NCBI GenBank assembly: GCA_947175335.1
Contig: CAMWMF010000021.1
Coordinates: forward strand, 1-34,960
Direction: 5' to 3'
Origin: an uncultured Clostridia bacterium
Lineage (GTDB): Bacteria; Bacillota; Clostridia; Christensenellales; Pumilibacteraceae
Length of the DNA: 34,960 nt
Part shown: positions 1 through 34,960 of the stretch, piece by piece
How positions within the stretch are numbered: position 1 is the stretch's first letter
How the letters are laid out: each line of letters opens with the position of its first letter
The notes under the pieces: generated by a model
What the model was told of the DNA's origin: nothing
Databases searched by the model: none
What the model saw: the letters and a program-made list of their open reading frames with translations, nothing else
Position numbers and translations under genes: made by a program

Positions 1-171
1 CATAAAATACAATATAAAGCAATAGATTTGACAAAAATTTTTTACCATTACGATTTTGCCCAAAACGCCGCAAAACCAAAACAAGCGTTTGCGGCCGATT
101 TTTACCGCACTACGATTTTAAATTCTTGATTGCACAATCACCCAAACGCCCGATAAATCATATTTAATTGT

Positions 172-1434
172 ATGAGAATTCATTTTGTGGGAATATCGGG
201 CGTGTCTATGCAGGCGCTGTCGGTGGCGGCTGCGGCGCGCGGACATATTGTTACCGGCTCGGACAATTCGCTCGGCGGGCACGATCCAAAAAACGTGGAG
301 GGCGTAGACCTTGTGGTGTACACCTGCGCCGTGCCCATGTCCAACTGCGAGCTTGTACACGCAAAGGAGCTTAAAATCCCGATGATAGAGCGCGCCACGT
401 ATCTGGGCGAGCTTGCGGCAACCTACGGCAAGGTAATAGCGATCGCCGGCTGTCACGGCAAAAGCACGACCACGGCGATGACGGGCGCGGCGTTCGGCGG
501 ACACTCGCCCACCGTGCACGTCGGCGTGGCAAACGGCTCGACCGTCGGCTCGGACAGGTTTTTCATAACCGAGGCGTGCGAGTACAAAGCCAACTTTTTG
601 CACCTTTCGCCCGACGTAGGCGTGGTGCTCAACGTGGAATACGACCACCCCGATTACTACAAAAACGAAGCGCAGCTGATTGACGCGTACAGACATTTTT
701 GTGCAAAAAGCAAAGTCGTAATAGTAAACGGCGACGACGAGGCTTGCATGTCGCTGTGTAAAAACCCGATAACGTTCGGCACCGACGAGCGCTGCGACTA
801 CCGCGCCGTAGATATAAAAAACGAAAACGGCTACCGCACGTTTAGGCTTGTCGGCAAAAAGCAAGCTTTTGTGCGGCTTTCTATCGCCGGCGAGCACAAC
901 GTATACAACGCCTTGGCATGCCTTGCCGCCGCCGACGCATGCGGCATAAAGCTTGCAGAAGCGTTGCCGAGGATAGCAAAGTTTACGGGCATACCGCGCA
1001 GGTTCGAGCGGCGCGGCATAGCGTTCGGCAAATCGGTATTCACCGACTACGCCCACCACCCCGCCGAAATCGCCGCGACGATTAACACGGCAAAGGAAAT
1101 CTTTCCGTCGGTTACAGTAGTGTTTCAACCGCACACCTATTCGCGCACGCAAAGCCTTATGGACGACTTTGCCGCCGCGTTATCCAAAGCGGACACCGTT
1201 ATACTGGCGCCCATATTCGCCGCCCGCGAAGCGCCTATAGCGGGCGTTACCTCGCACGCGCTGTGCCGCAAGATCGTGGAAATCAAAGAAAAAGCGTACT
1301 GCTTCGATACGTTCGCCGAGATTGTGGAACATACCAAAACGGTACGCGATAAAGCGGTTATATTTATGGGTGCGGGCGACATCAACACCGTCGCCGACAA
1401 ATTCATCCAAGCGGACACCGATATGCCGCAATAG
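172..1434 (+). CDS. murC: UDP-N-acetylmuramate--L-alanine ligase (MurC)
   Basis: Cytoplasmic ATP-dependent ligase that adds L-alanine to UDP-MurNAc, the first amino acid of the peptidoglycan stem peptide. The 420-residue product opens with the Rossmann-type MRIHFVGISG expected of MurC and has a Mur-ligase P-loop, GCHGKSTTT, at residues 93-101 (the usual form is GTHGKTTTT). It then shows the central-domain run FLHLSPDVGVVLNVEYDHPDYY and the C-terminal FQPHTYSRT motif. Length is slightly short for MurC (usually about 450). Mpl is a less likely alternative. ATG 172 is chosen because it aligns with the family start. No Shine-Dalgarno is visible, and the upstream promoter is unclear. The gene stands alone and converges on the small membrane-protein gene that follows. 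Confidence 0.93.
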   Translation: MRIHFVGISGVSMQALSVAAAARGHIVTGSDNSLGGHDPKNVEGVDLVVYTCAVPMSNCELVHAKELKIPMIERATYLGELAATYGKVIAIAGCHGKSTTTAMTGAAFGGHSPTVHVGVANGSTVGSDRFFITEACEYKANFLHLSPDVGVVLNVEYDHPDYYKNEAQLIDAYRHFCAKSKVVIVNGDDEACMSLCKNPITFGTDERCDYRAVDIKNENGYRTFRLVGKKQAFVRLSIAGEHNVYNALACLAAADACGIKLAEALPRIAKFTGIPRRFERRGIAFGKSVFTDYAHHPAEIAATINTAKEIFPSVTVVFQPHTYSRTQSLMDDFAAALSKADTVILAPIFAAREAPIAGVTSHALCRKIVEIKEKAYCFDTFAEIVEHTKTVRDKAVIFMGAGDINTVADKFIQADTDMPQ

Positions 1435-1446
1435 CGAAAAGCAATC

Positions 1447-1743
1447 TTATATACGCATTCCGAAATCGGTATACAGCATAAACGCCGCGACGGCAACGAT
1501 GATTGCGGCAAATATTACAGCCAATATAACGTTGCGTTTAAGCGTAAATTCGAGCCCCGCACAAAACACGGTAGCAAGTGTGAGGTACGTTCTCCAATGC
1601 CCCAGCGTAACAGCCTTGTCGCCCAAAAAGTTGATGGGCAAAGCGTTGTTGAGATAAATGACAAACATAACAATAACGGTAGCTATGCCGAACAGCCCCG
1701 TAAACACGTTTATAAACTTATTCAAAAATCTACCGACTATCAT
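1447..1743 (-). CDS. small membrane protein of unknown function
   Basis: A 98-residue protein with three predicted hydrophobic segments, at about residues 13-32, 48-65 and 72-92. I recognise no family. The start is well supported by an AAGGAG ribosome site before the ATG and by a strong upstream promoter (TTGACA, 17 bp, TATACT). It ends 13 bp from murC in a tail-to-tail arrangement and has no operon partner on its strand. Its short loops and lack of catalytic motifs give no functional hint. Confidence 0.75.
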   Translation of the reverse strand: MIVGRFLNKFINVFTGLFGIATVIVMFVIYLNNALPINFLGDKAVTLGHWRTYLTLATVFCAGLEFTLKRNVILAVIFAAIIVAVAAFMLYTDFGMRI

Positions 1744-1772
1744 AGCGTTTTCTCCTTTCTATCATAGTATAA

Positions 1773-1801
1773 AGTATATAATGCAAAAATAATTTTGTCA
1801 A
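1773..1801 (-). promoter_or_regulatory. sigma-A promoter of the 98-residue membrane protein
   Basis: On the minus strand, TTGACA (1801-1796) and TATACT (1778-1773) are separated by exactly 17 bp. Transcription should start near 1766, giving a leader of about 22 nt that contains the AAGGAG site. Confidence 0.8.
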
Positions 1802-1849
1802 CGCCGAATACGCGCATACGGCAAGTTTTAATGCAATTCTAATCTGCCT

Positions 1850-2353
1850 TTAATCTTCGTCCCGCTTTTTTCGCCGCGCCTTGAAAAATTGTTGTATGGG
1901 CTGTAAGCATTCGGCTTCCAGCACGCCGCCTACTATTTCCGCGCGGTGATTGAGCTTTTCGTTTTGCGCGACGTTGAGCGCCGTGCCGCACGCGCCGAAG
2001 CGCAAATCGTACGCGCCGAATACAACCTTTTTTATGCGCGAATACACAACCGCGCCCGCACACATTACGCACGGCTCCAATGTCACGTAAAGCTCGCAGT
2101 CGGACAGGTTCCACCTGCCCAAACGCTTAGCCGCGTCGCGTATAGCCACCACCTCGGCATGCGCCGTCGGGTCGTTGTCGGTGTTGCGCCCGTTCACGCC
2201 CGTGCCTATCACCTCGTCGCCCAAAACGACAATGGCGGCGACGGGCACTTCCTCTGTCGGACAGGTTTTAAGTACGTCCAACGCGACGCGCATATACTTC
2301 ATGTCGCGCTCGGTATATTCCCGTGCCGTATTCTCATTGGTTTGTTCACACAT
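1850..2353 (-). CDS. tadA: tRNA-specific adenosine deaminase (TadA)
   Basis: Zinc-dependent deaminase that converts A34 to inosine in the tRNA-Arg(ACG) anticodon. The 167-residue protein has the cytidine-deaminase-fold signature: HAE (about residues 65-67, zinc His plus catalytic Glu) and PCVMC (about 95-99, two zinc Cys). The C-terminus is rich in Lys and Arg, as in TadA. The start lies one base after the stop of the upstream M14 peptidase gene, and the ribosome site GGAGAA is formed by the last codons of that gene, which implies co-expression. Other members of the deaminase superfamily are less likely given length and motif spacing. Confidence 0.93.
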   Translation of the reverse strand: MCEQTNENTAREYTERDMKYMRVALDVLKTCPTEEVPVAAIVVLGDEVIGTGVNGRNTDNDPTAHAEVVAIRDAAKRLGRWNLSDCELYVTLEPCVMCAGAVVYSRIKKVVFGAYDLRFGACGTALNVAQNEKLNHRAEIVGGVLEAECLQPIQQFFKARRKKRDED

Positions 2354-2354
2354 A

Positions 2355-3164
2355 TTATTCTCCGTACAAATAATCTAAAATGAACGTCGGCAAATCGGCG
2401 TTTGCCGTAATATCGTCCTCGTAATCGGACGGACCGAACGGATGATTGCCGCGCTTGATAAGCTCTATCGTCACTGCGGGAATGCCCAGCTTTTGTACGC
2501 AAAAGTCCTTGTACCCGCCCGCCGAATCGAGCTCGCCGTCCACCTTTTTTACGCCTATATGCTTTGCAACAGCCGCGGCAAACGCGTTGTCTCTTTGCCG
2601 CCGCGCTTGGGCCTGAAAGAACTGCCAGTACAGCTCCCCACCCATACAGTGATAACTCACCGTAGCGGCGGGCATTACGGACAAGGTGAATTCGGCAAGC
2701 GCTTTGGTTTCTGGCGCGGAATGCGGATATTCGCCTACGTAACCGTGCGCGGCGGGCGATAGTTTAGACTGCTGTGCGCCCGTGCCGAAGTTAGCGTCGA
2801 AGTTGCAGTTAAGATCCACGCCGTCGGCGTTCGCCTTCCAAGACTTGCGCATATGCGCATTTGTGCGCAAAAACTCATGACCGAATGTATTGCCGCTTTC
2901 AAAGAACGCCGCGCCGTCGGGATTGACCAGCGGGATAAAGTACACCCCTCCTCGCCCATAACGGAAATCATGCAGCTGCCGCAACACCACAAGCGCCGTG
3001 TAACACTCCCGTGCGTGAATAGCCGCTGTAATGATTAATTGTTTACCGCCGTACTCGCCGCGGTGCGCGCACCAAATGTCGTTGCCGCAAACGCTTTTGC
3101 CGATAGATGTCACATCCGCGCCGCTTTGCTTTAACTCCGTTTCAACAGTTTGTATAATATCCAT
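2355..3164 (-). CDS. M14-family zinc carboxypeptidase
   Basis: A 269-residue metallocarboxypeptidase of the M14 fold. Visible landmarks are HARE (H50, E53, zinc ligands), VNPDG (80-84), GVDLNCNF (115-122), H172 as the third zinc ligand in SYHCMGG, and a late VTIEL supplying the catalytic Glu. Bacterial relatives trim peptidoglycan peptides or exogenous peptides. There is no signal peptide, so a cytoplasmic role, perhaps in muropeptide recycling, is inferred. The Asn-Arg pair that usually binds the substrate carboxylate is Asn-Cys here (C120), suggesting altered specificity. No clear Shine-Dalgarno precedes the ATG. The gene lies in the walJ-to-tadA run, 58 bp after rlmH, and couples into tadA. 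Confidence 0.85.
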   Translation of the reverse strand: MDIIQTVETELKQSGADVTSIGKSVCGNDIWCAHRGEYGGKQLIITAAIHARECYTALVVLRQLHDFRYGRGGVYFIPLVNPDGAAFFESGNTFGHEFLRTNAHMRKSWKANADGVDLNCNFDANFGTGAQQSKLSPAAHGYVGEYPHSAPETKALAEFTLSVMPAATVSYHCMGGELYWQFFQAQARRQRDNAFAAAVAKHIGVKKVDGELDSAGGYKDFCVQKLGIPAVTIELIKRGNHPFGPSDYEDDITANADLPTFILDYLYGE

Positions 3165-3191
3165 AGTATATATAGTATATGAACGGGCGCT

Positions 3192-3224
3192 AATTCCGAA
3201 TTCATAATTCCGAATTCCGAATTA
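3192..3224. repeat. AATTCCGAATT-type intergenic repeat abutting the rlmH stop
   Basis: About 33 bp of near-tandem AATTCCG units on the plus strand. Read on the minus strand it begins with the rlmH stop codon itself, as TAATTCGGAATT. Close copies occur at 8040-8073, 21555-21587 and 33911-33943, with degenerate ones at 7947-7979, 23270-23299 and 32427-32435. Confidence 0.8.
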
Positions 3225-3659
3225 CTTATGGTACGGCACACCCTTGATTATAGTGGACGCGCGGTACAGCTGTTCGTACAATAACAGCCGCGCCAGCTGG
3301 TGGGTATAAGTCACCCGTCCGAACGATATTCGCCGCCTGGCAGCCGAGCGCACGCGCTCGTCCACGCCCTCGGCGCCGCCTATAACAAAAACTATTTCGT
3401 CGCGGCGTTCGTGCTCCTTTTTGAGCATATCGGCAAACTCCACGGAATCGGGCTGTTCGCCGTTAATGTCCATAAGTACAAAGACATCGCCCGCGCGCTT
3501 CAAAATCTCGTCGCATTCCTTTTTATTCGTCGGCTGTTCGGGGATTTCGCAAAGCGCAATTTCGTAGCTTGATTTAAGGCGTTTAAGGTATTCGGCGCAG
3601 CCGTCGCGGCAAAACGCATTACTCAGCTTGCCTACGCACACTATCTTTATCTTTTTCAA
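3222..3659 (-). CDS. rlmH: 23S rRNA pseudouridine-1915 N3-methyltransferase (RlmH)
   Basis: SPOUT-class methyltransferase that modifies pseudouridine 1915 in helix 69 of 23S rRNA on assembled 70S ribosomes. The 145-residue form starts KKIKIVCVGKL. It has the SAM-binding FVIGGAEGVDE loop and ends with the family hallmark THQLARLLLYEQLYRA plus a terminal PYHK. The chosen start is a TTG whose TTGA overlaps the TGA stop of the upstream CPBP gene by 4 nt, with GGGG about 9 nt before it. An ATG five codons upstream (3674) is possible but gives an atypical N-terminus. RlmH is usually about 155-160 residues, so this one is slightly short. Confidence 0.93.
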   Translation of the reverse strand: MKKIKIVCVGKLSNAFCRDGCAEYLKRLKSSYEIALCEIPEQPTNKKECDEILKRAGDVFVLMDINGEQPDSVEFADMLKKEHERRDEIVFVIGGAEGVDERVRSAARRRISFGRVTYTHQLARLLLYEQLYRASTIIKGVPYHK

Positions 3660-4750
3660 TATAAAAATCCCCACACATATGTGAATACCGTCGTAAGCAG
3701 CGTAACCACGCCCAGCGCGATAAACATTGCAAGGTCGCGCAGCGTCGGCTTGTATTTGGTTTCGGCGTAATCCTTGCCGTAAACCTCGCGCTCCATTTCC
3801 AAGTCCTTCACCTTTTCGGCGTCGAACTCGCCGAGCATGACGACGCGCTTGTTTGTCGCGTCAAACGCGCAGTCTTTTAGCGCCTCTCTCTTTTTCTTGA
3901 TTATCTGCCTGTCCCGAATGTACAGCATAAGCAAGACCATAGCCGTGCCAAACGCCGCCACCGCCAAAAACACAAGCATAAGCGCCCACACGGGCATACT
4001 GCCGATAATAGCGTAAAACCCGCCGCCGAACGCCCATTTATAGTTATCTGCGTAGTCGACGAACACACTCAAAAAATTGTTGGTAAAGTGCATCAGCATT
4101 GCGGGATACAGGCTTTTGGTGTTAAGCGTAAGGTATGCGGCAAGCGCGCCGAACAGCGCGGTGTAAAACACTTGACGTATATTTTGGTGGAACAGCCCGA
4201 ACACTATGCCGCACAGCACAATGCACCCCCACCGACTAAACGAATTTTTAGCAGTGGACAGCAGCCCGCCGCGCATGGCAAATTCCTCGCAAACTGCGGG
4301 CAGGATTGCGGTAAGCAATACGTCGACGACAAAGAACCCGAACACAAAGCTATCGGGCATATTGTCCGCCGATTTAGCCACGGTATAGCCTGTCAGTTTA
4401 AGCAGCGCCGTCCACACGGACGACACCCCCACCGTCATAAAGTACACGGAAAGACCGAGCGGTATGGCGAGCAAAAAGTACGGCTTAAACTTGCCGACAG
4501 AGCTGTATTCGAGTGTTTGTTTGACGGTGCGTTTGCCGTAAAACTTGTATATGCAAAATGGCACCGCCAAAAAGAATATGAGCTGTGAGCATAACGAAAA
4601 CAACGCGGACCCGCCGAGCGACTGACCGTACGTTGCGGACGGAAGCGCGGCAAAGTACACGATAAGGCGCATAAGTATAAGCCCGCCCACACACGAAGCG
4701 AGGGCGTAACCGACTGCCTTATAATCGCGTTTCAACCACAACGGCAACAT
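3656..4750 (-). CDS. CPBP-family intramembrane protease (first of a tandem pair)
   Basis: A 364-residue polytopic membrane protein with the CPBP (CAAX protease/bacteriocin-processing; Rce1-like) signature: EEFAMRGG (EExxxR), FGLFHQN (FxxxH) and LMHFTNN (HxxxN). These carry the catalytic Glu and His residues within the membrane. About eight hydrophobic segments are visible, followed by a charged cytoplasmic stretch (about residues 280-340) and one C-terminal TM segment. Substrates cannot be read from sequence. Bacterial members process or protect against small peptides, or cleave membrane regulators. It lies 4 bp after a related CPBP gene and overlaps rlmH by 4 nt. Confidence 0.88.
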   Translation of the reverse strand: MLPLWLKRDYKAVGYALASCVGGLILMRLIVYFAALPSATYGQSLGGSALFSLCSQLIFFLAVPFCIYKFYGKRTVKQTLEYSSVGKFKPYFLLAIPLGLSVYFMTVGVSSVWTALLKLTGYTVAKSADNMPDSFVFGFFVVDVLLTAILPAVCEEFAMRGGLLSTAKNSFSRWGCIVLCGIVFGLFHQNIRQVFYTALFGALAAYLTLNTKSLYPAMLMHFTNNFLSVFVDYADNYKWAFGGGFYAIIGSMPVWALMLVFLAVAAFGTAMVLLMLYIRDRQIIKKKREALKDCAFDATNKRVVMLGEFDAEKVKDLEMEREVYGKDYAETKYKPTLRDLAMFIALGVVTLLTTVFTYVWGFLY

Positions 4751-4754
4751 ACCT

Positions 4755-5774
4755 TTACCCCGCTATCATCGTAATAAGATTTATAACAAACAGCACACCG
4801 CTTATACCCAAAGCGATAAAGTACCGCATAGTGCCGTCTTTTTTGCGCGCGTCGGCAAGCGCGACCGTCTGAGGCGTAACCTTTTGCTCGTCGCTCTCGC
4901 CCGCCTCGGCTTGGGCGTTTTGCTTGCCGTAGCCGAACCGCACGAGCGCGAACAGAACAGCCCCGCCCGCTACCAATAGCGCAAGCGTAATAAACGCCGC
5001 CGCAACGAGATTGGCAACAAGCCACCCTTCACAGCCGCCTATTACGCCTACAAGCGGCTCGAACTGTATGGCAAGCGCCGCGGCGTTGGCGGTTGCGTGT
5101 AGCAATACGCACGGCAACAGCCTGCGCGTTTTATTCATGATTACTGCGGACAGCGCGCCCAGCGAAAATTGGAACACGACCTGTATCGGACTCATATGCA
5201 TAAGCATAAAAGCGAGGGCGCACAAAAGTACGGCTTTTACTGCCCCGCCGTTTTTCCTAAGCCCGTTAAACAGCACGCCGCGGTATATCGTTTCCTCGAA
5301 CACGGGCGCCATAAACACCGAAGCAATAACTATCATCACCACCGACGACGGCGTACTAAGGTCTATATTGCCGGCTGTCGGCGAAATATGCAAGGCGTAA
5401 GTAGTAAAATACCCGTACCACAGCGTGGGTAAATACATACCGCAAAGCAGCACTATTGCCCCGACGACGGGTATAATAAAGTCTCTGTAATCTACCTTTT
5501 TGTCCGGCTTGCACGCGAGCGCACAGTCAAACCGATATTTATTAACCTTGCAAAACAGCAAAATAAACAGCGCGTTGGCGGCTTGAATGAATATCATAAA
5601 CGCCGTCAAAAAGTCGCCGTTTGTCGCGATATCGGGAAAGCTTTTGGACAGCAACGTGGCAACCACGCCCACAAGCGCTTGGCAAATGAGCGTAACCACT
5701 ATCGCGCCGAGATAGAATGAACACGCGCCGCAATAATCGAATTTTTTTATTTTATCGCTGCTTGTTTTCAACAT
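4755..5774 (-). CDS. CPBP-family intramembrane protease (second of a tandem pair)
   Basis: A 339-residue multi-pass protein with the CPBP motifs FEETIYRG (EExxxR), FMLMHMS (FxxxH) and VLLHATAN (HxxxN). It has a charged loop of about 40 residues (AQAEAGESDEQK region) before the last TM segment. That architecture matches its downstream neighbour, so the two probably arose by duplication and then diverged. The ATG overlaps the 3' end of the walJ-like gene by 7 nt, which suggests translational coupling. In Bacillus the genes between walJ and rlmH encode an HtrA protease; here two intramembrane proteases occupy that place. Confidence 0.88.
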   Translation of the reverse strand: MLKTSSDKIKKFDYCGACSFYLGAIVVTLICQALVGVVATLLSKSFPDIATNGDFLTAFMIFIQAANALFILLFCKVNKYRFDCALACKPDKKVDYRDFIIPVVGAIVLLCGMYLPTLWYGYFTTYALHISPTAGNIDLSTPSSVVMIVIASVFMAPVFEETIYRGVLFNGLRKNGGAVKAVLLCALAFMLMHMSPIQVVFQFSLGALSAVIMNKTRRLLPCVLLHATANAAALAIQFEPLVGVIGGCEGWLVANLVAAAFITLALLVAGGAVLFALVRFGYGKQNAQAEAGESDEQKVTPQTVALADARKKDGTMRYFIALGISGVLFVINLITMIAG

Positions 5775-6538
5775 ACTTCGTACAGTCCCGACATAGCGTC
5801 CTGTTTGGCGGCGGTAACGCGAAAATCGCTTACTCCCGCGTCGGCAATCGAACCCATCACGGTTTTGACCGCAAGCTCGGGATCGTTGTTTTCCTCGGAC
5901 AAATGCGCGAGGATAAACCGCTTTACGCCGTTACCGGCTAGGTATGCGCACGCCGACGCGCAATCGACGTTGGACAAATGTCCGTTGTCGGAAAGTATTC
6001 GCCTTTTAAGCGGCGCCGAGTAGCGCGGATTGGCTTTAAGCATTTCCACGTCGTGATTGCTTTCCAGCATTACGATACCGCATGCGGAAAGCGCGTTAAG
6101 CTGACTCATACTTACGGTGCCTATATCGGTGACTACGGCAACAGAATGTGTGCCGTCGGATACAACGTACCCAAAGCACGGCACGTCGTGGCTTACCGGC
6201 AGCGCGGTAACGTACATTCCGCCCACGCGAAAGTTGCGCGGCGCGACGAGCGGCGTTATATCCTCTGCCTGTGCCACTGCGCCAATCACTTCCTTTTGGC
6301 AAATGACCTTAGCGCCGCCGTGTTTTTTGCAAAATATTTTAAGCCCGCCTATGTGGTCGGAATGCGAATGCGTAACGAGTATACGCACGTTGTCGGGGTT
6401 TACGCCCAACACGCCCAAGCACTTTTCGGCGCGCGTTGCCGAAATGCCCAAATCTATAAGTATGTCGGTCGTGCCGTCGGAAACGTAACAGCAATTACCC
6501 TTCGAACCCGAGGCAATAACGCAAAATTGTAAGCTCAT
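5768..6538 (-). CDS. walJ: WalJ/YycJ-type MBL-fold metallo-hydrolase
   Basis: A 256-residue metallo-beta-lactamase-fold protein. It opens MSLQFCVIASGSKGN, typical of WalJ/YycJ, and has the metal site THSHSDHIGG at about residues 55-64 and further His ligands near SHD and HLS. WalJ proteins are nuclease-like enzymes linked to cell-wall and replication control; the reaction is not established. It heads the minus-strand run leading to rlmH, an arrangement seen around walRKHIJ-rlmH in Bacillus. The walRK two-component genes are not in this window. No Shine-Dalgarno precedes the ATG. A promoter ends 6 nt upstream, so a leaderless mRNA is predicted. Confidence 0.88.
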   Translation of the reverse strand: MSLQFCVIASGSKGNCCYVSDGTTDILIDLGISATRAEKCLGVLGVNPDNVRILVTHSHSDHIGGLKIFCKKHGGAKVICQKEVIGAVAQAEDITPLVAPRNFRVGGMYVTALPVSHDVPCFGYVVSDGTHSVAVVTDIGTVSMSQLNALSACGIVMLESNHDVEMLKANPRYSAPLKRRILSDNGHLSNVDCASACAYLAGNGVKRFILAHLSEENNDPELAVKTVMGSIADAGVSDFRVTAAKQDAMSGLYEVC

Positions 6539-6544
6539 ACAAAG

Positions 6545-6573
6545 ATTATAACTTAAAATACCACCAAATGCAA
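6545..6573 (-). promoter_or_regulatory. leaderless promoter of the walJ-like gene
   Basis: Minus strand: TTGCAT (6573-6568), a 17-bp spacer, and TATAAT (6550-6545). Only 6 nt (CTTTGT) separate the -10 box from the ATG at 6538, which places the expected transcription start on the A of the ATG. No Shine-Dalgarno is present. Confidence 0.75.
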
Positions 6574-6583
6574 GCGAATTCTG

Positions 6584-6612
6584 TTGTGTTTGGCGGCAGG
6601 TTATGATACAAT
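6584..6612 (+). promoter_or_regulatory. leaderless extended -10 promoter of the fumarase genes
   Basis: TTGTGT (6584-6589), a 17-bp spacer, then TGA-TACAAT with the -10 box at 6607-6612 and an extended -10 TG. Six nt later lies the ATG at 6619, where transcription should begin. The divergent walJ promoter has its -35 box only about 10 bp away. Confidence 0.7.
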
Positions 6613-6618
6613 ATGAAT

Positions 6619-7440
6619 ATGAAACAAGTTGACGCCGCCGTTGTTCAAAGGGAGCTATGTAAGCTCATAACGGACTGCCTTATCACACCCGACAAGGCGG
6701 TTACCAAGGCGTTGACACAAATAAACACCGACAGCGAGGTCGAGCGCACCGCCGCCGCGCTGATTGTGGAAAACAATATAATAGCCGAACGGCAACGGCT
6801 GTACTGCTGTCAGGACACCGGGCAAGCGCTGTTTTTTGTAAAGCTGGGCGACGAAGTTATCTGCAAAGGACTTAACGAAGCGATTAACAATGCGGTAAAG
6901 GACGCGTACAAAAATGCACGCAAGTCGGTCGCCGACCCGCTCACGCGAAAGAACACAAACGACAACACCCCCGCTATAATAGAATATACACTTACCGACG
7001 GCGACACTCTCGAAATAACGTTTTTGGCGAAGGGCGCGGGCAGCGAAAACATGTCCCGATTGTATATGCTCATCCCCGCCGACGGCGAAAAAGGCATTGT
7101 TAACGCAGTAGTGGACGCGGTGGAAAAAGGCGGCAAAAATGCATGTCCTCCGCTTATTATAGGCGTAGGCATAGGCGGCGTTACCGAAACGGCGTGCAGC
7201 TTAAGCAAGCGTGCCCTACTCCGCCCCATAGGACAAAACAGCGAACGCGCGGACGTAGCCGAACTTGAAAAAGAAATTTTGAAAAAGGTAAACGCACTGG
7301 GCATAGGCGTGGCGGCGCTTGGCGGAAAGCTTACCGCGCTCGCCGTCAATATAGAAACGGCGCCCACGCATATAGGTATGTTGCCCGTTGCCGTCAACCT
7401 GCAATGCCACAGTCTGCGGCACGGGAGCGTGAAATTTTGA
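6619..7440 (+). CDS. fumarate hydratase class I, alpha subunit
   Basis: N-terminal half of an oxygen-sensitive [4Fe-4S] fumarase, interconverting fumarate and malate. The protein (273 residues from ATG 6619) has CCQDTGQALFFVK (cluster Cys), GSENMSRL, ACPPLIIGVGIGG (cluster Cys) and the C-terminal LPVAVNLQCHSLRH (third Cys). I choose ATG 6619 (MKQVD) rather than ATG 6613 because the -10 box lies 6612 and upstream, so a transcript would start at about 6619. The beta subunit overlaps by 4 nt. Tartrate dehydratase TtdA is the main alternative, because the two families are hard to separate by eye. Confidence 0.9.
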   Translation: MKQVDAAVVQRELCKLITDCLITPDKAVTKALTQINTDSEVERTAAALIVENNIIAERQRLYCCQDTGQALFFVKLGDEVICKGLNEAINNAVKDAYKNARKSVADPLTRKNTNDNTPAIIEYTLTDGDTLEITFLAKGAGSENMSRLYMLIPADGEKGIVNAVVDAVEKGGKNACPPLIIGVGIGGVTETACSLSKRALLRPIGQNSERADVAELEKEILKKVNALGIGVAALGGKLTALAVNIETAPTHIGMLPVAVNLQCHSLRHGSVKF

Positions 7441-7949
7441 ACATTGTAAACGCAAAAAAATTACGCCTTCCCGCCGATAATGCGCATATAAAAGATTTAA
7501 GTGCGGGTGAAATCGTACTGCTAAGCGGTACGCTGTACACCGCCCGCGACCAAGCGCACAAACGACTTGCGGCGGCAATAAACGACGGCAAGGAACTGCC
7601 CTTCCCGCTCGGTGGCGCGGCAATATATTACTGCGGCCCCACGCCCGCCGCCGAGGGACAAATTATCGGCAGCTGCGGCCCTACCACAAGCGCACGCATG
7701 GACGCATACACGCCGCTGCTACTCGCGGGCGGACTTAAAGTTATGATAGGCAAAGGCGTAAGAAGCGACGCTGTTACGCAAGCTATAAAGGAGCACGGCG
7801 CGGTGTATTTCAGCGCCATAGGCGGCGCGGCGGCGCTGTACCAAAGCACGGTAAGGAAGTGCGAGCTTATAGCCTATCCCGACCTCGGTTGCGAAGCGGT
7901 GTACAAGCTTACCGTCGAAGACTTCCCCGCAGTTGTGACGATAGTTTAA
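7437..7949 (+). CDS. fumarate hydratase class I, beta subunit
   Basis: C-terminal half of the class I fumarase, supplying part of the substrate site. The 170-residue product begins MNIVNAKKLRLP and contains the family hallmark YYCGPTPA, then GSCGPTTSARMD and AIGGAAAL. It starts at TTG 7437, whose TTGA overlaps the alpha-subunit stop by 4 nt, with a GGGAG ribosome site about 10 nt upstream. An in-frame ATG at 7404 inside the alpha gene would add 11 atypical residues. The TAA stop is the first triplet of a degenerate TAATTCGG repeat. TtdB is the alternative family. Confidence 0.9.
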   Translation: MNIVNAKKLRLPADNAHIKDLSAGEIVLLSGTLYTARDQAHKRLAAAINDGKELPFPLGGAAIYYCGPTPAAEGQIIGSCGPTTSARMDAYTPLLLAGGLKVMIGKGVRSDAVTQAIKEHGAVYFSAIGGAAALYQSTVRKCELIAYPDLGCEAVYKLTVEDFPAVVTIV

Positions 7950-8074
7950 TTCGGAATGCGGAATGCGGAATTAGGAATTGAATGACTGCGGCAAAGCCGC
8001 CCTAATTTTAATTTTTAAAGCGCGCTTGCGCGCAAAACAATAATTCCGAATTCATAATTCCGAATTCCGAATTT
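7947..8074. repeat. composite inverted repeat between fumarase and the M29 peptidase gene
   Basis: The left end (7947-7979) reads TTCGGAATGCGG-like and the right end (8040-8073) carries the complementary AATTCCGAATT units, so the two ends form an imperfect inverted repeat. Inside lie two short GC-rich hairpins: GCGGC/GCCGC at about 7988-8001 and GCGCGC/GCGCGC at about 8020-8034. No open reading frame is convincing. This has the shape of a miniature non-coding repeat element. Confidence 0.6.
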
Positions 8075-8113
8075 GTATTATGTAAATATTGCTCTAAGGA
8101 GATAACAATAACT

Positions 8114-9352
8114 ATGAAAAAGCTAATTAAGGGTTTATCGCAAGCAGTTGTGTATTCGGGCGTCAACGTACAAGAGGGCGACGAAGTATACGTAATATCG
8201 TCGGTGTACGCCACCGAGCTTACGCACGAGGTAGTTAAGCTGTGCTACGAGCGCGGCGCAAAGCGCGTTATCGTACGCTACCGCGACGACGAGCTCACCA
8301 AGCTCGACTACGAGCATCAAACGGTGGACACGCTTACGCACAAGCCCAAGTACGTTTACGACGAGCGCAACTATTTTGCGCGCGACGACGTGCACGGCTG
8401 CGTTATCAATATTTTATGTTCCGACCCCAACGGGCTCAAGGACGCCGACGGCGAAAAGATCGCTGCGGCGCACCGCGCGGATATGAAAGGGCTTACGCCG
8501 TACTACGACAAAGCTATGGCGCACAAGGTAAAGTGGTCTATTATCGCCTACCCTCACCCCGAATGGGCAAAGCTTATGTTCCCCGACCTCAAGCCCAAAG
8601 ACGCATACAAAAAGCTTGCCAAGTATATAGGCAAGACGACGCGCGTTATGAACGACGACCCGCAAGCGGCATGGAAGGCGCATTCGGCGGAGCTTCGCAC
8701 GCGCAGCCAAAAGCTGAAAGAGCTCAACATAAAGGAGCTGCACTATATGAACAAGCTGGGCACCGACCTGCGCGTGGGCTTACCCGAGGGCTATATATTC
8801 GGCGGCGGCGAGGACGAGTGCGGCGGCGTAACCTTTAACGCGAACATGCCGACCGAAGAGGTTTTCTCTGCGCCCGACTGCCGCAACATAAACGGCGTAG
8901 TCAAGGCGTCAATGCCGCTGTGCTACGGCGGAAAGATTATCGAGGGCTTGTCGCTTACGCTTAAAAACGGACGGATAGTCGACTACACCGCCGACACCAA
9001 CCTCGACATCCTTAAAGGCATAATCGAAACGGACGAAGGCAGCCACAGCCTCGGCGAAATCGCGCTGGTGCCGTACGACTCGCCTATCAGCAAGCTGCAA
9101 ACGTTGTTCTACGAAACGCTGTTCGACGAAAACGCCAGCTGCCACTTTGCAATCGGCGAAGCGTATCCCACCTGCATCGAGGGCGGCAAGGATATGAGCA
9201 GAAAGGAACTCACCGAGCGCGGAATCAACTATTCGGACGTGCACGTGGACTTTATGGTGGGCACCAAGGATTTGAACATCACCGCCACCACCCGCGACGG
9301 CAAAACCGTGCCCGTGTTCGTCAACGGCAACTTCACAAAGGATTTTGAGTAA
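8114..9352 (+). CDS. M29-family metallo-aminopeptidase (AmpS/PepS type)
   Basis: A 412-residue cytoplasmic aminopeptidase that removes N-terminal residues from peptides using two metal ions. It matches the M29 family by its C-terminal metal-binding half: NANMPTEEVFSAPD, TDEGSHSLGEIALVP, CHFAIGEAYPTC and VHVDFMVGT. The length is typical (about 370-415). An AAGGAG site precedes the ATG with a somewhat long gap of 12 nt. It follows the fumarase pair after a 164-bp repeat-rich gap and is probably transcribed separately. A 15-bp tandem repeat and a terminator hairpin follow. Confidence 0.92.
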   Translation: MKKLIKGLSQAVVYSGVNVQEGDEVYVISSVYATELTHEVVKLCYERGAKRVIVRYRDDELTKLDYEHQTVDTLTHKPKYVYDERNYFARDDVHGCVINILCSDPNGLKDADGEKIAAAHRADMKGLTPYYDKAMAHKVKWSIIAYPHPEWAKLMFPDLKPKDAYKKLAKYIGKTTRVMNDDPQAAWKAHSAELRTRSQKLKELNIKELHYMNKLGTDLRVGLPEGYIFGGGEDECGGVTFNANMPTEEVFSAPDCRNINGVVKASMPLCYGGKIIEGLSLTLKNGRIVDYTADTNLDILKGIIETDEGSHSLGEIALVPYDSPISKLQTLFYETLFDENASCHFAIGEAYPTCIEGGKDMSRKELTERGINYSDVHVDFMVGTKDLNITATTRDGKTVPVFVNGNFTKDFE

Positions 9353-9389
9353 TTAGCAATAATATTATTAGCAATAATATTATTAGCAA
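9352..9389. repeat. 15-bp tandem repeat after the M29 peptidase stop
   Basis: The unit TTAGCAATAATATTA occurs twice in a row, followed by a partial third copy (TTAGCAA), directly after the TAA stop. The unit contains the small palindrome AATAATATTATT. Function unknown. Confidence 0.8.
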
Positions 9390-9395
9390 ACAAAA

Positions 9396-9430
9396 AGCCG
9401 CCCGAAATTGTTCGAGCGGCTTATTTGTAT
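9396..9430. terminator. bidirectional terminator between the M29 peptidase and zinc-ribbon genes
   Basis: Stem AGCCGCCCGAA / TTCGAGCGGCT (9396-9406 with 9411-9421, one C-A mismatch) and loop ATTG, with A-rich and T-rich flanks. It lies between two convergent genes and can serve both. Confidence 0.8.
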
Positions 9431-9445
9431 TTTAACTATGTATCA

Positions 9446-9874
9446 TTAAAACATTACCGACAGCGCGGCAAGACCGATTATAAACAGAATAATGGAAATA
9501 GCTACGACAACTATACCGACTACAAGTCCACTGATCGAAAGTCCACGGAACGGGGCATTCTGTTTGGAAGCGGTATTCATACCGATAGCCGAGCATACTA
9601 TTGCGCCTATGCCCAACATAAGTGATACGATAAACAATAGACCGGACGACGCAATTAAGCCGATTATCCAAAACAGTACGCTTACCATAGACAAAATAAA
9701 TCCGACAAGTCCGACGGCATTGGACGTTTGGGGTTTTGCCGTATTGTTGTTCGGCTTATTTTCCGCAACAGGAGCGGCTTGGGGTTGACTTTGCCCCTCG
9801 CCTACCTGCGTTCCGCAGTTGGGGCAAAAAACGGCGTCGTCGCTTATATTACTTCCGCAGTTTTTGCAAAACAT
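9446..9874 (-). CDS. zinc-ribbon membrane protein, DUF4190-like (copy 1)
   Basis: A 142-residue protein. An N-terminal zinc ribbon has four Cys (C3, C6, C17, C20), followed by a Gln/Pro/Asn linker (about 24-50). Two or three hydrophobic segments then resemble the DUF4190 pattern, ending in a Gly/Ile-rich helix. The ribbon would face the cytoplasm. Function is unknown. The start is fixed by an AAGGAG site and a near-perfect promoter. Copy 2 at 10035-10439 is about two-thirds identical by eye, so this is a local duplication in which the two promoters have diverged. Confidence 0.8.
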   Translation of the reverse strand: MFCKNCGSNISDDAVFCPNCGTQVGEGQSQPQAAPVAENKPNNNTAKPQTSNAVGLVGFILSMVSVLFWIIGLIASSGLLFIVSLMLGIGAIVCSAIGMNTASKQNAPFRGLSISGLVVGIVVVAISIILFIIGLAALSVMF

Positions 9875-9903
9875 AAAATTTCTCCTTTTGCTTTATAGTA
9901 AGT

Positions 9904-9932
9904 AGTATACTCTCGTTACAAACGTATGTCAA
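9904..9932 (-). promoter_or_regulatory. sigma-A promoter of zinc-ribbon copy 1
   Basis: Minus strand: TTGACA (9932-9927), 17 bp, TATACT (9909-9904). The spacer lacks the TCCCA/TGGGA palindrome found in the promoter of copy 2. Confidence 0.8.
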
Positions 9933-9976
9933 GTATTTATATGTTTTTAGTGTAAAAATCGTGATATAAATAACAC

Positions 9977-10008
9977 AAAAGCCGCTCAAAATTATTTGAG
10001 CGGCTTTT
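9977..10008. terminator. terminator downstream of zinc-ribbon copy 2
   Basis: A perfect 14-bp stem (AAAAGCCGCTCAAA with its complement) and the 4-nt loop ATTA, ending in a T run on both strands. It belongs to the copy-2 gene, which ends 27 bp away. Confidence 0.85.
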
Positions 10009-10034
10009 GTTTGTACCGATAACTTTTTATTTGC

Positions 10035-10439
10035 TTAGAACATAGCCGACAGCGCGGCAAGACCGATTATGAACAAAATTACCGAAATAGCTACGACAAC
10101 TATGCCGACTACAAGTCCGCCGATAGACAGCCCGCGGTATTGGCCGTTGCTTTTGGCTGAACTTTTCATTCCGATTGCCGAGCACACTATTGCCGATATA
10201 CCGAGCATGAGCGAAACAATAAACAGTATGGATGACGCAAGCAATCCGATTATCCAAAACAGCACGCTGACCATAGCAAGAATAAACCCGACAAGTCCGA
10301 CGACATTGGAAGTTTGCGGTTTTGCGGCGTTGTCGGTTTGCTTATTGGGTTCACCCTTAGCCTCTCCCGCCTGCGCCCCGCAGTGAGGGCAAAAAACGGC
10401 TTCGTCGCTTATATTGCTTCCGCAATTTTTACAAAACAT
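10035..10439 (-). CDS. zinc-ribbon membrane protein, DUF4190-like (copy 2)
   Basis: A 134-residue paralogue of the neighbouring protein: zinc-ribbon Cys at 3, 6, 17 and 20, a short linker, then DUF4190-like hydrophobic segments. ATG 10439 is chosen because it gives the same MFCKNCG start as copy 1 and has an AAGGAG site 7-8 nt upstream; frames opening further upstream lie across the promoter. The promoter spacer contains a TCCCA/TGGGA palindrome next to a divergent XRE regulator gene, so this copy is likely controlled by that regulator while copy 1 is not. Confidence 0.8.
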   Translation of the reverse strand: MFCKNCGSNISDEAVFCPHCGAQAGEAKGEPNKQTDNAAKPQTSNVVGLVGFILAMVSVLFWIIGLLASSILFIVSLMLGISAIVCSAIGMKSSAKSNGQYRGLSIGGLVVGIVVVAISVILFIIGLAALSAMF

Positions 10440-10467
10440 AAACGTTCTCCTTAGTGTTATTACCGTC

Positions 10468-10496
10468 ATTATACTCCCATTATACTGGGAAGTCAA
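10468..10496 (-). promoter_or_regulatory. promoter of zinc-ribbon copy 2 with operator in the spacer
   Basis: Minus strand: TTGACT (10496-10491), a 17-bp spacer, and TATAAT (10473-10468). The spacer carries an inverted repeat, TCCCA (10475-10479) with TGGGA (10486-10490), so a bound regulator would block RNA polymerase. Confidence 0.8.
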
Positions 10497-10500
10497 GTAT

Positions 10501-10522
10501 TTTTCCCATTTTCATGGGAAAA
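10501..10522. promoter_or_regulatory. palindromic operator upstream of the XRE regulator
   Basis: Perfect 9-bp arms TTTTCCCAT (10501-10509) and ATGGGAAAA (10514-10522) around a 4-bp centre, 7 bp before the regulator ATG. It shares the CCCA/TGGG core with the palindrome inside the neighbouring promoter. Autorepression is inferred. Confidence 0.7.
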
Positions 10523-10529
10523 TAATTAT

Positions 10530-10742
10530 ATGAACAACAAGTACACATTCGGCGAACGGTTAAGAGAACTGCGGCAAGAACGCCATATCGGTCAGATAGG
10601 TCTGGCCAAGGAGCTTGACGTAGGCAAATCGGTAATAAGCTTATGGGAGCAAAACAAGTGCGAGCCTACATTGTCCAAGCTTATTGCCCTATCCACGTTT
10701 TTCGGCGTTTCCATAGACTACCTTGCCGGACTGGAAAACTAA
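10530..10742 (+). CDS. small XRE-family transcriptional regulator
   Basis: A 70-residue protein that is essentially a single Cro/C1-type helix-turn-helix: LRELRQERHIGQIGLAKELDVGKSVISLWEQNKCEPTLSKLIALSTFFGVSIDYLAG. It has no sensor domain. It is divergent from zinc-ribbon copy 2, and two related CCCA/TGGG palindromes lie in the 90-bp intergenic region. The simplest model is that it represses both itself and that gene. There is no strong Shine-Dalgarno; GGGA in the palindrome is the only candidate, so the operator may also mask translation initiation. It ends at a terminator shared with the convergent CPBP gene. Confidence 0.85.
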   Translation: MNNKYTFGERLRELRQERHIGQIGLAKELDVGKSVISLWEQNKCEPTLSKLIALSTFFGVSIDYLAGLEN

Positions 10743-10760
10743 CGTTATTCCACACACAAA

Positions 10761-10785
10761 AGCCGCCCGAATTTTTCGAGCGGCT
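10761..10785. terminator. bidirectional terminator between the XRE and CPBP genes
   Basis: Stem AGCCGCCCGAA / TTCGAGCGGCT with a 3-nt loop. The stem is identical to the terminator at 9396-9421, including the single C-A mismatch. Confidence 0.8.
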
Positions 10786-10818
10786 GTTTAATTATAAATT
10801 GAAATTCAGAGTTGACCG

Positions 10819-11502
10819 TTACAGCATAAAGCAAACTAAAAGCACCAACGAAAAATCGTATATACCGTGCGCAATGATGACCGACAAAAGCGAGCAGTCT
10901 TTTATAAAATATTTGCTATACCCAAACACGCAACCGACAAGGGTGGTAAACAGAACTTGGATCAAGCTTCCGTTAATTATATGCCACAGTCCGAATAAAA
11001 CGGCGGCAATCAGCGGCGCAAACCATTTGCATTTTTTCAACCAAATTTCAAACTGATTCTGTACGTACCCGCGGAAAACGATTTCCTCGCACACCCCTAC
11101 AAAAAGAATATCCTGTACGGCGGAAATTATCAAAAAGCCGGCGGAGGGTTCGGTATGCGAGCCGATTATACTTGTGCCGCACAAAATCGGAACGATTCCC
11201 ATCAACAGGCACAACACGGCGGCCATCGCAAGTCCGATTAGTATTTGCAGCCACAATCTGTGTTTTGCCGGTAGCAGCTTGCTTCCCTGCGCCGTCAGCT
11301 TCATAGCAACAACGGCAACGGCGCCGCATGCCGCCATCACGAGCAACGTAAGGGTTATTCTTACCCCATATATATCGATTTGCCATACTCCCCAAAGCGA
11401 AAACGTCAATCCGACAATCAACGTCAACGCAACAATCAATATTATGACGGCATATTTACTGTCGGCATTTACGGGGAATATCGATTTTTTCTCATCTTCC
11501 AT
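10819..11502 (-). CDS. CPBP-family intramembrane protease (third copy)
   Basis: A 227-residue multi-pass protein with CEEIVFRGYVQN (EExxxR), FGLWHIIN (FxxxH) and IIAHGIYD (HxxxD, a variant of HxxxN). It is shorter than the two CPBP proteins near rlmH and lacks their cytoplasmic insert, so it belongs to another subgroup. A GGAG site precedes the ATG. It follows the 126-residue unknown gene by 41 bp and may be the last gene of an rtcB-led operon. Substrate unknown. Confidence 0.88.
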   Translation of the reverse strand: MEDEKKSIFPVNADSKYAVIILIVALTLIVGLTFSLWGVWQIDIYGVRITLTLLVMAACGAVAVVAMKLTAQGSKLLPAKHRLWLQILIGLAMAAVLCLLMGIVPILCGTSIIGSHTEPSAGFLIISAVQDILFVGVCEEIVFRGYVQNQFEIWLKKCKWFAPLIAAVLFGLWHIINGSLIQVLFTTLVGCVFGYSKYFIKDCSLLSVIIAHGIYDFSLVLLVCFML

Positions 11503-11543
11503 AGTCTTTCTCCGCTAAATTACGGTTTATAGTACAAGCATTC

Positions 11544-11924
11544 TTAATTGTTCTTTTCGCCTATCCAGCGCAGCACGCAGTCGGTGCTGTGCGTTTGGCT
11601 ATTTTGGCTGTCGTAGTACGTGCTGTATTCTATATTGCAATACTCGTCCAAAAAGCCGTATACCCTGCCGAACCTGCCCGCAAACTCGACGCCCACCACG
11701 ACGCCGCCTTTTACTATTATGCTTTTTACCGCATAGCATTTGTCGGGCGGTTCCATTTTGGACTTGCTGCTCGCGCCCTGTGCGCCGTTGACCGACCTAA
11801 TAGTCTCCACCGCGAACCGCGTCAGCTGCTCGTCGATAGACAACCCCATAAGCTCCATCAGCATTTCGCCGCCCAAGTTGATTCGTCCCATGTTCTCCGT
11901 GTATTCGGACAGTTGCAGTTGCAT
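11544..11924 (-). CDS. hypothetical protein between rtcB and a CPBP gene
   Basis: A 126-residue soluble protein that I do not recognise. The N-terminal half looks helical. The C-terminal half looks like beta-strands, with VKSIIVKGGVVVGVEFAGRFGRVYGFLDEY followed by a Tyr/Ser/Gln-rich stretch. There is no signal peptide or TM segment. The start is supported by a strong GGGAGGG ribosome site. It lies 45 bp after rtcB on the same strand with no terminator between, so co-transcription with rtcB is likely. Confidence 0.7.
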   Translation of the reverse strand: MQLQLSEYTENMGRINLGGEMLMELMGLSIDEQLTRFAVETIRSVNGAQGASSKSKMEPPDKCYAVKSIIVKGGVVVGVEFAGRFGRVYGFLDEYCNIEYSTYYDSQNSQTHSTDCVLRWIGEKNN

Positions 11925-11969
11925 AATTTTCCCTCCCGATATTTAATTAGCCGTAGCTTTATTTGTAAG

Positions 11970-13154
11970 TTATTGCTCTCCTGCCTTAAAGTTGTAAATA
12001 GGCTTTACGATTTTCTCAATTTCAACGGTGGGCTCGATAAGCCGCACGATTTCGTCCATAGGCTTATACACCATCGGCGATTCGTCGAGCGTGGACATAC
12101 CCACGGTTGTCGTGTATATGCCCTGCATCTGCTGCTTGAACTCGTCCACGGTAAAGTAGTCCTTGGCCTCGCTGCGTTTTAGTAGCCGTCCCGCGCCGTG
12201 CGGTGCGGAATTGTTCCAGTCGGGGTTGCCCTTGCCTACGGCGATAAGGCAGCCGTCGCGCATATTCATAGGGATAATTACGCGCTGCCCCTTGTGCGCG
12301 GGTATGGCGCCCTTGCGGATTATGTTGTCGGTATCTATAAAGTTATGCACCGTCTCGAACGATTGCGCACGCGAAATACGCAAAAACTTCAAAATATCGT
12401 CCGCCATCTTGCGCCTGTTCATAACGGCAAACTCCTGGCACAGCTTAAGGTCGTGAATATATGCCGCCATGTTATCGCTGTCGAGGTAGCAAAAGTCGTT
12501 GGGTATTTTGGTTTTGTGCGCGTACTTGGCAGAGATAGCGGTTAGCGCGGCGGGAATTTCCGCCTGCTTTCCGCACGCTTTAAGCCTGTCGGACGCCGCC
12601 GCCTTTTCCTCGTCGGCGCAAAACTTGCAGTCGTGCACGGCAAGCTTTTGGTAGATCTTTGCCACCTGCAAGCCGAGGTTGCGCGAGCCGCTGTGTATAA
12701 CCAAGTACAGCCCGCCGTCGTCGTCCTTGTCCACCTCGATAAAGTGGTTGCCACCGCCGAGAGTCCCGAGCGATCCGTACAGCCTGTCGTAATCGCGCAG
12801 CTCGGAAAAGCAGTCCAGCTTTTTGACGTGCGATTCGCCGTTGACTTCCTTGCGGTAATTGCTGCCGCACGGAATTTTGGCGCGGATAAAGTCGTCCAGC
12901 GCTTTGAGCGAAATATCCCCGTCGCCGAGGTAAACGGTAAGCATACCGCAGCCCAAATCGCTACCCAAAACGTTGGGTATAATCTTGTCCGAATACGTGG
13001 AAGTAAACCCAACCACGCAGTTCATTCCCACGTGCACGTCGGGCATAATACGCACCTGCGAGCCGTCAAACGGCGGTTGCGCTATCAAATTATAAACCTG
13101 ATTGACCGCTTCCGGCTCGATATTTTCGGTAAATATTTTAAGATTGTCGTTCAT
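11970..13154 (-). CDS. rtcB: RtcB-type RNA ligase
   Basis: GTP- and Mn-dependent ligase that joins 2',3'-cyclic phosphate (or 3'-phosphate) RNA ends to 5'-hydroxyl ends, for RNA repair or healing. The 394-residue protein shows the family metal site GSDLGCGM (D66, C69), LGGGNHFIEV, HSGSRNLG, and near the C-terminus APHGAGR with the His that forms the GMP adduct. The length fits the shorter bacterial RtcB group. Its AGGGG ribosome site lies about 12 nt before the ATG. A perfect-consensus promoter drives it. No archease gene is visible nearby. Confidence 0.93.
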   Translation of the reverse strand: MNDNLKIFTENIEPEAVNQVYNLIAQPPFDGSQVRIMPDVHVGMNCVVGFTSTYSDKIIPNVLGSDLGCGMLTVYLGDGDISLKALDDFIRAKIPCGSNYRKEVNGESHVKKLDCFSELRDYDRLYGSLGTLGGGNHFIEVDKDDDGGLYLVIHSGSRNLGLQVAKIYQKLAVHDCKFCADEEKAAASDRLKACGKQAEIPAALTAISAKYAHKTKIPNDFCYLDSDNMAAYIHDLKLCQEFAVMNRRKMADDILKFLRISRAQSFETVHNFIDTDNIIRKGAIPAHKGQRVIIPMNMRDGCLIAVGKGNPDWNNSAPHGAGRLLKRSEAKDYFTVDEFKQQMQGIYTTTVGMSTLDESPMVYKPMDEIVRLIEPTVEIEKIVKPIYNFKAGEQ

Positions 13155-13203
13155 AAAATGCTATTCCCCTTTTACGTAAACCCACATTTCGACTTATAAT
13201 TAT

Positions 13204-13232
13204 ATTATACACTACAAACAATATATTGTCAA
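13204..13232 (-). promoter_or_regulatory. consensus promoter of rtcB
   Basis: Minus strand: TTGACA (13232-13227), 17 bp, TATAAT (13209-13204). Both hexamers are perfect. The leader before the rtcB ATG is about 43 nt. Confidence 0.85.
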
Positions 13233-13288
13233 TAGTGAAAAATCAGAAATTCGGGGCGGGGTTGTCCGCGAACCGCGCGGGCGGGCAA

Positions 13289-13450
13289 GATGAATGAAAT
13301 ATAGCTTGCGCGATATGATATATCTTCGATATGAAATTGCGCTTACGCGCAGTGAAATTAAATTCACCAATTATACGCGAAGCGTATTTCATAGCGTTAG
13401 CTATTTCACGCAACGTAGTTGTATTTCACTCGCCGCAAAGCGAATTTCAT
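13289..13450. repeat. array of small hairpins with TGAAAT/ATTTCA spacers
   Basis: Seven or eight short inverted repeats of differing sequence (for example TGCGC-TTAC-GCGCA, ATACGC-GAA-GCGTAT, ATAGC-GTTA-GCTAT) are separated by a constant hexamer. On the left the hexamer is TGAAAT (13295, degenerate at 13316, 13332, 13353). On the right it is ATTTCA (13386, 13403, 13423, 13444). The spacing is 16-21 bp, and the orientation flips at a central GTGAA/TTCAC palindrome (13352-13367). It adjoins the tRNA terminator. No family name is known to me. Confidence 0.85.
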
Positions 13451-13451
13451 T

Positions 13452-13489
13452 AAAAAACCCGAAACGAATATTTTCGTTTCGGGTTTTTT
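13452..13489. terminator. terminator of the initiator tRNA gene
   Basis: A perfect 17-bp stem (13452-13468 with 13473-13489) around TATT, with a GC-containing core CCCGAAACGAA and T runs at both ends. It starts 1 bp after the tRNA 3' end on the minus strand. Confidence 0.9.
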
Positions 13490-13490
13490 G

Positions 13491-13567
<77 letters not shown>

Positions 13568-13579
13568 TCAAGTATTGCT

Positions 13580-13608
13580 ATTATACAACATTAGTTTATG
13601 CTTGTCAA
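13580..13608 (-). promoter_or_regulatory. consensus promoter of the initiator tRNA
   Basis: Minus strand: TTGACA (13608-13603), 17 bp, TATAAT (13585-13580). Transcription should start near 13573, leaving a 5-6 nt 5' leader before the tRNA. Confidence 0.88.
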
Positions 13609-13880
13609 CCGTTTTTCGGCACACTTTTGAAGCGTATTTTGTCGAAACTTTCGCAAATTTTTTGCAACTATTATATAATCATGCATCACACACAACATAT
13701 AGACATTTCATGGCAAAAAACTCCGTATATTGTACATAGTGAAAAAATGCTACAAAATCGATTGTTTTGTCACAGAAAAATATTTTTTACTATTATCGTC
13801 GCGATTGCCCGATTTCGGGGCGAAAACGGGCAATTTTGGGGCAATTTCAACATAAATATAGGGAAGTGTCTAAAAACTTC
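13609..13880. other. AT-rich intergenic stretch without a recognisable gene
   Basis: About 270 bp between the tRNA promoter and the promoter of the giant-protein gene. It holds an open frame of 67 codons from ATG 13681, but the composition is unlike neighbouring genes and no ribosome site precedes it. I see no RNA fold or repeat that I can support. Confidence 0.6.
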
Positions 13881-13909
13881 TTGACAAAAATCGGTGAAAA
13901 TGTTAAAAT
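13881..13909 (+). promoter_or_regulatory. promoter of the giant repeat-protein gene
   Basis: TTGACA (13881-13886), a 17-bp spacer, TAAAAT (13904-13909). Transcription should start near 13916, giving a leader of about 38 nt that contains TTGGAG before ATG 13954. This excludes the in-frame GTG at 13894, which lies inside the promoter spacer. Confidence 0.85.
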
Positions 13910-13953
13910 TAACACTATCAATCGGTTATTTTTCCAATAACCTTGGAGACATA

Positions 13954-16900
13954 ATGTCAAAATCCCTACTATCCAAAAAATCATCGCTGACTTCTCGGCG
14001 TAATATCATAATTTACATAATAGCTACCATCCTTATTTTGGGCATTGTTGCCGGATTTACAAACGTGTTTCACTCGGACAACCGCAGGTTTGCGGCACAG
14101 TGGGGCGAAACGATAGTAATGGAATCGCAGCCGCCCGCCACAGGCACCCCTGCCGACTACGACCTACTGACCAATCTTCAATACACGGCATACAGGATTC
14201 ACCACTCCAAGTACTTTAAGGGCTACACCGACGGCAAGGTTTTGGCCGACATAGGCGTAGGCAGCTACACGCAATACCTTACCAACACGCGCGTGGTGTA
14301 CGACCAAAACATAGTATTTACCGAAACTATATCGTCGTCCAGTCTTAAAAGCTTAGCCGAACAAAAGTATATCGACAACGGCATAATAATTTTCCGTGGT
14401 GCAGACAAGATAAGCGGCAGCAATGTCACATTTTCCAATACGGCGTCGCAAATGTCGTACGAGCAGTACAGCAAAAACTACGGCGCGGTACCCAACCAGC
14501 TTAGCAAATACATAATCAACAAAGATACCATACTGTCCGTCAAGGACGAAAATGCTCTGGTGGCGCCGCGGCTTAACAGCAACGGCGACAGTGACGGAGT
14601 GAGCTTTGACGTGCCCGATCATTTGGTCCCCGACGCCGACGGCAACTACGTGTTCACGCTAACCCTCGACCCGACGGAGTCGTCGCTGTACTACCGCAAC
14701 GAGGTGCGCACGCTGGCGGGCGCCGACCAAAACCCCAAATTTTACTCGGTCAAGGTAACCGTCACCGTCAATTCCGAGTGGTATCCTATTTCCACGCGCA
14801 CGCTGGAAGAATACGACATAGCTATCCCCGTACTCGGCGCAATGCGTTGCAGCGGCGACAACTTTGAAACGTTCTCGATGATAAACGACGAAAACGGCAC
14901 GATTCCCGAAAAGGACTTTTTCCAGCCGTACGTCGATCAAGCCAAGGCAAATCCCGACTACAAACCGCCCGAAATCAATCAGAGCGGTCCCCTTTCGGCT
15001 TCCGACTATCTTGCGTCGGCGTTTGCCTGCTATCTTTCCGGAGAGAAAAACCTCGACCTTACCGCCGACATATATGTAAACGGCATTCCCGTAATAGACA
15101 GACTTTCGGCATACGACCTTGCCCTATCCGTCAACCTCGGCACGCTCGACATACAAGCTATGCTCGGCAGCGGCTTGTACGTTAAGTACGACGGTGACAA
15201 GGTTTATATTAAAAATAAAAATATAAACGGATACGTTTCCGCCGATGACGCCAAAAAGCTTACGGACGATCCACTGCTCAAAGGGCTTTTGAGCTTTGGC
15301 GAGCTCGATATGAACAAGATATTCGGCGGCGACATGCTGGACGTAATATTCAAGGACTGCGAAATGACCGAGAAAGACGGTGTGACCGAAATTCCAATGT
15401 CGTTCTCGCTCGACCTGTCCGATATAATCCCCGCGCTCGACGACGTAAAGGTAGTCGCGTCTATCAAGATAAACACCGCGGACAAATCGCTTAACAGCAT
15501 AACTGGCACGGTAACACTCGGCGACGTTACTATCGACATAGAAGCGCTGCCGCTCAAAGCTTCGCCCGCATTCCCCTCGGTAGACGGCGCCAAAGACTTG
15601 TCGGGCATGCTCGACTTTGTTCCCGATATAGCCGCCACCGCTATGCAAAACACGTACGGCATTGACGGCACGCTCACTCTCAACGACATGACAGTCGGAC
15701 TTAACGCGTACGTAGACAGAACGAACGGACTTAAAGCGGAAGCAACGCTAAACGTCGACGGCATAGACGTACTTGTCAAGTATATCGACGGAACGGTTTA
15801 TGCGACGGCGCTCGGCGTAAACGTGCGCGGCACTACCGAGCAGCTGCACACCCTACTCGACGTACTGCTCGACGGTACAGACATCGAAAAATACCAAAAG
15901 CTACTCAAAGCGATGTTGCCGTCGTCTGTCAACCAAATAATGGAAATGCTCGGCACTGTTTCTGTCGACGATAATTCGCTTGAAATAGGTCTTAGCTTTA
16001 TGGGCATGCCCATAAATGCAAAGCTCACGCGCGGAGACGGCAAGCTTAAATCGGTCGCGCTCGGCGTGAACGTGGATCTGTTCGGCATAAAGGCGAACGT
16101 AGCCGCCGACCTCAACATAACCGAGCCGACAAGGCACGAAGTGACGGCGCCGACTACAACGGACGCGCTCACCTTTGCCGACCTCGCAACGCTTATCAAG
16201 CAGGCCAAGCCCTACCTCGACGCGGATTATTTCACCGCGACAATCGACGGTTATGCGGAAATCGACGGAACGTGCAACAACGTAAACGGCAGCTTTGCAA
16301 TAGACAAAATTACAAACAAAAACGAAACGACCGTAGCGGCGACAGGCACTCTGTCCGCGCTCGGCAAGGATATAACCGTAACGTACGTTGGCGAAACGGC
16401 GTACGTCGCAATGGGTAGCGTAAAAGCCAAGCTCGATACGACTAATGCCGACGACCTTATATCCGCGGCAATGCAAATCGTACAGCTGATTACGGACGGA
16501 TACGAAATGCCCGAGATCGACGTTACTGCATTGAGCGGCGCAATCAAGTCCGTAACAATGACGGACGGACTGCTCGTAGCCGAGCTTGCTATAGACGGGT
16601 GCAGCGGAACGCTTACGCTCGATCTTAAAGCGGGTAACATCCACATTGCGCTTGTTGCAAACGGCGTTAACGTCGGACTTGACATAACGGTAAAAACAGC
16701 CCAAACCGGCCACGAAATAACTGCGCCGACAGATGCCGACGAGTATATGGATATTGCCTCGCTTTCCGCTTTGGCGTCCACTGCGGCGCGCGTACTGGAA
16801 GCGGGCGGCATTCACACCGTTGCGGCGGTAACCATGGGCGACGTAACGCTCAACGCCGCGGTTGACTGCACGGTAGAAGACGGTATGCTCAAAGCTGTCG

Positions 16901-19900
16901 TAACGGAAAACTCGCTTGGGCTTACAATTATACTGCTCGGCGACACCGCTTACATAACGGTTGGCGATATAAAGGTAAGCGGACAGCTGAAAGACATTAG
17001 CGCTATTATGGACGCGGTAATACCCAACCTGCCCGACCCCATCCGCCCGTACATAGTCAAGATGACCGAGATTATGCTCGGCATCATCCCCTCGCAGGAC
17101 GAGCTTACCACCGACGGCAAAGTAGATATTGCCAAGGCGATAGATACCTTGTTCGCTATGATTACCACGCTGTCTATCGACGACAGTCAAATAAATATAG
17201 GCATATCGCGCAATGCGCTTACCGCAAACCTTAGCGTCGCAACCGACCTGTCCGAAGTAAGCGGCAACGTAACGCTCACCTTCGACGGCATCGGCGGACC
17301 GTTCGGCGAACATTACGAAATGGCGTTCGATATAGGCATGCAACAAATAGAGGCATGTGCTGTCACAGTCCCGACGGTTAACGCCGAAGAATACGTAAAA
17401 GCAAGCGATATACTCGCCGCTATCGACTGCGTGCTTCCGCTCATCAAACAGCATGCATTCGACATCGGAGTAAACGTCACGGTATTCGGACAAACGATAA
17501 CCGGCAACGTATATATCGACCTCGGCGAATACACGCTTGACACCATAGCGGTAAAAGCTCAGCTCGATATAGCAGGCACACCCATTGCCGTTACGCTGAC
17601 TGAAAAGAAGTTGTACGTCGATATCAACAACGGCGCGGTACGACTTACGCAACAGCTTTCCAAGACAGCTATAAATGAACTTTTGGCGCAAATAGACGAG
17701 GCACTCCCCGAACTCGGACTGTCCGACAAAATCCAATCGCTGCTCGACTCAGTCAATACCGATATAAACATAACCGACGTGCTTAACAATATATCGCTGT
17801 CCCCCGCTCAAAACGGTATGACGCTTGCCGCGTCGTTCGGCGACACCGTAGTCACGGCAAATATCGCATTGACGGACGGCGTGCTTAGCGCAATAAACGT
17901 GGACTGCAATATCGGCGGCAAACAAATTTCGGTTGCACTCGATGTTCAAACAGAAGGCGGCATGCTTAGCGGCATACAAACAACGCAAGCGACAATAATG
18001 GGCGTCGACCTCGGCTTGAACGTCACTCTGTCGCCCGCCGAAAGCAAGCGCGACGTAACGCCCGACGGCGAATACGTACAAATATCCGAATTCATCCCGT
18101 ACATTGCACCCATAAAGACGCTTATGGAAAGAGCGACATCGGCCAACACGGTTACGGTTGATTTGTCCGATATGATAATCGAAGTCATGGGCAAGCAAAT
18201 AACTGTAAGCGGCAAAATCGATTTGTCGTTAAATCCCGTTAACGTGCGCGCAGTGCTCACGTTGTTTGCCGACAGCGATACGGACAAAGTAGACCTTACG
18301 GTTGTTTATGCTAACAACGTATTATATATCAACATCGGCAAAATATCGCTCAAATTCGATATCCAAAACGATATGAGCAAGCTCAACGAAGCTATTGCGC
18401 CATATCTGCCCAAGAGCCTTAAAAAGCTTGGCGACCTCGGTGCGCTCTCCCCTGTTTTCGCAATAATAGACAATATCAAAAAGATTACCGATGCGCAGGG
18501 TGCCGCCGAAATAATGAGCATACTGTTCGACAGCGACAATGCTTACAACAAGAGTATGATACAGATTGTTGCCGATATGATACAGCTGTTTAAGCGCGGA
18601 ACCGACGGTTGCATCGCCGTAGGCGTAAACGTGATGGAAGCGCCGTTTGCGGTAACGCTTAACGTGCAACCGATAATCGCGGGCGACTACATTGACTTCA
18701 AGCTCGGCGTGGCTGTGTCCAACCTTCTTGCCGTCCATCTTACGGCAAAGCTCGATTTCACCAACGAGGAGTTTACCGTTTCGGCACCGAAGGACGCCGA
18801 CGGGTACACGCCCGTTGTGGACTTTGTAACGACGGTCATTAACGGCGTCAACACGCTGACGGCAAAAGTCCCCGACGAGATTACCACGGACAGCAACGGC
18901 AACACCGTAACCGTGTCGCAAATGGCGTTCGAGGTTGAAAGCTTTGAATTCGACTACGACATTTTCCAAACCAAAACGATAATCGACGAAAACGGCGAAA
19001 CGGTAGAAGTCAAGGACGAAGCCGGCAGAGCGGAAATCGTCAAGGACGAAGCGGGAAATAAGGTTAAGGAAAAGACGATACAACTGTCCAATATCGACGG
19101 ACAAAAGGCGTTACGTTTCGGCTTGACCACCACCAAGGTAAAGAGCGCCGACGGCAAGGAAACTAAGTCCACCAAGCTTGCAATCGAAGCGCATATACGT
19201 CTCGGCATAATCGGCGGAGACGGCAACGCGCAAACAGGCTTCCCTATCGAGCTCGACTTGTACGTACAGCCGCTGGATACCGCCGAAAAAGGCCTTGCCT
19301 ACCTCTATTACAGAGAGGCAAACGGCTACGGCGAAAAGATTTCCATAGACTACGTGTCCGTACTGCAAATGGCAACGGCGATACTGGAAATCCTCAACGC
19401 AGACGGCGAAACGATAGACAGTCTGTTAAAGGATTACAAGCTGGATATAGACACTTTGATATTCGAGTATATGTCCATATCGGGGCTCGACAGCGTAAGC
19501 GAGCTCATAAACAATCTCATCAAAGCGGTAGACGAAGCCAAGACGGCGCTGTCCGACGCGAAAGCGGCGTGGAACAGAATTCAGGACGCCGAAGATCTTG
19601 ACGCGCTTATCTACGATGCGTTAAACGATACGACCAAGGACGGCGAAAGCGCTACGGTCAAGGCATACTTAGACAGCGCGATATCCCACCTTAAAGCGGC
19701 TATTGCCCTATTCAAGACCGACGAGGAAGAAACCGAAACGCCCGAGGAACCGGACAACCAACTCAACGGCGCGTTGGTCGGCAAGGTGGTAAACAGCGTG
19801 TACTTTAACAGCGCTAATTCGGTGCTTTCGGCGTACGTGGACAATGCGGTCGCCACCGGCACGGACGGTTGGGCTGTCGTATCGGTAACGAACGCGAACG

Positions 19901-21507
19901 ACAAGATAAACAACATAGGCGTAAGCAATCTCGACGTCAACACCGCCAAGCTCAATACGTTCAATATGAGTTTCGCTGCCACGCAAAACGTTACGGTCAC
20001 TATCCCCGACGACTACAAGTCCGAAGTCACCGACAGCGACAAGGTGCGCTACGCCGACCTTTCCAACCTCAAACACCTTATATTCGACGTGATGAACACC
20101 GCCAATCTGTTGGAGTTCGACATAGGCGGCGGCGACACCGAGGACGAGATTAAGCTTGCTATTAACTTGGCAGGACGCGAAGCGATAAACATTACTATCA
20201 AGTACAGCGTCAAGGTCAAAATAATAGACTGCGGCAAGGACGAAAACGGCAAAACATTGTTCAAGACCGCCGCAGCAATCGAGCTGTACTTTAACAACTG
20301 CACGGCGCTCGGCGCCACGGTCATACCCGACTGCGTGACTCGCCTTTACTTCTGGGACAACGTGCTGTACGTACAGGGCGTAGCCGACTTCGGCAAAGAA
20401 AAGAACGTTACAGTAGGTCACTCCACTTCCGTTTACGAGTGTAAGGAGTGGGCTGTCAAAACGTACTTTGCACCCGAACGCGACAGAGGCGATTACCAGA
20501 CCGACACGACCAAGCTTAATTACGTGTATACAATGTACACCGTTGACGAGCTGTTCTATATGCTCGGCAACGACATAAAGACATTCCTAAATCAATTCTT
20601 GTTCTACCTCGTGCCGCTCAGCAAAGACTTCTCCATATTCGGCGTAGATTTGCAACAAACCATAGCCGATTCCATAGGCGGGTCGAGCAGCAACGAAACA
20701 AACACCGACAATACGCTTGCCAAGATTTTCAAAGCTTATGCTTACAACAACGGCAAACACACCTTGCGCATAGGCTTAAAGGAGCTTGCGGGCAGCTCGG
20801 CGCTTGACGATTTGACAGTATCCATTATCGGCGCAAACGACGGTGACGACAACAACGGCAAAGGCAATTTGCTCAACAACTACATTTCCAAGCTCAACTT
20901 AGACACGTCCATACAAAACGGCTTGGTAACGGTCGAGCTCGGCGCCACGCTGCGCAACGTAAAAGAACAAGGCAATACGATAGATAGCAAAGGCCTTACG
21001 CCGTCGTCGGTTGCCACAATGCAAAACAGCTTCGACTTTGACGGTCACGCTTGCAACGCAAATCCCGCGTATTACGACGCCGCCGTTATATATACGCTCG
21101 ACGGACTGTTCGGCAAGAACAGCGACGGCACTATGTACACCTCGCACACTATGGTCTACAACAAAGCGACGTACGTGCAAAAGACGCGCGAATGGATAGC
21201 AAACTTCACTGCACATCCCGATTACAGAGGCGTAAAGGACAGCCAATGCTACGACAACTTTACGCACACGCTCACCAAGGCGTACGAGGCTGTCTACTCA
21301 CCCACTTACTATATCGGTGCGGACGGATACGTATACGCCGACGCAAACCACAATACACCCATTGCCGTCAAGAGCATAACCGATACGGTCTTAGCCAAGG
21401 TCACTACCGACGCCAAAGGCAAAATCACTTCTGTCGAAAACCGCAACGGCGGCATACAGTGGAGCAGACCTTGGCAAGCGGCATACGAAGCAGCCCAAGC
21501 GGCTTAA
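13954..21507 (+). CDS. giant membrane-anchored protein with diverged ~200-residue beta-rich repeats
   Basis: A 2,517-residue protein of unrecognised family. A short basic N-terminus and one TM segment (about residues 17-36) anchor it, and nearly all of the rest should lie outside the cell. Residues about 345-1606 hold six diverged modules. Each has a helical stretch and then beta-strands, including a recurring hairpin of the type TYVGETAYVAMGSVK at residues ~410, 610, 811, 995, 1216 and 1452. A boundary motif like HEVTAPTTTD recurs at ~728, 920, 1136, 1366 and 1606. A degenerate seventh unit follows, then an Ala-rich helix (~1850-1920), an acidic Glu/Thr/Pro linker, and a distinct ~570-residue C-terminal domain. 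There is no LPXTG, SLH or other wall anchor. The module pattern recalls LolA/LppX-like lipid-binding sheets, but that is only a guess. ATG 13954 follows TTGGAG. Confidence 0.85.
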   Translation: MSKSLLSKKSSLTSRRNIIIYIIATILILGIVAGFTNVFHSDNRRFAAQWGETIVMESQPPATGTPADYDLLTNLQYTAYRIHHSKYFKGYTDGKVLADIGVGSYTQYLTNTRVVYDQNIVFTETISSSSLKSLAEQKYIDNGIIIFRGADKISGSNVTFSNTASQMSYEQYSKNYGAVPNQLSKYIINKDTILSVKDENALVAPRLNSNGDSDGVSFDVPDHLVPDADGNYVFTLTLDPTESSLYYRNEVRTLAGADQNPKFYSVKVTVTVNSEWYPISTRTLEEYDIAIPVLGAMRCSGDNFETFSMINDENGTIPEKDFFQPYVDQAKANPDYKPPEINQSGPLSASDYLASAFACYLSGEKNLDLTADIYVNGIPVIDRLSAYDLALSVNLGTLDIQAMLGSGLYVKYDGDKVYIKNKNINGYVSADDAKKLTDDPLLKGLLSFGELDMNKIFGGDMLDVIFKDCEMTEKDGVTEIPMSFSLDLSDIIPALDDVKVVASIKINTADKSLNSITGTVTLGDVTIDIEALPLKASPAFPSVDGAKDLSGMLDFVPDIAATAMQNTYGIDGTLTLNDMTVGLNAYVDRTNGLKAEATLNVDGIDVLVKYIDGTVYATALGVNVRGTTEQLHTLLDVLLDGTDIEKYQKLLKAMLPSSVNQIMEMLGTVSVDDNSLEIGLSFMGMPINAKLTRGDGKLKSVALGVNVDLFGIKANVAADLNITEPTRHEVTAPTTTDALTFADLATLIKQAKPYLDADYFTATIDGYAEIDGTCNNVNGSFAIDKITNKNETTVAATGTLSALGKDITVTYVGETAYVAMGSVKAKLDTTNADDLISAAMQIVQLITDGYEMPEIDVTALSGAIKSVTMTDGLLVAELAIDGCSGTLTLDLKAGNIHIALVANGVNVGLDITVKTAQTGHEITAPTDADEYMDIASLSALASTAARVLEAGGIHTVAAVTMGDVTLNAAVDCTVEDGMLKAVVTENSLGLTIILLGDTAYITVGDIKVSGQLKDISAIMDAVIPNLPDPIRPYIVKMTEIMLGIIPSQDELTTDGKVDIAKAIDTLFAMITTLSIDDSQINIGISRNALTANLSVATDLSEVSGNVTLTFDGIGGPFGEHYEMAFDIGMQQIEACAVTVPTVNAEEYVKASDILAAIDCVLPLIKQHAFDIGVNVTVFGQTITGNVYIDLGEYTLDTIAVKAQLDIAGTPIAVTLTEKKLYVDINNGAVRLTQQLSKTAINELLAQIDEALPELGLSDKIQSLLDSVNTDINITDVLNNISLSPAQNGMTLAASFGDTVVTANIALTDGVLSAINVDCNIGGKQISVALDVQTEGGMLSGIQTTQATIMGVDLGLNVTLSPAESKRDVTPDGEYVQISEFIPYIAPIKTLMERATSANTVTVDLSDMIIEVMGKQITVSGKIDLSLNPVNVRAVLTLFADSDTDKVDLTVVYANNVLYINIGKISLKFDIQNDMSKLNEAIAPYLPKSLKKLGDLGALSPVFAIIDNIKKITDAQGAAEIMSILFDSDNAYNKSMIQIVADMIQLFKRGTDGCIAVGVNVMEAPFAVTLNVQPIIAGDYIDFKLGVAVSNLLAVHLTAKLDFTNEEFTVSAPKDADGYTPVVDFVTTVINGVNTLTAKVPDEITTDSNGNTVTVSQMAFEVESFEFDYDIFQTKTIIDENGETVEVKDEAGRAEIVKDEAGNKVKEKTIQLSNIDGQKALRFGLTTTKVKSADGKETKSTKLAIEAHIRLGIIGGDGNAQTGFPIELDLYVQPLDTAEKGLAYLYYREANGYGEKISIDYVSVLQMATAILEILNADGETIDSLLKDYKLDIDTLIFEYMSISGLDSVSELINNLIKAVDEAKTALSDAKAAWNRIQDAEDLDALIYDALNDTTKDGESATVKAYLDSAISHLKAAIALFKTDEEETETPEEPDNQLNGALVGKVVNSVYFNSANSVLSAYVDNAVATGTDGWAVVSVTNANDKINNIGVSNLDVNTAKLNTFNMSFAATQNVTVTIPDDYKSEVTDSDKVRYADLSNLKHLIFDVMNTANLLEFDIGGGDTEDEIKLAINLAGREAINITIKYSVKVKIIDCGKDENGKTLFKTAAAIELYFNNCTALGATVIPDCVTRLYFWDNVLYVQGVADFGKEKNVTVGHSTSVYECKEWAVKTYFAPERDRGDYQTDTTKLNYVYTMYTVDELFYMLGNDIKTFLNQFLFYLVPLSKDFSIFGVDLQQTIADSIGGSSSNETNTDNTLAKIFKAYAYNNGKHTLRIGLKELAGSSALDDLTVSIIGANDGDDNNGKGNLLNNYISKLNLDTSIQNGLVTVELGATLRNVKEQGNTIDSKGLTPSSVATMQNSFDFDGHACNANPAYYDAAVIYTLDGLFGKNSDGTMYTSHTMVYNKATYVQKTREWIANFTAHPDYRGVKDSQCYDNFTHTLTKAYEAVYSPTYYIGADGYVYADANHNTPIAVKSITDTVLAKVTTDAKGKITSVENRNGGIQWSRPWQAAYEAAQAA

Positions 21508-21523
21508 CAAAATCAATCAATAC

Positions 21524-21553
21524 AAAATCGCACGGCGAATACCGTGCGATTTT
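21524..21553 (+). terminator. terminator of the giant-protein gene
   Basis: A perfect 12-bp stem (AAAATCGCACGG and its complement) around CGAATA, followed by a T run, 17 bp after the stop codon. Confidence 0.9.
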
Positions 21554-21554
21554 T

Positions 21555-21587
21555 AATTCCGAATTCATAATTCCGAATTACGAATTA
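21555..21587. repeat. AATTCCGAATT-type repeat forming the asparaginase stop
   Basis: About 33 bp, nearly identical to 3192-3224. Read on the minus strand, the asparaginase TAA is the first triplet of the repeat. Confidence 0.8.
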
Positions 21588-22475
21588 TTCAACTATTTCC
21601 CCTACCGCATTCTTTTTGACAAACGCCGGCAAATCCTTAACGTTATTCTTGATAGCGATAAGCAGCTTCATATACAGCGCGGTTTGGGTTATTGCCGGGC
21701 ACTGCACCACGTTTTTGGGGAATGCGTCGGGTGCGTATTTTTTATCGCCCGACAACAGGAATATAGGGACGTCGGGATTTTTTTCGGCAAACTTGTTAAA
21801 CGTGCCGGTGCTTATCCTACCCGAATGGTACGCCACCTGCACCACCGCCGAATAGCCTTTAAGGTCGTATACGTCGTAGTCCAAGCCCATATACGGAACG
21901 ATACACAGTACCTTGCCCGTTTCCAGCTCGAAGTTCATGCCTCGCATAAGTCCGCTGTCGGTAAACGTACTGCCGCCCAAAGAGAAGTAAAAGTTTTCGT
22001 GCATATGCGCAGGAATGAGCCGTGCGCCGTGGTGGATACGCACCACCTCCCCGGGGTTTTTGTACAACACGTACACGCCGCGCTCGCCGCGCGCGATAAA
22101 GCTTTTTGTAGCGGTCAGCACGTCAAAGCCGTTGCTGTCCACGTCGGTAAGCGGCTTGTCCGCCGCACACATAACGATTGGTATTTTAGTGGAAGCAAAT
22201 GCATACGCCAAGTACGACGCGGTAAAGGCAAGCGTATCCGTACCGTGCGTTACGACAACGCCGTCAGCGCCCTCGATAGCTTTTTCAATCGTCAAGCGCA
22301 ACGTGTTAAGATCGTCAAACACAACGCCGGCGCTATGTATCTTAAAATCGCCGAACACCTTATTCGCGCCGATAACCGAAGCGATTTGCTTTGTCGCGGC
22401 GTCCGATATAACCAGCTCGCCCTTTACGTAGCGACTGCCTATCGTGCCGCCCGTTGCAACCAAATTGATTTTCAT
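21585..22475 (-). CDS. L-asparaginase
   Basis: A 296-residue enzyme that hydrolyses asparagine to aspartate and ammonia. Both threonine motifs of the family are present: ATGGTIGS (residues 7-14) and VVTHGTDTLAFTASYLA. No signal peptide is seen, so a cytoplasmic type is expected. It is somewhat shorter than typical (about 320-340). The start lies 2 nt after the Nudix gene's stop with a ribosome site (AAAAGGAG) inside that gene, which indicates one operon. Its TAA stop is part of an intergenic repeat. A related amidotransferase subunit (GatD-like) is less likely at this size. Confidence 0.9.
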   Translation of the reverse strand: MKINLVATGGTIGSRYVKGELVISDAATKQIASVIGANKVFGDFKIHSAGVVFDDLNTLRLTIEKAIEGADGVVVTHGTDTLAFTASYLAYAFASTKIPIVMCAADKPLTDVDSNGFDVLTATKSFIARGERGVYVLYKNPGEVVRIHHGARLIPAHMHENFYFSLGGSTFTDSGLMRGMNFELETGKVLCIVPYMGLDYDVYDLKGYSAVVQVAYHSGRISTGTFNKFAEKNPDVPIFLLSGDKKYAPDAFPKNVVQCPAITQTALYMKLLIAIKNNVKDLPAFVKKNAVGEIVE

Positions 22476-22477
22476 TG

Positions 22478-23083
22478 TTACTTCACTCTCCTTTTAAGCT
22501 CGTTTAACAGATAGCAGATAACCTTTGCGTGGTCGAAGGCACACTGCCCGCGATTCACGATTTTCGTATTGTTAATATCGACGTGCCCAAACTCGTCAAA
22601 AACGATATCGAGAGTGCAGTCGAATTTTTCGCCGCCAGCAGTAAACGCAAGCGTATTACCCGACAGCCGCACGTCAAACCACTTGGCGTCGTCGGCGTCG
22701 TCGCCTGCGGCAAAGCGGATATTATCGTCAACCTCGGCGGTGTACACGACAGTAATATTGCGCCAGCGCGGGTCGCGATCGGGCGTGGACGCTGTTAAAA
22801 GCTGATTCAACGGAATAGCACTAATGCCCGTCTCTTCTTCCAGCTCGCGCTTAACCGCGGTTTCGCACGACTCGTCCTTTTCCACAAACCCACCTGGGAA
22901 AGCGTACATACCGATATAGGGATGTCCGCCGCGCTTGATCATAAGTATGCGCAGCGCGTTTTCGGAAAGCGTACGGTACAGCACCGCGTCCACCGTCACC
23001 GACGGACGGAAATATTGGCTAACGTCATAATCACGTAAAAACTCCGCTTCGGTCTTTCCGTTTTTATCCCTCGCCAAATCCAT
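22478..23083 (-). CDS. Nudix hydrolase
   Basis: A 201-residue pyrophosphohydrolase with a perfect Nudix box starting at G65: G-x5-E71-x7-R79-E80-L-x-E83-E84-x-G86-I. The N-terminal RPSVTVDAVLYR strand and overall length resemble ADP-ribose/NAD-related Nudix proteins. There is no C-terminal winged helix of the NrtR kind, so a catalytic rather than regulatory role is inferred. Substrate is not readable. An AGGGGTG ribosome site and a strong promoter support the start. It is co-transcribed with asparaginase. Confidence 0.9.
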   Translation of the reverse strand: MDLARDKNGKTEAEFLRDYDVSQYFRPSVTVDAVLYRTLSENALRILMIKRGGHPYIGMYAFPGGFVEKDESCETAVKRELEEETGISAIPLNQLLTASTPDRDPRWRNITVVYTAEVDDNIRFAAGDDADDAKWFDVRLSGNTLAFTAGGEKFDCTLDIVFDEFGHVDINNTKIVNRGQCAFDHAKVICYLLNELKRRVK

Positions 23084-23113
23084 GATGCACCCCTATGCTG
23101 AACAACTAAAAAA

Positions 23114-23142
23114 ATTATACCATAACGCCGAATAAATATCAA
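23114..23142 (-). promoter_or_regulatory. promoter of the Nudix-asparaginase operon
   Basis: Minus strand: TTGATA (23142-23137), 17 bp, TATAAT (23119-23114). The leader is about 25 nt with AGGGGTG before the ATG. Confidence 0.82.
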
Positions 23143-23165
23143 GTGAATTTGTCCGTATAAATAAA

Positions 23166-23254
23166 AAGGTTGAGATTCTTCACTGCGCTTCGCTTATTCA
23201 GAATGACAAAAAATCACTTTTGTCATTCCGAGCAACGCGAGGAATCTCAACCTT
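23166..23254. repeat. 89-bp palindromic element (GGTTGAGATTC ends)
   Basis: Outer arms AAGGTTGAGATTC (23166-23178) and GAATCTCAACCTT (23242-23254) are perfect complements. Inner arms GAATGACAAAA (23201-23211) and TTTTGTCATTC (23218-23228) close the hairpin. A half copy lies at 26291-26330. It resembles a non-coding miniature element. A small GC hairpin and a degenerate AATTCTGCATT repeat follow it up to the next stop codon. Confidence 0.8.
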
Positions 23255-23296
23255 AATGCGGCGCAGCCGCCACAATTCTGCATTCTTAATTCTGCA

Positions 23297-23863
23297 TTAG
23301 GTAAGCTTTTCAATAAGGCTCAAAAACTTGTGTGCGCCGCGCTCGTCCAGCGACGCTATATATTCGGTGAGCCGAGCAAAGTTATCCGAGCTGTCGCCGT
23401 ACGGGTTTTGGCACGGCATATGCTTAGCAGTAAGCTCGCCCACTATGCGCTCTACCTTATCGCGGTGCGATTTAAGGCAGGAGCGGTACTTGTTTTGCAG
23501 GCGTAACGCCTTTTTGGAATCGCCGTCCGCAAGCGCCAGTATCGCTTTGCGCACGCTTATGCCCCGCCCCTTGGCTATCAATACGTTGCGTATAAGCTCA
23601 TCTGTTTCCGATTCCGAAAAGGGTACAAATCTGTCGTGCATAGTGCCGTTCACTTTAATACCCAGCTTTGCCGCCACCTCGGGCACAAGCTCGAATGTCT
23701 TTGCCTGACCGTAGTAATAGTTGCGCACGGAATTGACCGACCGCCCCGTGCGGGTCGAAATATCGCGAAACGCCGCCGACAAGCTTTTTCCGCTCTTGCG
23801 CGCGGCCTCGCACTTTTTGAACAGCTCTTTGGTCTGTTCCACCGTCCAGTTATTGTTGTTCAT
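23297..23863 (-). CDS. putative DNA-binding protein with two Myb/SANT-like helical modules
   Basis: A 188-residue basic, helical protein. Residues about 5-52 (WTVEQTKELFKKCEAARKSG, continuing to SVNSVRNYYYGQ) look like a tryptophan-led Myb/SANT-type three-helix unit, and residues about 75-135 repeat that pattern more weakly. This suggests a sequence-specific DNA-binding factor, distantly like RsfA-type regulators, but I cannot assign a family. An AAGGAG site precedes the ATG. It is divergent from the 179-residue unknown gene, with about 80 bp between them. Confidence 0.75.
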   Translation of the reverse strand: MNNNNWTVEQTKELFKKCEAARKSGKSLSAAFRDISTRTGRSVNSVRNYYYGQAKTFELVPEVAAKLGIKVNGTMHDRFVPFSESETDELIRNVLIAKGRGISVRKAILALADGDSKKALRLQNKYRSCLKSHRDKVERIVGELTAKHMPCQNPYGDSSDNFARLTEYIASLDERGAHKFLSLIEKLT

Positions 23864-23946
23864 AAAAAATCTCCTTGTACAACAATCATAGACTTATCAC
23901 TTAAATTCTATACATATCAAAGCAACAAATATCATAATTATAGGGT

Positions 23947-24486
23947 ATGGAATTGCACATACAAAGCGAATTCGACTGTATATATATGATAAACGGCGAG
24001 TTTTACGAATACGCCGACACCGTAATCATGTCGGAGTACGACGTGGTATACGTTACGGTACTGCCGCTCAAACTCTCACTGTTGCCGTACACCGTCAAGC
24101 TGTGCGGCACGGAAAACGTGACGAGCGAGCTTGCGCTTGGGTTAAGGCTGTCGCCCGACCACTACCTGCTGTCGCTGTCACCGCGGTATATGACGGTATA
24201 TAATACAAGCCCTAAGCCCGCCCCGCCCAAGAGCCATATCGCGCGGCTGTTCTCGCTAATCAAGTCGGGCGAAACGGGGGGCGCATACGCAATGCTGTCC
24301 GACGAGCTTAAAGGCAGTATAAGCAAGGACACGCTGACCGCCTTCTTTGCCGATTACGAAAGGCTGATAGAATGCAGTTGGGAAAAAGGCAACAAGTTCT
24401 TTTTGGTAGACAAAAACAACGCCGCACGCCTGCACGCGTACACGCTCAAAAACGAATTTATAGACGACATTACCGAGTGCGACTAA
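23947..24486 (+). CDS. hypothetical protein, 179 residues
   Basis: I do not recognise this protein. Residues 1-85 look like a beta-rich domain (ELHIQSEFDCIYMINGEF, then YDVVYVTVLPLKLSLLPYTVKLCG). A Pro/Lys linker follows, then a helical C-terminal part (FSLIKSGETGGAYAMLSDELK). There is no TM segment or signal peptide. Only a weak AGGG lies close to the ATG, and a CATAAT box at 23933-23938 could place transcription start within a few nt of it. It is divergent from the Myb/SANT-like gene, which might regulate it (inference). Confidence 0.7.
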   Translation: MELHIQSEFDCIYMINGEFYEYADTVIMSEYDVVYVTVLPLKLSLLPYTVKLCGTENVTSELALGLRLSPDHYLLSLSPRYMTVYNTSPKPAPPKSHIARLFSLIKSGETGGAYAMLSDELKGSISKDTLTAFFADYERLIECSWEKGNKFFLVDKNNAARLHAYTLKNEFIDDITECD

Positions 24487-24505
24487 ATATAATGCTCATA
24501 AACAA

Positions 24506-24552
24506 ATAGCCCCCTATCTTCGTTTTAGAAGTATAGGGTGCTATATTTTGCG
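24506..24552. terminator. terminator after the 179-residue hypothetical gene
   Basis: A long imperfect hairpin: ATAGC/GCTAT (24506-24510 with 24540-24544), CCCTAT/ATAGGG (24512-24517 with 24533-24538) and TTC/GAA, followed by ATATTTT. Confidence 0.7.
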
Positions 24553-24560
24553 CTTAATGC

Positions 24561-25358
24561 TCAGCCTGTTCTCAAAAACGGTTTGATCAATGCGGTTAGC
24601 CATGACAATATTTCGGGAACGTTTGCTTTCAACAAGGAAATCACTTCGGTATAATTAGCTTTCGTTACGGCGGCAGCCTGATAAACCGAACCGACGGCTT
24701 TTGTTTTGCCTATGGCTATCATAGCGTACGCGTGGTCGCCCATAGCAAAATATTTACCTACCGCCAACGCTCCCACCGAAAACTCGCCTATGGCTACCGC
24801 GCCTATGGCAAGAATGCCGAAGCATACCGCACCCAATGCTATGAACCCTGCGGATATCGAGCCTAAGGCAATCAGGCCCAGTGCAAACACTCCGAGCGAA
24901 ATCAAACCCAACGAAAACATGCCTAAGGACAACAGCCCCAACGAAAAGACACCTAACGAAATTATGCCTTTCGCCTTAAACCCGATAGCTATAATTCCTT
25001 TTGCCGTTTTGCCCAAGCCTATATTTATGTGCCACAACGGTACACCATGTACGGTCCTCGAGCTTTTCCTCTCAAAATGAAAGTTTCTTAAATCGAAGTA
25101 AAAAGGCGCACGATTGTCTTTCTCGTCGCCGTCTTCAACATTGTCTTCATCGTCGTTTTCAACGTCGTCTTTTAGCAGATAATCCATAGAGCAATTATAC
25201 AGCTCGCCCAGCTTAACCAATTTGTCGGTTTCGGGATAAGCCAAGTCCGATTCCCATTTGCTCACCGATTGGCGCGACACGCCCAAAATATCCGCAAGCT
25301 GTTCCTGCGTATAGTTATTCTCTCTTCGCAGCTTTGCAAGTTTATCGCCTAACGTCAC
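24561..25358 (-). CDS. XRE regulator with a long Gly-periodic pentapeptide tail
   Basis: A 265-residue protein. Residues 1-60 are a clear Cro/C1-type helix-turn-helix (YTQEQLADILGVSRQSVSKWE). An acidic linker (63-82) follows, then an unusual repeat. From G121 to G201 there is a Gly at every fifth position, 17 in a row, with units such as SLGVF, SLGLL and ALGLI. The tail resembles a pentapeptide solenoid or a hydrophobic glycine-zipper membrane segment; I cannot tell which. The start is GTG with GGAG 11 nt upstream. A TATCCTA/TAGGATA palindrome overlapping its -10 box suggests autoregulation. Confidence 0.85.
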   Translation of the reverse strand: MTLGDKLAKLRRENNYTQEQLADILGVSRQSVSKWESDLAYPETDKLVKLGELYNCSMDYLLKDDVENDDEDNVEDGDEKDNRAPFYFDLRNFHFERKSSRTVHGVPLWHINIGLGKTAKGIIAIGFKAKGIISLGVFSLGLLSLGMFSLGLISLGVFALGLIALGSISAGFIALGAVCFGILAIGAVAIGEFSVGALAVGKYFAMGDHAYAMIAIGKTKAVGSVYQAAAVTKANYTEVISLLKANVPEILSWLTALIKPFLRTG

Positions 25359-25380
25359 TTTACTTATTTCTCCTTTATTT

Positions 25381-25421
25381 TATCCTACCGATAGGATAGC
25401 ATATATAGGCAAATAATTCAA
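25381..25421 (-). promoter_or_regulatory. promoter and palindromic operator of the pentapeptide-tailed XRE gene
   Basis: Minus strand: TTGAAT (25421-25416), 17 bp, TATCCT (25398-25393). The -10 box is part of a palindrome with arms TATCCTA (25381-25387) and TAGGATA (25392-25398) around CCGA, a likely autorepressor site. Confidence 0.75.
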
Positions 25422-25491
25422 CCAACTTGCAATTTCTTTTTGTAAACTTACGGTTGCTTTTTGTTTTTTTTGCAGTTATTAGCCATTAAAA

Positions 25492-25516
25492 AAGCAAGGG
25501 TTTTTAAAACCTTGCT
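25492..25516 (-). terminator. terminator of the YugP-type peptidase gene
   Basis: AAGCAAGG and CCTTGCTT arms around an A/T-rich loop, followed by a T run on the minus strand, shortly after the stop. Confidence 0.75.
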
Positions 25517-25533
25517 TTCCATTCCGACAATGC

Positions 25534-26277
25534 TTATCTGTCGTTGTTTCTGCGCATAAGCAGCAGCGCGAGCAGGCGCAAAAACTGCAATGCCGTCATC
25601 ATAAAGGACGCTACGTAAGTCATTGCCGCGGCGGTAAGCACTTTTCTCACGCCCGCCGCTTCTTCGGGCAGCATGCAGCCTTTAAGGTACTTATACGCTC
25701 TGCGGCTTGCGTCGAACTCGGTAGGCAACGTAACCAACGAGAACAGCAGCGACAGCCCCATAACCACTAAGCCGACAATAAGCAGTATCTCGCCTATTTT
25801 GCCGTAGCTCGACGCAAAGCCGAGGATATAACCGACAATGAATATCGGCCACATCATTGTGCTTGCAAAGTTTACTATGGGTACAAGCTTTAACCGCGCC
25901 GACGAAAAGAAGTATTTTTTTGCGTGCTGTACGGCGTGCCCCGCCTCGTGGCAAGCAACGCCTATCGCGCCGATTGCCGAGGAATTACGCACGCTGTCGG
26001 ACAGCGATATAGTGTTGTTGGTGGGGTTAAAGTTGTCGGTAAGGTTTCCGCGCACTGCGGCAAGCTTAATGCCGCCCACACCTTGGCTTTCCAAAAAGTT
26101 GCGCACGTACCCCTGCGCCGATATACCCGACGAGCTTTGTATTCCGTTGTACTTTGCAAACACCGTGTTCACCCTAATCGACGCGATAACGCTAATCAAA
26201 AACACAGGCAAAAACAAACACATCGTTATTGCATATAGCATGTAATCGGGATTAGTAAATAATTCTTTTATAGTCAT
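25534..26277 (-). CDS. YugP-type membrane zinc metallopeptidase
   Basis: A 247-residue membrane protein of the zinc-peptidase-2 (YugP) family. An N-terminal TM segment is followed by the pre-catalytic region (FNPTNNTISLSDSVRNSSA), then the zinc motif HEAGHAVQH (HExxH) and three further TM segments, with LPTEFDASRRAYKYL between them carrying a probable third ligand. The physiological substrate is unknown. ATG 26277 (MTIKELF) is chosen because GGAG lies about 7 nt upstream; a longer frame would run into a repeat-derived sequence. It is preceded by a half copy of the GGTTGAGATTC element. Confidence 0.88.
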   Translation of the reverse strand: MTIKELFTNPDYMLYAITMCLFLPVFLISVIASIRVNTVFAKYNGIQSSSGISAQGYVRNFLESQGVGGIKLAAVRGNLTDNFNPTNNTISLSDSVRNSSAIGAIGVACHEAGHAVQHAKKYFFSSARLKLVPIVNFASTMMWPIFIVGYILGFASSYGKIGEILLIVGLVVMGLSLLFSLVTLPTEFDASRRAYKYLKGCMLPEEAAGVRKVLTAAAMTYVASFMMTALQFLRLLALLLMRRNNDR

Positions 26278-26290
26278 ATTATCTCCTACA

Positions 26291-26330
26291 TTTTTTGTCA
26301 CTCTGAACGTAGTGAAGAGTCTCAACCTTA
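26291..26330. repeat. half copy of the GGTTGAGATTC palindromic element
   Basis: TTTTTTGTCACTCTGAACG at the left and GAGTCTCAACCTTA at the right match the right half of the element at 23218-23254 with a few changes. Confidence 0.7.
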
Positions 26331-26367
26331 TTCTATCATCAATTATGTCTTTTGTAAAGGCATAATA

Positions 26368-27435
26368 TTACTTTTCCGTGCGTTCAATCACTCCGCCGCC
26401 CAAGCACCTGTCGCCTACGTACACCACTGCGTATTGCCCCGCGGTGACGGCGCGCTGCGGATCGTCAAAGTCTATGCGGAACTTGTCGCCGTCAAGCATA
26501 GTCAGGGTGCCGCTTTGGTCGGGCTGGCGGTAGCGCGTCTTTGCCGTACACCTAAGCGTTTTAGGCATATCAAACTGCCCTATAATATTAAAGCCCGAAC
26601 CGAACAGCGTGCGCGACATAAGTCCACTCTCGTCCCCGCACGACACTATAAGGCGGTTGTTCTTTACGTCCTTGTCCAGTACGAACCATCTGCCGCTTTC
26701 GCCCTTAACGCCGCCGACCCCTAATCCGCGCCTTTGCCCGAGCGTGTAGTACATAAGCCCGTCATGCTTGCCAACTGTGTTGCCCTGCGTATCCACAATG
26801 TCGCCCTGCTGTGCGGGCAGATATTCCGCCAAAAACTTTTTGAACTTGCGCTCGCCTATAAAGCATATACCCGTGCTGTCCTTCTTTTTAGCGACGGATA
26901 AGTTTAGCTTTTCGGCAATCTCGCGCACCTGCGGTTTAATTAAATCGCCGAGCGGGAACAGCACGTTGCTCAACTGCTCGGTTTTCACTTGGTTCAAAAA
27001 GTACGTTTGGTCCTTGTTGCCGTCGACCGCTTTCATCAGCCTGTCGCCGTCGCGCTTGCAGTAGTGCCCGGTGGCTATCATATCGGCGCCTATCTGCGCG
27101 CAGTAGTCACGGAAAGCGCCGAACTTGACAACGCGGTTACACAGCACGTCGGGATTGGGCGTGCGGTACGCGCGGTACTCGCGCAAAAAGTAATCGAACA
27201 CGCCGTCCATATACTCGTGCGCAAAGTTGACCGAATAGCAGTCTATCCCGAGCCGCTCGCAAACGGCTTGAACGTCGCGCCAATCGTCGGCGGCAGGACA
27301 TTGCCCGTCCTCCTCCCAATTATGCATAAACAGGCCGGTTACCTCGTAGCCGTCGTGTTTCAAAAGATACGCCGCGACAGCCGAGTCCACGCCGCCCGAC
27401 ATACCTATTATAACCTTTTTTCCGCTCGCACTTAT
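26368..27435 (-). CDS. mnmA: tRNA-specific 2-thiouridylase (MnmA)
   Basis: Introduces the 2-thio group on U34 of Glu, Gln and Lys tRNAs, using sulfur relayed from a cysteine desulfurase. It has the ATP PP-loop GMSGGVDSAVAAYLL, the catalytic Cys in NPDVLCNRVVKFG, the second Cys in STGICFIGERKF, and the C-terminal beta-barrel domain. In-frame ATG, GTG and TTG are all absent between TTG 27543, deep inside the upstream gene, and the internal Met of GMSGG. AGAGG (27447-27443), overlapping the CDF stop, is spaced 7 nt from ATA 27435 and 4 nt from ATT 27438, so a rare ATA or ATT start is proposed. This yields a normal 355 residues. Confidence 0.92.
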   Translation of the reverse strand: MSASGKKVIIGMSGGVDSAVAAYLLKHDGYEVTGLFMHNWEEDGQCPAADDWRDVQAVCERLGIDCYSVNFAHEYMDGVFDYFLREYRAYRTPNPDVLCNRVVKFGAFRDYCAQIGADMIATGHYCKRDGDRLMKAVDGNKDQTYFLNQVKTEQLSNVLFPLGDLIKPQVREIAEKLNLSVAKKKDSTGICFIGERKFKKFLAEYLPAQQGDIVDTQGNTVGKHDGLMYYTLGQRRGLGVGGVKGESGRWFVLDKDVKNNRLIVSCGDESGLMSRTLFGSGFNIIGQFDMPKTLRCTAKTRYRQPDQSGTLTMLDGDKFRIDFDDPQRAVTAGQYAVVYVGDRCLGGGVIERTEK

Positions 27436-27445
27436 AATAACACCT

Positions 27446-28540
27446 CTAAATGTAATCGACGTTAATGTATACGGTATACGGCAAAACCGCGGTAATACTC
27501 GCCTTGACCTGCGCTGTGATTTCAGCCTCCGGCGAATGTGCAAGCGGCATACGAATATCCAACTCCACAGTTTTGCTATCGTCGTTTATAAAGATATCGT
27601 GCGCCGTCGCGCCGTAAGAATCCAGCACCTCGGACACACGCCGCCGCAAATCTTTAAGCCGCTCGTCGCCGTCCATAATGGGGTCGGCGTGTACGGACAA
27701 TCTAATCCCCGTCTTTTCGTACACCGCGCGTTCTATGCCGTCGCACACGGCGTGAACCTCGACAAAACTCATATCGCCGGGGAACTCGGCGTCGACCTCG
27801 GCTATTTTGGTTGCCGCGCCGTAATCGTTGATAATCAAATCATGGACGGACGCAACCTTATCGAAAGACAAAACTATATTGCGCACCTCGTCGTACAGCG
27901 CAGAGTCGGGGCGCTCGCCAAGCAACCGACTGATTGTCGTTCTAAGTATATTGACGGCAAAAATCAATATTACCACGGCAACCGCAACCGAAGCGTAGCC
28001 GTCTATGTTAGCGCCCGTGTACTTTTGCGCTATCGCACAGCAAAGCACCACAGTGGTGACCGCCGCGTCCGACACCGAATCGACCGCCGCCGCTTTAAGC
28101 GTGTCACTGCCTGCAACGCACCCGTGCGCACGGGTAAAGTACAGCGCAGCCATAAACGATTTTACAGCCACGGCCGCGCCGAGCGTTATCATAACCAACA
28201 AGCCGTAATCGACCGACACCGGCTCGATTATGCGCTTTATGCCGCCCGACAGCACTTCCACGCCGACGGCTAGTATGCCCGCGCCCACGACAAACGTGGC
28301 TATATACTCGTACCTGCCGTGACCGAAAGGATGATCGTGATCGGCGCGCCGCGCCGAGAGCGCCGTGGCAAAAACAGTCACAAGCGAAACCGCCGCGTCC
28401 GAAATATTGTTGAGCGCGTCGGACGTGACCGACGTCGAGCGCGACAAAAGGCCCGCCACCAGCTTAGCCACGCCAAGCAATATATTGAGCGCCAACCCCA
28501 CGGCAAGCGTGATTACGGCGTTTTTGGTGCGTTTTTCCAT
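27446..28540 (-). CDS. cation diffusion facilitator (CDF) transporter
   Basis: A 364-residue metal/proton antiporter with six TM segments and a C-terminal cytoplasmic domain (about residues 210-364). The first transport-site motif is SDALNNISDA in TM2, and the second is DSVSDA in TM5. The HDHPFGHGRYEY run after TM2 is typical of the family. The N-x-x-x-D plus D-x-x-x-D combination resembles Mn or Zn exporters, but the metal cannot be fixed by eye. The C-terminal extension beyond the usual ~300 residues is notable. No Shine-Dalgarno is seen, and the promoter predicts a leader of 1-2 nt. mnmA follows within 10 bp. Confidence 0.9.
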   Translation of the reverse strand: MEKRTKNAVITLAVGLALNILLGVAKLVAGLLSRSTSVTSDALNNISDAAVSLVTVFATALSARRADHDHPFGHGRYEYIATFVVGAGILAVGVEVLSGGIKRIIEPVSVDYGLLVMITLGAAVAVKSFMAALYFTRAHGCVAGSDTLKAAAVDSVSDAAVTTVVLCCAIAQKYTGANIDGYASVAVAVVILIFAVNILRTTISRLLGERPDSALYDEVRNIVLSFDKVASVHDLIINDYGAATKIAEVDAEFPGDMSFVEVHAVCDGIERAVYEKTGIRLSVHADPIMDGDERLKDLRRRVSEVLDSYGATAHDIFINDDSKTVELDIRMPLAHSPEAEITAQVKASITAVLPYTVYINVDYI

Positions 28541-28548
28541 ACCTTATA

Positions 28549-28577
28549 ATTCTACCATAAATGAACATAAAATTCAA
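28549..28577 (-). promoter_or_regulatory. leaderless-type promoter of the CDF gene
   Basis: Minus strand: TTGAAT (28577-28572), 17 bp, TAGAAT (28554-28549). The ATG is 8 nt downstream of the -10 box, so the leader would be only 1-2 nt. Confidence 0.7.
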
Positions 28578-28608
28578 TAGATTTAATTTATATATATTAT
28601 ACAAAAAA

Positions 28609-28627
28609 TCCCTCGATGAACGAGGGA
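28609..28627 (-). terminator. terminator of the 106-residue membrane protein gene
   Basis: TCCCTCG (28609-28615) and CGAGGGA (28621-28627) arms, then a run of T on the minus strand. Confidence 0.85.
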
Positions 28628-28633
28628 CTTACA

Positions 28634-28954
28634 TTATTCAGTTTCGGAATTTTCGTTGTCAGTGCTTTCAGGTTCAACATTAACCTCTTTTTGTTCGTCG
28701 GTTGCGCCGTCTTTGTTTTCGGTAGGCACGTCCTTAGCGATACGCAGCTCGGGGTGCTTGTTGTAGTACACGAGGAACACCGCGCCGCCTATATAAAAGA
28801 CTATAAGTATAAGCAGATTCCACAGTATATACTTCTTTTTATCGAAGTCCATATACGCGAGTTTAAGCAGGCAAAACACCGCAAAGGCGTATTGCAGCAG
28901 CACGGCTGCTATGATTATTAATACCACATAGGGCTGTAACGCACTCAAAAACAT
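28634..28954 (-). CDS. small membrane protein with acidic tail
   Basis: A 106-residue protein with two hydrophobic segments, at about residues 7-30 and 43-63, a short charged turn between them (YMDFDKKKY), and a 35-residue acidic, disordered C-terminus rich in Glu, Asp and Asn. The two-helix layout and the WNLLILIVFYIGGAVFLVYY pattern resemble the N-terminal module of PLD-type cardiolipin synthases, which also exists alone. Function is otherwise unknown. It is monocistronic, with a perfect leaderless promoter and its own terminator. Confidence 0.78.
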   Translation of the reverse strand: MFLSALQPYVVLIIIAAVLLQYAFAVFCLLKLAYMDFDKKKYILWNLLILIVFYIGGAVFLVYYNKHPELRIAKDVPTENKDGATDEQKEVNVEPESTDNENSETE

Positions 28955-28960
28955 AATTGT

Positions 28961-28989
28961 ATTATACGCCGTAATCCTCTTGTTGTCAA
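28961..28989 (-). promoter_or_regulatory. perfect-consensus leaderless promoter of the 106-residue gene
   Basis: Minus strand: TTGACA (28989-28984), 17 bp, TATAAT (28966-28961), then 6 nt (ACAATT) and the ATG at 28954. No room remains for a ribosome binding site. Confidence 0.85.
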
Positions 28990-28993
28990 GTGG

Positions 28994-29251
28994 TTAAAGC
29001 TTTTGCAAAATGCTTTTAGCTCTTTTTATAGGCACGGGTGCAACCTGACCGGATACGTTGCGCTCGACGCGAAGCACGGTTGCGGGCTTACCCAGTCCGC
29101 CCACGCCGAACGGCGCGGAAACTCTGTCACCCTCCTCTACATCGAAATCGCAAACGTACCAATACGGGCGTTCGTCGCCGTCAAACTTTACCTTAACAAA
29201 CGTATACGTACCGTACTCGCTAAGTACGCCGCCGCTCATAGAATGTATCAT
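28994..29251 (-). CDS. small SH3-like protein resembling the PriA N-terminal region
   Basis: An 85-residue soluble protein. The pattern FVKVKFDGDERPYWYVCDFDVEEGDRVSAPFG resembles the small beta-barrel at the N-terminus of PriA helicase (EGDRVxxPFG), but no helicase domain follows. It may bind nucleic acid or act as an adaptor; this is inference. Its ATG overlaps the htrA stop (ATGA), so it is translated together with the protease. Confidence 0.7.
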   Translation of the reverse strand: MIHSMSGGVLSEYGTYTFVKVKFDGDERPYWYVCDFDVEEGDRVSAPFGVGGLGKPATVLRVERNVSGQVAPVPIKRAKSILQKL

Positions 29252-30336
29252 ATACTTTCACCCTTTTGCAGTTGTTTTGCCGTCACCGTTACGGTTGTGG
29301 GAGTGTCGTCGAATATCGGCGTGACAGAACCGAAAAAGCCTTGCTGCACGCTCCTTACGTAATGATTGACGGTTACGGTAACGTTATCGTTAGGCTTCAA
29401 CGCCGCCAGCGCGTCGTGATATTCGAGCAACGATCCTATCGTCATATCATTTATTTTTACGATACGGTCGTATTGTTTAAAGTCACCCGACGCCGCGGTA
29501 ACGTACACCGTATTGGAATTGTACACCGCAACAGATATACCGAGCGTAACCCTGCCGCTTACCACGCCGTCCGTCACCAAATCGTCGAATATGCTACGTG
29601 CCGTGTCGGCGGGTATGGCAAAGCAAATGCCTTCCACTTCCTCGTCCGAGGTTTTGGCGTTGACTACGCCCACAAGCTCGCCGCGCATGTTGAACAAGCC
29701 GCCGCCCGAATTTCCCGGGTTGATGGCCGTGTCCGTTTGCAGCAACGTCATTGTGTAGTTGCCTACGGGTATGGAACGCTCGGTTGCGGATATTATGCCT
29801 TTCGTGACCGTGCCGCCCAGGCTACCCAAAGGATTGCCTATTGCTATAACGTCCTCGCCTACCGACAGCCCCGCGCTACTTCCCCACACCGCTACGTTGA
29901 GCGTGCTTTTTTCGGTAATGGATAATACGGCGATATCGCCCGCCACGTCGGACGCGATAAGCGTTGCGGAATAAGGTTCGCCGCCCGAACGCAGCGACAC
30001 CTTTATATTCCGCGCGCCGTCTATAACGTGATTGTTGGTGACTATATAGTAAGTTTCGTAGTCCTCGTCGTGCGCGACTATTACGCCGCTGCCCGCGCCC
30101 GATACAACATATTGCATTCCCCACTGCGTGGTAACCGATTCGGTGCGAATTTCCACAACGGACTCAGCCACCATCGCAACGACCTCGGCGGCAGTTCCGC
30201 CCGTCGACATTGTTTGCGTGGAAACGTACGACGTAACATGCACTATTTTTTGCGGCTCGCTGCCGCAACCGCCAAATACACCGAGCGCCGCAACGATCGT
30301 CACCGCCAAATATAAAAATCTTTTAAGTGCTTTCAT
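29248..30336 (-). CDS. HtrA/DegP-family serine protease, probable lipoprotein
   Basis: A 362-residue trypsin-like S1C protease for surface protein quality control. The N-terminus has a basic, hydrophobic signal with a lipobox-like FGGC (C24). The catalytic triad is His103 (NNHVID), Asp134 (DVAGDIAVL) and Ser210 (PGNSGGGLF). A C-terminal PDZ domain covers about residues 255-355. ATG 30336 is chosen for its GGAG site; a start five codons upstream lacks one. A TATAAT box lies about 35 nt upstream, but its -35 is weak. It is coupled to the 85-residue gene by an ATGA overlap. Confidence 0.92.
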   Translation of the reverse strand: MKALKRFLYLAVTIVAALGVFGGCGSEPQKIVHVTSYVSTQTMSTGGTAAEVVAMVAESVVEIRTESVTTQWGMQYVVSGAGSGVIVAHDEDYETYYIVTNNHVIDGARNIKVSLRSGGEPYSATLIASDVAGDIAVLSITEKSTLNVAVWGSSAGLSVGEDVIAIGNPLGSLGGTVTKGIISATERSIPVGNYTMTLLQTDTAINPGNSGGGLFNMRGELVGVVNAKTSDEEVEGICFAIPADTARSIFDDLVTDGVVSGRVTLGISVAVYNSNTVYVTAASGDFKQYDRIVKINDMTIGSLLEYHDALAALKPNDNVTVTVNHYVRSVQQGFFGSVTPIFDDTPTTVTVTAKQLQKGESI

Positions 30337-30434
30337 TATAATCTCCGTCATAGCTTACTAAAAAGAATTATATACAAAACGTTTGAAGTCAGTATGACCG
30401 TGATGTGAATTCTTACATAAAAGTTTGTGCAAAA

Positions 30435-30456
30435 GCCGTGATAACTAAACCACGGC
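30435..30456. terminator. terminator of the HelD-like gene
   Basis: GCCGTG (30435-30440) and CACGGC (30451-30456) arms with a 10-nt A/T-rich loop, and T-rich or A-rich flanks on both sides. It starts 8 bp from the stop codon. Confidence 0.75.
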
Positions 30457-30463
30457 ATTTTTA

Positions 30464-32287
30464 CTAATCACATATAGTCAGTGTGTCCAGCGCACGTGTG
30501 TACGCAATATACTTTTCCTTGTCGGTAAGCCTGCCGCAAGCGTATACGCGCTCGAACTCCAATCCCTTACATTGCACAACTGTGTACAGCAGCGCGGGCG
30601 GCACAGTCTTTTTCAAGTACTCCTCAGTCGATGCGTCGCCTTGCGAATACACCACCGCTATACGGTCGTCGCCGAAAGCTTTCAACTCGTCAGGCATATC
30701 GCACACAGGCAGCGAACGCACCGTCCCTCCGTCCAAGCCGAGCGAAGTCACGTTCATACCGAGAAGATTGTTAACGTACTCTGTAATTTCGCGCGCGTTG
30801 CGGTAGTTTTCGTTAAGCGCATAACGCTCTAAACTCCACAAATCGGACAGCCTGTCAAAGTCGTCTATACCGCGGTGAGCAACAGGCTGCTGGTTGGTAT
30901 CGCCGTAAATACCCACCGTCGCCTTTGTACATTCGGCGAGCAGCTTGTATTCGTTGTAAAAGTAGTCCTGCCCCTCGTCGATAAACAGCGCCGACGAAAA
31001 ATCGGGCTTGCCGAGAATATAGCAGTACGCCGTAAGCAAAAGATACAGCTTGCACTTATTCAATTCTTTACCGAGGTCTGGCAAAAAGCCGAGCTTTTTC
31101 AAGTCCACCGCTACCACGGGCGGACGGGGCTTTTTTACAGTCGAATCGCCGTACGCGCCGTACGACTGTTCGCGCTCGTAGTTCAGTAACTGCGTGCGAT
31201 ACGCCGCAAGCCGCGTTTTGTACGTTTGCTTTGTGGCTGAAAGCGAGGATATAAGCTTGCGCTTTATCTTATCGCCGTAACATTCTATAACGACGTCGTC
31301 GGGCAGCTCCTCGTCGCCCACAACATCCTGCGAGGTAAGCGCCTTGCGCTCGGACGCCTTTATGCCGCGCAGCGACAAAATAAGCGAACGGTACAGCTCC
31401 GGCATAGTAACACGCCTTACGCCGTTTATCATAAGGTCGTCTACAACGGGCTGGATATGCCGAATATAATGCTCGCTCGGCGCGACGATAAGCGCGTTGT
31501 CCTGTTCGATTTTTTTGTTGAACGAAAGGTATTCCAGCCGCTGTAAAAGCAGCATGGTTTTTCCGCAGCCGGCACAACCCGACGCTACAAAATTCTCGTC
31601 GGCGGGGCGCACGATAATTGCGTTTTGGTTGGCTTGTATAGTGGGGATAATGTCGGTAAGCCGCTTGTCGCCGCGCTTGACTTTTAGCATGTGCGCCAAA
31701 AACTTGTCGTACACTATGCCGCCCGTCTCGGTCGAATAGTCTTGGAATACCGCTTCCAGCTTGCCGTTACGAATATCGAACTTGCGCCGAAAAACAACTT
31801 TATATTCGTAGCCACCGTACTCGATTTTACCGTTTTCAAACCGCTCGTAAACCTTGTTGCCGAGCGGCGAGTTGTGCGAAAACACGATTATCTTTTCTTT
31901 GTAGAACAACACGTTTGCGCCCACGTAAATATCCGCCTCATCGCCGATAGGCTCATAGTCGGACAGCGTGCGGGTTGCCGTCATCGACGGCGCGTCAAAA
32001 TCCCCACGCACTCTACCTATGGGTTCGAGCTTCATACGCGCAAAGTACGGCGTGTCGAGCGCTTTTTTCAGTATTCTTATATCCAGCTTGCGCGCGTCGT
32101 GACGGAACTTTTCCGCGCGGTATTCTTCCACTGCGTTCTCGTCGTAAAAGTCGACAATGCGGTATGCAAAACCGTCGTCCTCCAATAGGGCGATTTGTTC
32201 CTTCATCATATCGATGACATGCCGCAAATGCTCCGCTTCCTCGGCTATTTGCTCCGCATTAAAATTGTCGCTTTCAAAAAAATCCAT
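30464..32287 (-). CDS. HelD-like RNA polymerase recycling helicase (superfamily 1)
   Basis: A 607-residue UvrD-like ATPase. The long N-terminal helical arm (residues ~1-60: EQIAEEAEHLRHVIDMMKEQI) and the run DIIPTIQANQNAIIV just before the P-loop match HelD, which ejects stalled RNA polymerase from DNA. Walker A is GCAGCGKT (237-244), Walker B is FIDEGQDYF, and a late VVQCKGLEFERVY motif follows. It is shorter than Bacillus HelD (about 770), as in some clostridial homologues. The ATG lacks a Shine-Dalgarno; the promoter places transcription start at or one base before it. Confidence 0.87.
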   Translation of the reverse strand: MDFFESDNFNAEQIAEEAEHLRHVIDMMKEQIALLEDDGFAYRIVDFYDENAVEEYRAEKFRHDARKLDIRILKKALDTPYFARMKLEPIGRVRGDFDAPSMTATRTLSDYEPIGDEADIYVGANVLFYKEKIIVFSHNSPLGNKVYERFENGKIEYGGYEYKVVFRRKFDIRNGKLEAVFQDYSTETGGIVYDKFLAHMLKVKRGDKRLTDIIPTIQANQNAIIVRPADENFVASGCAGCGKTMLLLQRLEYLSFNKKIEQDNALIVAPSEHYIRHIQPVVDDLMINGVRRVTMPELYRSLILSLRGIKASERKALTSQDVVGDEELPDDVVIECYGDKIKRKLISSLSATKQTYKTRLAAYRTQLLNYEREQSYGAYGDSTVKKPRPPVVAVDLKKLGFLPDLGKELNKCKLYLLLTAYCYILGKPDFSSALFIDEGQDYFYNEYKLLAECTKATVGIYGDTNQQPVAHRGIDDFDRLSDLWSLERYALNENYRNAREITEYVNNLLGMNVTSLGLDGGTVRSLPVCDMPDELKAFGDDRIAVVYSQGDASTEEYLKKTVPPALLYTVVQCKGLEFERVYACGRLTDKEKYIAYTRALDTLTICD

Positions 32288-32294
32288 AACTTTA

Positions 32295-32323
32295 ATTGTA
32301 CTGTGAATATATAATTCCGTCAA
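32295..32323 (-). promoter_or_regulatory. leaderless promoter of the HelD-like gene
   Basis: Minus strand: TTGACG (32323-32318), 17 bp, TACAAT (32300-32295). Seven nt (TAAAGTT) separate the -10 box from the ATG at 32287. An in-frame TTG at 32323 is part of the -35 box and so is not a start. Confidence 0.8.
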
Positions 32324-32401
32324 GTATTTTGGTGGTTAGTAGAAATTAATACGTCAGTAAAGCAATTATTACATACAAACCAATAGCGTAAAAGTTTCTT
32401 G

Positions 32402-32425
32402 CCTACTTCTTTTCAAAGAAGTAGG
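32402..32425. repeat. perfect hairpin after the radical SAM gene
   Basis: 11-bp arms CCTACTTCTTT (32402-32412) and AAAGAAGTAGG (32415-32425) with only TC between them. No T run follows, so it looks more like a small repeat or an RNA-stabilising hairpin than a terminator. A TTCGGAATTA fragment links it to the stop codon. Confidence 0.7.
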
Positions 32426-32432
32426 TTCCGAA

Positions 32433-33272
32433 TTAAAAGTCGGGCGTGTACTTTTTATCGGCGGACGAAAACTCTTGAATATATCCGTTGGTAAAGCCGA
32501 GCTTTTGCGCGTGCTGGACGACCAGCTTGTACTCTATCTTGCGCAAGCGCTTTGTCGGTTCGCCCACGCCGTTGGGCGTAAACTGGCTCATAAGCGAAAT
32601 AACGGTGTCCGAGCCCAAACAGCTCTTTATTGTATCTAATACCGCAATGGAGTTTTTCACCTGCTCGGGCAAAACCAAGTGCCGCACGATAAGCCCGCGC
32701 TTCAATATCCTTTGCCCGTCCTTTTCCTCCCAAACGTCTTGTATATTTTCCCTCATTCTTTGCAGCGCCTTTACCGCTACGTCAAAGTAATCGGGCGCAC
32801 GAGAAAGGCTTGAAGCCAAAGCGCTGTCCGCATACTTAAAATCGGCAAGGAACACATCGGTAAACGCGCTTGCTCTATCCACAGCTTTTACCGTTTCGTA
32901 CCCCGAAGTGTTATATATGAAAGTATGTTCATGTTCGCATATGGGCAATGCTCGCTCGATTGCGGTCAAGTAATGCGATGGCGTGACCAAATCTATGGGA
33001 TGCTGCGCGCGGTCGAACAATGCGGCAAGCTCTTTGTCGGAATATTCCTCACCCGCTTTGCCGCGGCTTATTTTGTAATTTTGACAGTACGAACAGCCGA
33101 GCGCACACCCGCCGAAAAATACGGCGGTAACCTCGCTGCCTAGGCAGGGCTCCTCGTACGTAAAGTTATCTATTACTTTGGCTATGCGCGCGTACTTACC
33201 GCCGCCGCAAAGCCCTATCTTTCCGTTATCGCGGTCGGCGCCGCAGCCGCGCGGGCAATCGTAACACTTCAT
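32433..33272 (-). CDS. PflX-type radical SAM protein
   Basis: A 279-residue radical SAM enzyme of the PflX group (pyruvate-formate-lyase-activase-like, function unproven). The N-terminal Cys cluster is C3, C6, C10 and C22 (CYDCPRGCGADR, GLCGG). The SAM [4Fe-4S] motif is C56-ALG-C60-SY-C63, followed by N and Y residues typical of activases. Mid-protein FLADFKYAD and RHLVLP strands are family features. Its ATG overlaps the stop of the DUF2726 gene by ATGA, so the two are translated together. The TAA stop begins a TAATTCGGAA repeat fragment. Confidence 0.9.
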   Translation of the reverse strand: MKCYDCPRGCGADRDNGKIGLCGGGKYARIAKVIDNFTYEEPCLGSEVTAVFFGGCALGCSYCQNYKISRGKAGEEYSDKELAALFDRAQHPIDLVTPSHYLTAIERALPICEHEHTFIYNTSGYETVKAVDRASAFTDVFLADFKYADSALASSLSRAPDYFDVAVKALQRMRENIQDVWEEKDGQRILKRGLIVRHLVLPEQVKNSIAVLDTIKSCLGSDTVISLMSQFTPNGVGEPTKRLRKIEYKLVVQHAQKLGFTNGYIQEFSSADKKYTPDF

Positions 33273-33844
33273 TTCAGTATCGCTTTGAGTACAGTTTTTT
33301 GCACGGTCTTAAAGCTTAAATCGCCGTCCTGCCAAAACGTGACCAGTGGGATTTTTGCCGCCGAGCAAATTGCCGCAACCTTGGCGTCGCGGTCCTGCCT
33401 GTCGGCGCGAAGGTGCGACCTGTCGTTGAGCTCGACCAGCAGCAGCGGCGCAAACGTGTCCTTGTCCACAAAGCAGTAATCGCACACGCGGAACAGCTCA
33501 CTGCGATAGGAAGTATTTGTCTTTTTTTCAATAACACTGTTCAGCGCGACCTGCGGAATAACCTCGTATTTTTCGGGCTTAATTTCGCGCAGCAGCTGCA
33601 AAAAGTTATATTCGGGGCGTGTTATCATAACGCCCTTGCGCTCGTACTTACTGTTGAGCTTGATTTTTTCCTTGGGCTTGTGGAAAATAGCTACAAGGCA
33701 CAAAATCATCAGCCCAACGCTGACCAAGGTCATTATCCAGAACGTGTCCTCATGAAAATTCCGAAAAAACGGCATAAGGCTGAACGCAAAAAGCGTCAGC
33801 CCGACAAAAAAGAATATTATGTATACGCCTTTTCTGAACTTCAT
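33269..33844 (-). CDS. DUF2726 protein with two N-terminal TM segments
   Basis: A 191-residue protein. Two TM segments (about 8-26 and 34-54) are followed by a restriction-endonuclease-like DUF2726 domain. Core elements are ELFRVCDYCFVDKDTFAPLLLVELND, where D...E of the D-(E/D)xK-like fold is recognisable, then DRQDRDAKVAAICSAAKIPLV. It may act as a membrane-tethered nuclease, but no activity is established for the family. GGGA lies close to the ATG. It is coupled to the radical SAM gene. Confidence 0.85.
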   Translation of the reverse strand: MKFRKGVYIIFFFVGLTLFAFSLMPFFRNFHEDTFWIMTLVSVGLMILCLVAIFHKPKEKIKLNSKYERKGVMITRPEYNFLQLLREIKPEKYEVIPQVALNSVIEKKTNTSYRSELFRVCDYCFVDKDTFAPLLLVELNDRSHLRADRQDRDAKVAAICSAAKIPLVTFWQDGDLSFKTVQKTVLKAILK

Positions 33845-33910
33845 AAATCCCTACGACCGGATATAAATAAAAAATATACGATATAAATTGCGGTCAAGAT
33901 TTTTCAATCA

Positions 33911-33943
33911 TAATTCCGAATTCATAATTCCGAATTCCGAATT
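33911..33943. repeat. AATTCCGAATT-type repeat between jag and DUF2726
   Basis: Near-identical to 3192-3224 and 8040-8073. Here it sits about 9 bp beyond the jag stop instead of forming it. Confidence 0.8.
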
Positions 33944-33951
33944 GAATAAAA

Positions 33952-34830
33952 TCATTTCTTAGGTATTATTACGATATATCTGTACGGCTCTTTGCCCTCG
34001 GACATGGTGGTCACTCGCTCGTCGTCCGTCAGTGCGTTGTGAATGGTGCGACGGTCTATGCGCTCCATAGGCTCGAGCTTGATTTTACGGTGCTTGGACG
34101 CGCACTCGTTTGCGCGGCGCTTAGCCATTGCCGTAAGCGACGCGGCACGACGCTTGCGGTAGCCGTTGCAGTCGGCAACAATAGTTACGTGCTGTTTTTC
34201 CGCGCGACCCAAAGTTTCGGCAAGGAATGATATTGCGGACAGCGTTTCGCCATGCCTACCGATAAGTAGCGAATCGTCGCCGGCAGGTGCTGTTATCGAT
34301 ACGTCGCCGTTGTCTTCTCCTTCAACCGTCGCTTCGGCAAAGCCCATTTTTTGAACAAGCTCGGTTATAAACTCGGTAGCTTTGGCTACGGCTTGCTTTG
34401 CTTCCTCGCTGTTATGCGCGGGACGGGGCTCGACGTTTTCGGCTTTTTTATTTTCCGCCTTACTTACGGGTGTAGCGGGCTCTTTTTTTGCCTTTTGCTC
34501 GTTGCTCTTTTGCTTGGGCGCAGTCGGCTTATCGGACTTAGCGGCCGTCGGCTTTTCGACTTTTTTGGTTTCCTGTTCGGGCTCAGCCTTTTTTTCCGTT
34601 TCGGGCTTTTGCGCGGACTGTTCTACCGCTTCATTCTTTGCCTTGGGCGCGGGAGCCTGTTCTTTTTGTTGTTCATCTTCGCGCTCTAAGGTAAGGCGAA
34701 CCTTCGCCTTGCGGAACAAGCCGCCCGGTTCGAGTATTTCCACCTGAACTTCGTCAAGGCTTGCGCCCAGCTCGGCAAGGCCTTGCTTAATGGCGTCGTC
34801 CACTTTTTTTGCGGTAACTTCAATTGTCAC
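33952..34830 (-). CDS. jag: Jag/KhpB (EloR) RNA-binding protein
   Basis: A 292-residue protein tied to cell elongation and normally encoded just after yidC. Residues 1-52 are the Jag-N domain (ending GGLFRKAKVRLTLE). A disordered Lys/Glu/Ala/Pro-rich linker of about 85 residues follows. Then come a KH domain with the GRHGETLSAISFLAE loop (about 193-207) and a C-terminal R3H domain (ERIDRRTIHNAL). The start is GTG 34830 with an AGGTAGG site 5-7 nt upstream. The partner yidC is not seen before the window ends. The linker is longer than in Bacillus Jag. Confidence 0.92.
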   Translation of the reverse strand: MTIEVTAKKVDDAIKQGLAELGASLDEVQVEILEPGGLFRKAKVRLTLEREDEQQKEQAPAPKAKNEAVEQSAQKPETEKKAEPEQETKKVEKPTAAKSDKPTAPKQKSNEQKAKKEPATPVSKAENKKAENVEPRPAHNSEEAKQAVAKATEFITELVQKMGFAEATVEGEDNGDVSITAPAGDDSLLIGRHGETLSAISFLAETLGRAEKQHVTIVADCNGYRKRRAASLTAMAKRRANECASKHRKIKLEPMERIDRRTIHNALTDDERVTTMSEGKEPYRYIVIIPKK

Positions 34831-34960
34831 TGTATACCTACCTTTTGCCGATTGGCAAATTATTTTTTAGACACGATGGTTAAGTGGTGCGGGCAAGATT
34901 GCGTAGGCAATTTGCGGGAGACGAACACAATAGGTTGCGCTCGTAGCGGCGCTACGTGCG
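34831..34960. other. window end, unassigned, with a small hairpin
   Basis: About 130 bp upstream of jag. Several short frames are open but none shows a recognisable YidC C-terminus. A CGTAGC/GCTACG hairpin lies at 34942-34956, close to the end. This may be intergenic or a repeat at which the assembly stops. Confidence 0.5.

Follow-up and report, generated by a model that had tools for sequence, protein, structure and literature searches.

How do bacteria with a single membrane transport or retain greasy substances across their thick wall? The question is raised by a gene for a giant protein in an uncultured Clostridia bacterium, located in a window (the whole stretch of DNA analyzed) of 34,960 bases that is an entire contig of a 1.96-Mb genome in 52 contigs. 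Two readings mainly have to be weighed. In the first, to which we give a probability of roughly 40%, the protein is an anchored chain outside the cell, in which about nine beta-clam domains of the LolA/LppX type would carry lipophilic guests. In the second, which is quite possible, it is a surface stalk or adhesin: lipid-free beta-clam blocks would push the distal tip through the wall, where the tail modules or the C-terminus would bind a partner.

The reading frame stays open upstream of position 13954, back to a GTG at 13894. The preliminary description had assigned the gene its own promoter and terminator, and candidate sites for both are present (Table 1); as a class, terminator-like sites are not enriched (10 found vs. 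14.1 expected). Most of the flanking genes with a Pfam match belong to housekeeping types, and among all such genes in the window, neither a functionally linked neighbor nor a lipid enzyme or lipid transporter is apparent. Elsewhere in the window, the regions 3656–5774 and 10819–11502 encode three proteins of the Rce1-like CAAX-protease family, two of which are neighbors. Short repeats of the AATTCCG/AATTC type occur at 3192–3223, 8040–8073 and 33908–33943, with a similar string near 21553–21585, after the giant gene, and possibly represent a small dispersed repeat family.

Table 1. Features of the giant gene and its product; positions are those of the window.
Feature	Position	Strand	Basis or remark
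Promoter-like site, TTGACA-17-TAAAAT	13881..13909	+	11/12 consensus matches
Giant gene, 2,517 aa	13954..21507	+	Open reading frame
N-terminal membrane helix, residues 14–41	13993..14076	+	Hydropathy; basic residues precede
Head domain, residues 45–345, LppX/LprG/LprF-like predicted fold	14086..14988	+	Fold matches
Module 1, residues 349–533	14998..15552	+	
Module 2, residues 550–723	15601..16122	+	
Module 3, residues 741–915	16174..16698	+	
Module 4, residues 934–1134	16753..17355	+	
Module 5, residues 1150–1377	17401..18084	+	HMM, 84 bits (1157–1331) + 8 bits (1327–1377)
Module 6, residues 1384–1603	18103..18762	+	
Module 7 (probable), residues about 1621–2008	18814..19977	+	Similar element order, long helical insert
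Module 8 (probable), residues about 2036–2345, diverged	20059..20988	+	hhalign to module profile; topology
C-terminal tail, residues 2346–2517	20989..21504	+	Largely low confidence
Terminator-like hairpin, 13 pairs	21524..21553	.	Palindromic; listed on − strand; T run follows on + strand too

A single helix, at about residues 14–41, passes the hydropathy threshold, and a structure model places a helix at residues 12–32, with low pLDDT. About 15 residues precede it, and by the positive-inside rule the N-terminus would lie inside and the remainder outside. This agrees with the earlier proposal of one transmembrane segment, the bulk outside and no wall-anchor motif, as LPxTG is absent from the last 60 residues. 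Among 41 distinct family chains, one (L080) has an LPxTG-like string in that region, with no hydrophobic segment after it, and a loose pattern detects lipobox-like strings in seven. A sortase-anchored wall adhesin was rejected, since a Pfam sortase is likewise lacking in all 20 genomes of the genus (three of 14 control genomes match). The same 20 genomes do not match Omp85 (7/14 controls do) or Pfam LolA (6/14). With none of the three detected in the genus, the host is therefore probably single-membraned and the protein, best explained as a type II membrane protein, anchored by its own helix. The failure to find Omp85 weakens the idea of a conduit between two membranes; that neither Omp85 nor sortase was found favors a stalk. 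A Mur ligase family gene is present in the window, so a peptidoglycan wall is assumed; nine domains of roughly 4–5 nm would add up to about 40 nm, similar in scale to a Gram-positive wall.

The beta-hairpins noted earlier around residues 410, 610, 811, 995, 1216 and 1452 and the boundaries around 728, 920, 1136, 1366 and 1606 were all confirmed to a precision of a few residues; residue 2015 marks a sixth, similar boundary. The exact string HE(V/I)TAP occurs only at 728 and 920, the others being looser (VTVP, DVTP, VSAP, VTIP). At the level of the single sequence, the repeat is nearly invisible: blastp of the protein against itself returned only the self-hit, and phmmer with single segments reached 7.1 bits at best, vs. 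5.0 bits in reversed or shuffled controls, with module 5 scoring below its own control. With profiles, on the contrary, it is clear. Genus-level alignment profiles detect related stretches inside the protein, down to E 3e-15, and a family-wide module profile places six modules at 360–530, 556–736, 748–934, 937–1149, 1157–1377 and 1384–1621. An HMM built without rows of the own genus, on 91 of 203 module rows, scored modules 1–6 at 47, 102, 81, 70, 84 and 55 bits, against 15 bits for the reversed protein and at most 4.6 bits for 98 shuffles; these rows were collected by iteration seeded with the giant protein, and the profile is not wholly blind. The tandem repeat is confirmed at the sequence level. 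The identity of the modules to module 2 is only 15–19%, a divergence that favors a stalk.

Of the six to seven modules previously proposed, the tandem arrangement stands, and the count becomes about nine domains: the six clear modules plus two that are diverged and only probable, and the LppX/LprG-like head. For residues 2005–2355, hhalign to positions 1–180 of the module profile gave E 3e-6, a probability of 88% and a score of 44.8, vs. 18.9 for the reversed control; the match is only moderate, because the reversed controls of five accepted modules score 24–36. A weak Ig-type hint, a Big_3_3 hit at residues 2005–2076, reaches 16 bits, with a cut-off of 27. Residues 1622–2010 give partial colinear hhalign matches, and in the second structure model the regions of modules 7 and 8 are both predicted to have roughly the module's element order; the fold search lends them no support among the matches listed. 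The tail contains stretches with pLDDT below 50, its last ~50 residues being predicted as ordered.

What do these domains look like? Two structure models were used (pTM 0.44 and 0.56), neither of which contains module 5. The predicted head matches LppX, LprF and LprG, among them entries with bound PIM or triacylglyceride, while modules 1–4 and 6 match LolA, LolB and RseB/MucB. These results bear out the suggestion of a LolA/LppX-type rather than an Ig-like or MucBP-like fold for the six domains. The highest-Z matches are carrier-type proteins and their relatives, which speaks against a stalk. The predicted element order in modules 1–4 and 6 is a helix, six strands, one to five helices and five strands, giving an 11-stranded, strongly curved sheet with lid helices, i.e., a putative beta-clam. 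According to PMC6363788, the superfamily core has 11 strands, LprG and LolB carry three short lid helices, and the binding of hydrophobic ligands is the unifying feature; some members bind no lipid, and VioE is an enzyme. In five domains, the strands are two-faced, with 59–72% strong hydrophobics on one face vs. 12–26% on the other, a contrast exaggerated by picking the greasier face strand by strand. This face may merely be packed by the module's own helices. The Foldseek alignments to LolA are loose (rmsd about 8–9, target TM 0.37–0.49), perhaps because they run across several modules.

A comparison by hhalign revealed no sequence homology of the head to the modules (probability 0.2%). No match to Pfam LppX_LprAFG or LolA above the curated cut-off was obtained for the giant protein or four short head proteins (E up to 1 in both searches), or, among the best 25 of the 34 Pfam families that they matched, for 122 modules (E up to 0.1). 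Each of these 25 families was matched by one module. An Ig-like or MucBP stalk was rejected on this ground and on the LolA-type fold matches of modules 1–4 and 6. One of the 122 modules weakly matches an LmeA-like phospholipid-binding family (Pfam, E 0.017) and one an isopeptide-forming fimbrial domain (NCBIfam, E 8.5e-4), the latter in favor of a stalk. The family searches returned no described family with this layout, as first stated, and no description of a chain of such carrier-fold domains was found.

Matches to the giant protein occur in 44 of 74 genomes of the family and in 20/20 of the genus, the own one included. Farther away, the matching genomes number 27 of 297 drawn from the order (whole-protein query), 10/391 from the class (head profile) and 3/398 from the phylum (module profile, one being the own genome). 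Among the 41 chains, from 47 loci, 38 have modules, two to eight each, the counts being minimum values for three chains that hit contig ends. Such variation in copy number, a point raised in the preliminary description, is in agreement with a stalk. A stand-alone form of the head, 270–292 residues long, exists as well, which is less expected of a stalk; it occurs in related genomes (L072, 278 aa, with a lipobox, and L073) and in the own genome (L074, 270 aa, contig C1, 9318–10130, − strand). Directly upstream of L074, on the same strand, lie genes for a protein rich in G-x-T triplets, which we label collagen-like, and a family 2 glycosyltransferase. Short stretches of the L074 type are found in 10/20 genus genomes (rows matching about residues 227–313). 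At loci of the genera g4 and g8 (e.g., L061 and L088), a large-gene cluster lies upstream of the giant gene in opposite orientation (seven loci; a second cluster, six), and in the two loci scanned, these upstream genes encode a P-type ATPase and a GH2 glycosidase. A possible single-copy relative comes from another family of the class: an S-layer-homology protein (L107, 727–2091, + strand) with one module-like stretch.

Compared with a 97% identical copy (L003), dN/dS is 0.03–0.29 across eleven regions, and the head (0.03) is tied for the lowest value. The values for the more distant L008 copy run from 0.09 in module 6 to 0.53 in the last 147 residues, with 0.13 for the head. The distal tail, residues 1991–2517, is the least conserved part (46–57% identity vs. 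80% for the head; dN/dS up to 0.39 and 0.53), as would suit the tip of a stalk. Against a stalk, dN/dS exceeds 1 in no region when three pairs are compared (in one pair, one region is not computable).

Proteins with four or more modules contain 17 distinct strong within-protein paralogue pairs (at least 40 bits; 11 proteins). Of these, 15 are two positions apart and two are adjacent, which suggests a two-module unit; at 25 bits or more, the number is 22/29. In the tree, pair duplication is fully supported in L067 and in L062 with L063, and moderately in the genus and L090, while some pairs do not group. Several of the pairs share ancestry, so that perhaps four independent events took place. 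In L067, from another family of the order (genome G133), a two-module unit at residues about 548–1221 looks recently duplicated (module 2 vs. 4, 297 bits; 3 vs. 5, 160 bits); the contig ends inside the gene.

For the array of putative lipid carriers, computation shows the repeat, the single anchor and the low dN/dS, predicts the fold of the head and of modules 1–4 and 6, and detects neither sortase nor Omp85 in the genus. The chain would start at the cytoplasmic membrane and enter or cross the peptidoglycan wall, each domain holding a lipophilic guest on its greasy concave face. The well-conserved head next to the membrane may load or unload guests there, much like LprG/LppX, and the outer array may capture, store or pass them, whether the cell's own glycolipids and lipoproteins or surrounding lipids. 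Two neighboring clams could form one working unit, as the common duplication in pairs suggests. The carrier fold matches, two-faced strands, stand-alone lipobox head, low head dN/dS and pair duplications argue for this array; the fast divergence and variable number of modules, as in stalks, the undetected head-module homology and the lack of lipid genes nearby argue against it. A stricter version is unlikely, namely a wall-spanning hand-off chain in single-membrane Clostridia, in which an LprG-like head and eight LolA-like clams in coupled pairs would pass lipids or lipoproteins between membrane and cell surface with no soluble carrier involved. The LolA/LppX fold is known from one-domain proteins; about nine on one anchored chain would be a new way to use it. 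If the modules prove empty, they would instead be stalk building blocks of an unusual kind.

An RseB-like envelope sensor or assembly scaffold, whose domains would sense mislocalized lipoproteins or lipids and hold partner proteins, is improbable: the segment before the membrane helix is only about 15 residues long, and the window genes with Pfam matches include no apparent anti-sigma or kinase gene. A continuous groove, with half-barrels edge to edge and lipids sliding along as in VPS13 or YhdP/TamB, would fit tandem half-barrel modules on one chain with one membrane anchor and the coupling of neighbors in two-module units, but is very improbable, as the modules are predicted as 11-strand domains with helices of their own and a genus with no Omp85 found in 20/20 genomes has no obvious acceptor membrane.

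Among known systems, tandem-domain surface stalks (Ig-like, MucBP and others) share the variation in module number; the best module fold matches here are nevertheless LolA-type, the Ig and fimbrial hints being weak. Bridge-like lipid transfer proteins (VPS13, YhdP, TamB; RBG/AsmA) resemble the giant protein in plan, a half-barrel array on an anchored chain. PMC7613979 presents them as long hydrophobic beta-sheet grooves bridging organelles. The giant protein, in contrast, is built of predicted 11-strand LolA-type modules, in a bacterium without detected Omp85. RseB/MucB are two-domain periplasmic regulators of an anti-sigma factor, and no such partner is seen near the giant gene. LolA and LolB are single-domain carriers of diderm bacteria, while the giant protein is tandem and tethered, in a genus with Pfam LolA unmatched in 20/20 genomes. 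The mycobacterial LppX_LprAFG lipoproteins (LppX, LprG and LprF) were matched as single-domain entries of 183–210 residues. Compared with them, the giant protein has no sequence-family match, the N-terminal helix lacks a lipobox in the genus, and the head is followed by as many as eight further modules.
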